A stretch of 64,000 nt of DNA. Source: Candidatus Eisenbacteria bacterium (GTDB lineage: Bacteria; Eisenbacteria; RBG-16-71-46). Where the stretch lies: positions 62,001-126,000 of the forward strand of contig JADLBL010000021.1 in NCBI GenBank assembly GCA_020847735.1, in the 5' to 3' direction. Below the pieces are notes generated by a model. The model made no database searches, was not told the DNA's origin, and saw only the letters and a list, made by a program, of their open reading frames with translations. This document shows positions 1 through 64,000 of this stretch, in pieces. A program made the translations under genes and the position numbers. How positions within the stretch are numbered: position 1 is the stretch's first letter; each line of letters begins with the position of its first letter.

Positions 1-2
1 AC

Positions 3-1757
3 TACTGGGCGATCAACGACTACATGGACCTGTCGCTGTCGGGCGACTACTACCAGGCGCAGCCGGCGTGGGCGATCCGCGGCGAGGGCAACTACAAGCT
101 CCTGTACGCGTTCGACGGACGCTTCAACGGCCGCTTCGAGCACAACGACGCGACGCGGCGCGACGACTACGTGTTCGAGGCCGACCACCAGCAGGACCTG
201 ACGCCGCGCACCCGGCTCGTCGCCCGGGGCAACTTCACCTCGAGCCGCGACTACAGCGCCAGCCCGCTGTCGGGCGCGACGCTCGCGCAGCGGCTGAACC
301 GCTTCCTCAACTCGAGCGTCTCCGTTTCGCACAACGCCGACTGGGCGGCGTTCAACGGCGCCCTGAGCCGCATCCAGGACCTCGACGCGGACGAGGCGAT
401 CAAGGATCCCGACGGAACCGGCCCGCTGCACGGCCCGGACCCGGGCACGTTCGCGTCGCTGCCGAACCTGACGACCTCCACCCCGAGCTTCGCGTTCGTG
501 CTGCCGACCCGGACGCTCGGCAGCTGGGGGCTCTTCAAGGACACGAAGGCCGAGACCGCGCTCGCGACGACCTACTTCAGCCTGAGCGCGAACTTCCTCA
601 GCTACGGCACCCGCCGGGCGTTCGTCGCCGGGCGCACGTACCTGTACGACTCGCTCGGCGCGATCCGCGACTCGACGACCACCCTCGGCCAGCAGCGGAC
701 GCTCCGGCGGGGCTTCCAGACCTCGCTGTCGCTGTCCGACTCGCGCCGGCTGTGGGGCTGGCTCAACGCCTCGCCGACGCTGTCCAGCAACGCGGCGGTG
801 TTCGATTTCGACGAGCTCGGGCACCGCATCGTGCCGGCCGCGACGTGGTCGAGCCAGCTCGGGCTGAGCAGCACCTTCTACGGCACCTTCAAGCCGCCCG
901 TGCCGAAGCTCGCCGGCCTGCGCCACATCGTCACGCCGAGCGCGGCGGTCGTGTACAGCCCCGAGTTCAAGTCGCTGCAGTACCGCGACACGACCGGGAC
1001 GCTCCGGAACCGCTTCAACAGCTTCGGCGGCATCGGCGTCTCGGGCTTCGAGGCCGCCTACCTGCAGTTCGGCGTGGACCAGCGCTTCCAGCTCAAGTTC
1101 CGGGACGGTGACAAGATCACCCGGCTCGACAACCTGCTGTCGTGGATGACGAGCGGCACGTACGACTTCCTGTGGAGCAAACGGCACGCGCCCGGCACCC
1201 ACGCCTTCGGACCGCTCAACTCCTCGCTCGTCCTGCAGCCGCCGGGCATCGCCGCCGGCGCGCTGTCGAGCGTCGTGGACGTGTATTCGCCGCGGCCGCT
1301 GCGCACGCTGTCGTACAACATCGGCGTCAACCTGGCGAGCAGCGGCGTCCGGCGGCAGCCCGCCGCGCTGGCGGTGGACCAGACTCTGCGTTCCGATCAG
1401 CTGGTCTCCGACGACGACTTTCGCGAGTCGTGGCGGCTGTCGGTCGCGTATTCCTACAGCGGCGGCTACGCCGGCCCCTCGTGGAGCGCACAGAAGTCGG
1501 CGAACGCGGTGCTCGCCTACGAGCTCTCGCCCAACTGGAAGTTCGACTATTCGACCGCGCTCGACGTGACCCGCCGCCAGATCCTCTCGCAGCGCTTCAG
1601 CCTGACCCGCCGGCTGCACTGCTGGGACGCGGTCTTCACGCGCTCGTTCATTCCGGGCGGCGAGGCCGAGTACTACTTCCGGCTCGGGGTGCACGACCAG
1701 AAGGAGATCTACTTCGAACGCGGCACGCGCGTGCAGAGCTTTGGTGGCATCCAGTAG
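3..1757 (+). CDS. lptD: LPS-assembly protein LptD-like outer-membrane barrel, C-terminal part (5' end outside window)
   Basis: The frame is open from the window edge, so the gene begins upstream; 584 residues are visible. They look like the C-terminal beta-barrel of LptD (OstA), which inserts lipopolysaccharide into the outer leaflet of the outer membrane. The visible start, YWAINDYMDLSLSGDYY, resembles the family's 'YWAIND-MD' stretch. The rest is alternating polar/aromatic strands with Y/F/W-rich ends (ADHQQDLTPRTRLVARGNF, YYFRLGVHDQ), as in transmembrane barrels. The stop at 1757 is overlapped by the next gene. The fold and family call come from composition and strand pattern only. A related large surface barrel is possible but less likely. 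Confidence 0.75.
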   Translation, partial: YWAINDYMDLSLSGDYYQAQPAWAIRGEGNYKLLYAFDGRFNGRFEHNDATRRDDYVFEADHQQDLTPRTRLVARGNFTSSRDYSASPLSGATLAQRLNRFLNSSVSVSHNADWAAFNGALSRIQDLDADEAIKDPDGTGPLHGPDPGTFASLPNLTTSTPSFAFVLPTRTLGSWGLFKDTKAETALATTYFSLSANFLSYGTRRAFVAGRTYLYDSLGAIRDSTTTLGQQRTLRRGFQTSLSLSDSRRLWGWLNASPTLSSNAAVFDFDELGHRIVPAATWSSQLGLSSTFYGTFKPPVPKLAGLRHIVTPSAAVVYSPEFKSLQYRDTTGTLRNRFNSFGGIGVSGFEAAYLQFGVDQRFQLKFRDGDKITRLDNLLSWMTSGTYDFLWSKRHAPGTHAFGPLNSSLVLQPPGIAAGALSSVVDVYSPRPLRTLSYNIGVNLASSGVRRQPAALAVDQTLRSDQLVSDDDFRESWRLSVAYSYSGGYAGPSWSAQKSANAVLAYELSPNWKFDYSTALDVTRRQILSQRFSLTRRLHCWDAVFTRSFIPGGEAEYYFRLGVHDQKEIYFERGTRVQSFGGIQ

Positions 1758-3015
1758 CCGGGGGCGCGCGCGGCTCGCGTGCGACGCCTGCGCGGTCGGG
1801 GCATGGATCGGCCCGCTCCCGGCCCCGCGGGGCGCGGCCGGAGAGGACGGCGGGCGCGAAAGCCGCGACGCCTGGTGCGAGGCCTGCCAGCGCCCGCAGC
1901 TGCTGGCCGCGGGAGCGGCGCCGACCTGCCCGGCGTGCGGCGGCGCGCTGACGACGGGCGCGCCGCGCTTCGCCGAGCTGTGGGGCCGGCTTCAGCACCT
2001 CGACGCCACGCTCGCCGCCTGGGAGGGCGACGCCGGAGCGCTGATGGCGCTGCTGCCCGCGCGGCCGCGCTTCCTGACCGACCTGACGCCGCCGCCGGTG
2101 CGCGACGGCGACGCGCCGCCGCTGGCGGAGGCGCTGGCCGCCGCGGCGCGCGGCGCGTGGAGCGCGGTGCTCGCGGCCGGCGGGAGCGACGAGCCCCGAT
2201 CGCACGCGGCGCGCGCGATCGCGCGCGAGCGGCTCGGCGACCCGGGCGGCGCGCTCGAGGAGTGGACGAGGGCGCTGGCGCTGGCCGAGGACCCGCGGGC
2301 CCGGCTCGCGCGCGGCGCGCTGCACGCGAAGGCCGGGGACTGGGAGTCGGCGGCCGCCGACCTGCGGCTGGCCGGTGACGGCCGCGAGGCCCGTTGGAAC
2401 CGAGCCTCGCTCCGCGTGCACCGCGCAGTGCTCTCGACGCCCGGCCGGCCGGACGCGCAGGCCATCGCGGAGGCGCGTGCCGAGGCGGGCGCGGCGCCGG
2501 ATTACTGGAGCGAAGCCACCGTGGGCCGGCTGGCCTTCGCGCTGCTGGCCGAACGCACGCTCGCCCGGCGCGAGGGCGGCGAGCTGGGCGATCCCGACCT
2601 GGTCTCGCTGCGCGAGGGCGAGGACCTGCTCGAGCACTCGACCTTCTGGGACCGCGCCCTGGTTCTGGCCGCCTGGGCGCGCCTCGGGCCGGAGGGCGCT
2701 GGCGACGCGGCGCGCGTGGCGCAGCCACTGGCTCGCGAGCTGGCCGCGGCGCTGCTCGCCGAGCCGCCGATGCGGGGGGCCGCGCTCGCGGACGCGAACG
2801 CGGCCGTGGCGGGCGCCTGGGACGCGATCGCCGCCTTCGAGCCGCGCGCGGCGCGCGCCGCCATCGCGCCATGGCTCGCCCATCCCGCGCTGCGCCGCTA
2901 CCGGCTGCCGTGTGCCGCGTGCGGGCGGGGCTCGATCGGGCTCGAAGCCTGGGACGACGCGGCCGGAGAGGCCGAAGGGGCCGGGGGCGCGGGCGCCGCG
3001 GTTCCGCCCGTGTAA
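1741..3015 (+). CDS. Zinc-ribbon and helical-repeat protein of unknown function
   Basis: A 424-residue product overlapping the end of the lptD-like gene by 17 bases. The first usable starts are TTG 1741 and GTG 1744; both are weak, and no later start keeps the first Cys pair. CxxC pairs at C14/C17, C46/C49 and C63/C66 look like zinc ribbons, and another CxxC (CAACG) lies near residue 390. The middle is Ala/Arg/Glu-rich helix resembling degenerate TPRs (GDPGGALEEWTRALALAEDP). There is no signal peptide, so a cytoplasmic location is likely. The overlap suggests translational coupling to lptD. I do not recognise the family. Confidence 0.6.
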   Translation: MVASSSRGRARLACDACAVGAWIGPLPAPRGAAGEDGGRESRDAWCEACQRPQLLAAGAAPTCPACGGALTTGAPRFAELWGRLQHLDATLAAWEGDAGALMALLPARPRFLTDLTPPPVRDGDAPPLAEALAAAARGAWSAVLAAGGSDEPRSHAARAIARERLGDPGGALEEWTRALALAEDPRARLARGALHAKAGDWESAAADLRLAGDGREARWNRASLRVHRAVLSTPGRPDAQAIAEARAEAGAAPDYWSEATVGRLAFALLAERTLARREGGELGDPDLVSLREGEDLLEHSTFWDRALVLAAWARLGPEGAGDAARVAQPLARELAAALLAEPPMRGAALADANAAVAGAWDAIAAFEPRAARAAIAPWLAHPALRRYRLPCAACGRGSIGLEAWDDAAGEAEGAGGAGAAVPPV

Positions 3016-3102
3016 GGTTCCGGCCTAGGAGGCGTCGGCCGTGGCGGGAGAGGAATCCCCACCCGAAGCACGCGACTCCAACCGGTACGGAAAGGTCCGA
3101 TC

Positions 3103-5427
3103 ATGTCCTTCGTTCCCCTGCAGACCCTGCGCCGCGAAACCCAGACGCCGCCTCCGGTGGTGGACACCGTGCGCCTGCGCGTCTCCGGCATGCACTGCGC
3201 CTCGTGCGTCGCCCGCGTCGAATCGGCGCTCGCTTCGGTGCCGGGCGTCGCTTCCGCGGCGGTCAACCTCGCCACGCATCGCGCCGAAGTCGGGCTCGCG
3301 GGCGTGGTGGACGCCGGGGCGCTGACGGCCGCCGTCCGCGGCGCCGGCTACGATGCGCACGTCGTCAGCACCCCGGTCGCCGACGACGCCGAGCGGCGCG
3401 AGCGCGACCTCGAGGTGCGGGACGTGCGCCGCCGCTTCGCCATTGGGCTCGGATTCGGCGCGGTCGTGTTCGTGCTCGCGCACGTGGACCTGGTCCTGCC
3501 CGGGCTGCTGCGCCTGCGGGGCGACACGTCGAACCTGCTGCAGCTGCTGTTCACGATTCCGGTCCAGTTCGTCGCCGGCTGGGGATTCGTGCGCGGCATG
3601 GTGAAGGGTTTCGCCCGCCGCGCCCCGGACATGGACACGCTCGTCGGCCTCGGCACGCTGACGGCCTTCACCTACTCGGCGGTCGCCACGCTGTGGCCGG
3701 CCGCCGTCGGCGAGCATCACGGCGCGCACGTGTACTTCGACACCGCGGTCACCATCGTCGTGCTCATCCTGCTCGGGCGGCTGCTCGAAGCGCGCGCGAA
3801 GGCCCGCGCCTCGCGCGCCATGCGCGCGCTGCTCGACCTGCAGCCGCGGACCGCGCGGCGGTTGCGCGATGCCGCGGACACGGCGGGCGAGGACGTGCCG
3901 CTCGACGCGGTGCGGTCGGGCGACCTGCTGATGGTGCGGCCGGGCGAGCGCGTGCCTGTGGACGGCGTGCTCGAGGACGGCCGCTCGGCCGTGGACCAGA
4001 GCATGCTGACCGGCGAGAGCATCCCGGTCGAGGTCGGGCCCGGCTCGCGCGTGACCGGCGCGACGCTCAACGGCACCGGCGCGTTCCGCATGCGCGCCGA
4101 TCGCGTCGGCGCGGATTCCATGCTCATGCAGATCGTGGCCATGGTGGACCGGGCCCAGTCGAGCAAGGCGGCCGTCCAGTCGCTGGCCGACCGGATCGCC
4201 GCCGTGTTCGTGCCCGCGGTGATCGCGATCGCGCTGCTCGCGTTCGTCGTCTGGCTCGCGACCGGCGCCGGCCTGACCACGGCGCTGCTGCGGCTGGTCG
4301 CGGTGCTGATCGTCGCCTGCCCGTGCGCGCTCGGCCTCGCGACCCCGACGGCGATCATCGTCGGCACGGGCAGGGGGGCGGAACTGGGCGTGCTGGTGCG
4401 CGACGCGCGCGCGCTCGAGGCGGCGGCAGGCGTCGGCGCGGTGGTGTTCGACAAGACCGGCACGCTGACGCGTGGCGCGCCGCAGCTCACCGACGTGGTG
4501 ACGGCGCCGGGCGTGGATGAGGTCCGGCTGCTGCGCGCCGCCGCGACCGCCGAGGCGCGCAGCGAGCACCCGCTGGCGACCTCGGTCGTGCGCGGTGCGC
4601 GCGAGCGCGGCGTCGAGCCGCTCGAGACGGAGGACTTCGGCGCCACGCCGGGCCGCGGCGTGTGGGCGCTCGCGGGCGGGCGCGCGCTCGTCGCCGGGCG
4701 AGGGGCGATGCTCGCCGACTACGGCGCCGACGACTCGCCACTGGCGCGCGAGCGCGAGTCGCTCGAATCGCGCGGGCGCAGCGTCGTGGCGGTCGCCGAG
4801 AACGGCGAACTGCTCGGCCTGCTCGGGCTCGCGGACACGCCGCGCCCGGACGCCGCGGCGACGATCGCGGCGCTCGGCCGCGACGGGCTCGAGGTCTGGC
4901 TCGTCACCGGCGACCACGCGCGCACCGCGCAGGCGATCGCCGACGGCGCCGGCATCGCCCGCGAGCGCGTGCTGGCGGACGTCCTGCCGGCCGACAAGCG
5001 GGCGAAGGTTTCGTGGTTGCAGGCGCAGGGCCGCCGCGTGGCGATGGTCGGCGACGGACTCAACGACGCGCCGGCGCTCGCGCAGGCCGACGTCGGGCTG
5101 GCCATGGCCAGCGGCACGGACGTGGCGATGGAGGCGAGCGGCATCACGCTGGTGCGCGGCGAGCTGATGGCCGTGCGCGACGCGCTCCGGCTCGCGCGCC
5201 GCACGATGCAGGTGATTCGCCAGAACCTGTTCTGGGCGTTCGCCTACAACGTCGTCCTGATCCCGGTCGCCGCCGGCGTGCTCGCGCCGCTGCTGGCGGG
5301 CAACGGCCCCGGCGGCCCGCTGTGGGGCTGGCGGGGCACGCTGCACCCGATGCTCGCCTCGCTGGCGATGGCCCTGTCCAGCGTCAGCGTCGTCACGTCG
5401 TCGCTGCGCCTGAGGCGATTCTCCTGA
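3103..5427 (+). CDS. copA: Copper-translocating P1B-type ATPase CopA
   Basis: 774 residues, full length for the family; exports Cu(I) from the cytoplasm using ATP. In order: an N-terminal heavy-metal-associated domain with GMHCASC (residues 29-35), transmembrane helices, the actuator-domain TGES (302-305), the membrane metal site CPC (406-408) in [12 protein letters not shown], the phosphorylated Asp450 in DKTGTLT, the HP dipeptide at 489 in SEHPLA, and the hinge GDGLND (650-655). The CPC site and single HMA domain are typical of CopA rather than Zn/Cd pumps. ATG 3103 keeps the HMA domain complete. A cupredoxin-like lipoprotein gene follows 115 bases later on the same strand, supporting a role in copper handling. 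Confidence 0.95.
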
Positions 5428-5542
5428 GGATCGTGCGCGGACGCCGGCGGGAATGCTATCGTCCGCGCCGGACGTCCGCCGCGCACCGCGCGGCGCTTCC
5501 GACCCACGCAAGGCCGCGCGCGGCGCGGCGGGAGGTGGTGGC

Positions 5543-5881
5543 ATGAAGCGAACACTCGCCGGCATGGCGGCCCTCGCCGCGGCGCTCCTGCTCGCCGGCT
5601 GTGCGGCCTCGAACGGTCCGAAGGAGATCCAGGTCAAGGCCAGCGCGGACGGGTTCGAACCCGCCCGGGTCTCGTTCAAGGCCGGGCAGCCCGCGGTGCT
5701 GATCATCACGCGCACCGACGACGCGACCTGCGCGACCGAGGCCATCTTCGTCGAGACCGGGCTCAAGTACGACCTGCCGCTCAACGAGGCGGTGCGGATC
5801 AGCATCCCGACCGACAAGCCCGCCACGTTCCACTACGCCTGCGGCATGAACATGTACAAGGGCGAGGTGGCGGTGAAGTAG
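5543..5881 (+). CDS. Cupredoxin-like lipoprotein (probable copper-binding)
   Basis: 112 residues starting at ATG 5543, behind a good ribosome site (GGAGGTGG). The N-terminus is a lipoprotein signal with lipobox LLAGC at about residues 16-20. The mature part reads as a compact cupredoxin-like beta-sandwich (IQVKASADGFEPARVSFKAG). Candidate metal ligands are a Cys in DATCATEAIF and the H-x-x-C-G-M-x-M cluster in FHYACGMNMYKG near the C-terminus. Cys plus CGMxM is the pattern of the small cupredoxin domains that accompany copper ATPases. It follows copA on the same strand and probably sits on the periplasmic side, receiving or buffering the exported copper; that role is inferred. Confidence 0.8.
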   Translation: MKRTLAGMAALAAALLLAGCAASNGPKEIQVKASADGFEPARVSFKAGQPAVLIITRTDDATCATEAIFVETGLKYDLPLNEAVRISIPTDKPATFHYACGMNMYKGEVAVK

Positions 5882-5939
5882 GAGCGCGACAGCTCGAGGC
5901 GGACCGGCCGCGGACCGTGCGCGCTCAGGGCCGGCGTCG

Positions 5940-6761
5940 CTACGCCAGCCCCCAGTCGTCCAGCTCGTCCTCGTCGAGGCCCATCAGGTGGCCGACCTCG
6001 TGCCGGACGGTGATGCGGATCTCCTGCTCCAACTCCTCGCGGTCGCTGCACGAGCGAAGCAGGTTGCGACGGAACAGGTAGATCGCGCCCGGCGCCTCGG
6101 GAGGCTCCGAGGTCGAGCGGGCGAAGATGTGCCGGCCCGCGAACAACCCCAGCAGGTCGGGAGTGAGCGGCGGCTCCTCTCCGGTGAGCATCGTGCGATC
6201 GGGCAGGTCCTGGACCAGGACCGGCAGTTCGTCGAGCTTCGCCCGGACCGGCTTCGGCAGCTCTGCGACGGCCTTCTCGACGAGCTCGTCGAACTCCCCG
6301 GCCGGCACCTCGAGCGCCGGCGGAAAGCCTTCCGGGTCGATCTCCTGCGCCTGCGTGGCGGCGGCCGCGGCGCCCTCGGGATCGCCGAGATGTTCCTTCA
6401 CCCGCGACAGCAGATCCCAGGCGTGCGCGTAGTCGGGGTGGATCGCGAGCGAGCGTTCGGCGTCGGCGAGCGCCTCCTCGAAGCGGACGAGGTCGTAGTG
6501 CGCGGCGGCGCGCAGGTAGAAGTAATGGGCGGGGTCGGCCGAGCGTTCCGCGCCGTTGAGCGAGGCGAGCGCTCGGGCCGCTTCGCCCTCCTCCAGGTGG
6601 AGCGTGGCGTCCACGATCCTCAGGTCGGGCTGGCGAGGGCGCTTGCGCAGCAAAGCGTCGAGCGCGACGCGGGCCTCGTCGAGTTCGCCTTCGTCCATGA
6701 GATCGTGGATGCGCTCGACCTGGACCCAGTCGAGTTCGCTGAGCGCGTCGTAGGAGGCCAT
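5940..6761 (-). CDS. TPR protein with C-terminal zincin-type metallopeptidase domain
   Basis: 273 residues with two parts. Residues about 15-140 are tetratricopeptide-like helices (ALADAERSLAIHPDYAHAWD). The C-terminal half is a small zincin-like metallopeptidase with the zinc motif HEVGHLMGLDEDEL starting at His254, together with upstream IYLFRRNLL and RITVRHEVGH segments typical of the PF06262 'metallopeptidase family'. No signal peptide, so it is probably cytoplasmic. It converges on the cupredoxin gene. In this family the zincin domain usually stands alone; the TPR fusion probably supplies substrate recruitment. The true substrate is unknown. Confidence 0.8.
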   Translation of the reverse strand: MASYDALSELDWVQVERIHDLMDEGELDEARVALDALLRKRPRQPDLRIVDATLHLEEGEAARALASLNGAERSADPAHYFYLRAAAHYDLVRFEEALADAERSLAIHPDYAHAWDLLSRVKEHLGDPEGAAAAATQAQEIDPEGFPPALEVPAGEFDELVEKAVAELPKPVRAKLDELPVLVQDLPDRTMLTGEEPPLTPDLLGLFAGRHIFARSTSEPPEAPGAIYLFRRNLLRSCSDREELEQEIRITVRHEVGHLMGLDEDELDDWGLA

Positions 6762-6904
6762 GGGGCGGTGACACTAGCGCGGACGCTTCCCGAACCGCCA
6801 GCCGGGAGTGCCGCCGCGCGACGGCGCCGGTCGCGAGCGGCGTCGCGCGGAGGCTCTGCTACAGTGCCCGTCGGACCCCGCGAAGTCCGCGAGGAGGAGG
6901 CTGC

Positions 6905-7198
6905 ATGACCCAGACCCGCACGTTGAACCGCCTGCGCCGGCAGCACTGGCGCTCGCTCGAGAAGCTCTGCCGCGAGGCCTACCAGGACGGCATCGAAGCC
7001 GGGCTCGCCCGCGCCCACGGACAGCGCCGGCGCGGGCGGACGATCCGCGCCGACGCGACGGTCGAGGGCCTCGTCCGGCTCATCGAGCGCCACTTCGGGC
7101 TCGACCGCTACGGTTTCGAGGTTCGAATCGTGCATGCCGCCTCGGGCCGCCGGGTTCCCGGCGCGAGTCTCCTGCGGCCGTTCCGCATCGAGGACTGA
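6905..7198 (+). CDS. Small basic hypothetical protein
   Basis: 97 residues from ATG 6905, preceded by a strong ribosome site (GGAGGAGG). It is Arg-rich in the first half (RLRRQHWRSLEKLCREAYQ, GQRRRGRT) and more globular in the second (IERHFGLDRYGFEVRIVHA). No signal peptide or membrane segment. A possible -10 hexamer, TACAGT at 6860, lies just upstream. I do not recognise a family; an RNA- or DNA-associated role is possible from the charge but unsupported. Confidence 0.6.
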   Translation: MTQTRTLNRLRRQHWRSLEKLCREAYQDGIEAGLARAHGQRRRGRTIRADATVEGLVRLIERHFGLDRYGFEVRIVHAASGRRVPGASLLRPFRIED

Positions 7199-7319
7199 GC
7201 TGGTCGCTCCTGTGCTCACGAGGCAGGCGAGGCGGCCCCGGGGAGCCGGCGAACCCCGCGGCGCGAAGGACGGGCCCTGTCCAGACCCCGCCAAGTCACC
7301 TTCCGGTCGGGCTCGACTC

Positions 7320-7349
7320 TTGACCGGGGCGGGGCCGTCTCCCTAGACT
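7320..7349 (+). promoter_or_regulatory. Predicted sigma70-like promoter of the selenocytochrome gene
   Basis: TTGACC (7320-7325), an 18-base spacer and TAGACT (7344-7349) fit a housekeeping promoter about 65 bases before ATG 7414. The same box pair occurs before other genes here. Sequence match only. Confidence 0.5.
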
Positions 7350-7413
7350 TCCCCGCAACTTCCGTTCGCGCGGCGTGACCGCCCCCTTTCCTCCTTCGGA
7401 GAACACCCCGCTC

Positions 7414-8841
7414 ATGAAGTCGCTCGCCGTTCGCCTGACCGCGCTGCTCGTCGCCCTCGTCACGATGGCGATGCTGGCCGGTGCGGCCTCCAGGTCCGCG
7501 AAGATCCTCGAGCCCGACAAGCTGGTCATCCTGTCCACGACCGACGTCAAGGGCAAGACCAGTCCCTGCGGCTGACACACGCCCAAAGGGGGCCTCGCCC
7601 GGCGGGCGAGTTTCGTTGACAGCATCGCGGTCCAGTACGGCCAGTATCTGCTCGTGGACAACGGCTTCTTCTTCCCCGAGGCCGAGGACTGGGAGCAGGA
7701 CGCCTGGTTCCTCATGGACGCCATGAAGCTCCTGCACACCGACGCCGTGAACGTGAGCGAGAAGGAGCTTCGCTACGGCCGCAGCTTCCTGCTCGCGAAC
7801 TGGAAGCGGTCGAAGCTGCCGCTGGTGTCCGCGAACCTGTGGGACAAGACCACCGGCAGGACGCTGGTGGACCCGTACGTGATCGTGAAGAAGGGCACGG
7901 TGACGGTCGGCATCTTCGGCGTGACCAGCGACAAGGTGGACCTCGGCATGTCGCGCGATTCGCTGAAGGTTTCCGACCCGACCGAGGCCGCGAAGCGCAC
8001 CGTCGCGGAGCTGCGCAAGAAGGGCGCGACGGTCGTGGTGCTGCTCTCGCAGCTGGGCAAGGTCGAGAGCGAGGATCTCGTCGCCACCGTGGACGGCATT
8101 GACGCGGTCATCGTCGGGCGCAACATCGCCGTGATGCCCAAGGGTCGGCTCATCAAGAACACCATCGCCTGCTACGGCGGCGAGCAGGGCCAGTACATCG
8201 GCCGGACGATCCTCACGCTCGACGCGCAGAAGAAGATGGTCAATGGCGACTGCGAGACCTTCCTGCTCGGTCCCGAAGTGGGCGAGAAGCCCGAGATCCT
8301 CGCGCTCGTCAAGAGCTTCGAGGACGCGTTCAACGACTTCCTGCGCAAGAAGGAGAAGGAAAAGCAGGTGGCGACCGACGCGGCCCGGCTCGAGGGCGGC
8401 GCGGAGACGGCGGTGGACCACTACGTCGGCGACCAGGTCTGCCAGCGCTGCCACCAGGCCGAGTACGACCAGTGGAAGACGACGCTGCACGCGAAGGCCT
8501 GGCAGACGCTCGTGGACGTGAAGAAGGACGCGGACACCGAATGCATCAAGTGCCACGTCGTCGGCTACCAGCAACCCGGCGGCTTCCGGACCGGCGACGA
8601 CGCGGCGAAGCTCGGCAACGTCCAGTGCGAGGTCTGCCACGGCATGGGCACGCAGCACGAGGCCTATCCCGCGCAGGCGCGAAAGATCACCGAGGCGACG
8701 TGCAAGCAGTGCCACACCACGGACAACAGCCCGACGTTCGACTTCGCGACCTACGAGCCGCACATCCTGCACCGCGTGCCGGCGGACCTGCCCAAGCTGC
8801 CGGACAATCCGAACAAGGCGAAGATGATGCAGGGCCACTGA
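7414..8841 (+). CDS. Periplasmic tetraheme cytochrome c with UshA-like N-domain; predicted selenoprotein (in-frame TGA = Sec54)
   Basis: 475 residues if TGA 7573-7575 is read as selenocysteine. ATG 7414 opens a signal peptide (MKSLAVRLTALLVALVTMAM). Next comes a metallophosphatase/5'-nucleotidase-like domain: ILSTTDVKGKTSPCG, then Sec54, then HTPKGGLARR, with NANLWD- and VGIFGVTS-type strands after it. Related cytochrome-linked domains carry PCGC followed by GGLARR, so the TGA sits exactly at the second Cys (CGC to CGU). The C-terminal third has four heme sites: CQRCH (343), CIKCH (377), CEVCH (405) and CKQCH (430). The frame is clean on both sides of the TGA. Stopping there would leave a 53-residue stub, and a restart at GTG 7654 would give a heme protein without an export signal. 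A SECIS-like hairpin follows. The alternative is a nonsense mutation or base error. It probably transfers electrons in the periplasm; the substrate is unknown. Confidence 0.8.
7573..7610 (+). promoter_or_regulatory. In-frame UGA and bacterial SECIS-like hairpin
   Basis: Directly after the UGA (7573-7575) the mRNA can form a perfect 7-bp stem, 7594-7600 with 7604-7610, capped by loop GGC (7601-7603). The loop begins 25 bases after the UGA. Bacterial selenocysteine insertion elements lie within the coding region just downstream of the UGA, with a G-containing apical loop roughly 16-37 bases away, so position and loop G fit. The three-base loop is at the small end; opening the top C-G pair would give a five-base loop. 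Confidence 0.6.
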
Positions 8842-8854
8842 GCCCGCGGCGGGA

Positions 8855-8888
8855 CGACGGCCCCCGGACATGCGTCCGGGGGCCGTCG
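8855..8888 (+). terminator. Long GC-rich hairpin terminator
   Basis: A perfect 15-bp inverted repeat (8855-8869 with 8874-8888) with an ATGC loop, starting 14 bases after the cytochrome stop and followed by a weak CTTTGATT tract. It likely ends that transcription unit. Confidence 0.7.
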
Positions 8889-8912
8889 CGCTTTGATTCG
8901 CCCGCGCCGGCC

Positions 8913-8942
8913 TTGACGCGCCCGAGCGGGGCCGCCTAGTTT
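8913..8942 (+). promoter_or_regulatory. Predicted promoter of the transsulfuration operon
   Basis: TTGACG (8913-8918), an 18-base spacer and TAGTTT (8937-8942), about 100 bases before the cystathionine beta-synthase start and just after the preceding terminator hairpin. Confidence 0.45.
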
Positions 8943-9043
8943 GTCGCCCGGCCCAGAGCACGCGGCCCCGCCTCCTTCCTCGCGGGGTGCGCCGGCCGAC
9001 TCCGACGCCTCATCCCTCCCGCGCAAACCTCAGCGAGGCTCCC

Positions 9044-10435
9044 GTGAGCAAGGTCCTCGACGGCGTCCAGTACTTCGAGTCCATCCTCGACACGGTCGGC
9101 GGCACGCCGCTGGTGCGGATCCGCGAAGTCGCGAAGGGCCTGCCCTGCCCGGTGCTCGGCAAGGTCGAGTTCTTCAACCCGGGCGGGAGCGTCAAGGATC
9201 GCATCGGCCTCGCCATGGTCGAGGACATGGAACGCCGCGGGCGGCTGAAGGCCGGCGGCACGATCGTCGAGTGCACCTCGGGCAACACCGGGCTGGGGCT
9301 CGCGATGGTCGCGGCCGTGAAGGGCTACCGGGCCGCGTTCTGCATGCCCGACAAGGTCTCCAGCGAGAAGGTGAATCTGCTCAAGGCCTTCGGCGCCGAG
9401 GTCTTCCTGAGCCCGACGGCGGTCGAGCCGTCGCACCCGGATTCGTACTACTCGGTCGCGCGGCGCATCGCCACCGAACGCCCGGGCGCGGTGCTGATGG
9501 ACCAGTACAACAACCCCGCCAACCCGGCTGCGCACTACGCCACGACCGGCCCCGAGTTGTGGAAGCAGACGGCCGGCCGGATCACCCATTTCGTCGCGGG
9601 CATGGGAACGGGCGGGACCATCAGCGGCACCGGCCGCTACCTCAAGGACCAGAACCCGAAGGTTCAGGTGATCGGCGCCGACCCGGTCGGCTCGATCCTC
9701 AAGCACTACAAGGAGACGGGCCAGATGAGCGAGGCCCGCACCTACAAGATCGAAGGCGTCGGCGAGGACTTCATTCCGGGGGCCCTCGATTTTTCGGTCG
9801 TGGACCGCGCCGTGCAATGCGACGACTGGAACGGGCTCAACACCGCGCGCCGCCTCGCCCGGGAGGACGCCATCTTCGTCGGCGGCTCCGCGGGCATGGC
9901 GACCTGGGTCGCGCTCGAAGTCGCGAAGGCGTGCGGGCCGAACGACCTCGTGGTCGTGCTCCTGCCGGACACGGGCGAGCGCTACCTGACGAAGGTGCAC
10001 AACGACGAGTGGATGCGCGACAACCACCTGCTCGACCTGTCGGCGACGCGCGTGGCCGGGCTGGTCTCGGGCAAGGCCTCGCGGGTGCGCCAGCTGATCT
10101 CGGTGGAATCGGGCGAGCCGCTGCGCCGGGCGCTGACGCTGATCGAGCAGCACGACGTGTCCCAGCTGCCGGTGATGCGCGGCGACGAGGTGGTCGGAAC
10201 GCTGGAGGAGGGCGAAGTGCTGCGCACCGCGCTCGCCAATCCCGGCCGGCTCGAGAAGCAGGTGGACGAGTTCATGGCCCCGCCGCTGCCGATCGTCGGC
10301 GGGGACGAGCCGGCCGAGGCGGTGACGAAGCTGCTCGCCTCGCGCAACGCCGCGGTGCTCGTGCGCCACGGCGGGACCGTGTCGGGCATCCTGACGCGCT
10401 TCGACATGCTGCAGTTCATCGCGGGAGGCGAGTGA
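9044..10435 (+). CDS. Cystathionine beta-synthase (PLP enzyme with C-terminal CBS domains)
   Basis: 463 residues from GTG 9044, which has GAGG upstream; an in-frame GTG-type extension to 8987 lacks conserved sequence. It condenses homocysteine and serine to cystathionine in the cytoplasm. The PLP Lys51 is in NPGGSVKDRIG, the substrate loop is TSGNTG, and the phosphate-binding loop is GMGTGGTISGTG. Residues about 335-463 carry a pair of CBS domains (DVSQLPVMRGDEVVGTLEEG, GGTVSGILTRFDML), which separate it from plain cysteine synthase. The stop overlaps the next start by one base (TGATG), giving an operon with the gamma-lyase. CBS domains suggest adenosyl-ligand regulation, an inference from family knowledge. 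Confidence 0.9.
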   Translation: MSKVLDGVQYFESILDTVGGTPLVRIREVAKGLPCPVLGKVEFFNPGGSVKDRIGLAMVEDMERRGRLKAGGTIVECTSGNTGLGLAMVAAVKGYRAAFCMPDKVSSEKVNLLKAFGAEVFLSPTAVEPSHPDSYYSVARRIATERPGAVLMDQYNNPANPAAHYATTGPELWKQTAGRITHFVAGMGTGGTISGTGRYLKDQNPKVQVIGADPVGSILKHYKETGQMSEARTYKIEGVGEDFIPGALDFSVVDRAVQCDDWNGLNTARRLAREDAIFVGGSAGMATWVALEVAKACGPNDLVVVLLPDTGERYLTKVHNDEWMRDNHLLDLSATRVAGLVSGKASRVRQLISVESGEPLRRALTLIEQHDVSQLPVMRGDEVVGTLEEGEVLRTALANPGRLEKQVDEFMAPPLPIVGGDEPAEAVTKLLASRNAAVLVRHGGTVSGILTRFDMLQFIAGGE

Positions 10436-11607
10436 TGGCGGGCGAGACGCTCGGTCCGGACGCGGGATTCGCGACCCGTGCGGTTCACGCGGGGCAGGAG
10501 CCGGACCTGGCGACGGGCGCGGTGATGACGCCGATCTACCAGACCTCCACGTACGCGCAGGAGTCGCTCGGTCACCACAAGGGCTTCGAGTACGCGCGCA
10601 CGCACAACCTGACCCGCTCGGCGCTGGAGAAGAACCTCGCGGCGCTCGAAGGCGGGCGGCACGGCTTGAGCTTCGCCTCCGGCCTCGCGGCGACGAACGT
10701 CGTCATGCAGACGCTCTCCGCCGGCGACCACGTCGTCTGCGGAAACAACACCTACGGCGGAACCTTCCGGCTTTTCGACAAGGTCTGGAAGCGGCACGGA
10801 CTCGAGTTCTCGTTCGTGGACTGCACCGATCCGGAGCGGGTGGAAGCCGCGTTCACCCCGCGCACGAAGCTCGTCTGGACCGAGACGCCGACGAACCCGC
10901 TGATGCAACTCGCGGACATCCGCGAGATCTCGGCGCGGGCGAAGCGCCGCGGTATCCGCACGCTCGTGGACAACACCTTCATGACGCCGTACTTCCAGCG
11001 GCCGCTCGAGCTGGGGGCGGACGTCGTCCTGCACTCGGTGACCAAGTATCTGAACGGCCACAGCGACATGGTCGGTGGGGCGCTGATCACCTCCGACGAC
11101 GATCTGGCCGCGAGCCTGCGCTTCCTGCAAAACGCCGCCGGGGCGGTGCCGGGGCCGATGGACTGCTTCCTGTGCCTGCGCGGAACCAAGACGCTGGCGG
11201 TCCGCATGCGGCAGCACCAGGCCAACGCGCTCGAACTCGCGGCCCTGCTCGAGCAGCATCCGAAGGTCTCGCGCGTGTACTACCCGGGGCTCGCCTCGCA
11301 TCCCCAGCACGCGCTGGCCCGCTCCCAGGCGTCCGGATTCGGCGGCATGATCTCGATCGTTCCCGGCGACGGCTCGCACGCGGCGGGCGAGGCGGTCTTC
11401 AACCGCTTCCGGCTCTTCACGCGCGCCGAGAGCCTGGGCGGCGTCGAGAGCCTGGTTTGCCACCCGGCCTCGATGACTCATGCCTCGGTGCCGCGGGAAA
11501 CGCGCCTTGCGCTGGGCCTGGTGGACGGCCTGCTCAGGCTTTCGGTCGGCATCGAGGACGTCGCCGATCTGAAGGCCGATCTGGTGCATGCGCTGCAAAT
11601 ATTGTGA
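10435..11607 (+). CDS. Cystathionine gamma-lyase / gamma-synthase (Cys/Met metabolism PLP enzyme)
   Basis: 390 residues, normal length for the trans-sulfuration PLP family. PLP Lys204 lies in SVTKYLNGHSD; the family's ETPTNPL and VDNTFMTPYFQRPLELGADVV segments are present. Because it is translationally coupled to cystathionine beta-synthase, gamma-lyase activity (cystathionine to cysteine, reverse transsulfuration) is the more likely function, although gamma-synthases share the same fold and motifs. ATG 10435 overlaps the upstream stop by one base. Confidence 0.9.
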   Translation: MAGETLGPDAGFATRAVHAGQEPDLATGAVMTPIYQTSTYAQESLGHHKGFEYARTHNLTRSALEKNLAALEGGRHGLSFASGLAATNVVMQTLSAGDHVVCGNNTYGGTFRLFDKVWKRHGLEFSFVDCTDPERVEAAFTPRTKLVWTETPTNPLMQLADIREISARAKRRGIRTLVDNTFMTPYFQRPLELGADVVLHSVTKYLNGHSDMVGGALITSDDDLAASLRFLQNAAGAVPGPMDCFLCLRGTKTLAVRMRQHQANALELAALLEQHPKVSRVYYPGLASHPQHALARSQASGFGGMISIVPGDGSHAAGEAVFNRFRLFTRAESLGGVESLVCHPASMTHASVPRETRLALGLVDGLLRLSVGIEDVADLKADLVHALQIL

Positions 11608-11656
11608 TGGCAGCCACTTACCGGCAGTCTTCCGGGTGAAAAGTGCGAGATTCCAG

Positions 11657-11685
11657 TTGACAAGTGGGGAAGCCATCCCTAGCCT
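11657..11685 (+). promoter_or_regulatory. Predicted promoter of the small lipoprotein gene
   Basis: A consensus -35 TTGACA (11657-11662), a 17-base spacer and TAGCCT (11680-11685). If it drives the lipoprotein gene, the transcript has a leader of about 210 bases, which holds a small hairpin (11854-11870) just before the ribosome site. The 296-base gap 11608-11903 contains nothing else I can identify. Confidence 0.4.
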
Positions 11686-11903
11686 GCGCTCGCTTCACGT
11701 CGCGCGATGTTCTCGCTAGGTCCGCGCGCGCGCGGTGCATTCGGCTACGAATAGGACGAGCACAGGGAAGCTGCTTGCCACGCACCGCTCTCCGACCCCG
11801 GGCTGTTGAGATCACCAATTAACCTGACGAATCCCATGAAGATGCACGGCCGTCGCCGGAACTGCCGGCGCGGTGGACGTGAGAGGAGGTGACGAAGAAC
11901 ACG

Positions 11904-12101
11904 ATGCGTAAGCTTTTCGCTCTCTCGATGGTCGCCCTGCTGGCGCTGACCCTCGCGATCGCCGCGCTCGGCTGTGGCCAGAAGGCGGAGGAAACTCCGG
12001 CTGCCACGGAAACCCCGGCTGCTGGGACGATGACGGACAGCTCGGCTGCCATGACGGATTCCGGCGCTGTGATGCAGGCGGATTCGACCGCGGCTCACTA
12101 A
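11904..12101 (+). CDS. Small Ala/Thr-rich lipoprotein
   Basis: 65 residues from ATG 11904. The signal peptide ends in the lipobox AALGC (Cys24), giving a mature lipoprotein of about 42 residues made almost entirely of Ala, Thr, Glu, Ser, Met and Asp (ETPAATETPAAGTMTDSSAA). An unusually strong ribosome site (GAGGAGGTGA) precedes it and a rho-independent terminator follows, so it is a monocistronic and probably highly expressed unit. It resembles short Ala-rich or entericidin-style lipoproteins only in general form; no family is recognised. Confidence 0.75.
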   Translation: MRKLFALSMVALLALTLAIAALGCGQKAEETPAATETPAAGTMTDSSAAMTDSGAVMQADSTAAH

Positions 12102-12122
12102 CGCGGCGGATTCCCGACTCCG

Positions 12123-12154
12123 AAGGGGGAGACGCGATAGCGGCTCCCCCTTTT
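12123..12154 (+). terminator. Rho-independent terminator after the small lipoprotein
   Basis: AGGGGGAG (12124-12131) pairs with CTCCCCCT (12144-12151) across a 12-base loop and runs straight into a T-tract (TTTTGCTT). It is the clearest intrinsic terminator in the window. Confidence 0.8.
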
Positions 12155-12249
12155 GCTTGCCTGCCGCAAGCCTCTACGGTGGCGCAACCTGCACGAGGGA
12201 CCGGCCGTAGGCACGGCATCCGCCGCTCGGACGTTGAGGAGGTTCCGCC

Positions 12250-13224
12250 GTGAGACTCTGGACAGTCGGCCTCGTGACCTGCGCCGCGCTCCTCGCGGCG
12301 GCATCGCCCGCGCCCGCGTCGGTCCGCTACTCGGAGCGCAGCGATCAGACGCTCGAGGCGCGGGGCGTCCGGGCCCTCGACGTGGACAATGCCCGGGGGG
12401 ACGTCGAAGTCACGCCCAGCACCGACGGGCGAATCCACGTCACGGCGCTCAAGACCTGCCGGGGCCGCGACCGGGCCGAGGCGCGGCGTTTCGCGGCCGA
12501 TCTCAGCGTCACCAGCCAGGCCGAGGGTGCGCGCCGGGTTCTCAGGGTGAACTATCCGCGGCGGGTGGACGTTCGCGTCAACCTCTGGGACCTCCTGTCG
12601 GGCCGCGACGACGCCGGGGACTTCGGGCCGTCACACGAGGTGCGCCTGCGCATCGAAGCCCCTGCGGACCTCGAGCTGAACCTGCACGCCGTCAGCGGCG
12701 ATCTCTCGACGGACGGCATGGCCGGCGTCCAGCGGCTGCGGACGACGAGCGGCGACTGCACGGTCGGGTCCGCCGGCGGCCGGGTGGACGCCGGCACCGT
12801 CAGCGGTGACATCCGCCTGCGGGGCACGGGACGCGCCCTCGCCCGCACCACCAGCGGCGAGCTGTCGGCGACGTTCGCGGGCCCGCTCGATGCCAGGTCC
12901 GTGAGCGGCGACCTGACGGTCGAATCCGCCGTGGACACGTTGACGCTCGCGTCCACCAGCGGCGATATCTCGGCGCGCCTTGCCGCCCGACTCGCGGCCG
13001 CGGACCTTACGAGCCTCAGCGGCGACATCGTCCTGGCTCTCGATTCGGGCTCCGGCGCCTCACTGGATCTGTCCACCGCGAGCGGCGACATTGATTGCGA
13101 CGTGCCCGTGACCCTGACGGGCCACGGCAGGCGGTTCATGAACGCGAAGTACGGTCGGGGAGGCGCGGCCGTGAAGGCGCGCACGGTCTCGGGCGACCTG
13201 CACGTGACGAGCGGAGGGCAGTGA
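12250..13224 (+). CDS. DUF4097-type secreted beta-repeat protein
   Basis: 324 residues from GTG 12250, behind a good ribosome site (GAGGAGG). It has a signal peptide (about residues 1-24). From about residue 145 there is a run of short beta-repeats of the type VSGDL, TTSGDC, VSGDI, TSGEL, VSGDL, TSGDI, LSGDI, ASGDI, VSGDL. These are characteristic of DUF4097/DUF4098, thought to fold as a beta-solenoid. Function unknown; members often adjoin membrane-stress or cell-envelope genes. The next gene starts one base after the stop codon and also encodes repeated GGD segments, so the two are probably one operon and work together at the envelope. Confidence 0.8.
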   Translation: MRLWTVGLVTCAALLAAASPAPASVRYSERSDQTLEARGVRALDVDNARGDVEVTPSTDGRIHVTALKTCRGRDRAEARRFAADLSVTSQAEGARRVLRVNYPRRVDVRVNLWDLLSGRDDAGDFGPSHEVRLRIEAPADLELNLHAVSGDLSTDGMAGVQRLRTTSGDCTVGSAGGRVDAGTVSGDIRLRGTGRALARTTSGELSATFAGPLDARSVSGDLTVESAVDTLTLASTSGDISARLAARLAAADLTSLSGDIVLALDSGSGASLDLSTASGDIDCDVPVTLTGHGRRFMNAKYGRGGAAVKARTVSGDLHVTSGGQ

Positions 13225-13225
13225 G

Positions 13226-14479
13226 ATGAAGAACATCCGGGTGCTGTGGCTGTTGGCCGCGATCGCGCCTGTCGCCCTGCTGGCGGGAATCCGGGTCGCG
13301 TCCGCGCAGGAATCCATGACCTTCCGGCCCGTGCCGCCCGAAAGCGTCGCGATCCTCGAGCGCTCGGCGACCCGGCCGGTCACGCCCGCGAAGGACGTCG
13401 CCTCGGGCTTGAAGGTGAAGGTGAAAGGGCCCGGGGGTGTTTCGGTCACGGTGCCTGACGCACCCGCGGCGCCGGCGGTGCCGGCGGCACCGCCGGTTCC
13501 GCGCGCCGAACCGCTCGAGCGCACGGCCGAGATCGTCCGCTTCGGCGGCGACATCGAGGTGCCGCGCGAGCAGGCCGTGGACGGCGACGTGGTCAGCTTC
13601 GGCGGCGACATCCGCGTCGAGGGCGTGGTGCACGGCAGCGTGACGGCGATGGGCGGCGACGTGACGCTCGCCTCGAGCGCGGTCGTGGACGAGGACGTCG
13701 TGTGCCTGGGCGGCACGCTGCGCGAGGAAGCCGGCTCGATCGTGCGCGGTCAGCGAGTCACCGGTCCGAGCGCGGGGTCGAAGCGGCTGTGGTTCCCGAT
13801 GTTCAACCTGCTCGGGACGGGCTTCCAGATCGCCGCGCACCTGCTCTGGCTGCTCATCACGCTCGGGCTGGCGTTCCTGATCGTGAAGCTGGCGCCGGGC
13901 CGCACGGCCGCGGCGCTCGAGTCGCTGCGCCGGGAGGCGGGCACGAGCTTCCTGATCGGCCTGCTGATCCTCGGCCTCATCATCCCGTCGGTGATCGTGC
14001 TGGCGATCGTGATCGCGATCCTGTGCATCACCATCATCGGCATTCCGCTGGCGGCGGCGGTCGCGATCGGCTACGTCGCGTTCTTCATCATCGCCGGCAT
14101 CTGGGGGGCCGTGATCGGCTACGCGCTGCTCGGCTCGCAGCTCTTCTCGCGCCTCAAGGGTGGGACCGTGACGCTGGTGCAGGCCACGCTCTGGGGAGTG
14201 TGCGCGGTGCACGGCATGCGGATCGTCGGCGACCTGTTCTCGGTGATGCCGGTGTTCGGCTTTCTCGGCGGGCTGCTGAAGTTCGTGTACATCACCGCCC
14301 TGATGCTGCTCGGGGTCTTCGGCGCCGGAGCGCTGGTGCGTTCGGAATACCGGCGCCGGACGGTGCAGGACTGGTGGAGCCGGATCCGCGGCGGCCGGCC
14401 GCTGACCCGCGACGACGATCTGCCCCCGCCGCCCGCTCCTCCGGCGGACGAGATGCCCGCGTCGCCGCCGATCGCCTGA
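13226..14479 (+). CDS. Bactofilin-like/polymer-forming repeats fused to a membrane domain
   Basis: 417 residues with a cleavable-type signal (MKNIRVLWLLAAIAPVALLA). A Pro/Ala linker (residues about 70-95) is followed by short beta-repeats resembling bactofilin turns (RFGGDIEV, VSFGGDIRVEGVVHGSV, AMGGDVTL, VCLGGTL). A hydrophobic C-terminal half contains several transmembrane helices (LLWLLITLGLAFLIVKLA; LIGLLILGLIIPSVIVLAIV). The last 40 residues are charged and Pro-rich. This architecture is common in hypothetical 'polymer-forming cytoskeletal' membrane proteins. The start lies one base after the DUF4097 stop, indicating an operon. An envelope scaffold role is inferred. Confidence 0.7.
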   Translation: MKNIRVLWLLAAIAPVALLAGIRVASAQESMTFRPVPPESVAILERSATRPVTPAKDVASGLKVKVKGPGGVSVTVPDAPAAPAVPAAPPVPRAEPLERTAEIVRFGGDIEVPREQAVDGDVVSFGGDIRVEGVVHGSVTAMGGDVTLASSAVVDEDVVCLGGTLREEAGSIVRGQRVTGPSAGSKRLWFPMFNLLGTGFQIAAHLLWLLITLGLAFLIVKLAPGRTAAALESLRREAGTSFLIGLLILGLIIPSVIVLAIVIAILCITIIGIPLAAAVAIGYVAFFIIAGIWGAVIGYALLGSQLFSRLKGGTVTLVQATLWGVCAVHGMRIVGDLFSVMPVFGFLGGLLKFVYITALMLLGVFGAGALVRSEYRRRTVQDWWSRIRGGRPLTRDDDLPPPPAPPADEMPASPPIA

Positions 14480-14573
14480 ATCACCCGCTCCGTTCCGGCG
14501 GCCCGATCCTGCGCGCGAGGACCGGGCCGCGCGCGTTTGCGGGCCGCCGCGGCATGCGGCAGGGTGGCGCGCC

Positions 14574-15101
14574 ATGACGGTGGACTCGCTGTGGATGCTG
14601 TGCCTGCTGCTGTTCCTCGACGGCGCGACGACGGCCGCGTTCACCACGCCGCTGCTGCTGGCGTACGCGAAGGCCTTCGAACCCTGGCAGGTGGCGCTCG
14701 CCGGCGGAGCCGCGAGCGCGGCCGGCAGCGTCGTCCAGCTCGCGATCTTCCGCTGGATGCTGGGGCACGAGCGGCCGTGGATGGGGCGCTTCCTGCCGTC
14801 GAAGCAGAAGCTGGAGGAGACGCTGAAGCGCTACCCGTCGGCGTCGTTCCTCGCCATCGCGGTCGCGCGCGCGACGCCGCTGCCGGACGCGCCGCTCAAG
14901 CTGGTCGCGGCCGCGATCGGGTACCCGCTCGAACGCTACTTCGTCGCGGTGCTGACCGGGGCGCTGCCCTACTACGCGCTGCTGGCCTGGGCGGGACACG
15001 AGCTGCCGATCCCGCCCTGGCTGATCGCCGCGCTGTTCGGCGTGGTGGCGATCGCCTTCGTCGTGGACCTGATCCGGAAGAGCCGTGCCGCGCCGCGCTG
15101 A
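14574..15101 (+). CDS. VTT/DedA-like integral membrane protein
   Basis: 175 residues from ATG 14574. Hydrophobic segments lie at about residues 5-30, 38-58, 85-105, 120-140 and 148-168. The segment VARATPLPDAPLKLVAAAIG matches the family's 'R..P..P....-aG' re-entrant region, supporting a VTT (DedA/SNARE-associated) protein of the inner membrane. Some members flip lipids, but this one's substrate is unknown. The stop overlaps the start of the hydantoinase gene by 17 bases. Confidence 0.65.
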   Translation: MTVDSLWMLCLLLFLDGATTAAFTTPLLLAYAKAFEPWQVALAGGAASAAGSVVQLAIFRWMLGHERPWMGRFLPSKQKLEETLKRYPSASFLAIAVARATPLPDAPLKLVAAAIGYPLERYFVAVLTGALPYYALLAWAGHELPIPPWLIAALFGVVAIAFVVDLIRKSRAAPR

Positions 15102-17130
15102 ACCGTCCGTGCCCGGCGCGACGCGCGTCGGCCCGCGGGCCCGCCCGGTCCGCGCCGCGGTGGCGATCGGCATTGACACCGGCGGTACGTTCACCGACGT
15201 GGTCGTGTGGGACGGCCGGCGCCGCACGGCGTTCAAGCTGCCGTCCACGCCGCGGGAGCCGGCGCGTGCCGTGCTCGCCGGCCTGGCGCGCGCCGGCGCG
15301 GGGCCGCGCACGCGCGTGCGTCACGGCTCGACCGTCGCGACCAACGCGCTGCTCGAGCGCAAGGGCGCGCGCGTCGTCTTCCTGACCACCGCGGGCTTCG
15401 AGGACGTGCTCGAGATCGCGCGGCAGGACCGCCCCGATCTTTACGCGCTGGCGCCGCGCCGGCCCGCGCCGCTGGTTCCGCGCGCGCGGCGGCTGGGCGT
15501 GCGCGAGCGCCTGGCCGCGGGCGGCGCGCCGCTCGTCGCGCTCAGCCTCGCCGAGGCGCGACGCGCGGCCCGGCGGGCGAAGGCGGCGCGGCCCGAGGCG
15601 GTGGCGATCGGGCTGCTGCACGGCTACGCCGATCCCGCGCACGAGCGGCGGCTGGCCCGCGCGCTGCGCGGCCTCGGCGTTCCGGTCAGCGTGGCGAGCG
15701 AACTGGCCCCCGAGATCCGCGAGTACGAGCGTTTCGCGACCGTGTGCGCGAACGCCTTCCTCGCGCCGCGGATCGCCGGGTACCTGGGGGCGCTCGGCGC
15801 CGCGCGGTGTGGCCGCATCGAGGTGGTGCTCTCGCACGGCGGCACGGCGCCGCTCGCGCGCGCGGCGCGCGAGCCGGTGCGCCAGCTTCTCTCGGGCCCT
15901 GCCGCGGGGTTGCGCGCCGCGCTCGCGGCGGCGCGCGCGTGCGGCTTCGGCACGGCGCTGACGCTGGATGTCGGCGGGACCTCGACCGATTGCGCGCTGC
16001 TCGGCGCGCGCGAGGCGGGCGGCGACGGCCTGCCACGCCGCCGGGCTCGCGAGGTCGGAGGGATCCCGGTGCTGCTGCCGGCGCTCGACGTCCACACGGT
16101 GGGCGCCGGCGGTGGTTCGATCGCGCGCGTGGACGCGGGCGGCCTGCTGCACGTCGGGCCCGGGAGCGCGGGCGCCGACCCGGGGCCCGCCTGCTACGGG
16201 CGGGGTGGACCCGCCACCGTCACCGACGCGCTGGCCGTTCTCGGGTTGCTGCAGGGCGAAACGCTCGGCGGAGGCACCCTGGCCCTCGATCGCGGGGCCG
16301 CGCACGCCGCGATGTCGAGGCTCGCCGAAGCGCTCGGGCGGCGCGACGCGCGGGCGGCCGCCGAAGGCGTGCTGGCCGTCGCGAACGCGCGCATGGAGGC
16401 GGCGCTGCGCGCCGTTTCGGTCGAGCGCGGCGAGGACCCGCGCGAAGCGGCCCTGGTCGCCTTCGGCGGCGCGGGCGGCCTGCACGCCTGCGCGCTCGCC
16501 GAGGCGCTGGGAGTCCGCGCGATCGTCTGGCCGCGGCACGCCGGCGTGCTGTGCGCGCTCGGCGCGCTGGAAGGGGGCTCGCGCCGCGAAGCCAGCCGCA
16601 GCGTGTTGCGCGCGGCGGACGACGCGACCGCGCTGGAGCGGGCGTACCGCGCGCTCGAGCGCCGGGTGCTCGCGGGCTTCGGCGCCGCCGAGCGGCGGGG
16701 CGTCCGGATCGAGCGCCGCGCCGAGGCGCGTTACCGCGGCCAGGCGCACGAGCTGAGCGTGCCCGGCGAACCGCTCGAGACGCTGGCCGAACGCTTTCAC
16801 CGCGCTCACGAGCGTCGTTACGGATTCTGCGACCGCGCACGCGAGGTCGAGGTCGTGACGCTCGACGTGCGCGGCGAGCTGGCCGCGCCGCTGCCCGCCG
16901 AGCGGCCCGCGCGTGGCCGCGCCGGCCGCGCGCGGACCGTGCCGGTCCACGACCGCGGGCGCACGCGCGCCGCGGCGCTGTGGTCGCGCGCCTCCCTGCC
17001 GGCCGGAGCCCGCATCGCGGGGCCGGCCGTGATCGCCGACGAGGGCGCGACGCTGTGGCTGGCGCCGGCCTGGCGCGCCCGCGTGCACGAAGGCGGCGTG
17101 CTGGTGCTCGAGCGCCGGGGCCGGCGATGA
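15085..17130 (+). CDS. hyuA: Hydantoinase/oxoprolinase subunit A
   Basis: 681 residues, the expected size for HyuA/OplahA-type ATP-dependent amidohydrolase subunits. The ASKHA-type ATP-binding motif IGIDTGGTFTDVVVWDG lies near the N-terminus, with LDVGGTSTDCALL and VGAGGGSIARVDAGGLLHVG further on. The partner subunit B gene follows with a 4-base ATGA overlap. Together they hydrolyse a cyclic amide such as hydantoin, 5-oxoproline or N-methylhydantoin; which one cannot be read from sequence. GTG 15085 is assumed; GTG 15109 or a Val codon just before IGIDTGGT are alternatives. Confidence 0.88.
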   Translation: MPRRAEPSVPGATRVGPRARPVRAAVAIGIDTGGTFTDVVVWDGRRRTAFKLPSTPREPARAVLAGLARAGAGPRTRVRHGSTVATNALLERKGARVVFLTTAGFEDVLEIARQDRPDLYALAPRRPAPLVPRARRLGVRERLAAGGAPLVALSLAEARRAARRAKAARPEAVAIGLLHGYADPAHERRLARALRGLGVPVSVASELAPEIREYERFATVCANAFLAPRIAGYLGALGAARCGRIEVVLSHGGTAPLARAAREPVRQLLSGPAAGLRAALAAARACGFGTALTLDVGGTSTDCALLGAREAGGDGLPRRRAREVGGIPVLLPALDVHTVGAGGGSIARVDAGGLLHVGPGSAGADPGPACYGRGGPATVTDALAVLGLLQGETLGGGTLALDRGAAHAAMSRLAEALGRRDARAAAEGVLAVANARMEAALRAVSVERGEDPREAALVAFGGAGGLHACALAEALGVRAIVWPRHAGVLCALGALEGGSRREASRSVLRAADDATALERAYRALERRVLAGFGAAERRGVRIERRAEARYRGQAHELSVPGEPLETLAERFHRAHERRYGFCDRAREVEVVTLDVRGELAAPLPAERPARGRAGRARTVPVHDRGRTRAAALWSRASLPAGARIAGPAVIADEGATLWLAPAWRARVHEGGVLVLERRGRR

Positions 17131-18836
17131 GCCCGCGACGCGGGAGCGCGCTCCGCGCGCGCGGAGCGGGCGCCGGCCGGCCCGCGCCCCTGGACGGCGT
17201 CGCGCTGTCGCTTTACCAGGGACTGTTCGCGGCCTGCGCCGAGGAGATGGGCGCGACGCTCATGCGCGCGGCGCAGTCCCCCAACATCACGGAGCGGCTC
17301 GATCACTCGTGCGCGCTGTTCGATGCTCGCGCGCGGTTGATCGCCCAGGCGGCGCACATTCCCGTCCACCTCGGCAGCATGCCGCGCGCCGTCGAGGCGG
17401 CGCGCGCTCTCGCGCCGTTCACGCGCGGCGACGTCGTGCTGCTCAACGACCCGTTCGCGGGCGGAACGCACCTGCCGGACCTGACGCTGGTTTCGCCGGT
17501 CTTCCTGGCCGGAGACCGTCGGCCGTCGTTCTTCGTCGCCAGCCGCGCGCACCATGCCGACGTCGGCGGCTCGGCGCCCGGCTCGTTGCCGCTCGCTCGA
17601 GAAGTGTTCGAGGAGGGGCTGCGCATTCCGCCGGTCTTCCTGCGCCGTGCCGGGCGGCCCGTGCGGGATGTCGAGGCGCTGGTGCTCGCGAACGTGCGCA
17701 CCGCCGCCGAGCGTCGCGCCGACCTCGCCGCGCAGCTCGGCGCGCAGGCGACGGGCGAAGCCCGGCTGGTCGGGCTCTCGCGGCGCGCGGGCGCGGAGGC
17801 GCTGCGCGCGGCGGCGGCCGCCCTGCTGGCGTCCACCGGCCGGCGCACCCGCGCGGCGCTCTCGCGCCTGCCGCGCGGGCGCTGGCGCTTCGCCGACGTC
17901 CTCGACGGCGACGGGCTCGGCTCGGGACCACTGCGCATCGCGGTCGCGCTGTCGCTCGACGGCCGCGCGGCCCGGCTCGACTTCACGGGCACGGCGCCGC
18001 AGGCGCGCGGACCGGTCAACGCCGTGCTCGCGGTGACCAGGGCGGCGGCGCTCTACGCGATCCGCTGCGCGCTGGGCGAGGATCTTCCGGTCAACGACGG
18101 GCTGCTGCGCTGCGTCGAGGTGCGCGCGAAGGAAGGCTCGCTCGTCCACGCCCGGCTGCCGGCGGCGGTCGGCGCCGGCAACGTCGAGACGAGCCAGCGC
18201 ATCGTGGACGTGGTGCTGGGCGCGCTCGCGAAGGCCCTGCCGGGCCGCATTCCCGCGGCGAGCAGCGGGACGATGAACAACCTGCTGATCGGCGGAACGG
18301 ACCCGCGCACCGGCGGGCCCTTCGCGTACTACGAGACGCTCGCCGGCGGGCACGGCGCGGGCCCGACGTGGGACGGCGCGAGCGCGCTGCAGGCGCACAT
18401 GACGAACACGCGCAACACGCCGATCGAGTCGCTCGAGCACGCCTATCCGCTGCGCGTCGCCTCGCTGCGCGTGCGCGCGGGCAGCGGCGGCGGGGGGCGA
18501 CGGCGCGGCGGGGACGGGATCGAGCGCGCGATCGAATTGCTCGCGGACGCGCGCGTCACGGTGATCGCCGAACGCCGCGACCGCGGACCGTGGGGACTCG
18601 CCGGCGGAACGGCCGGCCGGCCGGGCGCGGCCACCCTGCGGCGGCCCGGCCGCGCGGCCGAGCCGCTGCCGGCCAAGTTCACGATTGACGCCCCGAAACA
18701 CGCGGTGATAACCGTCACGAGCCCCGGTGGTGGTGGCTGGGGCCGGATCGCCGCGGACCGGCGTTCGCGGCGCCGCGGCGTGACGCGAAGCGAACGGAAG
18801 CGGGCCCGACCCAAGGAACGCCCGACACGGAGGTAG
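17127..18836 (+). CDS. hyuB: Hydantoinase/oxoprolinase subunit B
   Basis: 569 residues from ATG 17127, which overlaps the hyuA stop (ATGA). Family features include the N-terminal MGATLMRAAQSPNITERLDHSCALFD, HIPVHLGSMP, LNDPFAGGTHLPD, the SRAHHADVGG metal/active-site segment and AGNVETSQRIVD. The C-terminus ends with PGGGGWG followed by a basic tail (RSRRRGVTRSERKRARPKERP) longer than usual. It forms the catalytic complex with HyuA in the cytoplasm. The cytochrome-porin gene begins two bases after the stop, so these may share a transcript although the functions look unrelated. Confidence 0.88.
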   Translation: MSPRRGSALRARGAGAGRPAPLDGVALSLYQGLFAACAEEMGATLMRAAQSPNITERLDHSCALFDARARLIAQAAHIPVHLGSMPRAVEAARALAPFTRGDVVLLNDPFAGGTHLPDLTLVSPVFLAGDRRPSFFVASRAHHADVGGSAPGSLPLAREVFEEGLRIPPVFLRRAGRPVRDVEALVLANVRTAAERRADLAAQLGAQATGEARLVGLSRRAGAEALRAAAAALLASTGRRTRAALSRLPRGRWRFADVLDGDGLGSGPLRIAVALSLDGRAARLDFTGTAPQARGPVNAVLAVTRAAALYAIRCALGEDLPVNDGLLRCVEVRAKEGSLVHARLPAAVGAGNVETSQRIVDVVLGALAKALPGRIPAASSGTMNNLLIGGTDPRTGGPFAYYETLAGGHGAGPTWDGASALQAHMTNTRNTPIESLEHAYPLRVASLRVRAGSGGGGRRRGGDGIERAIELLADARVTVIAERRDRGPWGLAGGTAGRPGAATLRRPGRAAEPLPAKFTIDAPKHAVITVTSPGGGGWGRIAADRRSRRRGVTRSERKRARPKERPTRR

Positions 18837-18838
18837 CC

Positions 18839-20065
18839 ATGCTGCGCCTGCCGCGACTCGCACCGCTGCTCATCCTCGCCGCCGCGCTGTCCGGTCTGGC
18901 CTTTCTTCCGCGCACCGGCAAGTCCGTGCCGCTCTACGCGGCGCGCACCGGCCTGATGTGCCAGTCGTGCCACTTCGATCCCAACGGCGGCGGGCCGCGG
19001 AACGAGTTCGGCTTCGCCTACGCGAAGAACCGCCATTCGCTCGAGCCCGACACCACCGGCGAGTGGAAGGACCTCGCGCTGCGCAACCGGGTCGGCGACG
19101 ACTTCCCGCTCTACTTCGGGCTCAACCAGCGCTTCATGCTGCTCGCCAGCCGCCAGGACGAGCCGGTCGGCGATCCCATCGACCGGGTCGGTTTCTGGAA
19201 CATGCAGAACTCGATCTTCGTGACCTTCCAGCCGCACCCGCGGCTGACGCTCGTTTACAACCTCGAAGCCGTGGGGTCGAATGTCGAATCGCGCGACGCG
19301 TTCGCGTTGCTGGGGCTGGGGGCCGAGAGCTACCTGAAGGCGGGGCAATTCCGCAATCCCTTCGGGCTGCGGATGGGGGACCACACCGTCGCGACGCGCA
19401 ATTCGTTCCTCGACTACCAGACGCAGGGCCGCTTCCTGCCCTACGACCCGCGCCGCGTGGACCGCGGCATCGAGCTGGGGGGCACGCACGGGAACTACTT
19501 CGCCCGCGCTTCGTTCACCAACGGCACGAGCGCCAACACGCCCCCGCGCGACGATCAGCATCCCCAGACCGTGGCCGCCAAGCTGGGGTACAACCGGGCC
19601 GGCTACCAGGGAGGCGTGTCGGTTTACGACTCATGGGCCCGCAGTTCGTTCGATGCCTCGCGCAGCAATCGCGCGAGCCGCTGGGGCTGCTACGCGCTCG
19701 CGCACCACGGCCCGGTCGCGCTGCTCGGCGAGATCGCGGCCGGGACCGACCAGGCGTGGGCCGCGGGTGCGGTGAGCCGCACGAACAGCCTCGCGGGCTT
19801 CATCGAGGCCGACTGGGCGCCGCATCGCGCCTACAACCTGCGCGTGCGCTACGACCGGCTGGAGCTGGACCGGTCGAGCGACGAGGCCGTGGACGCGCTC
19901 AACAGCTGGAACCGTTACGCGCTCGAGGGCGAGTGGGTGCCGGTGCCCTTCGCCGAGCTGCGCTGGACCCTGCGCGTGATCGACCCGATCGCCGAAAGCG
20001 ATCCGTTCGGCACCGAGCTGAAGAGCGAAAAGCAGGCGTACCTGCAACTGCACCTGTCGTACTGA
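18839..20065 (+). CDS. Monoheme cytochrome c fused to an outer-membrane beta-barrel (Cyc2-like architecture)
   Basis: 408 residues. A signal peptide (about 1-30) is followed at once by one heme site, CQSCH (residues 41-45), in VPLYAARTGLMCQSCHFDPN. After about 30 more residues the chain becomes an alternating aromatic-ended beta-strand barrel (LTLVYNLEAVGSN, RDAFALLGLGAESYLKAGQF, YNLRVRYDRLELD) ending in LHLSY, a typical terminal aromatic porin signature. One N-terminal heme plus porin is the layout of Cyc2 iron oxidases and related porin-cytochromes, which move electrons across the outer membrane. The heme-proximal consensus differs from classical Cyc2 and the barrel is shorter, so the electron donor is uncertain. 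Confidence 0.75.
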   Translation: MLRLPRLAPLLILAAALSGLAFLPRTGKSVPLYAARTGLMCQSCHFDPNGGGPRNEFGFAYAKNRHSLEPDTTGEWKDLALRNRVGDDFPLYFGLNQRFMLLASRQDEPVGDPIDRVGFWNMQNSIFVTFQPHPRLTLVYNLEAVGSNVESRDAFALLGLGAESYLKAGQFRNPFGLRMGDHTVATRNSFLDYQTQGRFLPYDPRRVDRGIELGGTHGNYFARASFTNGTSANTPPRDDQHPQTVAAKLGYNRAGYQGGVSVYDSWARSSFDASRSNRASRWGCYALAHHGPVALLGEIAAGTDQAWAAGAVSRTNSLAGFIEADWAPHRAYNLRVRYDRLELDRSSDEAVDALNSWNRYALEGEWVPVPFAELRWTLRVIDPIAESDPFGTELKSEKQAYLQLHLSY

Positions 20066-20127
20066 ACCGTTCGCGGCCCGGGATCCTTCCGCGTCCCGCG
20101 CGTCGGGCCGCCACCCGTTTGCGAGCC

Positions 20128-20499
20128 TCAGGCGCGCGGGCGCCGGCGCTCGCCGGGCGGCTGACCTCCCTCGGACTCCCAGCGCTCCATGGCGGTCCGG
20201 TCGAGGGCGGACGCGGCCGGCTCCAGATACTCGCGGTGCTTGCGCAGGTACGCCTGCACGAACGGACAGACCGCCTCGATGACCAGTCCCTCGGCCCTGG
20301 CGTGCTCCAGCCCCGCGTGCGCGAGTTGCTGCGCCATGCCCCTGCCGCGGAGGACTTCGGGCACGTAGGTGTGCAGGAACTCGATCCTGCCGGGCGCGAG
20401 CCGGTACTCGAGCACGGCGGCCTCCGCGCCGCTGCCGGCGCGGAATCTCTGTCCGGCGACGTCGTGGGTCACCGTGATTTCTTCCCGCTGCGCATGCAT
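20128..20499 (-). CDS. GNAT-family N-acetyltransferase (YidJ-like)
   Basis: 123 residues. The acetyl-CoA binding motif LRGRGMAQQL is preceded by IEFLHTYVPE, and the C-terminal CPFVQAYLRKHREYLE block is characteristic of the short GCN5-related acetyltransferases related to YidJ (PF14542). Probably cytoplasmic; substrate unknown. It converges on the cytochrome-porin gene. A Pro/Arg-rich tail follows the domain. Confidence 0.8.
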   Translation of the reverse strand: MHAQREEITVTHDVAGQRFRAGSGAEAAVLEYRLAPGRIEFLHTYVPEVLRGRGMAQQLAHAGLEHARAEGLVIEAVCPFVQAYLRKHREYLEPAASALDRTAMERWESEGGQPPGERRRPRA

Positions 20500-20705
20500 G
20501 AGCGACTCGTGCTCCGGGAAGCTTCGTGGCGCTTCGCTTCATCCGGAGATTCGAGGACGCGGCCGGAGCGGCCTTCGACGCGCGCGACTCTATCACCACC
20601 GCGTCCCGGCGGGTCCCGGCGTTCCCCGACCGGCTCACGCCGGCCGCACGGCCGAGCTCCGGCGCCCGCGCGCTTGCATCGGCGTGCCCTGTCGGAGGCG
20701 CGGGG

Positions 20706-22136
20706 TCAGGCCGGGCGGCGCAGCTCCGCGAGCCGCGCCGCGACGACGCGGCGGGTGAGGGGGGTGCAGTCGCAGGCCGACAGACGGACGGCCGCCTCGG
20801 GCACGTGCGCGAGGAACGCGTCGTTCTGCAGCCCGACGAGGATCGTCGGCCGCGCGGCGCAGCGGCCGCGCAACGCCGACAGCGCCTCGCCCGCGAGGGG
20901 CACGCGCTGCGCGATCGCGATCACCTGCGCGGCGGGAGCCGCTCCTCCGACCGGCACGCCCGCCGCCGCGATCTCGGAGGCGAGCGTCGGGCCGTGCTTG
21001 AACCCGGGCTCCTCCACGCTCCATGAGCCGGCGAACGCGGCGGCGGGCAGCGCGCCCTCGAGCCGCAGCCCGCGCGCGACGATGCCCGCGAGGCGCGCCT
21101 CCCAGCCGGCGGGGGTGAGCGACTCGAACGGCGTCGCGAGCTCGGCGTCCGAGGGCGCGGGCCGGCCCGCGTCGAACGCCGCGAGCCGCGGGCGCGAGGC
21201 GTCGAACCGCGCGCGCCCGATGCGTCCCTCCACGAGCGCGTCGGCCAGCTCGAGCCGCGCGCGGCGCACGCCCTCGCTCCAGTTCGCGTACAGCAGCAGG
21301 TCGCAGCCGGCCGCGAGCGCGAGCGCGCCGGCCTCGGCCGGCGTCCGGCCCGCCGCCGCTCCCTGCATCTCGAGCGCGTCGGTCACGCACACGCCCGCGA
21401 AGCCGAGCCGCTCGCGCAGCAGCGTCGAGGCGATCGCGGCCGAAAAGGTGCCCGGTTGATCGGCGTCGAGCGCCGGATAGACCACGTGCGCCGTCATCAC
21501 CGAATCGGCGGCTGCGAGGTGCGCGCGGAAGGTCGCGAGCTCGCGCGCTTCGAGCGTCGCGAGGTCGGCCCCGCACACGGGCAGCGCCAGGTGCGAGTCG
21601 GTGCGCGTGTCGCCGTGCCCGGGAAAGTGCTTGAGGCAGCTCGCGACGCCGGCGGCGCGGAGCCCCGCGAGCACCTCGGCGATCGCCCCTCCGGCCGAGG
21701 CCGGCGTCGTGCCCCAGGCGCGCGGCCCGATCACGGGGTTGTCCGGCTCGCTGTGGACGTCGGCGACCGGAGCGTAGTTCCAGTCGAACCCCAGCGCGCG
21801 CAGCCGTCGCCCCGTGACCTCCGTGAGCCAGGCGATGTCTCCGGGCGCGGCGCCGCGCGCGAGCAGCGCCGCGTTGGGTGGCACGACGAGGTGGCCGGCG
21901 AGCTGCGAGACCCAGCCGCCCTCCTCGTCGAGCGCGACGAAGATGCGCCTCGAACCGGCCAGCGCGCGCAGGCGGCGGGTCAGTGCGCGGAGCCCGTCGA
22001 GGTCCGCGAAATCGCGCGCGAAGACGATCACGCCGGCGGGTGGATAGGCCGAAAAATCCCGCTCCCACGCGGGCGTGAGGCCTCCGGGCGGCAGGCCGAG
22101 GACGGTGCGACGGGCGATGGCGCGCTGGGCATCCAT
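20706..22136 (-). CDS. nagZ: Beta-N-acetylhexosaminidase, glycoside hydrolase family 3 (NagZ-like)
   Basis: 476 residues from ATG at 22136; an upstream in-frame extension to 22277 is Arg-rich and not conserved-looking. The GH3 catalytic TIM barrel is clear: FVALDEEGGWVSQL, the loop KHFPGHGDTRTDSHLALPV carrying the acid/base His and Asp, and VCVTDALEMQGA with the nucleophile Asp. The family removes N-acetylglucosamine from muropeptides during wall recycling. The protein is longer than the roughly 340-residue E. coli NagZ and has a C-terminal GH3 alpha/beta domain, as in other phyla. No signal peptide, so it is cytoplasmic. Upstream, the 208-base gap holds the divergent promoter at 22286. Confidence 0.85.
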   Translation of the reverse strand: MDAQRAIARRTVLGLPPGGLTPAWERDFSAYPPAGVIVFARDFADLDGLRALTRRLRALAGSRRIFVALDEEGGWVSQLAGHLVVPPNAALLARGAAPGDIAWLTEVTGRRLRALGFDWNYAPVADVHSEPDNPVIGPRAWGTTPASAGGAIAEVLAGLRAAGVASCLKHFPGHGDTRTDSHLALPVCGADLATLEARELATFRAHLAAADSVMTAHVVYPALDADQPGTFSAAIASTLLRERLGFAGVCVTDALEMQGAAAGRTPAEAGALALAAGCDLLLYANWSEGVRRARLELADALVEGRIGRARFDASRPRLAAFDAGRPAPSDAELATPFESLTPAGWEARLAGIVARGLRLEGALPAAAFAGSWSVEEPGFKHGPTLASEIAAAGVPVGGAAPAAQVIAIAQRVPLAGEALSALRGRCAARPTILVGLQNDAFLAHVPEAAVRLSACDCTPLTRRVVAARLAELRRPA

Positions 22137-22285
22137 GGGGGCGCGCAGCGTGCGTGAGCCCCGCGGACGTGTCAACGACGGGACACCCGCCGTGTCGGTA
22201 CGCTGCGCCTGCCCGTCCTCGCGCGCGGGCACGCCGCGCGGCCCCCGTCCGTCGGTGGTTCGGCGGCGGTCGTGCAAATCGCTCG

Positions 22286-22314
22286 TTGGGCCGCGCCCTC
22301 CGGCGGTCTACACT
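22286..22314 (+). promoter_or_regulatory. Predicted promoter of the secreted protein/aminotransferase unit
   Basis: TTGGGC (22286-22291), 17 bases, TACACT (22309-22314); about 30 bases before ATG 22345, between divergently transcribed genes. Confidence 0.4.
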
Positions 22315-22344
22315 CCATGCGAACCTTCCCCGGCCCATGACCTC

Positions 22345-22968
22345 ATGGAGGTCCCGCTGACCCCGAACCCATCGTTCCGCGCCGTCCTTCTCGCGCTCGC
22401 GCTGGCCGCGCTGCCCGTGGCCGCGGCCGCCGCCGCCCCGGCGGGCAGGAGCGGCCCCTCGGCGGCCGCGCCGTCCGGCGAGTTCACGATCCTCTACGGC
22501 GACGACCATGCCTTCGGCATCACGCCGCCGGCGGGCTGGAGCGTGGACGACACCTCCGGCCTCGGCTCGCGCATCCGCGTCGTGCTCTACCCGCGGGGTC
22601 AGAAGTGGAACAGCGCGCCGACGGTGATGTACGTGAATCCGCTCCATCAGAAGGTGGAGGCGCGCCGCACGCTGCGGCAGATGATCGAGCACGACGTCGC
22701 CGAGTTCATGAAGCAGGCGCCCCGGGGCCGCGTCACCGCCGGCCGGCCGCTGCGCACCGGCAAGGCGCAGGTGGCCGAAGTGCGTTACTTCGCGCCCGCG
22801 GGCGAGCAGCCGCTCGAAGCGGTCGCCTACGTCCCCGAGCAGGACCTGGTGATGCTGCTGGTGCTGCAGTCGCGCGACGCCGCCGGCTTCAAGAGCGCCC
22901 TGCCGGCCTTCGAGTCGCTCGTCGCGAGCTACCAGTTCGTGGCGGGCGGCATCCAGACGCCGCGATGA
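22345..22968 (+). CDS. Secreted hypothetical protein
   Basis: 207 residues. An N-terminal hydrophobic signal (FRAVLLALALAALPVAAAAA) is followed by a compact alpha/beta region (HAFGITPPAGWSVDDTSG; VEARRTLRQMIEHDVAEFMK; VAEVRYFAPAGEQPLEAVAYV). The 'F.i..P.GW.vd' opening and 'ea.ayvpe' strand resemble small PsbP/DcrB-like secreted domains, but I would not assign a function. The stop overlaps the start of the aminotransferase gene (ATGA). ATG 22345 lies before a GGAGG that may belong to a downstream alternative start (CTG 22357). Confidence 0.65.
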   Translation: MEVPLTPNPSFRAVLLALALAALPVAAAAAAPAGRSGPSAAAPSGEFTILYGDDHAFGITPPAGWSVDDTSGLGSRIRVVLYPRGQKWNSAPTVMYVNPLHQKVEARRTLRQMIEHDVAEFMKQAPRGRVTAGRPLRTGKAQVAEVRYFAPAGEQPLEAVAYVPEQDLVMLLVLQSRDAAGFKSALPAFESLVASYQFVAGGIQTPR

Positions 22969-24149
22969 ACGGGCCGCGCGTCTCGCGCCGCAGCCTGCGG
23001 TTCACCGAGAGCGTCATTCGCGAGATGACGCGGCTCGCCAACGCGCACGGCGCGGTCAACCTGTCGCAGGGCTTTCCGGACTTTCCCGCCCCCGAGCCGC
23101 TCAAGCAGGAGGCGACCCGCGCGGTGCTGGCGGACGTCAATCAGTACGCCATCACCTGGGGGGCGAAGCGCCTGCGCGACGCCCTGGTCGCCAAGCACCA
23201 GCGATTCTCCGGCCTGTCGTTCGACCCCGAGCGCGAGGTGACGGTCTGCTGCGGCGCGACCGAATGCATGGCGTCCACCCTGCTCGCGCTCGTGGATCCG
23301 GGCGACGAGGTGATCGTGTTCGAGCCCTACTACGAGAACTACGGGCCCGACGCGATCCTCTCGGGCGCGACGCCGCGCTTCGTACGCCTGCGCGAGCCCG
23401 ACTGGGCGTTCGACCCGGCGGAGCTTTCGGCCGCGTTCAACGACCGCACGCGGGCCATCGTCGTGAACACGCCGAACAATCCGACGGGCAAGGTGTTCTC
23501 CCTCGCCGAGCTCGAAACGATCGCGGCCCTGTGCCGCAAGTGGAACGTGATCGCCGTCACCGACGAAATCTACGAGCACATCGTCTACGAGGGCGAGCAC
23601 CGCTCGCTGGCGGCCCTCGACGGCATGCGCGAGCGCACCGTGACGATCTCGGGGTTGTCCAAGACCTGGAGCGTCACCGGCTGGCGCATCGGCTGGTGCC
23701 TCGCTCCGCCGGCGCTCAGCGACGCCGTGCGCAAGGTGCACGACTTCCTGACCGTCGGCGCGCCCGCCCCGCTGCAGGAGGCGGCGGCCGTGGCGCTGTC
23801 AATGCCCGACGAGTACTTCGCCTCGCTCGCCCGGGGCTACCGCGAGAAGCGCGACTTCCTCGTGCCGGCGCTGGCCGCCGCGGGCTTCGGCGTGTTCGAG
23901 CCGGGCGGCGCCTACTACTGCATGACCGACATCTCGGACTTCGGTTTCGACGACGACGTGACGTTCGCGCGATTCCTCGTGACGGACGTGGGCGTGGCCG
24001 CCGTGCCGGGCTCGAGCTTCTACTCCGATCCGGCGTCCGGCCGGCAGCGTCTGCGCTTCCATTTCGCCCGGAAACGCGAGACGCTGGCCGCGGCCGTCGA
24101 ACGGCTGCAGTCCCTCAAGGCCCGCGCCGCGGCGGGCCGGATCCGCTGA
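22965..24149 (+). CDS. Class I/II PLP aminotransferase (kynurenine/glutamine transaminase K or methionine aminotransferase type)
   Basis: 394 residues, full length. Fold-type I markers are VNLSQGFPDFPAPEPLKQ, the NTPNNPTGKVF substrate/cofactor loop, TDEIYEHIVYEG, PLP Lys233 in SGLSKTWSVTGWRIGW, and the carboxylate Arg in LRFHFARK. The SQGFPDFPAP opening is typical of the YbdL / kynurenine-oxoglutarate transaminase branch, which uses methionine, glutamine, aromatic amino acids or kynurenine. Cytoplasmic. It overlaps the upstream secreted protein by 4 bases, and the S41 protease gene starts 20 bases after its stop, so the three may share a transcript. Confidence 0.88.
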   Translation: MNGPRVSRRSLRFTESVIREMTRLANAHGAVNLSQGFPDFPAPEPLKQEATRAVLADVNQYAITWGAKRLRDALVAKHQRFSGLSFDPEREVTVCCGATECMASTLLALVDPGDEVIVFEPYYENYGPDAILSGATPRFVRLREPDWAFDPAELSAAFNDRTRAIVVNTPNNPTGKVFSLAELETIAALCRKWNVIAVTDEIYEHIVYEGEHRSLAALDGMRERTVTISGLSKTWSVTGWRIGWCLAPPALSDAVRKVHDFLTVGAPAPLQEAAAVALSMPDEYFASLARGYREKRDFLVPALAAAGFGVFEPGGAYYCMTDISDFGFDDDVTFARFLVTDVGVAAVPGSSFYSDPASGRQRLRFHFARKRETLAAAVERLQSLKARAAAGRIR

Positions 24150-24169
24150 CCCGGGGAGTTCCGATCACC

Positions 24170-25789
24170 ATGCCGAAGAATCGCTCGAACCTCGGGCCGC
24201 TGGCCGTCGCGATGGCGCTCTCGCTCCTGCTCGGCTTCGGCCTCGCCCGCGCCCTGCGGGCGACCGACGACCTGCGGAGCAACCTGGACCTGTTCGGCAG
24301 CGTGCTCTACATGGTGCAGAACAACTACGTGGACGTGCCCGACAACGAGAAGCTCATCATGGGCGCGATCAACGGCATGCTGCGGACGCTCGATCCGCAC
24401 ACGCAGTTCCTGCCCGAGAAGCGCGCCCAGCAGATGGACGAGACGTTCCACGGCGAGTACTCGGGGATCGGCGTCCAGTTCGACATCATGGACAACAAGA
24501 TCGTCGTGATCTCGCCCATCGAGGGCACGCCGGCCTTCCGCCTCGGCATCCGCGCGGGCGACAAGATCTTCGAAATCGACGGGCAGCCGCTCAAGAAGGG
24601 CCTCACGAACGACGACGTGTTCAAGGCGCTGCGCGGACCGAACGGCAGCACCGTGCAGGTCACGATCGAGCGCGAGGACGAGACCGAGCCGCTGCACTTC
24701 ACGATCGAGCGCGCCAAGATCCCGATCGAGAGCGTGCCGTACGCGTTCATGATCCGCCCCGGCGTCGGTTACGTGCGCATCGTGCGATTCGCGCAGACGA
24801 CCGGCGACGAACTCGAGAAGGCGCTCGACCAACTCGAGGCGCAGGGCATGAAGAGCCTGCTGATCGACCTGCGCTCGAACTCCGGCGGCCTGCTGTCACA
24901 GGCGGTGGACGTGCTCGACCAGCTCATCCCGGCCGAGAAGCGGCTGGTCTACACGCGCGGCCGCATTCCTTCGGCCAACGCCGACTACTACTCGACGACC
25001 CGCCCGGGCAAGTGGACGCAGGGCCCGCTCATCGTGCTCGTCGAGCACGGCAGCGCCTCGGCCAGTGAGATCGTGTCCGGCGCGGTGCAGGACCTCGACC
25101 GAGGCCTCGTCGTCGGCATCAACACGTTCGGCAAGGGGCTCGTGCAGAACCAGATGAACATGTCGCAGGGCAAGCTGCTGCTGACCATCGCCCGCTACTA
25201 CACGCCGAGCGGCCGCGGCATCCAGCGCGATTACGGCAAGTTCGGCGACCAGTCCGAGTACCAGATGGACGCGTTCAAGGAGGACGTGCCGTCGGATTCG
25301 GCTCTGCACGCGCGGCCGAAGTTCAAGACGGCCGCCGGCCGCGTCGTGTACGGCGGCGGCGGCATCTACCCCGACGTCGTCATCAAGGACCCGCCCAACC
25401 TGACGCGCCCGGAGGTCGAGTTCATCACCAAGCGCGTCGGCTTCGAGTTCGCCACCCATTACTGGCTGCCCCGGCATTCGGCCGAGAAGCTGACGCCGGC
25501 CTCGTTCGACCCGCGCTTCACGTTGAACGACGCCGAGTGGAAGGACCTGCACGGCGTGCTCGACCAGAAGAAGGTGGCGATGAACGACTCGACGTGGACC
25601 GCCGAGAAGGGCTTCATGCTGCGCCAGGTCCGCGCCGAGCTCGCCAGCGCGCAGTTCGGTTCGCTCGAACGCTACAAGATCGCGATCGAGGACGATTCGC
25701 AGCTGAACGCGGCGCTCGACCTCTTCCCCCGCGCGCAGAAGCTGATGGCCGAGGCCGCGCAGGTGCAGAAGAAGTCCCCGGCGCGTTGA
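24170..25789 (+). CDS. C-terminal processing protease, S41 family, with PDZ domain
   Basis: 539 residues from ATG 24170 (GGGGAG upstream). A hydrophobic signal or anchor spans residues 10-27. A PDZ domain lies at about 90-180 (GEYSGIGVQFDI, VVISPIEGTPAFRLGIRAGDKI). The S41 domain follows, with SNSGGLLSQAVDV, the GSASASE motif (294-300, nucleophile probably Ser297) and general-base Lys322 in NTFGKGLVQ; the 25-residue Ser-Lys spacing matches the family. These periplasmic proteases trim C-termini of envelope proteins. About 150 extra residues after the catalytic domain are Lys/Glu-rich helices. A long hairpin lies 20 bases after the stop. Confidence 0.92.
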   Translation: MPKNRSNLGPLAVAMALSLLLGFGLARALRATDDLRSNLDLFGSVLYMVQNNYVDVPDNEKLIMGAINGMLRTLDPHTQFLPEKRAQQMDETFHGEYSGIGVQFDIMDNKIVVISPIEGTPAFRLGIRAGDKIFEIDGQPLKKGLTNDDVFKALRGPNGSTVQVTIEREDETEPLHFTIERAKIPIESVPYAFMIRPGVGYVRIVRFAQTTGDELEKALDQLEAQGMKSLLIDLRSNSGGLLSQAVDVLDQLIPAEKRLVYTRGRIPSANADYYSTTRPGKWTQGPLIVLVEHGSASASEIVSGAVQDLDRGLVVGINTFGKGLVQNQMNMSQGKLLLTIARYYTPSGRGIQRDYGKFGDQSEYQMDAFKEDVPSDSALHARPKFKTAAGRVVYGGGGIYPDVVIKDPPNLTRPEVEFITKRVGFEFATHYWLPRHSAEKLTPASFDPRFTLNDAEWKDLHGVLDQKKVAMNDSTWTAEKGFMLRQVRAELASAQFGSLERYKIAIEDDSQLNAALDLFPRAQKLMAEAAQVQKKSPAR

Positions 25790-27330
25790 GCCGTCGTTCG
25801 CGCAGGATCGACACCCCGGCGGACCGCACCGCCGGGGTGTCGCCGCGTCCGGCGGGCTCGTGGCCGGACCGCCTGCTCGAAGGCGCGGCGGCGCTGCTCG
25901 CGCTGACCGTGATCGCGCGCCTCGCCGTGTTCGCGACCGGGGCGCGGCTCACCTCGGACGAGTGTTTCCACGCCTGGATGTCGGAGTGGATCGCGGCGCA
26001 CGGCACGCTGCCGGCGACCGTCGAAGGGCTGTACGGCGGCTTCAAGTACTTCTACCCGCCGCTGTTCCATCTGCTCGGGGCGCTGGCCGTCCGGCTCTTC
26101 GGAGCGCCGGCGTTCCACGAGCTGAACGTCGTGCTGCTCGCGGCCCTGTTCGCCGCGACGTGGTTCGCGCTGGCGCGGATGTACTCGCGCGCGACCGCCG
26201 CCATCGCCGTGCTCGCGCTCGCCGCCTATCCCGGGCTCGTGCTGCAGGGCGTTCGCCTGTACGTCGAGTGCCTGAGCGCGGCGCTCGCGGTGGGCATGGT
26301 GCTGGCGCTGCTGGCCACCGGACAGCGGCCGACGCGGACACGCGCGGTGCTGCTGGGCGTGCTCGCCGGACTCGGCGTGCTGGCGAAGCAGTCGGGCCTG
26401 ATCGCCCTGCCGGTGCTCGGCGCGCTGGCGCTGCTCGCGCTGTGGAGCGGCCGGCGCGAGCACGTGGTCGCGTACGCGCTCGCGCTGGCGGTCGCGTGCG
26501 CGCTTGCGGCGCCGTACTGGATCCGCAACGCGGCGCTGTTCGGCAGCCCGCTGTATCCCGTGTTCGGGCGCGACCTCGATCCGCGCCTGCTCGAGCTGAA
26601 CGTGAAGGGATTCTCGCCCGGCTGGGGCCGCTTCTTCACCGCCACGCTCCAGCAGGCCGGCTGGATCGTGCCTGCGCTGGTCGGCGCGGGCCTCGCGATC
26701 GCCGCCGTCAGCCGCCGCTCGCTCGAGCACCCGTTGCTGCTCGGCGGCGCGCTGCTCCTGGCGCTGGCGCCGCGCGTGCCGATGCTCGATTCGCGCCACG
26801 CGATCCCGCTCGTCGCGGTGCTGGTCGTGCTGTCCGCCGTCACCGTCGCGGGCGCGCTCGAACGCGCGGTCGTGGCGCGCCGGACGCTGCTCGCGGCGCT
26901 GCTCGCCGTGACCGCCTGGGGCGTCGTGACCCTGCCCAACCTGCGCTCGGGGCTGAACCTCGCCGCGTCCATGGACGAGGTCTGGGCGGCGATCCGCGCG
27001 AACGTGCCGCGTGACGAGACGATCCTGTGCATCCAGACCTACGACACGTTCTACTACACCGGGCGACGCGCGACCTGGCCGATCCCGTGGGGGCAGGTGG
27101 ACCCGCCGGTCGAGATGTTCGACGAGAAGGACCCGGCCACGATTCTCGCGCAGCTCCGCCGCCACCGCATCGACTGGCTGCTGGTGCCGACTGTGGCGCG
27201 CGCGACCGTCTTCAACTCTGCCAACTTTCCCTACGGATTCATGCTCGGGCTGCAGCGGCTCGGCGAGCAGGGAAAGCTCGACTACGTGTGGGGCCGGCGC
27301 GACCTCGCGCTCCTGCACGTGAAGCGCTGA
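25786..27330 (+). CDS. GT39-like membrane glycosyltransferase
   Basis: 514 residues from TTG 25786, which overlaps the protease stop (TTGA); GTG 25837 is the alternative. The first periplasmic loop carries the acidic pair in LTSDECFHAWMSEW, followed by YFYPPLFHLLGAL, about ten hydrophobic helices and a C-terminal soluble domain with RRHRIDWLLVP. This is the layout of dolichyl-/polyprenyl-phosphate mannosyltransferase (PMT/ArnT, GT39/GT83) relatives that move sugars from lipid carriers in the periplasm. Acceptor unknown. A 14-bp hairpin at 25809-25842 lies inside the first codons, which makes the start doubtful. Confidence 0.7.
   Translation: MSRRSRRIDTPADRTAGVSPRPAGSWPDRLLEGAAALLALTVIARLAVFATGARLTSDECFHAWMSEWIAAHGTLPATVEGLYGGFKYFYPPLFHLLGALAVRLFGAPAFHELNVVLLAALFAATWFALARMYSRATAAIAVLALAAYPGLVLQGVRLYVECLSAALAVGMVLALLATGQRPTRTRAVLLGVLAGLGVLAKQSGLIALPVLGALALLALWSGRREHVVAYALALAVACALAAPYWIRNAALFGSPLYPVFGRDLDPRLLELNVKGFSPGWGRFFTATLQQAGWIVPALVGAGLAIAAVSRRSLEHPLLLGGALLLALAPRVPMLDSRHAIPLVAVLVVLSAVTVAGALERAVVARRTLLAALLAVTAWGVVTLPNLRSGLNLAASMDEVWAAIRANVPRDETILCIQTYDTFYYTGRRATWPIPWGQVDPPVEMFDEKDPATILAQLRRHRIDWLLVPTVARATVFNSANFPYGFMLGLQRLGEQGKLDYVWGRRDLALLHVKR
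25809..25842 (+). terminator. Perfect 14-bp hairpin at the protease/glycosyltransferase junction
   Basis: 25809-25822 pairs with 25829-25842 around a six-base loop. It sits 20 bases after the S41 protease stop, where a terminator is expected, but also within the 5' end assigned to the next gene. No T-tract follows. Confidence 0.5.
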
Positions 27331-27343
27331 CGGCGCCCCCGCC

Positions 27344-27361
27344 GCGGCCGTTCGCGGCCGC
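27344..27361. terminator. UUCG-capped hairpin between convergent genes
   Basis: GCGGCCG (27344-27350), loop TTCG, CGGCCGC (27355-27361): a stable tetraloop hairpin in the 45-base gap between two convergent genes, suitable as a bidirectional terminator. No T-run. Confidence 0.4.
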
Positions 27362-27375
27362 CGTCCGCCGCGGCC

Positions 27376-29499
27376 CTACGCGGACGGCGAGACCCCGGCG
27401 AGCCCGACCGTGTGCAGGATCCAGGCGTAGTCGAAGGCCACGTCGCGCAGCGCGTCGTAGCGCCCGCTCGAGCCGCCGTGTCCGGCGCCCATGTTGCACC
27501 TGAGGAGCACCGGGTGGGAGTCGGTCTTCAGCGCGCGCAGCCTCGCGACGTACTTGGCGGCCTCCCAGTAGCCGACCTGCGAGTCGTTCAGGCTGGTCTT
27601 GACCAGCATGGCCGGGTAGGCCTTGCGCTCGAGGTTGTCGTAGGGCGAGTAGCGGCGGATCCAGCCGTACTGCTCCGGGTCGCGGGGGTTGCCCCACTCC
27701 TCGAACTCGCCGACGGTGAGCGGCAGCGATTCGTCGAGCATCGTGTTGACGACGTCCACGAACGGCACCTGCGCCAGCACGCCCCGGAACAGTTCGGGCC
27801 GCAGGTTCGCGACGGCGCCGACGAGCAGCCCTCCGGCGCTGCCGCCCTGGATCACCAGCCGGTCCGGCCGGGTCCAGCCGCCGTCCACCAGCGCCTGCGC
27901 GCAGTCCACGAAGTCCGTGAACGTGTTCATCTTGTTCGCCATGCGCCCGGCGTCGTGCCACGGCTTGCCGAGGTCGCCGCCGCCGCGGACGTGGGCGAGC
28001 GCGTACACCATGCCCCGATCCACGAGCGAGAACCGATTCGAGTTGAACGTGACGTTGCTCGGCATGCCGTAGGAGCCGTAGGCGTACAGCAGGCACGGCG
28101 CCGAGCCGTCACGCGGCAGCCCACGGCGGTGCAGGAGCGTGACGGGCACGCGCACGCCGTCGCGGGCCGCGACCTCGATGCGTTCGCACTCGTAGTGCCG
28201 CGGGTCCCAGCCGCCCGGCACCGCGACCCGCTTGAGCAGGGTCGCCCCGAGCGTGACCAGGTCGAGGTCGAAGACGGACGGCGGGGTCACGAACGACTGG
28301 TAGGAGTAGCGGAAGCTCGCCGTCTCGAAGTCCTCGTTCGCCGCGGGGCCGACCGAGTAGGCGGCCTCGGGGAACGCCGCGCGCCGGAGTGCGCCGCTCG
28401 CGGGGTCGAGCGCCGCGAGATGCGGCAGCGCGTTCTCGCGCTCGGCGAGCACGACGTGATCGCGAAAGCAGTGGAGCCCGGCCACCATGACCGAGGCGCG
28501 GTGGGGTACGACCTCGCGCCAGTGGTCGGGGTCCGGCATCACCTCGGGGGCCGTCACGACGCGAAAGTTGCGGCCCGCGTCGTTGGTGCGGATCCAGAAC
28601 TCCTCGCCGCGGTGGTCGAGGTCGTATTCGACGTCCTGCCGCCGCGGCGCCACGACGCGCCACTCGCCGTCGGGCCGGTCCGCGTGCAGTACCGCGACCT
28701 CGCTGGTGGTGTGGCTCGAGCGGTTCTGGACGAGCCAGCGTCCGCTGCGCGTGAGCGCGACGTGCACCTCGAAGCGTTCGTCCGCCTCGACGTGGACGAG
28801 CTCGTGCGCGCCGCCCGGGCGGTGACGGAAGAGCCGGTCGCTGCGCTTGGAGACCGGATCCTCCTGCGTGTAGAAGAGCGTCGAGCCGTCGGCGCTCCAG
28901 GCCACGCTGGTCACGCGCTCGGCGAGGCCCGGGTTCGTGGCGCCCGTGACCAGGTCCTTCACGTGCAGCACGTACTGCCGGTAGCCGGTCGCGTCGGTCG
29001 TGTACGCGAGCCGGTTCGCGTCGGGGCTCGCTTCGTAGTCGCCGAGCGCCAGGAACGCGTGTCCGCTGGCGAGCCCGTTCAGGTCGAGCACGATCTGTTC
29101 GCCGTCGCCCCCGTACGGCCGGCGGCAGTGGATCGGGTACTGCAGGCCCTCGACCGTGCGCGCGTACCAGAGCCAGCCGCCACGCCGGTAGGGGACGGTC
29201 AGGTCGGTCTGCTGGATGCGGCCCAGCATCTCGGCGTACAGCTGCTGCTCGAGCGGCTGCCAGTCGCGGGTGAGGCGCTCCGTCCAGGCGTTCTCGGCCT
29301 CGAGATGGGCCAGCACGCGGGGGTCGGACTTCTCGCGCATCCACGAATACTCGTCGTCCCGCGCCTCGCCGTGCAGTTCGGTCGGGTGCGGGATGCGCTC
29401 GGCGACGGGAGGGGCCGCGGGCGTGGCGGCGGTTTGCGGTCGGGTCATGTCGGGCGTGATCGCGTCGGTCTCGGGAGCGGCCGGGGGTGCCGCGGGCAT
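27376..29499 (-). CDS. ptrB: Oligopeptidase B / prolyl oligopeptidase family serine peptidase
   Basis: 707 residues, normal for S9A peptidases. The N-terminus has the hallmark RDDEYSWMREKSDPRVLAHLEAEN, followed by a beta-propeller region and the C-terminal alpha/beta-hydrolase domain. Catalytic Ser554 is in QGGSAGGLL, the Asp is in the LVKTSLNDSQVGYWE region, and His674 is in MGAGHGGSSGRYD. The RGGGDLGKPWHDAG loop also fits. Oligopeptidase B cleaves short peptides after Arg/Lys in the cytoplasm or periplasm; no signal peptide is obvious. The first 25 residues are Ala/Pro-rich, and Met18 is a possible later start. Confidence 0.92.
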   Translation of the reverse strand: MPAAPPAAPETDAITPDMTRPQTAATPAAPPVAERIPHPTELHGEARDDEYSWMREKSDPRVLAHLEAENAWTERLTRDWQPLEQQLYAEMLGRIQQTDLTVPYRRGGWLWYARTVEGLQYPIHCRRPYGGDGEQIVLDLNGLASGHAFLALGDYEASPDANRLAYTTDATGYRQYVLHVKDLVTGATNPGLAERVTSVAWSADGSTLFYTQEDPVSKRSDRLFRHRPGGAHELVHVEADERFEVHVALTRSGRWLVQNRSSHTTSEVAVLHADRPDGEWRVVAPRRQDVEYDLDHRGEEFWIRTNDAGRNFRVVTAPEVMPDPDHWREVVPHRASVMVAGLHCFRDHVVLAERENALPHLAALDPASGALRRAAFPEAAYSVGPAANEDFETASFRYSYQSFVTPPSVFDLDLVTLGATLLKRVAVPGGWDPRHYECERIEVAARDGVRVPVTLLHRRGLPRDGSAPCLLYAYGSYGMPSNVTFNSNRFSLVDRGMVYALAHVRGGGDLGKPWHDAGRMANKMNTFTDFVDCAQALVDGGWTRPDRLVIQGGSAGGLLVGAVANLRPELFRGVLAQVPFVDVVNTMLDESLPLTVGEFEEWGNPRDPEQYGWIRRYSPYDNLERKAYPAMLVKTSLNDSQVGYWEAAKYVARLRALKTDSHPVLLRCNMGAGHGGSSGRYDALRDVAFDYAWILHTVGLAGVSPSA

Positions 29500-29535
29500 G
29501 GAACCGCGGCAGCATGGCGGCGCGGCCGCGCCGGC

Positions 29536-30336
29536 TCAAGTCGAAAGATGGACGCGAACCGGATCGTCGAGCCCCATGCCCAGCCGGTCGGCGGCGTCGC
29601 CGCCCACCTGCGCGATCTCCAGGCGGCCGCTCGAGCCGACGATCGCGAGCAGCGTTCCGACCGGCGCGTCGCCGTACGAGCGCGCGAGCCCGCGGATCAC
29701 CCTTCCGGGCAGCGTCACCACGAGCCGCTGGTCGGGCGGGCCGCCGAAGGACTCGCGCAGCGCCTGGTCGGTCAGGTCGGTGAGCGCGTTGCCGAACCGG
29801 TCAATGAACACGATGCGGCCCTCGATCGCGTCGCCGTCGCGCCGCGGATGCGGCTGTCGCAGCCGCACGGGATCGGTGACGCGCGGCCCGAACCCGGCGA
29901 GCGGGGCACCGAGCGCGAGGTGCGCCGCGACGGGCGCGAAGACGTCGCGACCGTGGAACGTGCGGCTCACCGGCCGGCGGAACCAGCGCTCCTCGAGCAG
30001 CGTGTGCGCCTCCGCGCCGGGGGCCGCGAGCGCCCACTCGAGCAGGCCGTTGTCGGGGCCCACGAAGTGCTGCCCGCGCGCGGACACCGCGAGCGCCCGC
30101 CGCGAGGTGCCGACGCCCGGGTCCACGACCGCGAGGTGCACGGTGCCGGCCGGAAAGTCGCCGGAGGCGGCCTCGAGGATGAACGCGCCGCGCACGATGT
30201 CGCCGGGGGAGATGGCGTGATTCAGGTCCACGACGATCGCCTCGGGCGCGAGCGCGCCGAGCACGCCGTGCACCACGCCGACGAACCAGTCCTCGTGGCC
30301 GAAGTCCGAGGTGAAGGTGACCAGCGGACGAGACAT
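29536..30336 (-). CDS. S-adenosyl-L-methionine hydrolase (DUF62 / SAM hydroxide adenosyltransferase)
   Basis: 266 residues from ATG at 30336. The N-terminal TFTSDFGHEDWFVGVVHGV, the VDPGVGTSRR and GPDNGLLEWAL segments, and RTFHGRDVFAPVAAHLALG all match the DUF62 family. Its characterised members hydrolyse SAM to adenosine and methionine, and its halogenase relatives use a halide. The C-terminal barrel (IVFIDRFGNALTDL) is complete. Nothing points to halogenase specificity, so hydrolase is the default call. It lies 36 bases upstream of the oligopeptidase gene on the same strand; the two may be cotranscribed. Confidence 0.88.
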   Translation of the reverse strand: MSRPLVTFTSDFGHEDWFVGVVHGVLGALAPEAIVVDLNHAISPGDIVRGAFILEAASGDFPAGTVHLAVVDPGVGTSRRALAVSARGQHFVGPDNGLLEWALAAPGAEAHTLLEERWFRRPVSRTFHGRDVFAPVAAHLALGAPLAGFGPRVTDPVRLRQPHPRRDGDAIEGRIVFIDRFGNALTDLTDQALRESFGGPPDQRLVVTLPGRVIRGLARSYGDAPVGTLLAIVGSSGRLEIAQVGGDAADRLGMGLDDPVRVHLST

Positions 30337-30523
30337 GGCATTGCTCCGTGTCGGGGGTTGGCGCCGCCGCCGGCCTCGGGGCGCGCGTCGCGGGCGCAGA
30401 TTAGCACGCGCCAATGCCCGCGGTCCGTGCTTCGCGCGCGGGCGCTCGCGCGGGTCGCGGCGTGCGCGGTCGGGGCCGCGCGAGGCGCACGCCGCGCGCC
30501 GGCCGACCGGGCCGCGGCGCGCG

Positions 30524-31540
30524 TCAGCGCGCGGCGGGCGGGGACTCCAGCATCGGCTCGAGCAGCACCCAGGCGCCGTCCACGTCCAGGCGCGTGAGGC
30601 ATCGCAGGTCGTCGCACTGGTCGCGGTCGCAGGGGCTGCACTCGACCCGGGCCCAGTGCGCGCGGTGTCCTTCGGACTCCGGGTAGGGAAAGAACATCGC
30701 CGGCCGGTTGCGGCTCATGAGCCCGAGCGTGCGCGCGCCGCCCGCCACCGCGGTGTGCAGCGGGCCGGTGTCGCCCGAGACGAACGCCGCGCACAGCGAC
30801 TGCAGCGCCACGAAGCGCGGCAGCGGCCAGCGCTCGATCGCGAACGCCCGCCCGGCCGGCAGCGCCGCCACGCACTCGCGCGCGAGCGGCTCCTCTCCGG
30901 GGCCGGCGGTGAAGAGCGCGCAAAGATCCGCGCGCGCATCGAGTGCCCGGGCGGCGAGCGCGACGAAGCGCTCGGGCGCCCAGCGCCGGGTCGGCCAGCG
31001 GGCGCCGGCATGGAAGCCGGCGAGCAGCGCGCCCCGCGGGACACCGAGGTCGCGCAACCGAGCGGCCGCCTCCTCGCGGCGCGCGTCCGAAACGTGCAGG
31101 CGCGGCGTCGCGGGTCTCGCCGGGACCGGCCAGCCGAGCGCCGCGAGGGAGGCGAGGTGAAAGCCGGTCGCCGACAGCGTGCGCGGCCGCGCGTGGTGCG
31201 TGTAGAGCGCCGATCGCCAGCCCTTGTTCGGGTAGCCGACGCGCGCGCGGGCGCCGCTGGCGTACGACCAGAGCGCGGTGCGCGGGTTGCAGAAGCAGTC
31301 GAACAGCAGGTCGGGCGCGAAGGCGCGCAGACGCCGGAAGATCTCCACGGTCTCGCCCGCTGAGGGTTTCGCGGGAACGCCGATCACCTCGTCCACGCGC
31401 GGATCGCCGGACAGCAGGGGCGCCAGGGCGCTCTCGACGACGTAGCCGACCCGCGCCTGCGGGCAGGCCGCGCGCGCCGCCTCGAGCAGCGGCAGCGTCA
31501 GGCAGACGTCCCCGAGGAAGCGCGGGCGGACGAACAACAT
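30524..31540 (-). CDS. Glycosyltransferase family 9 (heptosyltransferase-like)
   Basis: 338 residues from ATG at 31540. The first strand and loop MLFVRPRFLGDVCLTLPLLEA is the GT9 signature (R.....GD...t.P.l..l). The second domain has the donor site LLAGFHAGARWPTRRWAPERFVAL and the conserved SGDTGPLHTAVAGG. GT9 enzymes add heptose or related sugars to the inner core of lipopolysaccharide, consistent with the lptD gene elsewhere in the window. A C-terminal Cys-rich segment (ECSPCDRDQCDDLRCL) resembles the C..C....C motif at the end of many GT9 proteins. Sugar specificity unknown. Confidence 0.85.
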   Translation of the reverse strand: MLFVRPRFLGDVCLTLPLLEAARAACPQARVGYVVESALAPLLSGDPRVDEVIGVPAKPSAGETVEIFRRLRAFAPDLLFDCFCNPRTALWSYASGARARVGYPNKGWRSALYTHHARPRTLSATGFHLASLAALGWPVPARPATPRLHVSDARREEAAARLRDLGVPRGALLAGFHAGARWPTRRWAPERFVALAARALDARADLCALFTAGPGEEPLARECVAALPAGRAFAIERWPLPRFVALQSLCAAFVSGDTGPLHTAVAGGARTLGLMSRNRPAMFFPYPESEGHRAHWARVECSPCDRDQCDDLRCLTRLDVDGAWVLLEPMLESPPAAR

Positions 31541-31656
31541 TCTGCGGACCGACGCGGGTTGGACGGGCCTCACGCGGCCCACCTTGGCTAGAATGGGCCC
31601 CGATCGCAACCGCACCCGCCGCGCCGCACGCCGGGCGCCCGACCCGAGGAGGGACC

Positions 31657-32868
31657 GTGAGCCACGAGAACGAAGCCCCGCGCCCCGCGAACGAGACCGA
31701 CGCCGTGCACGGACCGCACGGCGCGGGCACCGGCGCGGTGAGCACGCCGATCGTCCGCAGCGCGACCTTCACGTTCGGGAGCCTCGAGGCGATGATCGAG
31801 CAGCAGACGGCGGGAACCGCGGGCGCCTTCTACCAGCGCCGAGGCCACCCGACGATCCACGCCACGGAGGAGCGGCTCGCGCACCTCGAGGGAGCCGAGG
31901 CGGCGCTGTTGTTCCCGTCGGGCATGGCGGCGATCTCGAGCGCCTTCCTGTCCGTGCTCGGAGCCGGCGACCACGTCGTGTGCGTGAACCCGTGCTACGG
32001 CGGCACGCAGGCGCTGCTCGCGTGGGGCGAACAGCGCCTCGGCTGGAGCTTCACGCTGGTGGACGCACGCGAGCCCGGCTCGTGGCGTGAGGCCTTCCGC
32101 CCGAACACGCGCCTGCTGCACCTGGAATCCCCGATCAACCCGACGCTCACGATCCTCGACCTCGCCGGGGCCGCGCACCTCGGGCACGAGTTGGGCGCGG
32201 TCGTGACCTGCGACAACACGATCGCCTCGCCGCTCGGACAGCGCCCGCTGGGACTCGGTGCGGATCTGTCGCTCTACAGCGCGACCAAGTCCATCGGCGG
32301 CCACAGCGACTTGCTGGCCGGTGCGGTCATGGGGGGCGCCGCGCGCGTCGCCGAAGTCGCGCGGGTGCGCGAGGTCTTCGGCCCCGTGCCCGATCCCGAC
32401 ACGGCGTGGCTGATCGAGCGGAGCCTCAAGACCCTGCCGCTGCGCGTGCGGGCCGCGAACGCCAACGCGCTGGAACTGGCGGGCCGGCTCGCGGGGCACC
32501 CGCGGGTGGCGCAGGTCTTCTATCCCGGACTCGCCTCGCACCCGAACCATGCGCTCGCCGCCCGGCAGATGCGCAACGGCTTCGGTCCGCTGCTGAGCTT
32601 CGAGGTGCGCGGCGGGGCGGACGCGGCACTGCGGGTCGTGAACCACCTCGGCCTCATCCGGCACGGCGCGAGCCTGGGCGGGGTCGAATCGCTGGCCTCG
32701 CTGGCGGCGTGGACGTCGCACAAGGTGATCGGTCCTGAGGGACGCCGGCGCGCCGGGATTCCCGAGGGCCTCGTGCGGGTCTCGGCGGGCATCGAGAACG
32801 TCGAGGACCTCTGGGCCGACCTCGATCGGGCGCTCGCGCTGGCCGCCGCCGCCGCGACCAGCCGCTGA
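31657..32868 (+). CDS. Cystathionine gamma-synthase / methionine gamma-lyase family PLP enzyme (second copy)
   Basis: 403 residues from GTG 31657 (GAGGAGGG ahead). Trans-sulfuration family markers: YQRRGHPTIHATEERLAHLE, FPSGMAAISSAFLS, ESPINPTLTILDL, PLP Lys211 in SATKSIGGHSDLLAGAV and HGASLGGVESLAS. It differs clearly from the enzyme at 10435 (for example SATKSIGGHSD against SVTKYLNGHSD), so it is a paralogue with its own specificity, perhaps gamma-synthase or methionine/homocysteine gamma-lyase. Cytoplasmic. It is divergent from the GT9 gene. Confidence 0.88.
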   Translation: MSHENEAPRPANETDAVHGPHGAGTGAVSTPIVRSATFTFGSLEAMIEQQTAGTAGAFYQRRGHPTIHATEERLAHLEGAEAALLFPSGMAAISSAFLSVLGAGDHVVCVNPCYGGTQALLAWGEQRLGWSFTLVDAREPGSWREAFRPNTRLLHLESPINPTLTILDLAGAAHLGHELGAVVTCDNTIASPLGQRPLGLGADLSLYSATKSIGGHSDLLAGAVMGGAARVAEVARVREVFGPVPDPDTAWLIERSLKTLPLRVRAANANALELAGRLAGHPRVAQVFYPGLASHPNHALAARQMRNGFGPLLSFEVRGGADAALRVVNHLGLIRHGASLGGVESLASLAAWTSHKVIGPEGRRRAGIPEGLVRVSAGIENVEDLWADLDRALALAAAAATSR

Positions 32869-32911
32869 AGCGCGCGCGCTCGTCAGGCCCGCGTCAGGTC
32901 CGGCGCCGCGA

Positions 32912-32942
32912 TTGCCGGGAGGGCGCGGCCGCATGCTAGACT
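32912..32942 (+). promoter_or_regulatory. Predicted promoter of the TPR protein gene
   Basis: TAGACT at 32937-32942 with TTGCCG at 32912-32917 (19-base spacing), 47 bases before GTG 32990. Confidence 0.35.
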
Positions 32943-32989
32943 TCGCGCCGCTTTCCGCCGCCTTCCCGAGCCTACGGAGGTCCCCGACC

Positions 32990-33610
32990 GTGAAGCGCCT
33001 CGTCGCGACGTTCCTCGCGCTGCTGGGTATTGCCGCCGCCACCCCGGCCTTCGCCGCCGACGCCAAACCCGCCGCGACGCCCGCCGCCGTGGACAGCCTG
33101 GGGCTCCTCGAGAGGGCGGTCGCGCGCGACTCGAGCAAGTTCGACAATCTTTACCGGCTCGGCGTGATGTACCTGGACCGCGAGCGCATGGTCGAGGCCT
33201 CGAAGGTGCTCGGCAAGGCGAACCAGCTGCGGCCGAACGACCTGAAGACCATGGTCAATCTCGGCATCGCGGCCGACGCGCTCGGCAGCGCCGACATCGC
33301 GCAGGGCTGGTACGGCAAGGCGCTCCAGGTCGCGCCCGACGACTCGGTGGCGATGTGCCGCATGGCCAGCTCCAAGTACGCGCAGGGCAAGTTCGACGAG
33401 GCCATGGGACTGCTGCGCGAACTCATCCGGCGCAAGCCGAACGCCTACTGCGCCTACTTCACGCTCGGCGTCTCGTTCGCCGACGCAGGGCTCTACCGCG
33501 ACGCGATCCGGCAGTGGCGCAAGGTCGTCGAGCTGGCGCCGACCTCGCCCGAGGCCGTGAGCGCGAAGGAATCCATTGACGTGCTGGAGAAGTTCCTGCA
33601 AGGCCACTGA
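32990..33610 (+). CDS. Secreted TPR protein
   Basis: 206 residues from GTG 32990 with a good ribosome site (CGGAGG). A signal peptide ends near TPAFAADAK (about residue 23). The mature chain is four to five tetratricopeptide repeats (LYRLGVMYLDRERMVEASKV, LKTMVNLGIAADALGSADI, YAQGKFDEAMGLLRELIRR, DAGLYRDAIRQWRKVVELAP). It is probably a periplasmic protein-interaction scaffold; partner unknown. The cysteine desulfurase gene follows 111 bases later, probably from its own signal. Confidence 0.82.
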   Translation: MKRLVATFLALLGIAAATPAFAADAKPAATPAAVDSLGLLERAVARDSSKFDNLYRLGVMYLDRERMVEASKVLGKANQLRPNDLKTMVNLGIAADALGSADIAQGWYGKALQVAPDDSVAMCRMASSKYAQGKFDEAMGLLRELIRRKPNAYCAYFTLGVSFADAGLYRDAIRQWRKVVELAPTSPEAVSAKESIDVLEKFLQGH

Positions 33611-33721
33611 GCCGCCCGCCCACCGGACGCATCCCGCGAGCCTTCCGCCGCGGCGCACCGGCCGGTGCGCCGCGGTTTCGTTCCCGCCCGCACGATCCAC
33701 CCTCCGTTCCGGGAGGCCACG

Positions 33722-34876
33722 ATGATCTACCTCGACCACAACGCCTCGACGCCGGTGCGGCCCGAGGTCGCCGACGCGATGCACGCGGCGCTGCGCGATC
33801 TGGGCGCCAACCCCTCGAGCGCGCACCGCGAGGGCCAGCGCGTGCGCGCGGCGGTCGAACGCGCGCGCGAGCAGGTCGCGCGGCTGGTGAACGCGCGGGC
33901 CGACGAGGTCGTGTTCGTCTCGGGCGGCACCGAGGGCGACCACCTGGCGGTGATGGGCGGGGCCTGGGCGCGGCGTGACGCCGGGCTGCGCGTCGCCTAC
34001 GCGGCGATCGAGCATCACGCCGTGCACGGCGCGGTGGACGTGCTCGCCGAGATGGGCTGGCAGCACGAAACGCTTCCGTGCGACGGCGACGGCCTCACCG
34101 TGCCGGGGGCGGTGGACGCGCTGCCCGCCGACACGACGATCGTCTCGCTGATGTTCGCCAACAACGAGACCGGTGTGATCCAGCCCGTCGCCGAGATCGT
34201 CGCGCGCGCGAAGGCGCGCGGCATGCTGGTCCATTGCGACGCGGTGCAGGGTGCGGGCAAGGCGGTGGTGGACTGCTCCGCGCTGGGCGTGGACTACCTG
34301 GTGCTCTCGGCCCACAAGTTCGGCGGACCCAAGGGCGCCGCGGCGCTGATCGCCCGGCGCGGCGCGCCGCTTTCGCCGCTCTTTCGCGGCAGCGGGCACG
34401 AGCGCGGCCGGCGCGGCGGCACCGAGAACGTGCCCGGCATCGTCGGCCTCGGGCTGGCCGCCGAACTCGCCGGCGCCGAACTCGCGGTCGAGACGGCGCG
34501 CGTGGGAGCGCTGCGCGAGCGCTTTGAGCGGGCGCTGCTCGCGGCCGTGCCGGACGCGGTCGTGCACGGCGCGCGCGCGCCGCGCCTGCCGAACACGCTC
34601 GGCGTCTCGGTTCCCGGGGCGCGCAGCGACCACATGCTGCTCGCGCTCGATGCGCGCGGCATCGCCGCCTCGGCCGGCGCCGCCTGCGCGAGCGGCGGCG
34701 TCGAGCCTTCGCCGGTGCTGACGGCGATGGGTGTGCCGCGCGAGCTCGCCGTGTGCACGATCCGCTTCTCGCTCGGGCGCACGACCCGCGAGGCCGACGT
34801 GCAGGCGGCGGTTCCGCTCGTCGCCGACGCGGTGCGCGCCGCCCGGGCGGCCGCGCCGGCGGGGACTTCCGCGTGA
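33722..34876 (+). CDS. Cysteine desulfurase (IscS/NifS-like)
   Basis: 384 residues from ATG 33722. It starts directly with MIYLDHNASTPVRPEV, the NifS/IscS opening, then NPSSAHREGQ, VFVSGGTEGDHLAV (family usually T-E-[SG]-[ND]), the cofactor His pair in IEHHAV, ANNETGVIQPV, PLP Lys199 in LSAHKFGGPKG and the active-site Cys322 in GAACASGGVEPSPVL. It takes sulfur from cysteine to form a persulfide and probably passes it to the next gene's product, MnmA; the two are joined by a GTGA overlap. NifS-type enzymes can also release selenium from selenocysteine, relevant to the selenoprotein here only by inference. Confidence 0.92.
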   Translation: MIYLDHNASTPVRPEVADAMHAALRDLGANPSSAHREGQRVRAAVERAREQVARLVNARADEVVFVSGGTEGDHLAVMGGAWARRDAGLRVAYAAIEHHAVHGAVDVLAEMGWQHETLPCDGDGLTVPGAVDALPADTTIVSLMFANNETGVIQPVAEIVARAKARGMLVHCDAVQGAGKAVVDCSALGVDYLVLSAHKFGGPKGAAALIARRGAPLSPLFRGSGHERGRRGGTENVPGIVGLGLAAELAGAELAVETARVGALRERFERALLAAVPDAVVHGARAPRLPNTLGVSVPGARSDHMLLALDARGIAASAGAACASGGVEPSPVLTAMGVPRELAVCTIRFSLGRTTREADVQAAVPLVADAVRAARAAAPAGTSA

Positions 34877-36006
34877 CGAAGCTGCGCGTGCTCGCGGCGA
34901 TGAGCGGCGGCGTGGACTCGGCCGTCGCCGCGGCGCTGCTCGCCGAGCAGGGCCACGAAGTGACCGGCGTGACGCTGCGGCTCGCCTGCTACGGCAGCAC
35001 GCCCGCCAGCCCGCGGGCCTGCTGCACGCTCGACGCGCTCGACGACGCGCGCCGCACCGCCATGGCGATGGGCTTCCCGCACCACGTGATCGACGCCGAG
35101 GAGGTGTTCCGGCACCGCGTGCTGCAGCCCTTCGCGGACGGCTACGCGAGCGGTCGCACGCCGTATCCGTGCGCGCTCTGCAACCAGCACCTCAAGTTCG
35201 GCGACCTCGTGACCCGCATGGAGCTGACCGGCGCCGACGTGCTGGCGACCGGCCACTACGCGCAGGTGCGCGAGGCGGCGCCGGGGGAGTTCGGGCTCTA
35301 CCGCGCCGCGGATCGCGCCAAGGACCAGACCTACGCGCTGGCGCTGGTGCCGTACGCCGCCCTCGCGCGCGTGCGCCTGCCGCTCGGACCGCTCGAGAAG
35401 TCCGAGGTGCGCGCGCACGCGCAGCGCCTGGGACTTTCCGTCTGGGACAAGGTCGAGAGCCAGGACCTGTGCTTCGTACCCGACGGCGACTACGCGGGCT
35501 ACCTCGAGCGCGCGATGGGTGAGACGCGCGGCACGCGGCCTGGCGCGTTCCTCGATGCGACCGGCGCGCGCGTCGGCACGCATCGCGGCCTGATCCACTA
35601 CACCGTCGGCCAGCGCAGGGGGCTCGGCCTGAGCGCGGCGGAGCCGCTCTACGTGCTCGCGCTCGATCCGGCGGCGAACACGGTGACGGTCGGCCCGCGC
35701 GCGCAGCTCGACGCGGCCGGACTCGTGACCGGACGCGTCCACTGGCTGCTGCCGGCGCCGCCCGCCGACGGCGCGCGCGCGCTGGTTCGCATCCGCTACA
35801 GTCATGCTGGCGCGATGGCGACGCTGCACGCCCGCGGCGACGGCGTGCTCGTGCGCTTCGACGCGCCGCAGGCGGCGGTGACGCCCGGGCAGCTGGCGGT
35901 GTTCTACGACGGCGAGCGCTGCCTGGGAGGCGCCGAGATCCTCCACGGCGTCGCCGGAGCCGGGGCCGCGCCGACGACGGGGCGCGCGGGAGCGCCGGCC
36001 GCTTGA
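34873..36006 (+). CDS. mnmA: tRNA-specific 2-thiouridylase MnmA
   Basis: 377 residues from GTG 34873, overlapping the desulfurase stop by 4 bases. The PP-loop SGGVDS is at residues 11-16. The catalytic cysteines lie in YPCALCNQHLKF and in SQDLCFVPDGDY, and HRGLIHYTVGQRRGLG marks the central domain. It thiolates U34 of tRNA-Lys/Glu/Gln in the cytoplasm. Translational coupling to the cysteine desulfurase supplies the sulfur donor. An extra CC in PRACCTLDALDDARR corresponds to the family's CCS/T-D segment. The C-terminal 15 residues are low-complexity. Confidence 0.93.
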   Translation: MTKLRVLAAMSGGVDSAVAAALLAEQGHEVTGVTLRLACYGSTPASPRACCTLDALDDARRTAMAMGFPHHVIDAEEVFRHRVLQPFADGYASGRTPYPCALCNQHLKFGDLVTRMELTGADVLATGHYAQVREAAPGEFGLYRAADRAKDQTYALALVPYAALARVRLPLGPLEKSEVRAHAQRLGLSVWDKVESQDLCFVPDGDYAGYLERAMGETRGTRPGAFLDATGARVGTHRGLIHYTVGQRRGLGLSAAEPLYVLALDPAANTVTVGPRAQLDAAGLVTGRVHWLLPAPPADGARALVRIRYSHAGAMATLHARGDGVLVRFDAPQAAVTPGQLAVFYDGERCLGGAEILHGVAGAGAAPTTGRAGAPAA

Positions 36007-36908
36007 AGACGCGCACGCTCGCGCGCTGCCTTGCCTGCGGCCACGAGGGGGATCTGTGGCCGCTGGCGATGACCTACCGCTGGGAGGGCGTCGAGTTTCC
36101 CGCGGCCGAGTGCCCCGCATGTGGAATGCGCTTCCTGCGCGTCCAGCCCGAGGGCGACTCGCTCGCCGCGCTCTACTCGGCGGACTACTTCCAGACCGAC
36201 TTCCGCTGCGGCCGCAGCGCGGCGCACTCGTTCGACGAGGCGTCGTTCCGCGCCGAGAACGAAGGGCTGCTGGCGCGCTTCGAACCGTATCGCGGAGCGG
36301 GCCGGCTGCTCGAGGTGGGCTGCGCCTCGGGCTGGCTGCTCAAGCACGCGGCCGAGCGCGGCTGGCGCGCGACCGGCGTGGAGCTTTCGGCGGACGCGGT
36401 CGCGCACGCGCGCGGGCTCGGACTCGACGTGCGGCAGGGGACGCTGGCCGACGCGGCGCTGCCCGCGTCGTCGTTCGACCTCGTCTACATGGGCGACGTG
36501 CTCGAGCACGTTCCCGACTGCCGCGAGGTCGTCCGCGAGGTGGCGCGCGTGCTCGCGCCGGGCGGGCACTTCTTCCTGCGCGGGCCGGCCACGACCCACT
36601 CGCTCGCGCGCTCGCTCGCGCTCGCCGCCTGCGGCGCGATCGGCCGGCCGATCGTCCTGCGCGAGCCGCCCTATCACCTGTGGGAGTTCACGCCCCGGCC
36701 GCTGGCCGCACTGCTCGCGCGCGAGGGGCTCGAGGTCGTGGCCCTGGAGCAGGCGAAGATCCCGCCCGGCCGCGCCCACGGCCGCAAGAGCCTCGTGCAG
36801 CGCGCGGCGATGGCGGCGCTCGACGCCGTCAACGTGCCCCTGACGCGCGCGTTCAACGTGCTCGGCGACCGTCTGGTGCTGATCGCCCGCCGTCCGCGCG
36901 GCGCGTAG
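36003..36908 (+). CDS. SAM-dependent methyltransferase with N-terminal zinc-ribbon
   Basis: 301 residues from TTG 36003, overlapping the mnmA stop (TTGA). N-terminal CLACG and CPACG pairs (about residues 9-13 and 38-42) form a probable zinc knuckle. The class I Rossmann motif follows: LLEVGCASGWLLKHA, then TGVELS, then FDLVYMGDVLEHVPDCREVV. The C-terminal part (YHLWEFTPRPLAALLAREG) matches the 'Methyltransf_23' style found in sugar or lipid C-methyltransferases. The substrate is not evident; operon position with mnmA does not necessarily mean tRNA modification. Confidence 0.8.
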   Translation: MKTRTLARCLACGHEGDLWPLAMTYRWEGVEFPAAECPACGMRFLRVQPEGDSLAALYSADYFQTDFRCGRSAAHSFDEASFRAENEGLLARFEPYRGAGRLLEVGCASGWLLKHAAERGWRATGVELSADAVAHARGLGLDVRQGTLADAALPASSFDLVYMGDVLEHVPDCREVVREVARVLAPGGHFFLRGPATTHSLARSLALAACGAIGRPIVLREPPYHLWEFTPRPLAALLAREGLEVVALEQAKIPPGRAHGRKSLVQRAAMAALDAVNVPLTRAFNVLGDRLVLIARRPRGA

Positions 36909-36974
36909 GGCCCCGCGCGGGCCGCCCCGCGCGTCTTGGTGCGGCCGCGAGCGCGCTGCTAGGGTCCGCCGGCC

Positions 36975-37988
36975 ATGTCCGCGCCAGCGTCCGATTCCGC
37001 CCCCGCCGTCGAAGCCTGCGGTCTGCGCCGCGACTTTCGCACCTCGCGGGGGGCGCCGGCGGTGACCGCGCTCGCCGGCATTGACCTGCGCATCGAGCGC
37101 GGCGAGGTCTTCGGACTCCTCGGACCGAACGGCGCGGGCAAGACCACGGCCATCAAGATCTTCAACACGCTGCTCTTTCCGACCGCCGGCGAGGCGCGGG
37201 TCGCCGGCTTCGACGTGGTTCGCGAGCCGAACCAGGTGCGGCGCCGCATCGGTCTCGTCTCGGGCGGCGAGAACTCGGGCTACGGCATCCTCACGGTGCG
37301 CGAGTGCCTGTGGATGTTCTCGCAATTCTACGGTGTGCCCGGGTCGCTCGCGCGTCCGCGCATCGAGGAACTGATCGGGGTCGTGGGGCTGACCGGTCAG
37401 GCGGGCACGCGCATCAATCGCCTGTCCACCGGCCAGCGGCAGCGCATGAACTTCGCGCGCGGGTTCGTCTCGGACCCGGAAATCCTGTTCCTCGACGAGC
37501 CGACGCTCGGCATGGACGTGAACGCCGCGCGCGTGCTGCGCGAGTTCGTGCTCCAGTGGGTGCGCGAGCGCGAGGGTCGCACGGTGCTGCTGACCACGCA
37601 CTACATGGCCGAGGCGGATCAGATGTGCGACCGCATCGCGATCATCGACCGCGGCCGCGTGCTCGCCTGCGACACGCCGGCGACGCTGCGGCGCTCGGTG
37701 CAGGGCGGTCAGCACGTCGAGCTCGAGGTGCTGGCGCGCGTGCCCGGGACGCCGCCGGCGGGCGAGGTGCTCGGCATCCCGCTCGCCTGGGGCGCGCCTC
37801 ATCCGGAGCGCGGCACGCTGTCGCTCAAGCTGACGCTCCCCGAAGGCGGCGTGCTCGGCGACGTGCTGCGCGCGCTGGAGGAGCGCGGCTGGGCGGTGCA
37901 GGGCGTCTCGACGCGCGAGACGAGCCTGGAGGACGCGTTCCTCCGCATCGTCGGGCGCGGCCTCGACGACGCCGGGGCGCCGGCGTGA
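36975..37988 (+). CDS. ABC-2 type exporter, ATP-binding protein
   Basis: 337 residues from ATG 36975. Walker A LLGPNGAGKTTAIK, the Q-loop region VSGGENSG, signature LSTGQRQRMNFARG (LSTGQ variant of LSGGQ), Walker B ILFLDEPTLGMD and the H-loop TTHYMAEADQMCDR. The roughly 80-residue C-terminal extension (LEVLARVPG..., VSTRETSLEDAFLRIVG) is typical of ABC-2 DrrA/NatA-type ATPases. Its stop overlaps the first permease start (GTGA), and a second permease overlaps the first, giving a three-gene exporter operon. Cargo (drug, sodium, lipid or polysaccharide) cannot be told. Confidence 0.92.
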   Translation: MSAPASDSAPAVEACGLRRDFRTSRGAPAVTALAGIDLRIERGEVFGLLGPNGAGKTTAIKIFNTLLFPTAGEARVAGFDVVREPNQVRRRIGLVSGGENSGYGILTVRECLWMFSQFYGVPGSLARPRIEELIGVVGLTGQAGTRINRLSTGQRQRMNFARGFVSDPEILFLDEPTLGMDVNAARVLREFVLQWVREREGRTVLLTTHYMAEADQMCDRIAIIDRGRVLACDTPATLRRSVQGGQHVELEVLARVPGTPPAGEVLGIPLAWGAPHPERGTLSLKLTLPEGGVLGDVLRALEERGWAVQGVSTRETSLEDAFLRIVGRGLDDAGAPA

Positions 37989-38809
37989 GCGCGTTTCTCG
38001 AAGCCCTTGCGCTCGACGCGCGCGCCGCGTACGCGCGCGCCTGGGTGCGGGTCGTGGGCTCGTTCCGCCAGCTCGACTGGATCATCTCGGACGCGGTGCT
38101 GCCCAACCTGGGCATGTGCGCGTTCGTGCTTCTGTACCGGGCGCTCGGCGCGCCGAAGAGCTACGAGGCGCTCGCGGTGATCGGCGGCGTGCTCTCGACC
38201 TTCTGGATCAACGTGCTGTGGGGAATGGGCGCGCAGCTCTACTGGGAGAAGCAGCAGGGCCAGCTCCAGCTCTACTTCGCCGCGCCCTGCTCGCGCATGG
38301 CGATCCTGACCGGCATGGCCGCGGGCGGGCTCGCGGCGACGATCCTGCGCTCGGGCGTGGGCGTCGCGCTCGGCCTGTGGGTCTTCCAGGTGCGCCTCGA
38401 GCCGTTCTCGCCCTGGCTCTTCACGGCGGTCTTCCTGCTGACGATGACGGCCCTCTACGCGCTCGGCATGACGCTCGCGAGCCTGTTCCTGCTCTACGGA
38501 CGCGAGGCGTGGCACACCTGCAACGCGCTCATGGAGCCGGTGTACTTCCTCTCCGGGCTCTATTTCCCGATCCGCACGCTGGGCGCACTGGGGGCCGTCG
38601 CCGCGGGCGTGCTGCCGCTGACGCTGGGCGTGGACGCGCTTCGACAGGTGCTGCTCGGCGAACAGGCGCACGGCCTGCTGCCCGTGCACGCCGAACTGGC
38701 GGCGCTCGCGGGCTTCACGGTGGTGTTCCTGTTCGCCGCGCGCTTCGCGCTCGGCTGGCTGGAGCGGCTCGCCAAGCGCGAGGGCCGGCTGACCCTGAGG
38801 TGGCAGTGA
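37985..38809 (+). CDS. ABC-2 type exporter permease, first subunit
   Basis: 274 residues from GTG 37985. It contains about six hydrophobic segments (NLGMCAFVLLYRAL; ALAVIGGVLSTFWINVLWGM; LFTAVFLLTMTALYALGMTL; AALAGFTVVFLFAARFALGW). The conserved ABC-2 loop near PVYFLSGLYFPIRTLG and PLTLGVDALRQVLLG is present. The inner-membrane permease is probably a heterodimer with the next gene, because each has a single transmembrane domain and both are coupled to the ATPase by 4-base overlaps. Confidence 0.85.
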   Translation: MSAFLEALALDARAAYARAWVRVVGSFRQLDWIISDAVLPNLGMCAFVLLYRALGAPKSYEALAVIGGVLSTFWINVLWGMGAQLYWEKQQGQLQLYFAAPCSRMAILTGMAAGGLAATILRSGVGVALGLWVFQVRLEPFSPWLFTAVFLLTMTALYALGMTLASLFLLYGREAWHTCNALMEPVYFLSGLYFPIRTLGALGAVAAGVLPLTLGVDALRQVLLGEQAHGLLPVHAELAALAGFTVVFLFAARFALGWLERLAKREGRLTLRWQ

Positions 38810-39648
38810 GCGCGGCGCTCGCGCGGGTGCGCGTCGCCGCCTGGCTCGGCTGGCAGGTGGACTCGAACTGGGCCGACCCGGCGCTGTTCGTCATCTACGT
38901 CGTCGCCCGGCCGCTCGCGGTCTCGCTCATCCTCGTCGCCATGTACTGGGCGGTGAGCGGGCAGGCGCTGCATTCGGCGGCGTTCGCCGGGTTCTTCGTC
39001 GCGAACGCCTTCCACTCGTACGTCAACACCGTGGTCGTGGATCTCGGCTGGGTCGTCTTCTCCGAGCGGGAGGAGTACGAAACCCTGAAGTACGTGTACG
39101 CCTCGCCGATGGGTATGCCGACGTTCCTGCTCGGCCGCTCGGCGATCAAGTTCGGGCGCGGCACGATCAGCGTGCTGCTCTCGCTCGCGCTGGGATGGTG
39201 GGCCCTGGGCGTGCGCTGGGACTGGAGCGCCGTGCAGCCGCTGCCGCTCGCGCTCGCCCTCGCGCTCGGGCTGTTCGCGACGCTTTGCGGGGCGATGCTG
39301 CTCGCGGGCGCCTGCCTCGTGCTGACGCGCGCGGCGATCGTCGTGCTCGACGGAGTGACGCTCGCGCTCTACCTGCTGTGCGGGGTGATCTTTCCCGTGG
39401 ACCTGCTGCCGCCGCCGCTGCGCGCACTCTCGCTGCTGCTGCCCTGGACCTGGTGGTACGAGGCGATCCGCCGCTTCCTGCTCGGCACGACCGCGAGCAC
39501 GACGCTCGCGGGCCTGTCCGACGCGCAGCTCCTCGGCGGATTCGCGCTCGTCACCGCCGGCTTCGCGGTGGTGGCCGGATGGTTGTTCCGCTGGTTCGAG
39601 AACCGCGCCCGCGCGCTCGGGAGGCTGGATCAGACGACGATGTTCTGA
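38806..39648 (+). CDS. ABC-2 type exporter permease, second subunit
   Basis: 280 residues from GTG 38806, overlapping the previous stop (GTGA). About six transmembrane segments (FVIYVVARPLAVSLILVAMY; LALALALGLFATLCGAMLLA; LLGGFALVTAGFAVVAGWLF) and the family loop YLLCGVIFPVDLLPPPLRAL and LLPWTWWYEAIRRFLLG. It pairs with the preceding permease. It ends the operon; the tRNA cluster starts 142 bases downstream with its own promoter. Confidence 0.85.
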   Translation: MSAALARVRVAAWLGWQVDSNWADPALFVIYVVARPLAVSLILVAMYWAVSGQALHSAAFAGFFVANAFHSYVNTVVVDLGWVVFSEREEYETLKYVYASPMGMPTFLLGRSAIKFGRGTISVLLSLALGWWALGVRWDWSAVQPLPLALALALGLFATLCGAMLLAGACLVLTRAAIVVLDGVTLALYLLCGVIFPVDLLPPPLRALSLLLPWTWWYEAIRRFLLGTTASTTLAGLSDAQLLGGFALVTAGFAVVAGWLFRWFENRARALGRLDQTTMF

Positions 39649-39728
39649 CGTCCGCGCGCCGCGAGCGCGTTGCCCCCTCCGGCGTGGCGCCGCCCGAGCT
39701 CCGAACGTCCCACCATGCCCCGCGTGGC

Positions 39729-39757
39729 TTGCCTGCCGGGCGTCGAACGGCTAGATT
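39729..39757 (+). promoter_or_regulatory. Predicted promoter of the tRNA cluster
   Basis: TTGCCT (39729-39734), 17 bases, TAGATT (39752-39757), 33 bases before tRNA-Ser(UGA). Strong match to the box pair seen elsewhere in the window. Confidence 0.5.
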
Positions 39758-39790
39758 CCGTCGCCGCCGGTGGTGGGAGGCCGAACTCGC

Positions 39791-39876
39791 GGAGGGATGG
39801 CCGAGTGGTTTAAGGCGGCGGTCTTGAAAACCGCTGAGCGAAAGCTCCGTGGGTTCGAATCCTACTCCCTCCGCCA
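39791..39876 (+). tRNA. tRNA-Ser(UGA)
   Basis: A class II tRNA with acceptor stem GGAGGGA/TCCCTCC, anticodon TGA at 39825-39827 in loop CTTGAAA, a long variable arm and an encoded CCA tail. It reads UCN serine codons. It is a normal serine tRNA, not the selenocysteine tRNA, whose anticodon would be TCA. Confidence 0.97.
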
Positions 39877-39886
39877 GCAACGACAT

Positions 39887-39978
39887 GGAGAGGTGGCCGA
39901 GTGGCTGAAGGCAGCCGCCTGCTAAGCGGTTGGTCGGGTAAAACTGACCCGGAGGTTCGAATCCTCTCCTCTCCGCCA
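39887..39978 (+). tRNA. tRNA-Ser(GCU)
   Basis: Acceptor GGAGAGG/CCTCTCC, anticodon GCT at 39921-39923 in loop CTGCTAA, a long variable arm (GTCGGGTAAAACTGACCC) and encoded CCA. It reads AGC/AGU serine codons. Ten bases separate it from the preceding tRNA-Ser, so the two are probably cotranscribed. Confidence 0.97.
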
Positions 39979-40021
39979 CACGCGAGCCGTCCGAGGTTCG
40001 CCGCCGCCTCACGGTCGAGGC

Positions 40022-40098
<77 letters not shown>

Positions 40099-40161
40099 TG
40101 TCTCTCCCCGCGCCGCCGGGCGCGGTGTGGATCCACGCGCTCCCCGCGCCGAGGTGACGAC

Positions 40162-40866
40162 ATGATCCGTGTGCTGACCTGCCTGCTGCTCCTCGCCGCG
40201 GCGCTCGCGGCGCCCGCCGCGGCCCAGAAGGGCGGCAAGAAGGTGGACCTGTTCTGGACCTCGCCCGAGTTCGCGGTCCACGAGCCGCGCACGATCGCGA
40301 TGCTGCCGGTGGCCACCTACGACAACAACACCGAGGCCCGCAAGAACGCCGAACTCGCGATCGGCCGGGCGCTGCGCGGCACCGGCTACCGCTGGGTGTC
40401 GGCGCTGGTGACGCGCGACCGGATGTTCAAGGCGGGCGGCGACTCCCTGCTCGAGGCGTTCAACCATCGGTTGCTCGAGGAGCCGCGGCTCGACTCGCTC
40501 GAAGCGCCGGGCTACGCGCGCATGATGTTCGCGAACGCGCTGCTGACGGTCCGCGTGGATCGCTACGAGAAGCTCGAGATGGAGTACAACCAGGCGGGCA
40601 AACCCACCACGACCGTCGCCCTGACCGCGGCCCTGGTGGATTCGAGCGGCCGGCTGCTGTGGACGGCCAGCGGATCGGAGACGGCCGAGGGTCTTTACCA
40701 CGACCCGAACACGAATCCGGTCGGGATCGACGCCAGCGGGCTCAACAACCGGCCCATCACCACGCAGGGTGGCGCGCCCAGCTTCTCCGAGACGCTCGGC
40801 AAACTGCTCGCCCGCTGGGTTCCGAACTTCCCGGCGAAGCCGGCGGCCGCCACGCCCGCGAACTGA
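40162..40866 (+). CDS. Secreted protein of the GNA1162/DUF799-like type
   Basis: 234 residues from ATG 40162 (GAGGTGAC ribosome site). It has a signal peptide (about 1-21). The mature region opens with PRTIAMLPVATYDNNTEARK, then LRGTGYRWVSALVTRDRM and TTTVALTAALVDSSGRLLWT. The pattern 'tiavLPv...n.t' plus 'lvds.g.llW' is that of envelope proteins such as GNA1162 and CsgG-like assembly factors. There is no lipobox. Function unknown; cell-envelope location likely. Confidence 0.65.
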   Translation: MIRVLTCLLLLAAALAAPAAAQKGGKKVDLFWTSPEFAVHEPRTIAMLPVATYDNNTEARKNAELAIGRALRGTGYRWVSALVTRDRMFKAGGDSLLEAFNHRLLEEPRLDSLEAPGYARMMFANALLTVRVDRYEKLEMEYNQAGKPTTTVALTAALVDSSGRLLWTASGSETAEGLYHDPNTNPVGIDASGLNNRPITTQGGAPSFSETLGKLLARWVPNFPAKPAAATPAN

Positions 40867-40870
40867 ACGC

Positions 40871-41410
40871 GTGATCGTTCCCGACGACGAAGCCGGGATT
40901 CGCGCGGCGCTGCGCGAGGCGGGCGAATCGCTGCGCAAGAACGAGGTGCCGGTGGGCTGCGTGATCGTGCACGACGGGTTGATCGTCGGCCGCGGCCACA
41001 ACCAGGTCGAATCGCTGAAGGACGCGACCGCGCACGCCGAGATCCTCGCCATCGGCGCGGCGTCGAACGCGCTCGGCGGCTGGCGCCTGAGCGACTGCAC
41101 GCTCTACGTGACGCTCGAGCCGTGCTCGATGTGCGCCGGCGCGATCGTGCTCGCGCGGCTCGGGCGCGTCGTGTACGGCGCGGCCGACCCCAAGGCCGGC
41201 GCGTGCGGCTCGGTGCTCGACGTGCTCGGCGAGCGACGGCTCAACCACCGGGCCGAGCTGACGGCGGGCGTGCTGGCGGGGGAATGCGGCGAGCTGCTGC
41301 GCGAGTTCTTCCGCCGCCGGCGCAGGGCGGCGCTGCGCCTCGCCGAGGCGGGCGGGCTCGCCGGCGACGAGCCCGGGGCGGACCCGGCCGGCGGGGACTC
41401 CGGGGCCTGA
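40871..41410 (+). CDS. tadA: tRNA-specific adenosine deaminase TadA
   Basis: 179 residues from GTG 40871, four bases after the upstream stop. Zinc deaminase motifs: His55 and catalytic Glu57 in TAHAEILAI, and Cys85/Cys88 in LEPCSMCAGAI. The substrate loop NQVES and the C-terminal ECGELLREFFRRRRRA agree with TadA rather than cytidine deaminase. It converts A34 to inosine in tRNA-Arg(ACG), which is encoded just upstream. The last 25 residues are Gly/Ala/Asp-rich and probably disordered. Confidence 0.93.
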   Translation: MIVPDDEAGIRAALREAGESLRKNEVPVGCVIVHDGLIVGRGHNQVESLKDATAHAEILAIGAASNALGGWRLSDCTLYVTLEPCSMCAGAIVLARLGRVVYGAADPKAGACGSVLDVLGERRLNHRAELTAGVLAGECGELLREFFRRRRRAALRLAEAGGLAGDEPGADPAGGDSGA

Positions 41411-41536
41411 GCCGAACGCACCACGCCGCGGCAGGAGTCGTCCGGCGGCGCCCGCAACTCTGGCCGGGCGTCCCGCGCCTGCGATAGACTTCGCCCGCGA
41501 AGGCGGGAGCCGGGCGCGCGAAGAGGGAGGCGGTTC

Positions 41537-41851
41537 ATGCGCAGGTGGCTGATCCCGGTGCTGTTGCTCTCGGGGGCGACGTTCGCGACCGCGCCCCAGG
41601 CGGCGAGCTACAAGGGCCGTCGCGTGGACGGCCGATGGTTCGAGGGACGTGTCGTCAACACGACCTTCGGCGCCTACGACTGCCAGGTGCGTTTCAGCGG
41701 CGAGCGGGCGCTCATCCGCCTGCCGGCGCTCTCGCTCCAGCTCGAGGGCTTCCTCGAGGACGAGATCATCGCCGACCCGCACGACATCACGGTCGAGGAC
41801 CCGCGACGCGGAGTCTTCTGGACGCTCAGCGTGTTCAACCTCGGCAGCTGA
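41537..41851 (+). CDS. Small secreted hypothetical protein
   Basis: 104 residues from ATG 41537 (GGGAGG site). The signal peptide (MRRWLIPVLLLSGATFATAP) ends near QAAS. The mature 80 residues look like a small beta-barrel (YKGRRVDGRWFEGRVVNTTF; VRFSGERALIRLPALSLQLE). A -10-like TAGACT at 41485 lies 47 bases upstream, suggesting its own promoter. No family recognised. Confidence 0.65.
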   Translation: MRRWLIPVLLLSGATFATAPQAASYKGRRVDGRWFEGRVVNTTFGAYDCQVRFSGERALIRLPALSLQLEGFLEDEIIADPHDITVEDPRRGVFWTLSVFNLGS

Positions 41852-41971
41852 AGCCCGCACGTTCCGCCCGCGGCGGCCAGGTCCCGGGTCGGGCGCCTGC
41901 GCCGCGCTCGCGGAGGGGCGGTTCATGACTTAGCATGACCGCCTGCGCTCCCGCCCCGGAGGATTCCGTTC

Positions 41972-43507
41972 ATGAGCACCGCCGCTCCCGAACCGCTCGT
42001 TTCGCTGTCGGGCGAAGTCCCCCTGCGGCCCTTCGAGGCCGCCGGCGCGGCCGGCGAGGAATCGTTTCTCGCACGCGTTCGCGACGGCGTGCTCGGGCAC
42101 GACGCGCGCATCGAGACCCCGCGGGGAAGCCAGCCGCTCGCCTACTTCGACTACACGGCTTCGGGCCGCTTTCACCGCGAGGTCGAGGACGCGCTCAACC
42201 TCGGCGTGCTGCCCTACATGGCGAACACGCACACCGAGACGAGCGCGACCGGCCGGCTGATGACCCGGCTCTACGAGCGCTCGCTGCGCCGCATCGGCGC
42301 GTACCTGAACGCCGGGCCCGACGACGTCGTGCTGCCGGTCGGCTCGGGCTCGACCGGGGCGGTGAACCGACTGATCCAGGTGATGGGCCTGCGCCTGCCG
42401 AGCCAGCTCGAGGACCGCTGGCATCTTTCGGCCGCGATCCCGGCGAGCGAGCGGCCGGTCGTCTTCCGCAGCCGCATGGAGCACCACAGCAACGACATCA
42501 GCTGGCGGGAGACCATCGCCGAGACCGTGTACGTGCCGTTCGACGCGCACGGGCGCGTCTCGCCCGAGCACCTCGACGCGCTGCTCTCGGGCTACGCCGG
42601 CCGCGCGGTCAAGATCGGGACGTTCTCCGCGGCTTCGAACGTGACCGGCATCCGCAACGACGTGCACGCGCTCGCGCGCGTGCTGCACCGGCACGGCGCG
42701 TGGGCGTTCTTCGACTTCGCGGCGGCCGGGCCGTACGTGGACATGGACCTGCACCCCGCCGGAGCGGACGGGCGGCCGGACCCCGAGGCTTCGCTCGACG
42801 CGGTGTTCCTGTCGGTGCACAAGTTTCTCGGAGGACCGCGCTCGCCGGGGCTGCTGGTCGCGAACCGCCGGCTGTTCTCGAACCGCGTGCCGGTCGAGCC
42901 GGGCGGCGGCACGGTGCTCTACACCGCGCCCGACGAGCACGTCTACCTGAGCGACGCTTCGCACCGGGAGACGGGTGGCACCCCGTCCATCGTCGGCACC
43001 ATCCAGGCGGGGCTGGCCTTCGACCTCAAGGCCTCGATCGGCGAAGCGCGCGCACGGCGGACCGAGCACGAATGGCTGCGGCGCTTTCTCGCCGAGTTCT
43101 CGGATCACCCCTCGATCGAGATTCTCGGCGACCTCACCGTCGAGCGGCTCGGCATCGTCTCGCTCATCTTCCACGGGCTCCATCACAACTTCGCCGTCGC
43201 GCTGCTCAACGACTACTTCGGGCTGCAGGTGCGCGGCGGCTGCATGTGCGCGGGCCCCTACGGGCACGACCTGCTGGGGATCGACGACCAGGTCTCGCGG
43301 GGCATCCGCCGCGAGCTGGAGCACGGTCACTGCGGCCTCAAGCCCGGCTGGGTGAGGGTGAGCTTCTCGCCGGTCACGCGCGAGCAGGAGTTCCAGACCC
43401 TGCTCGAAGGCGTCCGGTTCGTCGCCCGGCAGGGCCGCCGACATCTCGACGATTATCAGCTCGACGACGCGACCGGCGAATGGAAGCTGCGGAGCGTCGT
43501 GGCGTGA
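41972..43507 (+). CDS. Class V aminotransferase: SufS/selenocysteine-lyase-like PLP enzyme
   Basis: 511 residues, about 100 longer than SufS/CsdB. Features: YFDYTASGRFHREVEDAL, the cofactor segment RMEHHSNDISWRE, FDFAAAGPYVDMDLHP, PLP Lys284 in LSVHKFLGGPRSPGLLV, and a Cys pair in RGGCMCAGPYGHDLL (Cys424, Cys426) at the position of the SufS active-site Cys. It belongs to COG0520, which contains cysteine desulfurases and selenocysteine lyases. The two-Cys variant and extra length make the substrate uncertain. Cytoplasmic. ATG 41972 follows GGAGG. A selenium-recycling role would suit the selenoprotein but is speculation. Confidence 0.8.
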   Translation: MSTAAPEPLVSLSGEVPLRPFEAAGAAGEESFLARVRDGVLGHDARIETPRGSQPLAYFDYTASGRFHREVEDALNLGVLPYMANTHTETSATGRLMTRLYERSLRRIGAYLNAGPDDVVLPVGSGSTGAVNRLIQVMGLRLPSQLEDRWHLSAAIPASERPVVFRSRMEHHSNDISWRETIAETVYVPFDAHGRVSPEHLDALLSGYAGRAVKIGTFSAASNVTGIRNDVHALARVLHRHGAWAFFDFAAAGPYVDMDLHPAGADGRPDPEASLDAVFLSVHKFLGGPRSPGLLVANRRLFSNRVPVEPGGGTVLYTAPDEHVYLSDASHRETGGTPSIVGTIQAGLAFDLKASIGEARARRTEHEWLRRFLAEFSDHPSIEILGDLTVERLGIVSLIFHGLHHNFAVALLNDYFGLQVRGGCMCAGPYGHDLLGIDDQVSRGIRRELEHGHCGLKPGWVRVSFSPVTREQEFQTLLEGVRFVARQGRRHLDDYQLDDATGEWKLRSVVA

Positions 43508-43562
43508 GCCACTCCCGGGTTCCCCCGCGGCGTCGCGCGAGCCGGCCCGCGGACGTGCCGAC

Positions 43563-43754
43563 GTGCGCACGCTGACCCGCCGCGCCGCCGCGACGGTGGT
43601 GGCGATCGCCCTGCTGCTGTGGGGCGCGGACAACATCGACCGCGCGGGAGTTCTGCAGTGGCTCGGCTACGCCGCGCTGGCGCTGGGAGCCCTGGTCGCC
43701 TACTACGCCCTCACCGGCCGCACGCTGCTTCCCGGGCGCGACGAGGGCGAGTAA
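43563..43754 (+). CDS. Small two-helix membrane protein
   Basis: 63 residues from GTG 43563. Two hydrophobic helices (AAATVVAIALLLWGADNI and WLGYAALALGALVAYYAL) flank a short polar turn, with an N-terminal RTLTRR positive-inside signal and a short acidic tail. The length and clean helices favour a real inner-membrane peptide. Function unknown. It ends 27 bases before the convergent hydrolase gene. Confidence 0.5.
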   Translation: MRTLTRRAAATVVAIALLLWGADNIDRAGVLQWLGYAALALGALVAYYALTGRTLLPGRDEGE

Positions 43755-43781
43755 CCCCCGGGCCGGCAGGGACCCCGCGCT

Positions 43782-44693
43782 TCAGCGGCGCGGCTTCGCG
43801 TTGAAGCCGGCCCGCAGGAACGAGAGCGCCAGCGGCCACGCCTCCTGCGTCGCGCGCAGGTTGGCTCCGTCGCGGCCGTCCTGCTGGCGCAGGAAACCGT
43901 GGCCCGCGCCCGCGAACTCCCGGTGCTGGTACAGCCTGAGCTTCGCGCCGGCGAGCACGCGGCGGGCCGGCTCGATGGTCGCGTTGACGCGGGCGTCGTC
44001 GCCGCCGTAAAGCCCGAGCACCGGAACGCGCAGCTTCAGCAGGCTCGCGCTGTCGGGAGCGGAGCCGTAGAAGACGACCGCCGCATCGAGGTCCGGCCGG
44101 CTCGCGGCGTAGGCGAAGCACGTCGAGCCGCCCCAGCAAAAGCCGACCGCCGCGCTGCGCCCGTTCGCGGCCGGAAGCGACTTCGCCCAGGCGCGCACGG
44201 CGTCGAGGCGCTCCGCGGCCGTCGCGGGCTTCAGGCGGCGGATCGCGGCGACGACGCTGTCGCGGCCCGGAAACGACGAGGTGCCGCCGCCGCCGGGCCC
44301 GAGGCCGGAGAGCAGATCGGGGGCCACCGCGATGAATCCGCTGCGCGCGAGCTGGTCGGCGAGCGCGCGAATCCAGTCCGTGAGCCCGAAGATCTCGTGA
44401 ATGATCACCACGACCGGCGCCTTGTCGGAGCGCTCGGGATACGAGATCCAGGTGTTCAGCGCCGAGCCGTCCGGCAGCTTCACGTCCTGGTACTCGCCGT
44501 GCCGCGGCGAATGCTCGAGCTCGTCCTTCGCCGCCGCTTCGCCGGCCGGCAGGTTCGGATCGCGTGCCGGCGCCGCCACGGCCGGGTCGGTCGCCGCGCC
44601 AGGATCGTGGTCGTGCCCGCCCATGCCCTGGGCGGGCGCCACGGCGGGAAGGAGCAGGAGGGCGGAGAGCACGAGCGGGGCCGAAGCGCGCAT
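43782..44693 (-). CDS. Secreted dienelactone hydrolase family protein
   Basis: 303 residues from ATG at 44693. A signal peptide (about 1-22) precedes a His/Asp-rich segment GGHDHDPG. The alpha/beta-hydrolase domain has VVVIIHEIFGLTDWIRALAD, nucleophile Cys186 in GFCWGGS, Asp232 in LYGGDDARVN and His265 in GAGHGFLR, matching the Cys-Asp-His triad of dienelactone hydrolases; Glu100 (HEIFG) is the usual modulating residue. Export to the periplasm is unusual for the aromatic-degradation enzyme but common for this broader family. The natural substrate is unknown. Confidence 0.85.
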   Translation of the reverse strand: MRASAPLVLSALLLLPAVAPAQGMGGHDHDPGAATDPAVAAPARDPNLPAGEAAAKDELEHSPRHGEYQDVKLPDGSALNTWISYPERSDKAPVVVIIHEIFGLTDWIRALADQLARSGFIAVAPDLLSGLGPGGGGTSSFPGRDSVVAAIRRLKPATAAERLDAVRAWAKSLPAANGRSAAVGFCWGGSTCFAYAASRPDLDAAVVFYGSAPDSASLLKLRVPVLGLYGGDDARVNATIEPARRVLAGAKLRLYQHREFAGAGHGFLRQQDGRDGANLRATQEAWPLALSFLRAGFNAKPRR

Positions 44694-44852
44694 GACGTTC
44701 CTTTCGTTCGGGGTCGGGCCGCCATCATTGGCGGAACGGGCGCAGGCGGGCAACGGGAATCTGGACCGCGGAGCCGCGGCGCGGCCGCGGCGATCACCGC
44801 TGGCGATGCGCGTTCGGACCGGGCTACAGTCCGCCGACTCCTCGGGGGCCCC

Positions 44853-45785
44853 ATGCCGCTGATGCGCAAGGTACTGCTGTCGGCTTCGCGGTCGCGCTGG
44901 CTGAGCGAGCGCGCGATGCGCTCCCGGGTCGTGCGGCGGGCGACGCGGCGGTTCATGCCCGGCGAGCGGCTCGACGACGCGCTCACGGCCACGCGCGAGC
45001 TCGAACGCGCCGGGATGCCGACCATCCTGACGCGCCTCGGCGAGAACCTCGAGAGCGAGGCGGACGCGCGGGCGGTCGGCGACCACTACGTCGAGGCGCA
45101 CGAGCGCGTGCGCGCGGCCGGGGTGAACGCCGAGATGTCGGTCAAGCTCACGCAGCTCGGGCTCGACCTGTCGCCCGCGACGGCCCGCGCGAACCTCGTG
45201 CGCATCGCCGCCGCCGCCGCCGCGCAGGGCCGGACGGTCTGGGTGGACATGGAGGGCTCCGCCTACACACAGGCGACGCTCGATCTCTACCGGAGCGCCC
45301 GCGCCGAGCGCGCCAACCTCGGCATCGCGGTGCAGGCCTACCTGCGGCGGACCGCCGACGATCTGGAGGCGCTGATCGCCGCGGGCGCCGCGATCCGGCT
45401 GGTCAAGGGCGCCTACGACGAGCCGGAGCGCATCGCGTTCCGCACCCGGAGCGAGGTGGACGCGAACTACGTGCGGCTCGCCGGGCGCCTGCTCGCAGGC
45501 GAGGCGCTCGCCGCCGGGGTGTTCCCGGCGTTCGGCACCCACGACGAGCGCATCATCGAGCACCTGCGCGCGCATGCCGCGGAGGCCGGCGTGGCGAAGG
45601 AGCGCTACGAGTTCGAGATGCTCTACGGCATCCGCCGCGAGCTGCAGGCGCGGCTCGCGGGCTCGGGGCATCGCGTGCGCGTGCTGATCAGCTACGGCGA
45701 GGCCTGGTTCCCGTGGTACATGCGCCGGCTCGCCGAGCGACCGGCCAACGTCTGGTTCGTGGCGCGCAGCGTGTTCGCGAGGTGA
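44853..45785 (+). CDS. Proline dehydrogenase (monofunctional)
   Basis: 310 residues from ATG 44853, the size of monofunctional PRODH enzymes of Thermus/Bacillus type. Family segments: AEMSVKLTQLGLDLS, VWVDMEGSAYTQATLDLY, VQAYLRRT, RLVKGAYDEPERIAF, FGTHDERIIEH, YEFEMLYGIRREL and VLISYGEAWFPWYMRRLAERPAN. It oxidises proline to pyrroline-5-carboxylate, passing electrons from FAD to the quinone pool at the inner membrane. No P5C dehydrogenase gene is in the window. Confidence 0.92.
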   Translation: MPLMRKVLLSASRSRWLSERAMRSRVVRRATRRFMPGERLDDALTATRELERAGMPTILTRLGENLESEADARAVGDHYVEAHERVRAAGVNAEMSVKLTQLGLDLSPATARANLVRIAAAAAAQGRTVWVDMEGSAYTQATLDLYRSARAERANLGIAVQAYLRRTADDLEALIAAGAAIRLVKGAYDEPERIAFRTRSEVDANYVRLAGRLLAGEALAAGVFPAFGTHDERIIEHLRAHAAEAGVAKERYEFEMLYGIRRELQARLAGSGHRVRVLISYGEAWFPWYMRRLAERPANVWFVARSVFAR

Positions 45786-45846
45786 GCCGGATGCCCGGGT
45801 TCCCGATGGCGACCCGCCCCGCCGAACGCTCATCCGGAGGCAGCGC

Positions 45847-48084
45847 ATGAGTCCGACCCGCAGGAGCGCGCGCACGCGCGCACGCACGTTGTCCGTCTCG
45901 GTTCCCGACGACTTCGCGCGCTGGCAGCGCCCGTCGGCCCCGGCCCTCCGCGTCGCGAAGTCGGTGAAGCGCGCGCGCGGGCGGTACCTGCTCGCCGCTC
46001 GGCCCGACACGGTGGACTTTCGCGACCGCATGTACCAGGCCTCGCTCGTCGAGGTGCCGCGCGAGCGCCCGCTCGAGGACTTCCTGCGTCTCGGCCTGCC
46101 GGTGCTCGATCAGGGCCGCGAGGGCGCGTGCACCGGCTTCGCCCTCGCGACCGTCGTGCACTACCTGCTGCGCACGCGCGCGCCCAGCGGCGACGCCGCC
46201 GGGCGGCGGCGCGAGCGGGACTTCGACCGCATCGAGGTCAGCCCGCACATGCTCTACCGCATGGCGCGCCGCTACGACGAGTGGGCGGGCGAGGACGACG
46301 ACGGCTCGAGCGCGCGCGGGGCGATGAAGGGCTGGTTCAAGCACGGCGTCTGCTCGCTGTCGGCGTGGCCGGCGGCGGATCCGGGCGTCGCGGACACGCT
46401 CCTGACCGACGCGCGCGCCCGGGATGCGCTCGCACGACCGCTCGGCGGCTACACGCGCGTCAACCACCGCGACCTCGTGGCCCTGCACGCGGCGCTCGCC
46501 GAGGTCGGCATTCTCTACGCGACGGCGTGGGTGCACGCCGGCTGGGAGGCGGTGAAGTCCGATGGCCGCGTGGACCCGCGGCGCGACCGGGGCAACCAGG
46601 GCGGCCATGCGTTCGCGATCGTCGGCTACGACCGGGACGGATTCTGGCTGCAGAACTCGTGGGGCGGGCGCTGGGGGCGGAGGGGCTTCGGCCACGTCAC
46701 CTACGGCGATTGGCTCAAGAACGGCACGGACGTGTGGGTGGGGCGCCTCGGCGCGCCGGTCGGCCTCGCCGCCCGCACGCCGGCCGCGCTGGAGACGGCG
46801 GCGAGCCTGGCGGGCGGCGGCGTGAAGACGCCGCTGGCGATCGCCGATCTGCGGCCGCACGTCGTCAGCATCGGCAACGACGGGCGGTTGCGGAACTCCG
46901 GGATCATGGCGTCGGACGCGCAGGCGGTGCACCAGCTCTTCAGCGACGACTTCGTCCGGATCACGAAGGGCTGGAAGAAGCGCCGGTTGCTGCTCTACGC
47001 GCACGGCGGGCTGTGCGACGAGGACGGCGCGCTGCACCGCATCCAGGACTATCGCCGCGCGCTGCTCGAGGCCGAGGTCTATCCGCTCGCGTTCGTGTGG
47101 AAGACGGATTACTGGACGACGATCCGCAACGTGCTCGAGGACGCGCAGCGCCGGCGAAAGCCGGAGGGCATCCTCGATGCGACCCGCGACTTCCTGCTCA
47201 ACCGTCTCGACGACGCGCTCGAGCCCGTCGCGCGCGCCGCGACGGGCAAGCTCGAGTGGGACCAGATGAAGCAGAACGGCCTCGCGGCGACGCTGCAGGC
47301 GAACGGAGGCGCGCGGCTGGTGGCCGAATACGTGCGCCAGCTCGCCGCGCAGGGCGTCGAGGTGCACGTCGCCGGGCACAGCGCCGGAAGCATCTTCATG
47401 GCGCCGCTCGTGCGGCTGCTCGCGACCCGCGGCGCGGTGGACTGGACCGGCATGCCGGACGCTTCGGGCCTCGCCCACGCGGACTCCGAGCCGGGGCTCG
47501 GCGTGCCGATCGAGAGCGTCACGATGTGGGCGCCCGCGTGCACGATCGACCTGTTCGCCCGCTGCTACAAGCCGGTCGTGGACGCGCGAGGGGTCGGGCG
47601 CTTCGCGCTCTTCACGCTGACGGACAAGGCCGAGCAGGACGACCACTGCGCGCACGTCTACAACAAGTCGCTGCTTTACCTGGTCTCGCACGCGTTCGAA
47701 GCGACGGCGCGTAATCCCCTGATCCCGGTCGGCGCGAAGGGCCGGAACCTGTTCGCCGCTGGCGTCGGGATCCTCGGCATGGAGTGGTGGCTCACGCGAC
47801 ACCCCGAGACACGGAACTGGTTCCAGCGGCTGGACGGCGCGAGTTCGATGGCCGACGAGGGCGCGGCCGTCTGGGTGCTGTCGCCGAACGCCGTCGGCGA
47901 GGGTTCGCGCAACGGCGCGGGGGCGAAGCACCACGGCGACTTCGACGACGACGGCGCGACCGTGCAGGCGACGCTGGCGCGCATCCTCGGCCGTCCGTCG
48001 CTGGCGGCGGGCGCGCTCCGGCCGACCTTCGAGCGGACCGCGGCGTCGCGCCGCGACCGGCGCGAGGCCTACAACCGGAAGTAG
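45847..48084 (+). CDS. Papain-like cysteine peptidase fused to an alpha/beta-hydrolase
   Basis: 745 residues from ATG 45847. The N-terminal half is a C1-family peptidase: LDQGREGACTGFALAT with nucleophile Cys95, GGHAFAIVGYDRDGF with His254 and WLQNSWGGRWGRRGFG with Asn270. The C-terminal half is an alpha/beta-hydrolase: KKRRLLLYAHGGLCDEDGA, then VHVAGHSAGSIFMAPL with Ser512, and MWAPACTIDLF. No signal peptide is visible; the start is Arg-rich. Peptidase plus lipase/esterase-type hydrolase in one chain is unusual. It could be a toxin-like or polymer-degrading enzyme; the role is unknown. Confidence 0.85.
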   Translation: MSPTRRSARTRARTLSVSVPDDFARWQRPSAPALRVAKSVKRARGRYLLAARPDTVDFRDRMYQASLVEVPRERPLEDFLRLGLPVLDQGREGACTGFALATVVHYLLRTRAPSGDAAGRRRERDFDRIEVSPHMLYRMARRYDEWAGEDDDGSSARGAMKGWFKHGVCSLSAWPAADPGVADTLLTDARARDALARPLGGYTRVNHRDLVALHAALAEVGILYATAWVHAGWEAVKSDGRVDPRRDRGNQGGHAFAIVGYDRDGFWLQNSWGGRWGRRGFGHVTYGDWLKNGTDVWVGRLGAPVGLAARTPAALETAASLAGGGVKTPLAIADLRPHVVSIGNDGRLRNSGIMASDAQAVHQLFSDDFVRITKGWKKRRLLLYAHGGLCDEDGALHRIQDYRRALLEAEVYPLAFVWKTDYWTTIRNVLEDAQRRRKPEGILDATRDFLLNRLDDALEPVARAATGKLEWDQMKQNGLAATLQANGGARLVAEYVRQLAAQGVEVHVAGHSAGSIFMAPLVRLLATRGAVDWTGMPDASGLAHADSEPGLGVPIESVTMWAPACTIDLFARCYKPVVDARGVGRFALFTLTDKAEQDDHCAHVYNKSLLYLVSHAFEATARNPLIPVGAKGRNLFAAGVGILGMEWWLTRHPETRNWFQRLDGASSMADEGAAVWVLSPNAVGEGSRNGAGAKHHGDFDDDGATVQATLARILGRPSLAAGALRPTFERTAASRRDRREAYNRK

Positions 48085-48223
48085 CTCCCCGGCCGCGCGG
48101 CGATTCGTTCGCGGCGATCGTCCGGCGCGGCACGCGGGCCGGCGCCGGCGCGCTCGCGTCACGCGGCGCCGCGCTCGTCACGGCGCGTGCGCCGGGGCTC
48201 CGGGCCGTGCGAGAGTGCGGGGC

Positions 48224-49540
48224 ATGAGAGTTTCCGCGCTCCTCGCACTGCCCGCCGCGGTCGTTCTCGCGACGATCGCCCTCGTCCCGGCGCCGCGCGC
48301 GGCGGAGACGTCCGACACGCTGAGCTGGCAGTGGCACCTGCGGGCGGCGCGTGCGGCGCTCGCGTCGGGCGATGACGCGCTGGCGCGAGCGCACCTGATC
48401 GCGACGGACTCGCTGTCCGGCGGGCACACGGGCGCCAGGTCGGCGCTGGCGACGCTGGCGGCGCGCGCGGGCGACCGCGAGGGCGTGCTGCGCTGGCTGG
48501 ACGCGTTCGCGCGGACCGGCCTGACGCGCGACGTCGGGCGCGACACGCTGTTCGCGCCCTGGCGGCAGGACAGCGCGTTCCGCGCCATCGCCGCGCGCCT
48601 CGCGGCCAACGCCGCGCCGGTGGGGGACCTGTCGCCCGCCGTCGCGCTCGGCGACGCCTCGCTGCTCGCCGAGGACGTCGCGTGGGACGCGCCGCGCGGG
48701 CGCTTCCTCGTCAGCTCGATCCACCGCCGCCGGATCCTCGCGGTGGACCGCGCCGGCAGTGTCACCGGCTTCACCGAACCCGGCGCGGGCATGACGTGGG
48801 GAGTCTATGGACTCGCGCTCGACGCCGCGAACGGCCTGCTGTGGGCGACGACCGCCGCGGGGCCCGAGTGCGACGCGTACAGTCCGTCCGACTCGGGACG
48901 CACGGCGCTGTTCGCCTGCGACCTGCGCACCGGCCGGCTTCGGCGGCGCGTCGAGCTGCCGCGCGCGGCCGCGCGCCAGGTGCTCGGCGACCTCGCGGTC
49001 GGACCCGACGGCACGGTGTACGCGAGCGAATCGCTGGGCGGCGCGCTCTACCGACTGCGCCGGGGCGGCGGGACGCTCGAGACGCTCGTGCCCGCGGGCG
49101 AGTTCGTCTCGCCCCAGGGCTGCGTTCTCTCGGCGGACGGCGCCCGCCTGTACGTGGCCGATTACGCCCGCGGGATCGCCGCGGTGTCGCTGGCGGGCGG
49201 CGGGGTGACGTGGCTGCCGCGACCCTACTCGCTCTCCTCGGGCGGCGTGGACGGCCTCTACCGCGACGGCGATCGGCTGATCGCGATCCAGAACGGCCCG
49301 AACCCGAAACGCGTGCTCGAGCTGTCGCTGGATTCGGCCGGCACGCGCATCACCGCCTGGCGCGTGCTCGCGCAGGGCGGCGAGCGGCTGGGCGAGCCGA
49401 ACCACGGCACGCGGGTCGGACGCGAGTTCTACCTGATCGGCGACAGCGGCTGGGACCGCGTGGGCGAGGACGGCCGGCTGCGCACGGGCGCGGACTCACG
49501 GCCGCCCGTGCTGCTCAGGCTGTCGCTCGACCACCGCTGA
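48224..49540 (+). CDS. Secreted beta-propeller (SMP-30/NHL-like) protein
   Basis: 438 residues from ATG 48224. The signal peptide (MRVSALLALPAAVVLATIAL) is followed by a helical region (residues 30-120, HLRAARAALASGDDALARAH, TPR-like). The rest is a six-bladed propeller-like domain: GRFLVSSIHRRRILAVDRAG, WGVYGLALDAANGLLWATT, GDLAVGPDGTVYASESLGG, CVLSADGARLYVADYARGI. These are NHL/SMP-30 gluconolactonase-type strands. No complete gluconolactonase metal site is identified. Periplasmic or extracellular; ligand unknown. Confidence 0.75.
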   Translation: MRVSALLALPAAVVLATIALVPAPRAAETSDTLSWQWHLRAARAALASGDDALARAHLIATDSLSGGHTGARSALATLAARAGDREGVLRWLDAFARTGLTRDVGRDTLFAPWRQDSAFRAIAARLAANAAPVGDLSPAVALGDASLLAEDVAWDAPRGRFLVSSIHRRRILAVDRAGSVTGFTEPGAGMTWGVYGLALDAANGLLWATTAAGPECDAYSPSDSGRTALFACDLRTGRLRRRVELPRAAARQVLGDLAVGPDGTVYASESLGGALYRLRRGGGTLETLVPAGEFVSPQGCVLSADGARLYVADYARGIAAVSLAGGGVTWLPRPYSLSSGGVDGLYRDGDRLIAIQNGPNPKRVLELSLDSAGTRITAWRVLAQGGERLGEPNHGTRVGREFYLIGDSGWDRVGEDGRLRTGADSRPPVLLRLSLDHR

Positions 49541-49563
49541 AGCCGGGCCCGGCGGACACGGGG

Positions 49564-50016
49564 TCAGAGCGGCCAGTCGCGCAGGATGCGTTCGGTGTCC
49601 TCGAAGTGTCCTTCCTCGTCGGCGACGATGTTCTCGAGGTGCACCTGCAGGCCCTTGTCGCCGGACTGCTCCGCCTGCTTCGCCCGCCTGGTGTAGTCGG
49701 CGCGGGCGCGGCGCTCGGCCTCGAGCACGGCCACCAGCATGTCGTGGTTGGTGTGCGCGACCGGCACCGGGCGCGGAACGGTGGTCGGCTCGCCGCCGAG
49801 GGCGACGATCTTGTTCGCGAGGAACTGGGCGTGCGCGGTCTCGCCCGGGACCTCGGAGAGGAAGAACTGCGAAAGCTGCGGCCGGTAGGGGCCGGTCGTC
49901 TTCGCGGCGTAGGTCATGTACTGGATGATGGCGCTGAGCTCGCCCGCCAGATCCTCGTTGAGCAGGGCGATCATCTTCGCGTTCCGGTTCACGGCGGACT
50001 TCTTCCTGGCAGCCAT
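49564..50016 (-). CDS. Ferritin-like di-iron protein (bacterioferritin/Dps-like)
   Basis: 150 residues from ATG at 50016; a short basic start (MAARKKSAVNRNAK) precedes the four-helix bundle. Probable iron ligands are Glu26 in DLAGELSAIIQY, Glu59 and His62 in PGETAHAQFL, a Glu in LEAERRARADY, and Glu/His in DEEGHFEDTERIL. The spacing is that of ferritin-like di-iron domains (E..., ExxH, E, ExxH). It stores or detoxifies iron and lacks the Dps N-terminal signature. Converges on the beta-propeller gene. Confidence 0.85.
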   Translation of the reverse strand: MAARKKSAVNRNAKMIALLNEDLAGELSAIIQYMTYAAKTTGPYRPQLSQFFLSEVPGETAHAQFLANKIVALGGEPTTVPRPVPVAHTNHDMLVAVLEAERRARADYTRRAKQAEQSGDKGLQVHLENIVADEEGHFEDTERILRDWPL

Positions 50017-50173
50017 GTGGAGCCTCCGTGGTGACCCCCGAAGGGGTGCGGGGTGGGTGCGGCGACGTCGCGAACCTACACCCATCGCACGCCCGGCGGC
50101 CCGCGGGGTTGTCCGGAGGGGAAACCGCACGACGTGCCGGCGCGACGCCGCGGCGGTAGTATCGCGCGCGTTC

Positions 50174-50854
50174 ATGCCCGACGACTCCCACGATCCGCTG
50201 CTGCGATTCGCGCCCGCCACCGTGCACGGGCGCTACTTCGTGCGTCCGCCCGCCGGGACGGGCGGCGCGTGCTGGCTGGTGGGATTTCACGGCCAGGGGC
50301 AGACGGCCGAAGCGTTCTTTCCATCGCTCGCGCGGGTGCCGCGCTCGGGTCGCTGGCTGGTCGCCTCCGTGCAGGGACTCAATCGCTATTACTCCGGCAG
50401 GTCCGACGCCGTCGTGGCCAACTGGATGACACGGCAGGATCGCGAGCAGGCGATCGCCGACAACGTCGCCTGGGTGGACGGCGTGTGCGACGCGCTCGAG
50501 CGCGAGTTCGGCCCTCCACGCGCGATCGTCTTCGCCGGCTTCTCGCAGGGCGTCGCGATGGCCTATCGGGCCGGCCTGCTCGGCCGGCGGGAGTGCGCGG
50601 CCATCATCGTCTCGGGAGGGGATGTGCCGCCCGAGTTCGCCGCCGGCACCCCGCGCCCGTGGCCGCGAGTCCTCGTGGCGACCGGCGATGGCGACGGCTG
50701 GTTCACGCCCGCGCGGCTCGAAGGCGACCTCGCCATCGTCCGGCTCTCGCGCCCCGACGCACGCTGGCTGGTCTTCGAGGGCGGGCACGAGTGGAGCGAG
50801 GCGCTCAGCGAAGCGGCGGGCGGCCTGCTCGCGGAGATCGAGCGCGGGGCGTAG
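50174..50854 (+). CDS. Alpha/beta-hydrolase, phospholipase/carboxylesterase type
   Basis: 226 residues from ATG 50174. The oxyanion region LVGFHGQGQTAEAFFP, nucleophile Ser124 in FAGFSQGVAMAYRAG, the acid Asp in VATGDGDGWFTP and the His in FEGGHEWSE form a complete triad of the family that includes bacterial carboxylesterases and YpfH-like proteins. No signal peptide. It is divergent from the ferritin-like gene. Substrate unknown. Confidence 0.85.
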   Translation: MPDDSHDPLLRFAPATVHGRYFVRPPAGTGGACWLVGFHGQGQTAEAFFPSLARVPRSGRWLVASVQGLNRYYSGRSDAVVANWMTRQDREQAIADNVAWVDGVCDALEREFGPPRAIVFAGFSQGVAMAYRAGLLGRRECAAIIVSGGDVPPEFAAGTPRPWPRVLVATGDGDGWFTPARLEGDLAIVRLSRPDARWLVFEGGHEWSEALSEAAGGLLAEIERGA

Positions 50855-50958
50855 GACGCGCCCGGTGCGCGGACCCGGGCCCGGGCCGATGCCGCCGAAC
50901 GGGCTTCGGGTGCGTCCTTCCGCCGCGAACTCCCGGATCGTCCGGTGACGCCGCGCGG

Positions 50959-53250
<2,292 letters not shown>

Positions 53251-53500
53251 GGTCGGGATCTCCGGGGGGGGGCGGGATGAAGGAGCAGGAACCGCGCGGA
53301 CCGTGCGGTGCGGGGAGCGGCCGGGCGGCAGGATAGCAGGGGGATCGGAGCCCGGCAGCCCGCCTGCGGCCCTTTTCGTGACCGCCGCTGGATCGCGTGT
53401 GACGCCCACCGCTTTGCGGCATTCCAGAAAACGTCCGGCACCCGCCGGACGACTCGCCGTGCGAGTTCTCCTGTCCGCCCCACCCGCCCCGGGAGGCCCC

Positions 53501-56500
53501 ATGATCTCCTCGACCGACACCACCCGCCCCCTGCGCGCGGCCCTCCGCGTGGCCGGCGCCATTTCCCTGGCGCTCGCGCTCGCAGCGCCCGCCTTCTCCG
53601 CCGAAACCCCGCCCACCGAGCTCGTGATGCCGAAGCTGTGGGAACCCGACCGCAGCGCACAGGCGTTTCCCGGGCTGGCCGAGGTCATGAGCGGCGAGGG
53701 GTCGGGCGCGAACCTCACCGCGACCCGCATGGGCGCGCTCGCCGCGGGCCTCAAGCCGCCCGCGCAGCCGTCGCTCGTGGGCACGACTCCCGGCTGGGCG
53801 TACGAATCGAACGTCGCGAGCCGCTACCTCGGCAGCTACGCGCACCCGCTGGGCGACCTCAACGGCGATGGCTACGGCGATTTCGCCGCGACCGGAAACG
53901 TCAACTCGTTCAACACCGCGCTCTACGTGTTCCTCGGCTCGGCGTCGGGGCCCGCGCTCCAGCCGGGCTTTCCGGTCACGACGCTGCCCGCGGACGCGGC
54001 GATCTGCCCGGCCGGCGATGTCAACGGCGACGGCTTTGCCGACATGGCCATGTTCTGGCCGAACAACGGTAACCTGCGGCTCTACTTCGGCAGCGCCGCC
54101 GGCCTCAGCATGTCCGGCTTCAACACGCTCAACGCGCACTTCCCGGCGCTCTCGCTCGGCATGAGCGGCGGGCCGGCGGGCGACGTGAACGGCGACGGCT
54201 ACGGCGACGTCATCTTCGGCATGCCCAACTACGGCTCGATGTTCCCGTGCGGTCCCGCGACCGGCGCCGGGCTGGTCGAGGTGATGTACGGTTCGGCCAC
54301 CGGACTCACGGCGAGCAGCAACTGGTACGGACCGGGCTGCTTTTCGGTGGGCTCGGGGGCGGGACTCGGCACCTCGGTCGCCGGCGCGGGTGACGTGAAC
54401 GCCGACGGCTACGACGACATCATCGCCGGCGCGCCTGGCGCGGATCTGCAGTTCGTCGGCGTGGTCGGCAAGGCCTACATCGTGTACGGCTCGGCCAGCG
54501 GCCTGCCGCTGATCAATGGCTTCAGCAACGTCGGCTCGATCTCCTCGGGCACCACGATCGCCGGCCAGCACCTCTTCGGAACGTTCGGCAACTCGGTCGC
54601 GGCCGCCGGCGACGTGAACGGCGACGGCTACGCCGACGTCGCGGTGGGCTCGCCCTACGACGACAACTACGGCACCGACTCCGGGCTGGCCTCGATCTTC
54701 CGCGGCACTTCGGCGGGCGTGGACACCGCGACCGCGAACCGCCTGTGGTGGGACAGCTCCGGCGTTCCAGGGGCGATGTTCGGTGTTTCGCTCGATCCGG
54801 CCGGCGACGTGAACGGCGACAGTCATCCCGATCTGCTGATCGGCGAGACCTCGCGCTGGGACCTGCTGCAGAGCGCGGGCAGCGTGATGCTGATCCAGCA
54901 GACCCTCGCCAGGCCCAGCACCTACGCGACCGCGCGCACCGCGGGCGACGTGAACGGCGATGGGCTCAGCGACGTGCTCGTCGGCGACACCTACTGGACG
55001 AACGGCGAGAACCTCGAAGGGCGCGTGTCCGTCCACTACGGCGCCGGCGGGGCGCCCTCGACGTTCGCCAACTGGTCCGTCACGCAGAGCGCGATCGACA
55101 ACCCGAACCTCGGCTGGTCGGTGGCGGGCGGCGACGTGAACGGTGACGGCTACGAGGACGTCATCGTCGGCTGCCCGACCTGGTACGACTTCACCACGGG
55201 CGGCAGCTACAACAACGGCCTGCTGATGGTGTTCTACGGTCACGTGACGGGGCTGTCGGCTTCCTACGACTGGTTCTACTTCGGCGCCAACGGCGACCAG
55301 ACCGGCCTCTCGGTCGCGACCGCCGACGTCAACGGCGACGGCTACGCCGACATCCTCGCCAGCGCGCACACCGCGGCGGGCAACAGCGGCCTCGTGCGCG
55401 TGTGGTTCGGCAGCTCGAGCGGGCCCTCGGTCTCTGGCCCCAACCAGACGCTCACTGCCCCGGCCCCCGGCGGCTACTTCGGAGCCTCGGTCGCGGCCGC
55501 GGGCGATGTCAACAACGACGGTTATCCAGACGTCGTCGTGGGCGCGCCGAACGCCGAGGACCCTGTCACGCCGATCAGCGACCAGGGCGTCGCCTACGTC
55601 TACCTGGGCGGCGCGGGCGGCGTGGTGACGCCGCCGGTGTGGTCGCGCGCGGGCGGGCAGGTGAACTCGCACCTCGGCCAGAGCGTCGCCGGCGCCGGCG
55701 ACGTGAACGGCGACGGGTACGCCGACGTCGTCATCGGCGAGCCGGACTTCGACTCGGTGGATCGGTTGGGCAATCCCTACCCGGACGCCGGACGCGTCCA
55801 CATCGCGTACGGTTCGGCGGGCGGCCCCAGCGGCTCCTACTTCATGAACACGTTCGCGTCCTGGCGCTTCGGCGCCAGCGTCGCGGGGGCCGGCGACGTG
55901 AACGGCGACGGCTACAGCGACATCATCGTCGGCGGTCCGTCCGCCACGAACACGCTCCCGGGCGAAGGCGTGGCTCGCGTTTTCGCCGGCGGCCCATTCG
56001 GCCTTGGCGGCCTGCTGTGGTCGCAGTTCGGCGGCGAGGCGAACGGCGGGTTCGGCTCCGCGGTCTCCTCGGCCGGCGACGTGGACGGCGACGGGCTGAG
56101 CGACGTGCTGGTCGGCGCCGTGTTCCAGGACATGGGAGGCCCGCAGGATCAGGGCCGCGCCTACGTGTACCGCGGCCCGCTGCCCGCGGGCGCAAGCCCC
56201 GTGTGGACCGCGAGCGGCGGCTCGACGTTCGCGAACCTCGGCCATTCCCTCGCCAACGCGGGCGACGTGAACGGCGACGGCTGGAGCGATCTCGTCTTCG
56301 GCCTGCCGGGCTACAACGGCACCGGCTACCGCCAGGGCATTGCGCGCACGTACTACGGCTGCGGTTATGGCGGCGCGTTCCAGATCGGCCGCGCCTACCG
56401 GTTCACCGCGCCTGCCCACCAAATGCAGCCCTCGACGATGAGCGATCCGGGCGGCGTGTACCTGCTCTCGACCGGCCGGTCGTCGGCGGGCCGCGCCAAG

Positions 56501-57073
56501 GTGCGCCTGCAGTATCGCGTGGATCCAGTGGTCGGACTGCCGGGTGGAGCCACGGCCGGCTTCACGGGCTGGTACGCGACCGGCGCTCCGGGCGCGTACG
56601 GCAGTCTGGCGGGCATGATCGCGGGCGCGGGCGGTCTCACCGCCGGCGTGCCCTACGCGTGGCGGATGCGCACGCTTTCCAACAACATCTACTACCCGAC
56701 GGGGCCGTGGCGCTCGCCCGAACGCAGCGGCCGGCGCGAGACGGATTTCCGCACGCCGGGAACGTTCCTCGACGTGGCCGACGGGCGCCGTCCCGCCGAA
56801 CTCCTGCTCGCCGACGTGCGGCCGAATCCGATGCGGACCTCGACCTCGGTGGTGTTCTCGCTCTCGAAGCCAGGTCCCGTATCGCTGTCGGTGCACGACG
56901 TGATGGGGCGCCGCGTGCGCGTACTGTCGCGCGGTGACCTCGGCGCCGGCGAACACCGGATCGCATGGGACGGCGCCGGCGACGACGGCCGGGCGGTGAG
57001 CGCCGGCATCTACATCGTGCGGCTGGAAGCCGAGGGCCGTGCGCTGAGCCGCAAGGTCGTGCGCATGAAGTGA
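53501..57073 (+). CDS. Large secreted FG-GAP repeat protein with FlgD-Ig/type-IX-like C-terminal domain
   Basis: 1190 residues from ATG 53501 (GGGAGG upstream). A signal peptide lies at about 8-34. From residue 118 to about 935 there are fourteen Ca-binding FG-GAP motifs of the form GDVNGDGYADVxVG. Fourteen equals two seven-bladed integrin-alpha-like propellers. A linker (about 940-1100) leads to a C-terminal domain with PNPMRTSTSVVFSLSKPGPV, VHDVMGRRVRVL and SAGIYIVRLEAEG, the FlgD_ig/type IX sorting-like module used for surface attachment or secretion in the FCB group. Probably a calcium-dependent adhesin or surface protein. It is followed by a hairpin terminator. Confidence 0.88.
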   Translation: MISSTDTTRPLRAALRVAGAISLALALAAPAFSAETPPTELVMPKLWEPDRSAQAFPGLAEVMSGEGSGANLTATRMGALAAGLKPPAQPSLVGTTPGWAYESNVASRYLGSYAHPLGDLNGDGYGDFAATGNVNSFNTALYVFLGSASGPALQPGFPVTTLPADAAICPAGDVNGDGFADMAMFWPNNGNLRLYFGSAAGLSMSGFNTLNAHFPALSLGMSGGPAGDVNGDGYGDVIFGMPNYGSMFPCGPATGAGLVEVMYGSATGLTASSNWYGPGCFSVGSGAGLGTSVAGAGDVNADGYDDIIAGAPGADLQFVGVVGKAYIVYGSASGLPLINGFSNVGSISSGTTIAGQHLFGTFGNSVAAAGDVNGDGYADVAVGSPYDDNYGTDSGLASIFRGTSAGVDTATANRLWWDSSGVPGAMFGVSLDPAGDVNGDSHPDLLIGETSRWDLLQSAGSVMLIQQTLARPSTYATARTAGDVNGDGLSDVLVGDTYWTNGENLEGRVSVHYGAGGAPSTFANWSVTQSAIDNPNLGWSVAGGDVNGDGYEDVIVGCPTWYDFTTGGSYNNGLLMVFYGHVTGLSASYDWFYFGANGDQTGLSVATADVNGDGYADILASAHTAAGNSGLVRVWFGSSSGPSVSGPNQTLTAPAPGGYFGASVAAAGDVNNDGYPDVVVGAPNAEDPVTPISDQGVAYVYLGGAGGVVTPPVWSRAGGQVNSHLGQSVAGAGDVNGDGYADVVIGEPDFDSVDRLGNPYPDAGRVHIAYGSAGGPSGSYFMNTFASWRFGASVAGAGDVNGDGYSDIIVGGPSATNTLPGEGVARVFAGGPFGLGGLLWSQFGGEANGGFGSAVSSAGDVDGDGLSDVLVGAVFQDMGGPQDQGRAYVYRGPLPAGASPVWTASGGSTFANLGHSLANAGDVNGDGWSDLVFGLPGYNGTGYRQGIARTYYGCGYGGAFQIGRAYRFTAPAHQMQPSTMSDPGGVYLLSTGRSSAGRAKVRLQYRVDPVVGLPGGATAGFTGWYATGAPGAYGSLAGMIAGAGGLTAGVPYAWRMRTLSNNIYYPTGPWRSPERSGRRETDFRTPGTFLDVADGRRPAELLLADVRPNPMRTSTSVVFSLSKPGPVSLSVHDVMGRRVRVLSRGDLGAGEHRIAWDGAGDDGRAVSAGIYIVRLEAEGRALSRKVVRMK

Positions 57074-57131
57074 GACGGGCGTCCGGGCGCGCGGTCATGG
57101 GCCGTGCGCCCGGGGGAAACGGACGTCTCAC

Positions 57132-57167
57132 GAACGGCGGCCACCCTCGCGGGTGGCCGCCTCGTTC
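57132..57167 (+). terminator. Hairpin terminator after the FG-GAP gene
   Basis: GGCGGCCACCC (57136-57146) pairs with GGGTGGCCGCC (57151-57161) around TCGC; the outer GAAC/GTTC extends the stem. It lies about 60 bases after the stop. No T-run. Confidence 0.65.
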
Positions 57168-57287
57168 GCGGGCTCCACGCCGCCCGGCATTGGTGGCTCG
57201 CCCCCAACTGCGGTAAGACTCGGGCGAAATCCCAGGCGCGCGCCGGGCCTGACGCCCCGCGCGGCGCCGGGGCGCGGGGAGGCAGGA

Positions 57288-57959
57288 ATGCGCGAGTCGC
57301 CGTGGAGCGCGCCGGGAACCGTCGCCGGGTTCGCGCAGTCGCCGCCCAATGCCGTGCTCATGCGCTTCGCCGGGGAGCTCCGTGCCGCGGGAGCGCACCG
57401 TGCGCTCGACCTGGGCTGCGGCGCGGCCCGCAACGCGGTCCCGCTCGCCGAAGCCGGATGGGAAGTCTTCGGGCTCGACGATTCCATGCCCATGCTCGAC
57501 GCCGCGGCGCGGCGTGCCCGTGCGGCCGGCGTCGCCGCGCGCGTACGACTTGCCTGCGCCACGATGGACCGCCTGCCCGTGCGCGCCGGCAGCTTCGATC
57601 TCGTGATCGCGCACGGCATCTGGAACCTCGCGCGCGACGGGGAGGAGTTCCGGCGCGCCGTGCGCGAGGCGGCGGCCGCGGCCTCGCCGGGCGCCGGACT
57701 GTTCGTCTTCACCTTCTCGCGAAACACGTTCGGGCCCGAAGCCCCGCCGGTGCCGGGAGAGTCGTTCGTGTTCACGCAGTTCTCGGGCTCGCCGCAGGTG
57801 TTCCTGACCGGGGCTCAGCTCGTGACCGAGATGGCGGCCGCCGGGTTCGAGCCGCACCCGTCGGTGCCGCTCACGGAGTACAACCGCCCCCCGGCCGGCG
57901 CGCTTCGCGCCGGCGGCCCTCCGGTCATCTACGAGGCGGCGTTTCGCCTCGGGGCCTGA
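57288..57959 (+). CDS. Class I SAM-dependent methyltransferase
   Basis: 223 residues from ATG 57288, behind GGAGG. SAM-binding motif I is ALDLGCGAARNAVPLAEAG, followed by VFGLDDSMPMLDAAARRA and FDLVIAHGIWNLARDGEEFRR, as in the Methyltransf_11/25 group. The C-terminal region (FTFSRNTFGPEAPPVPGESF) has no recognised substrate motif. Cytoplasmic; likely a small-molecule or quinone-type methyltransferase, but this is unproven. Confidence 0.82.
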   Translation: MRESPWSAPGTVAGFAQSPPNAVLMRFAGELRAAGAHRALDLGCGAARNAVPLAEAGWEVFGLDDSMPMLDAAARRARAAGVAARVRLACATMDRLPVRAGSFDLVIAHGIWNLARDGEEFRRAVREAAAAASPGAGLFVFTFSRNTFGPEAPPVPGESFVFTQFSGSPQVFLTGAQLVTEMAAAGFEPHPSVPLTEYNRPPAGALRAGGPPVIYEAAFRLGA

Positions 57960-58096
57960 CGCCGCGGGCCCCGGCGGCGGTCACGCGGCTGCAAACCTTC
58001 GAGAATCGTGCTTGGTTCCCCAGGCCGCGCCGGTGCATCCTTTCCGCACGGGCGCGCGGGCCACTCCCCGGTGCGGCGCGCCGAAAGGAACGCGTC

Positions 58097-58831
58097 GTGA
58101 ATGGACCGATGAGAGTGGGATTCGTGGGGCCGATCGCGCTGGCCGGTGCTCTGCTCGCGGCCGCGCTCGTGCTCGTCGCGGGCAGCGTCCAGGCGCAGGG
58201 AGAGGGTCGCGCCTGGCGCATGAAGGCCGGCGGTGGAGAGCGCTCCGGCGGCGGCGAGGCGCGCTGGAAGGGCGACGGCGGCCGCGTGCGCGGCGGCGGT
58301 CCGGGCTGGAGCGGAACCCGGGGCCAGGGTGGCGGCGATGTTCGCTGGAAGGGCGACGGTGGCCGGGTGTGGAACGGCGGCGGCACGCACCGCGACTGGG
58401 TGTCGCGCGGCCGCGGTCACGACCACGGCGGGTTTGACGGCTGGCAACACCCGCGCGGCACGTCGCGCTACTACCGCGGGCGCGCCTGGTACCCCCGCAC
58501 CTCCTACTACTACCGCCATCCACGCCCGCGCGCCTACTTCAGTGTCGGCATCGGGCTGCCCTATTACTGTCCGATCCGCTACCGCAGGGTCGTCGTGCGG
58601 CAGCCGGTGGTGAGCCGGTACGAGGACGGGATCAGCGTGGACAACCTGCCGCCGGCGGGTTGCTACTACTGGGATCCTTACTGCGACCGGGAGTTCCCGG
58701 ACCTCGACAGCTACACCGATCATGTGGACCGGGCCTCGCACCGCCAGACGATCGAGATTCGCGATCGCGACCGGGGCGGGTACGTGCGCACGCTGGTCCT
58801 CGACGACGGCTTCTGGGTGGTTCAGGGATAG
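58097..58831 (+). CDS. Secreted Gly/Arg-rich protein with aromatic C-terminal domain
   Basis: 244 residues from GTG 58097 (AAGGAA seven bases ahead); ATG 58109 is the alternative. A signal anchor (VGFVGPIALAGALLAAALVL) is followed by a Gly-rich linker with a repeated RWKGDGGRV unit, then a Tyr/Arg/Pro-rich stretch (TSYYYRHPRPRAYFSVGIGL). The last 90 residues form a compact domain (YCPIRYRRVVVRQPV, CYYWDPYCDREFPDLDSYTD). Such Tyr/Cys-rich tails occur in secreted proteobacterial hypotheticals. Function unknown. Confidence 0.65.
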   Translation: MNGPMRVGFVGPIALAGALLAAALVLVAGSVQAQGEGRAWRMKAGGGERSGGGEARWKGDGGRVRGGGPGWSGTRGQGGGDVRWKGDGGRVWNGGGTHRDWVSRGRGHDHGGFDGWQHPRGTSRYYRGRAWYPRTSYYYRHPRPRAYFSVGIGLPYYCPIRYRRVVVRQPVVSRYEDGISVDNLPPAGCYYWDPYCDREFPDLDSYTDHVDRASHRQTIEIRDRDRGGYVRTLVLDDGFWVVQG

Positions 58832-58856
58832 ACCCGCCGGTCCGGCGCCAGGAAGA

Positions 58857-58894
58857 GCGAGACGCCCGCGCGGGGGATCGCGCGGGCGTCTCGC
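58857..58894. terminator. Bidirectional terminator hairpin
   Basis: A perfect 15-bp stem, 58857-58871 with 58880-58894, plus one closing pair around GGGGAT, in the 82-base gap between convergent genes. Confidence 0.7.
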
Positions 58895-58913
58895 GTCATG
58901 GCGCGGCGCGCTG

Positions 58914-59702
58914 CTACGGATCGCGGCGGCGGATCTCCGACTCGCGCTTGCGCGCCCAGGCGTCCAGCCAGCGCACCCAGCCCGGCGGCGGCGGAACGGC
59001 GAAATCCTTCGCCGTCGCCACGCGGCCCTCGAGCAGCAGTTCGCGGGGCTGATGGTAGGTGCCGAACACCCAGTCGGCGATCGGCAGCGAGAAGAAGCCC
59101 GAGATCGCCTCGTTGCACGAGATGTTGGCGTGGTGCATGTGATGGAAGCCGTAGATGCGCCGCCACAACGCGCCGAAGCGCGGGTGTTCGGTCGCCTGCT
59201 TCCACCACTCGTAGGGCCGGTGCTCGACGGCGTGCAGGATCTCGTAGAGGCACATGGACCAGGTGATGGCCGCGTACCCGCCCATCAGGACCGGAGCCTT
59301 CGGCAGCAGGAACTGGATCAGCAGCAGCAGCGGCGTGAAGAACGCCCAGAAACCCAGGATCGCGTACCAGGGGAACGCCGAGTCGAGGTGCTGCTCCTCC
59401 TCGATGATCGGGTAGCGGTTCAGGACGTAGCGGTCATGCCCCTCGGGCGCGGGCTGCAGCTTGATCGGGGTCAGGCCGTGGTGGCTGCGGTGCGCGTTCG
59501 CGAACCACCGCAGACGGGTCGAGGTCACCGCGTGCAGGACGTAGCGGTGGAACACCCACTCGAAGAAGCACAGGAACAGGTGCCCGGCGAGGAACGCCAG
59601 CGCGAGCGGGCCCCAGCCGGCGGCGAACTGCCGCGCCCACACGTCCGGCAGCAGGAAGCGGAAGGCCACGAGCAGCAGCGCGTACTGGCCGAGCGCCAGC
59701 AC
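58914..59702 (-). CDS. Fatty acid hydroxylase / sterol desaturase superfamily membrane protein
   Basis: 262 residues from GTG at 59702. The di-iron histidine boxes HRYVLHAV, HRSHHGL, HAVEHRP and HHMHHANIS lie between transmembrane helices, the signature of the fatty acid hydroxylase superfamily that hydroxylates or desaturates membrane lipids. The frame stays open upstream to a CTG at 59753, which has GGAG at ideal spacing and would give 17 more conserved-looking residues (LNTPARTQEKFSIFWFA); the true start may be that CTG. A promoter is predicted at 59861-59889. Lipid substrate unknown. Confidence 0.88.
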   Translation of the reverse strand: MLALGQYALLLVAFRFLLPDVWARQFAAGWGPLALAFLAGHLFLCFFEWVFHRYVLHAVTSTRLRWFANAHRSHHGLTPIKLQPAPEGHDRYVLNRYPIIEEEQHLDSAFPWYAILGFWAFFTPLLLLIQFLLPKAPVLMGGYAAITWSMCLYEILHAVEHRPYEWWKQATEHPRFGALWRRIYGFHHMHHANISCNEAISGFFSLPIADWVFGTYHQPRELLLEGRVATAKDFAVPPPPGWVRWLDAWARKRESEIRRRDP

Positions 59703-60038
59703 GGCGAACCAGAAGATCGAGAACTTTTCCTGCGTGCGGGCTGGCGTGTTCAGGGGGACTCCGGCGGGTGCTGGCGGCGGGGAAGTCCCCGGCGGCCCTG
59801 GGGCACCCGGGACCGCCTCGGCGGCCGATGCGATTGCGTTCGGTGCTTCGTTGACGCATGAATGTTGCCTGATCCGGCGAACGGGTCAAGCGTGCTCCGA
59901 CCGGCGCGGCCTCGGCGACGACCGGCGGTGTCGCGGCGGCGGTGGCCCGCAATGACCGCGCACCGAGCCGCGCACGCGGGCATCGAGACAACAAGAGCCG
60001 CGCAAGGCGGCGCCATTCGTTCTCAACGGGAGGAAGCC
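59703..60038. other. 336-base intergenic region between divergent genes
   Basis: Contains the probable CTG start of the hydroxylase gene (59753, minus strand), its predicted promoter (59861-59889) and the leader of the Rieske-FAD oxidoreductase. No further ORF with coding character or RNA gene is recognised. Confidence 0.5.
59861..59889 (-). promoter_or_regulatory. Predicted promoter of the fatty acid hydroxylase gene
   Basis: On the minus strand, TTGACC (59889-59884), a 17-base spacer and AACATT (59866-59861). The -35 box is good, the -10 moderate. Confidence 0.35.
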
Positions 60039-61595
60039 ATGAGCCAGTCCGGCGCACCGGAGCAGGGAGCCGACCTCGCGAAGGGGGTCGCGTTCGCGGA
60101 TCTCGCCGACGGCGGCATGATCGCGGGCCACGTGAACGGCGAGCCGGTGCTGATCGCCCGGCGCGGCGACGAGCTGTTCGCTATCGGCGCCTCGTGCACG
60201 CACTACGGCGGCCCGCTCGGCGAGGGGATCGTCGTCGGCGACACGGTGCGCTGCCCGTGGCACCACGCCTGCTTCAGTCTGCGCACGGGCGAAGCCGTGC
60301 GCGCGCCGGCGCTCGATCCGGTGGCGCGCTGGAGCGTCGAGCGGCGCGGCGACCGCGTGTACGTGACCGGCAAGCTGCCGGCCGCTGCCCCGCGGCGCAC
60401 GCTGCCGGCCGGAACGAATGCGCCCGAGTCGGTCGTCATCGTCGGCGGCGGCGCCGCCGGAGCTTCGGCCGCCGAGACGCTGCGGCGCGAGGGCTACGAC
60501 GGCCCGGTCACCATCCTGAGCGCCGACGCCGACCCGCCCTGCGACCGGCCCAATCTGTCGAAGGGCCTGCTCTCGGGTGGCGCGACGGCGGAGGCCGTCG
60601 TGCTGCGTGCGCCGGCCTTCTACCGGGACCTGCGCGTCGAGCTGAAGCTCGGGGCGCGCGTCGCCGGGCTCGACACGGGCCGCCGCACGCTGCGGCTCGA
60701 GAGCGGCGAGCGCCATGCGTACGGCTCGCTGCTGCTCGCCACCGGTGCGGACGTCGTGCGGCTCGAGGTTCCGGGCGCCGACCTGCCCCACGTGCGTTAC
60801 CTGCGCAGCTTCGCTGACGGGCGCGCGCTGCTCGAGCGGGCAACGGCCGCGAAGCGCGTCGTCGTCATCGGCGCCAGCTTCATCGGCCTCGAGGTGGCCG
60901 CCTCGCTGCGCACGCGCGGCGCCGAGGTGGATGTCGTCGCGCCGGGCCGGGTGCCGATGGAGCGCGTGCTCGGCGGGCGCGCGGGCGCGGGCTTCCAGCG
61001 CCTGCACGAGAAGAAGGGCGTCCGCTTCCATCTCGGCACGAAGCCGGCCGCCATCGCGGCGGACTCGGTGACGCTCACGAACGGCGAGCGGCTTGCCGCC
61101 GACCTGGTGGTGGTCGGCATCGGCGTTCGCCCGTCGCTCGAACTGGCCGAGCGGGCGGGCCTCGCGATCGAGCGCGGCGTGCTCGTCAACGAGTTCCTCG
61201 AGACCAGCGTCCCCGGCATTTTCGCCGCGGGCGACATCGCGCGCTGGCCCGACCCGCTCAGCGGCCAGCGCATCCGTGTCGAGCACTGGACGGTCGCGCA
61301 GCGGCAGGGCAGGACGGCAGCGCTCAACATCCTCGGGCGGCGTGAACGCTTCACCGCGGTGCCCTTCTTCTGGACCGAGCAGTACGACCTTTCGCTCGTC
61401 TACGTCGGCCACGCGGAACAGTGGGACGCGGTCGAGTTCGAAGGCGAGGTGGACCAGTACGACTGCGGGATCACCTACCGCCTGGGCGGAAGGAAACTCG
61501 CCTATGCCAGCGTCTATCGCGATCACCCGAGCCTGCGGGCCGAGGTCGAAATGGAAGCCGCGGTGGAGGCGCTCGCCGGAGGCGTCAGCCGCTAG
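60039..61595 (+). CDS. Rieske domain fused to FAD-dependent pyridine nucleotide oxidoreductase (AIFM3/Nfrl-like)
   Basis: 518 residues from ATG 60039 (GGGAGGAAG site). The N-terminal Rieske [2Fe-2S] domain has Cys53/His55 in CTHYGG and Cys72/His75 in CPWHHACF. A class I flavoprotein reductase follows: FAD motif VVIVGGGAAGASAAETL, NAD motif VVVIGASFIGLEVAASL, and VPGIFAAGDIARWPDP near the second FAD site. The C-terminal reductase dimer domain (VPFFWTEQYDLSLVYVGHA) is complete. The layout is that of AIFM3-like reductases, an intramolecular electron path NAD(P)H-FAD-2Fe2S. Acceptor unknown. Converges on the TDT transporter. Confidence 0.92.
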   Translation: MSQSGAPEQGADLAKGVAFADLADGGMIAGHVNGEPVLIARRGDELFAIGASCTHYGGPLGEGIVVGDTVRCPWHHACFSLRTGEAVRAPALDPVARWSVERRGDRVYVTGKLPAAAPRRTLPAGTNAPESVVIVGGGAAGASAAETLRREGYDGPVTILSADADPPCDRPNLSKGLLSGGATAEAVVLRAPAFYRDLRVELKLGARVAGLDTGRRTLRLESGERHAYGSLLLATGADVVRLEVPGADLPHVRYLRSFADGRALLERATAAKRVVVIGASFIGLEVAASLRTRGAEVDVVAPGRVPMERVLGGRAGAGFQRLHEKKGVRFHLGTKPAAIAADSVTLTNGERLAADLVVVGIGVRPSLELAERAGLAIERGVLVNEFLETSVPGIFAAGDIARWPDPLSGQRIRVEHWTVAQRQGRTAALNILGRRERFTAVPFFWTEQYDLSLVYVGHAEQWDAVEFEGEVDQYDCGITYRLGGRKLAYASVYRDHPSLRAEVEMEAAVEALAGGVSR

Positions 61596-61643
61596 TTCCG
61601 AAACCAACGGCGTCCGGACGCCGCCGCCGGCCCTGCCGTTCGC

Positions 61644-62759
61644 CTAACGGGCGGCCGGCTCCGCGTCGAGCGCCCGCGGACCGTCTCCGTGGTGTCCGCC
61701 GTGGACAAGGTGCCGGACCAGCCCGATGGCGGTGATCGCCCAGAGCGCGAGCGCGAGAGGCAGGAAGACGCGGGCGAGCGCCTCGAGCGGCGCGAAGGGC
61801 AGCGCCTGCGCCAGGCGCCAGGTCGCGGCGGCGTACATGCCGAGCGGGAAGACCATTCCCCAGTACTGCGGATCGTAGGCGAACGGATAGCGCCGGACGG
61901 CGTGCCGCCAGATGCCAAGCATCATCAGCAGCGGCACCCACCAGGTGCCCGCGGCCCAGAAGAACAGCGTGAAGCCGAGCAGGAACGGCCGGAGTTCCGC
62001 GAGCAGCGGTGAGGCGTCACGGGCGAGCAGCAGCGCCGAGCCGGTGAGGGTCGTGATCGCCACCGCGCCCATCGTGATCCAGTAGGTCGGCGTGAGCGCG
62101 ACGCTCAACAGCGACACGAACGTGAAGCGGTAGAAGATCAGGGTGATGATCGCGAGGTAGAGCATGCAGCCGATGAGGAAGAAGACGATCGCGCCGAACG
62201 CCACCTCCTCCTTAGGCCAGCCGAACGGCGTCCGCAGGGTGATCGCGAGCACCGCGACCGACTGCGTCGCGACCGTCGCGATCAGCCAGGCGCCGTTGAT
62301 CCCGCGCTCCAGCGAGGGCTTGATCCGCCGGACGATGACGATGGTGAAGAACGAGTACATCACCACGGCCCACAGCACGAGCCCGGCGGCGAGCAGGACC
62401 TGCGCCGGCCCGCGCCAGCCGCCGACGATCAGGCACTGGCTGCCGAGCACGCAGGTGCCGGCGACGGTCGTGAAGAAGCCCGAGCCGCGCGCGTGATCGG
62501 CGAGGTCGGCGAGCAGCCGCCGGCGATGGAACACGGCGCGGGCGAGCGTCATCAGCACGAGGATCGCGTAGACGGGCAGGTTGACGGCGAGCAGCGCCAC
62601 GGCCACCGCCCGCCAGCCGAGCAACTCGCCGGCGATCGAGACGATGCCCGTGGCCATGACGAGGGCGAAGTAGCCGGGGAAGAGCCCGGCCACCGCGCGG
62701 GCGAGCCGTCCGGAAGGCGCGGAATCGTCGGAAACCGGCAGCAGATCGCCGGTCGTCAT
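61644..62759 (-). CDS. TDT/TehA-SLAC1 family membrane transporter
   Basis: 371 residues with about ten hydrophobic helices; family features include FPGYFALVMATGIVSIAGELLGW in the first helix and LGFTLFFWAAGTWWVPLLMMLGIWRH late in the protein. The tellurite-resistance/dicarboxylate transporter (TDT) family includes TehA, SLAC1 anion channels and sulfite exporters; the anion carried here is unknown. Its start overlaps the stop of the upstream small membrane protein by one base, so it is the last gene of an FeS/Rieske cluster. Confidence 0.85.
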   Translation of the reverse strand: MTTGDLLPVSDDSAPSGRLARAVAGLFPGYFALVMATGIVSIAGELLGWRAVAVALLAVNLPVYAILVLMTLARAVFHRRRLLADLADHARGSGFFTTVAGTCVLGSQCLIVGGWRGPAQVLLAAGLVLWAVVMYSFFTIVIVRRIKPSLERGINGAWLIATVATQSVAVLAITLRTPFGWPKEEVAFGAIVFFLIGCMLYLAIITLIFYRFTFVSLLSVALTPTYWITMGAVAITTLTGSALLLARDASPLLAELRPFLLGFTLFFWAAGTWWVPLLMMLGIWRHAVRRYPFAYDPQYWGMVFPLGMYAAATWRLAQALPFAPLEALARVFLPLALALWAITAIGLVRHLVHGGHHGDGPRALDAEPAAR

Positions 62760-62986
62760 CACCGCTCGACCCGGTAGACGTAGCGCAGCAGGCCGAGATT
62801 GAGCAGGAAGCAGCCGAGACTTGCGGCCGCGGCGGGCAGCGCGACTCGCCGGTCGCCGCCGAGGTAGGCGTTCATGGTCGCGGTCAGCAGCCACAGCTGC
62901 AGCGCCACCACGAGCGCGGCGATCGAGACGATCCCCGAAAGGATCAGCAGGCGCTGGGCGCGCGAGAAGCGCCGCAGGCGGCTCAC
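62759..62986 (-). CDS. Small two-helix membrane protein in the Rieske cluster
   Basis: 75 residues from GTG at 62986, overlapping the Rieske stop (GTGA), and ending on the first base of the transporter ATG. Two hydrophobic segments (LLILSGIVSIAALVVALQLW; VALPAAAASLGCFLLNLGLL) with a basic N-terminus ([11 protein letters not shown]). Its place between coupled genes supports a real membrane subunit, perhaps an anchor for the Rieske/FeS proteins. No family recognised. Confidence 0.7.
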   Translation of the reverse strand: MSRLRRFSRAQRLLILSGIVSIAALVVALQLWLLTATMNAYLGGDRRVALPAAAASLGCFLLNLGLLRYVYRVER

Positions 62987-63524
62987 GACGTGCGCTCCGT
63001 GACGCCCACGGCCCACACGACCCCGTCGCGCACTTCGAGGTCCACGCGCGGCAGCGGCCGGCGCGGCGGGCCCGAGAGCGGCCGGCCGGTCGCGAGGTCG
63101 AAGTTGCCGTTGTGACACGGGCAGTGGAACCGGCCCTGCTCGACCTGCGGCAGCACCGGACAGGAAAGGTGCGTGCAGCGCTGGTCGTAGGCGACGACCT
63201 GGCTTTCGGCGAGGCGCACGAGCAGCCGCGGCTCGCCGGGCCCGGGATACTCGAACTGCAGCGAGCCGCCGATCGGCAGCGCGTCGAGGCGCGTGATCGG
63301 CTTCTCGGGGAAGCGCGCGCGGGCGTCGGTGAGGCTCCTGGCCAGAATCCACGCCTGCCCGGCGACGAACGCGAAGCTCGTCAGCGTGAGGAACTTGATG
63401 AACTCGCGGCGGGCCACGTAGTGATCCTGCGGAACATCAATCGGAAAGTCGCGCCGCCATTGCGGCTGCTCCGCCGCCGGCCGGCCGTCGGGAGGGATCG
63501 TCAGCTCGTCGGGATCGCGCAGGC

Positions 63525-63528
<4 letters not shown>
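62983..63528 (-). CDS. Rieske [2Fe-2S] protein with twin-arginine-type membrane anchor
   Basis: 181 residues from GTG at 63528, overlapping the FeS gene stop (GTGA). A twin-arginine-like anchor [18 protein letters not shown] lies at about residues 39-56. The C-terminal cluster-binding domain has Cys118/His120 in CTHLSCP and Cys136/His139 in [10 protein letters not shown]; the extra Cys123 and Cys138 could form the disulfide typical of high-potential Rieske proteins. This is the bc1/b6f or quinol-oxidoreductase kind of Rieske protein, probably facing the periplasm, fed by the 4Fe-4S subunit encoded upstream. Confidence 0.9.

Positions 63529-64000
<472 letters not shown>

Follow-up and report, generated by a model that had tools for sequence, protein, structure and literature searches.

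A predicted UshA-like PCGU selenoprotein with a tetraheme cytochrome module in an uncultured Eisenbacteria genome and its possible redox role

The window analysed here is a stretch of 64,000 nucleotides from the genome of an uncultured Candidatus Eisenbacteria bacterium. An ATG at 7414 opens a frame of 475 residues in which codon 54 (7573-7575) is an in-frame TGA, and the next stop codon is the TGA at 8839-8841. The features of this gene and its downstream neighbours, all on the + strand, are listed below.

7414..8841, + strand: predicted selenoprotein gene, UshA-like domain plus tetraheme cytochrome c, 475 aa with Sec54 (reading frame; NF041198 match)
7414..7488, + strand: N-terminal signal peptide or hydrophobic helix, residues 1-25, 5' of the TGA (sequence; predicted helix 3-25)
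7519..8283, + strand: 5'-nucleotidase/UshA N-terminal-type domain (metallophosphoesterase fold) with a degenerate metal site (profile, predicted structure)
7567..7569, + strand: Cys52 of the CGU motif, invariant (family alignment)
7573..7575, + strand: TGA predicted to be read as selenocysteine, Sec54 (Cys codon in 31/111 homologues)
7594..7610, + strand: putative bacterial SECIS hairpin, 7-bp stem 7594-7600/7604-7610, GGC apical loop 7601-7603 (folding and family covariation)
8440..8454, + strand: heme site 1, CQRCH, residues 343-347 (invariant in 54 sequences)
8542..8556, + strand: heme site 2, CIKCH, residues 377-381 (invariant in 54 sequences)
8626..8640, + strand: heme site 3, CEVCH, residues 405-409 (invariant in 54 sequences)
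8701..8715, + strand: heme site 4, CKQCH, residues 430-434 (invariant in 54 sequences)
9044..10435, + strand: cystathionine beta-synthase-type PLP enzyme with CBS domains, downstream, conserved neighbour in Eisenbacteria
10435..11607, + strand: cystathionine gamma-lyase/synthase-type PLP enzyme, downstream, conserved neighbour

A sequence-only reading of this locus had described a single TGA interrupting an otherwise clean 475-residue frame within the motif SPCG-[TGA]-HTPKGGLARR, with a signal peptide before the TGA and all hemes after it, in a protein joining a UshA-like domain to a tetraheme cytochrome. This description is accurate in each respect: the motif is present, no other stop occurs before 8839-8841, helix 3-25 lies upstream and the four CXXCH motifs downstream, and the two parts match NF041198 and PF13435. 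The part of the gene 3' of the TGA has been compared with that of a close relative (L048) at 72% identity, with 84, 68, and 166 differences at codon positions 1, 2, and 3, respectively. Since the differences fall mostly at third codon positions, the part downstream of the TGA is under selection at the protein level. The protein is expected to be exported to the periplasm and to carry hemes on its CXXCH sites.

The window protein scores 282.5 bits against the NCBIfam model NF041198 (UshA_like_PCGU, 'UshA-like (seleno)protein'), which has a curated cut-off of 275. The match consists of two stretches, UshA-like and cytochrome, the second of which (model ~344-519) covers the cytochrome part. As the model also spans this part, the fusion itself belongs to a known family. 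The PCG[U/C] motif of NF041198 is found with the TGA at codon 54, and it is followed, as in the UshA-like CxU family of Zhang and Gladyshev (COG0737), by GGLARR. This UshA-like CxU selenoprotein was recorded in the 2008 Global Ocean Sampling survey as 76 Sec and 92 Cys sequences (PMC2398784), and it appears in a 2022 review (PMC9312934) and a 2026 review (PMC13188914). The proposal in the sequence-only reading that the gene encodes a new selenoprotein is therefore not upheld; by its profile match, the window gene is a further member of the known UshA-like PCGU selenoprotein family and not a new family. Its claim of a new type of redox centre is likewise not supported, since multiheme cytochromes with Sec are already known: the 2026 selenoprotein list includes ExtKL (NF040886) and a tetrathionate reductase family octaheme cytochrome (PMC13188914), and a 2007 paper had pointed to an in-frame stop in Geobacter c-type cytochromes (PMC1914089).

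Within NF041198, the window protein is distinguished by its origin in an uncultured Eisenbacteria genome and by a phosphoesterase site that is more degenerate than in many members (VDNGF, LSQ, GRN). It resembles ExtKL in being a multiheme c-type cytochrome with a predicted selenocysteine, but the architecture differs and, with a score of 8.8 bits where the cut-off is 250, there is no detectable family relation. The UshA-like selenoprotein family 2 (NF049981) has a related UshA-like domain with Sec, but its motif is CxxU instead of CxU (PMC13188914), and the window protein scores 29 against its cut-off of 140.

Homologues have been gathered from the phylum and from GTDB genomes with TGA read as open, giving 111 distinct genes from many phyla. 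The codon opposite the window TGA is TGA in 80 of them, TGC in 23, and TGT in eight, and no other codon occurs at this position. The sequence-only reading had proposed looking here for Cys, which is thus present in 31 of the 111 genes. In a tree of 103 of these genes, well-supported branches force at least four changes between Sec and Cys. Tandem Sec and Cys copies have been found in relatives of the same genus and family. At three loci (L134, L135, and L136, in the relatives G020, G026, and G022, respectively), the two forms lie side by side, and in G026 the Sec copy and the Cys copy are mutual nearest relatives, which suggests a recent duplication with Sec/Cys exchange.

Several other homologues deserve mention. 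The window's own genome also encodes a Cys-form tetraheme paralogue within a 1376-codon open frame (L133, G000:C26:59364-60605) and a Cys-form PCGC homologue without CXXCH (L132, G000:C27:40939-41706). A Sec-form PCGU homologue, L081 (4835-5845), also has no CXXCH. Because a few homologues such as L132 and L081 carry the Cys-Gly-Cys/Sec motif without hemes, the coupling to hemes is not universal. A Sec gene from a Thermoplasmata archaeon MAG (L092) looks bacterial and is separated by a very short branch from a deltaproteobacterial MAG gene (L085). Archaeal SECIS elements are mostly located in the 3' UTR, so that the L092 contig may be mis-binned.

The genome that contains the window is 3.66 Mb in size and 99.6% complete. 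It encodes a tRNA-Sec with the anticodon TCA (74 bits), whose gene (selC) adjoins that of SelD, together with SelB and a SelA match of 538 bits. All four genes that the sequence-only reading had named for a search, selA, selB, selC, and selD, are thus present. Each of the phylum's 26 high-quality genomes has a SelA.

A hairpin, CTCGCCC-GGC-GGGCGAG, starts 18 nt after the UGA inside the coding sequence, with 25 nt from the TGA to the loop and a folding energy of -12.5 kcal/mol. Bacterial SECIS elements have been delimited by a loop of 3-9 nt, a stem of 4-16 bp, a G in the first two loop positions, a distance of 16-37 nt from the UGA, and an MFE <= -7.5 kcal/mol (PMC13188914). The window hairpin, with its GGC loop, 7 bp, 25 nt, and -12.5 kcal/mol, lies within all of these limits. 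GGLARR is also conserved as protein, so the evidence for a SECIS element has been sought at synonymous (wobble) sites. Among 70 Sec genes, the wobble base of Leu61 pairs with that of Ala65 in 87%, a share that drops to 45% when partners are shuffled, and the pairs observed are C-G, G-C, U-G, G-U, and U-A. At the loop base, which is the wobble position of the first Arg codon, 68 of 70 Sec genes but two of nine Cys genes have a G (Fisher p = 4e-7). Such p-values overstate significance, as related sequences are not independent, but some members of the family have CTC...GCG where others have CTG...GCC, a direct compensatory exchange at synonymous sites.

When the genes are compared with synonymous recodings drawn from their own codon usage, the 80 Sec genes fold better than expected (mean z -0.76, p = 4e-8), while the 30 Cys genes show no significant difference (mean z -0.12), and the contrast between Sec and Cys genes has p = 0.001. 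The hairpin of the window gene is only weakly better than its own recodings (z -0.52), and the case for a SECIS element is consequently carried by the family. Rfam gave no SECIS match near the window TGA; bacterial SECIS elements are diverse, and this result has not been counted against the hairpin. SECIS-directed insertion of Sec at codon 54 is well supported computationally. The proposal that the TGA is read as selenocysteine thus draws support from the Sec/Cys column, the hairpin, and the Sec machinery, and such decoding is very likely. The refuting conditions that the sequence-only reading had set for the Sec machinery and for the homologues both turned out in favour of Sec.

The AlphaFold model of the window protein (pLDDT 90.9, pTM 0.86) matches 5'-nucleotidases such as CD73 and UshA, as does the profile search. 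In UshA, we take the dinuclear metal ligands to be D41, H43, D84, N116, H217, H252, and Q254, and the catalytic residue to be H117. The site is not intact in the window protein, which keeps only the equivalent of D41 (D44); in the alignment, the equivalents of UshA H43, D84, N116, H117, H217, and H252 are K46, F85, E116, K117, Q213, and R236. Across 54 family sequences, there is no conservation at the positions of UshA H43, N116, H117, and Q254; a D stands at the D44 position in 30 of the 54, and about half of the family retains the residues at the positions of D84, H217, and H252. Cys52, Sec/Cys54, all heme Cys and His residues, His359, and His415 are invariant in the same set. The window protein shares the metallophosphoesterase fold of the SoxB thiosulfohydrolase, UshA, and CD73 but lacks most of the metal ligands and the C-terminal nucleotide-binding domain, and it has gained the CGU motif and the hemes.

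The C-terminal part has the four CXXCH motifs and the PF13435 match of c554-like multiheme cytochromes. It resembles the Nitrosomonas cytochrome c554 (PDB 1bvb/1ft5), but here the c554-like module forms just one domain within a fusion. No genes for hydroxylamine oxidation were noticed near the window gene.

In at least 12 Eisenbacteria loci, the next genes encode the cystathionine beta-synthase and then, where the contig reaches, the gamma-lyase. This link comes from a re-test with the window's own neighbours, as shadow frames had cluttered the neighbourhood clusters across phyla, and it hints weakly at sulfur metabolism. A 97-aa ORF at 6905-7198 on the + strand, with no Pfam match, is conserved at 64-71% identity in five related Eisenbacteria loci, where it precedes the selenoprotein gene. 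An lptD-like gene also lies upstream in Eisenbacteria and Krumholzibacteria. In the latter, the order is lptD and an HU gene, the selenoprotein gene, and an unknown 280-aa protein, a neighbourhood that gave no functional lead. The neighbours differ in other phyla.

The TGA could also mark an ordinary Cys (PCGC) cytochrome gene that has acquired a nonsense mutation or a sequencing error, the codon being either a genuine stop or a TGC that was misread. A TGA is one base from TGC and Cys homologues do exist, but the same TGA recurs in 80 homologues from many phyla, a covarying hairpin accompanies the TGA and not the Cys codon, the Sec machinery is complete, and the part 3' of the TGA is under protein-level selection; this reading is very improbable. 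Insertion of another residue, by near-cognate readthrough or codon reassignment, would leave the frame just as it is, since the frame alone is silent on which residue is inserted. Against this, TGA is the terminal stop of the window gene (8839-8841) and of several homologues, the genome encodes a dedicated tRNA-Sec and a SelB, and the hairpin fits the constraints on bacterial SECIS elements. The alternation of TGA with Cys is the classical signature of Sec, and only Cys alternates with the TGA in this family. We give this reading as little credence as the preceding one. On the evidence of the homologues, the SECIS element, and the Sec machinery, we have rejected nonsense mutation, assembly error, and codon reassignment.

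A different question is whether a selenoprotein of this kind could still act as a UshA-like phosphoesterase or nucleotidase, with a structural or metal-binding CGU motif and accessory hemes. The fold and the profile match to 5'-nucleotidases speak for this, as do the D at the D44 position in 30 of 54 sequences and the partial retention of the D84, H217, and H252 positions in the family. In the window protein, however, K, F, E, K, Q, and R stand at six UshA positions, which makes a normal dinuclear metal site impossible, and the tetraheme module replaces the nucleotide-binding C-terminal domain. A hydrolytic role is thus unlikely, though less so than a misread or reassigned TGA.

The reading that we hold with high confidence is that of a periplasmic UshA-like PCGU (NF041198) selenoprotein, in which UGA 54 would be decoded as Sec through the genome's own SelA, SelB, SelC, and SelD and a SECIS element, with a presumed redox role. 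The reading frame, the Sec/Cys column, the SECIS covariation, the Sec machinery, the family membership, and the loss of metal ligands are established computationally. In the proposed mechanism, SelA, SelB, SelC, and SelD would decode the codon-54 UGA with the hairpin 18 nt 3' as the signal. The N-terminal domain retains the 5'-nucleotidase fold although most metal and catalytic residues are gone, and the invariant Cys-Gly-Sec/Cys pair sits in the loop just past the strand that bears the phosphoesterase D-x-H metal motif. Cys52 and Sec54 may form a reversible selenenylsulfide, and the pair could exchange electrons between a substrate and the heme chain of the C-terminal, cytochrome c554-like tetraheme module. 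The hydrolytic site has been lost while the Cys-x-Sec pair and the hemes are strictly kept, which points to redox chemistry. On this basis, the chances are slightly in favour of the window protein being a periplasmic selenenylsulfide/thiol oxidoreductase, with a sulfur compound perhaps as the substrate class. A more specific and tentative idea, which we consider doubtful, is that Cys-Gly-Sec in a remodelled phosphoesterase pocket feeds electrons directly to the fused tetraheme chain, possibly acting on a sulfur compound; such chemistry would be undescribed for any enzyme.

A seemingly broken gene in Eisenbacteria genomes is thus very probably a selenoprotein gene, and the Sec system is common in this uncultured phylum. 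The UshA-like PCGU family extends over many phyla and carries the tetraheme fusion almost without exception, which makes it a reasonable target for biochemistry.

Follow-up and report, generated by a model that had tools for sequence, protein, structure and literature searches.

The UshA-like gene and the selenocysteine machinery of its host

The window, a 64,000-nucleotide stretch of a contig from a Candidatus Eisenbacteria bacterium, contains a gene with an in-frame UGA that is followed closely by a short hairpin. The features considered here are listed below; "rows" denotes the homologous sequences in our alignments, which carry either a TGA (Sec rows) or a Cys codon (Cys rows) at the site.

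7414..8841, plus strand: UshA-like selenoprotein gene, 475 amino acids with Sec54, ending at an ordinary TGA stop (translation, NF041198, Pfam, fold model)
7573..7575, plus strand: in-frame UGA, decoded as the selenocysteine of the motif PCGUH (read from the sequence; aligned with Cys, TGC or TGT, in 22 homologous rows of the phylum)
7594..7600, plus strand: 5' arm of the predicted SECIS stem, CTCGCCC, codons Leu-Ala-Arg (sequence, RNAfold, covariation)
7601..7603, plus strand: apical loop GGC, 25 nt after the UGA (sequence, RNAfold; GG[C/A] in 46/46 distinct Sec rows)
7604..7610, plus strand: 3' arm of the predicted SECIS stem, GGGCGAG, codons Arg-Ala-Ser (sequence, RNAfold, covariation)
8440..8715, plus strand: four CxxCH haem motifs, CQRCH, CIKCH, CEVCH and CKQCH, in the C-terminal cytochrome region (translation; invariant in alignment A5; Pfam)

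The gene product consists of a signal peptide (identified by eye), a degenerate 5'-nucleotidase-like domain and a tetraheme cytochrome c554-like tail. It matched the NCBIfam family NF041198, UshA-like (seleno)protein, with 282.5 bits, above the curated cut-off of 275, and its C-terminal region matched Pfam Cytochrome_C554 with 62.1 bits. A search with the structure model indicated that the predicted fold of the front part resembles 5'-nucleotidases such as CD73 and UshA; the model, with a mean pLDDT of 72.9 and low confidence at the Sec site, supports the nucleotidase-like fold only. The GNHE motif, the metal and catalytic motif of true nucleotidases, was not found in the alignments to 2z1a and 3jyf. 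Since the NHE of true nucleotidases is replaced by SEKE, a phosphatase activity of the product is doubtful. UshA-like proteins are listed as a known selenoprotein family with the motif CxU (COG0737) in tables of PMC13188914, PMC2398784 and PMC9312934. The gene in the window shares the PCGU motif, the nucleotidase-like domain and the haem tail with the NF041198 proteins, and we found no difference that would set it apart from an ordinary member. The adjoining region of the window (9044-11604) carries transsulfuration genes, namely a cystathionine beta-synthase-like gene (508.6 bits, slightly below the cut-off of 510.25) and a cystathionine gamma-synthase-like gene (512.1 bits against a cut-off of 513), and a cystathionine beta-synthase-like gene was also seen near the UshA-like gene at other loci of the phylum. 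These neighbours hint at sulfur metabolism.

The host genome contains the machinery expected to accompany a bacterial SECIS: tRNA-Sec (74.1 bits; SeC(tca) by ARAGORN), SelA (538.4 bits), SelB (334 bits, one match above the cut-off) and SelD (344.9 bits), the gene for the last lying directly upstream of tRNA-Sec. At an E-value of 1e-9, a search of the 47 genomes of the phylum gave no tRNA-Sec in eight, and seven of these eight are among the 43 genomes with Sec rows. When the eight genomes were searched more sensitively, the best match reached 47.9 bits, a strength typical of ordinary tRNAs. SelB is present in six of the eight, and in five of the seven with Sec rows; the likeliest reason for the missing tRNA-Sec is the draft state of the assemblies. 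One genome (G038) has tRNA-Sec, yet only a Cys row.

Under translation table 11 the reading frame ends at 7573, as it would if the TGA were a real stop, a sequencing error or the mark of a pseudogene. However, a TGA occupies the same position in 51 rows from 43 genomes with the frame open beyond it, 22 other rows have Cys there, and the frame is conserved on both sides, which leaves this reading a negligible chance. TGA is not a general sense codon either, because an ordinary TGA also serves as the stop of this same gene.

The hairpin in Sec and Cys homologues

The original prediction described a perfect 7-bp stem with a GGC loop, 25 bases from the UGA, and direct reading confirmed each of these details. 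The TGA (7573-7575) and the hairpin (7594-7610) are separated by 18 nt, and all seven pairs of the stem are Watson-Crick pairs. RNAfold predicted the hairpin, with -11.5 kcal/mol for the hairpin alone, and a comparison with Rfam gave no match worth naming at 7594-7610. For the 53-nt stretch containing the hairpin, the stability of this single sequence was not significant (z = -0.87; 36 of 200 shuffles were at least as stable). When the hairpin peptide was encoded at random with synonymous codons according to local codon usage, about 7% of 20,000 draws gave at least seven Watson-Crick pairs around a triloop. These two results mean that the single sequence proves little and that the comparison among homologues has to decide. 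The second also lends some weight to the idea that the hairpin is a by-product of coding, in which a GC-rich sequence encoding GGLARRA would be prone to fold without any RNA function, an idea with which the conservation of the peptide in Sec and Cys members alike is consistent.

A protein search for the UshA-like gene found matches in 46 of the 47 genomes of the phylum. In all, 73 rows span the site; 51 of them (46 distinct), from 43 of the 47 genomes, have TGA, and 22 have Cys codons. Before counting, we removed L032 and L100, duplicates of L080 and L034, as well as L045-L060, which come from the same genomes as the G loci; the genes of G035 and G045 are cut at contig ends and gave no row. 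A wider search with closer alignment yielded 16 loci, all of Candidatus Eisenbacteria and mostly from the same genomes, which were kept out of the counts.

The core CCC-GG[C/A]-GGG was found in all 51 Sec rows (46/46 distinct) but in none of the 22 Cys rows; from coding alone, about 4% per row would be expected. At least six contiguous pairs flank the triloop in 45 of the 46 distinct Sec rows, and the spacing from UGA to loop is 25 or 28 nt in 51/51. In the alignment of the 46 distinct Sec rows (A3), 96.9% of the cells are paired and the covariation score of 0.272 exceeds the shuffled mean of 0.131, with none of 500 shuffles scoring as high and slid registers pairing at 50% or less. The compensation is illustrated by column pair 9/21, in which the third base of the Leu (or Val, Phe) codon faces that of the Ala codon: GC in 23 rows, CG in 17, GU in 3, UA in 2 and UG in 1, with no row unpaired. 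In the Cys control alignment (A4, 22 rows), on the other hand, only 64.9% of the cells are paired and covariation is not above that of the shuffles. The first Arg codon is CGG in 46/46 distinct Sec rows versus 4 of the 22 Cys rows; CGG makes up 30% of the Arg codons in six genes of the window. In a tree of 109 rows, from which the Sec/Cys pairs were taken, the hairpin core goes with Sec in all seven independent pairs on well-supported branches (sign test, p = 0.0156). The Leu/Ala third-base swap on its own gave three independent pairs on such branches, consistent but too few for significance.

There are a few exceptions on either side. Among the 46 distinct Sec rows, L069, in which Ala is changed to Thr, is the sole one where the fourth pair counted down from the loop is mismatched (A-C). 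A contiguous hairpin was scored in 50 Sec rows, and in three of these it is weaker than the -7.5 kcal/mol of the published model. Three of the 22 Cys rows (L016, L019 and L071) have at least six pairs around a triloop, which is GCC in two of them. The Cys paralogue L087 (G024:C45:118-1265, minus strand) retains the stem CTGTCTC-GGC-GAGCCAG, equivalent to the SECIS with one mismatch, and looks like a decaying relic left after a change from Sec to Cys. At L016, L019, L022 and L080, UshA-like genes occur in tandem, a Sec copy being followed directly by a Cys copy.

The absence of the core from 22/22 Cys rows with the same or nearly the same peptide, together with covariation confined to the Sec rows and the seven concordant pairs, in our reading refutes the explanation by coding constraints, to which we assign only a very slim probability. 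In the sequences compared, conservation and compensation of the hairpin are confined to genes with UGA at the site; homologues with a Cys codon lack its core, as expected of a SECIS. The covariance analysis of TGA-containing homologues that had been proposed as a check could have exposed a stem without conservation or compensation; instead, the stem proved conserved and compensated, and the earlier identification of the hairpin as a bacterial SECIS is strongly supported. Thus, the hairpin at 7594-7610 is almost certainly the SECIS of the UshA-like selenoprotein gene.

The triloop, the published SECIS model and SelB recognition

According to the legend of Figure 2 in PMC13188914, the bSECIS model allows a loop of 3-9 nt, a stem of 4-16 bp, a spacing of 16-37 nt and an energy of at most -7.5 kcal/mol, with G in the first two positions of the loop and mostly the pattern N1-G-[G/U]-N-N2, in which N1 and N2 are paired. 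The hairpin lies within all of these limits (loop of 3 nt, stem of 7 bp, -11.5 kcal/mol, 25 nt from UGA to loop). It shares with the consensus in that legend the GG at the start of the loop and the arrangement N1-G-G-N-N2 with N1-N2 paired, but its loop is at the lower limit of length and has C or A as the third base. The triloop also lacks the U often found in the loop of bSECIS elements.

The E. coli SECIS carries a bulged U, whereas the corresponding U in the Eisenbacteria hairpin can pair. As aligned, the U of stem column 8 has A or G as its partner in 46/46 Sec rows, and the best score was obtained with a bulged U in 12 of 50 Eisenbacteria rows. Like the E. coli SECIS, for which PMC3834832 gives a 17-nt form, ggttgcaggtctgcacc, the hairpin has a short stem and a loop opened by GG, and lies downstream of the UGA within the coding frame; the E. 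coli loop, folded by hand, is GGUC in place of the GG[C/A] triloop.

We extended the comparison beyond the phylum. In a wider search, NF041198 matches were found in 155 of 385 genomes at an E-value of 1e-30. From one batch of 20 loci 17 were used, since L220, L224 and L225 gave no row with the motif. We read 28 Sec rows outside the phylum; the GG[C/A] triloop is present in 15 of them, and the other 13 carry a loop of the GGUCU or GGACU type at about 18 nt from the UGA. The UshA-like family therefore contains two SECIS layouts, which are largely split by clade and require two changes among the Sec rows in the tree of 109 rows, a quick tree with several open forks. Two rows with the GGUCU layout, L209 and L212, are nested among triloop rows with moderate support, possibly a reversal of the SECIS register.

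The host has a second selenoprotein gene, encoding the formate dehydrogenase alpha subunit (fdhA, G000:C1:240180-242048, L231), with an in-frame TGA and a 7-bp stem bearing a 5-nt GGUCU loop at 18 nt from it. Some other fdhA genes of Eisenbacteria (L256/L264 and L261) have a GGUCU loop with a bulged U. As there is one SelB match above the cut-off in the host, the same SelB presumably reads both the GGC and the GGUCU loops. The last stretch of the host SelB, RKYAVPLLEHTDRLGWTVRVGDER, aligns with the end of two SelB chains, 4zu9_A and 5lzb_z, of which 5lzb_z is E. coli SelB; the aligned C-terminal stretch is presumably the SECIS-binding domain.

The original prediction regarded the triloop as unusual and raised the possibility of a divergent SelB-mRNA recognition in this lineage. 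A lineage-specific recognition code would be in line with the triloop in every Sec row of the phylum that we examined and with the paired U at column 8, unlike the bulged U of E. coli. Nevertheless, the same triloop occurs in 15 of the 28 Sec rows outside the phylum, the loop fits the consensus in the legend of PMC13188914, the fdhA gene of the host carries a GGUCU loop, and the end of the host SelB aligns with that of E. coli. We therefore consider such a code very unlikely; a loop of three bases is within the published range, and no data here call for a new recognition code.

A search with the covariance model (R1) returned strong matches that, where they could be placed, are UshA-like genes. 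We read 20 weaker R1 loci (17 from other genomes and three from the host's own) and 22 further matches in the host's own genome for an in-frame TGA; nine reading frames in eight loci were open enough, none of them with a convincing protein context, and we do not claim further SECIS elements of the GG[C/A] triloop kind beyond the UshA-like genes.

Proposed decoding and implications

Following the established bacterial pathway, the C-terminal winged-helix domain of SelB, loaded with GTP and Sec-tRNA-Sec, would bind the hairpin by recognizing the two G's of the loop on the short G-C stem, and SelB would deliver selenocysteine to the ribosome paused at the UGA at 7573. Translation would then proceed through the hairpin. 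Since the same bases also encode GGLARRAS, the stem would be kept by synonymous codon choice, with CGG and CGG/AGG for Arg-Arg, GCC for Ala and matched third bases in the Leu and Ala codons. The predicted product is a multihaem protein that is exported and carries Sec in its PCGUH motif, and our guess is that it is probably a redox or sulfur-handling enzyme.

The element is a SECIS of the known bacterial type, conserved across the phylum and located in a selenoprotein family that is likewise known; it is real but ordinary. A literature search for triloop SECIS elements and for selenocysteine in Eisenbacteria found nothing on this element and no paper linking Eisenbacteria with selenocysteine, and in the same limited search we met no published account of the two-layout pattern or of the Sec/Cys contrast. 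The two-layout pattern and the clean contrast may be the only parts that a specialist has not seen. As a tentative extension, the hairpins with GG[C/A] triloops could form a sub-class of bacterial SECIS that is distinct, in wide use and independent of a U in the loop or a bulged U, and that, in the UshA-like family, swapped places with a GGUCU hairpin about 6-10 nt upstream, so that the SECIS register slipped with the protein motif unchanged.

The analysis confirms the presence of a selenoprotein gene, which would be truncated by standard annotation, and the UshA-like homologues provide a clean natural experiment in which the RNA signal accompanies a nearly identical peptide in some genes and is missing in others. 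Should the observation of two layouts hold, a single SelB reads both three-base and five-base loops, and a SECIS can move inside a conserved coding region.
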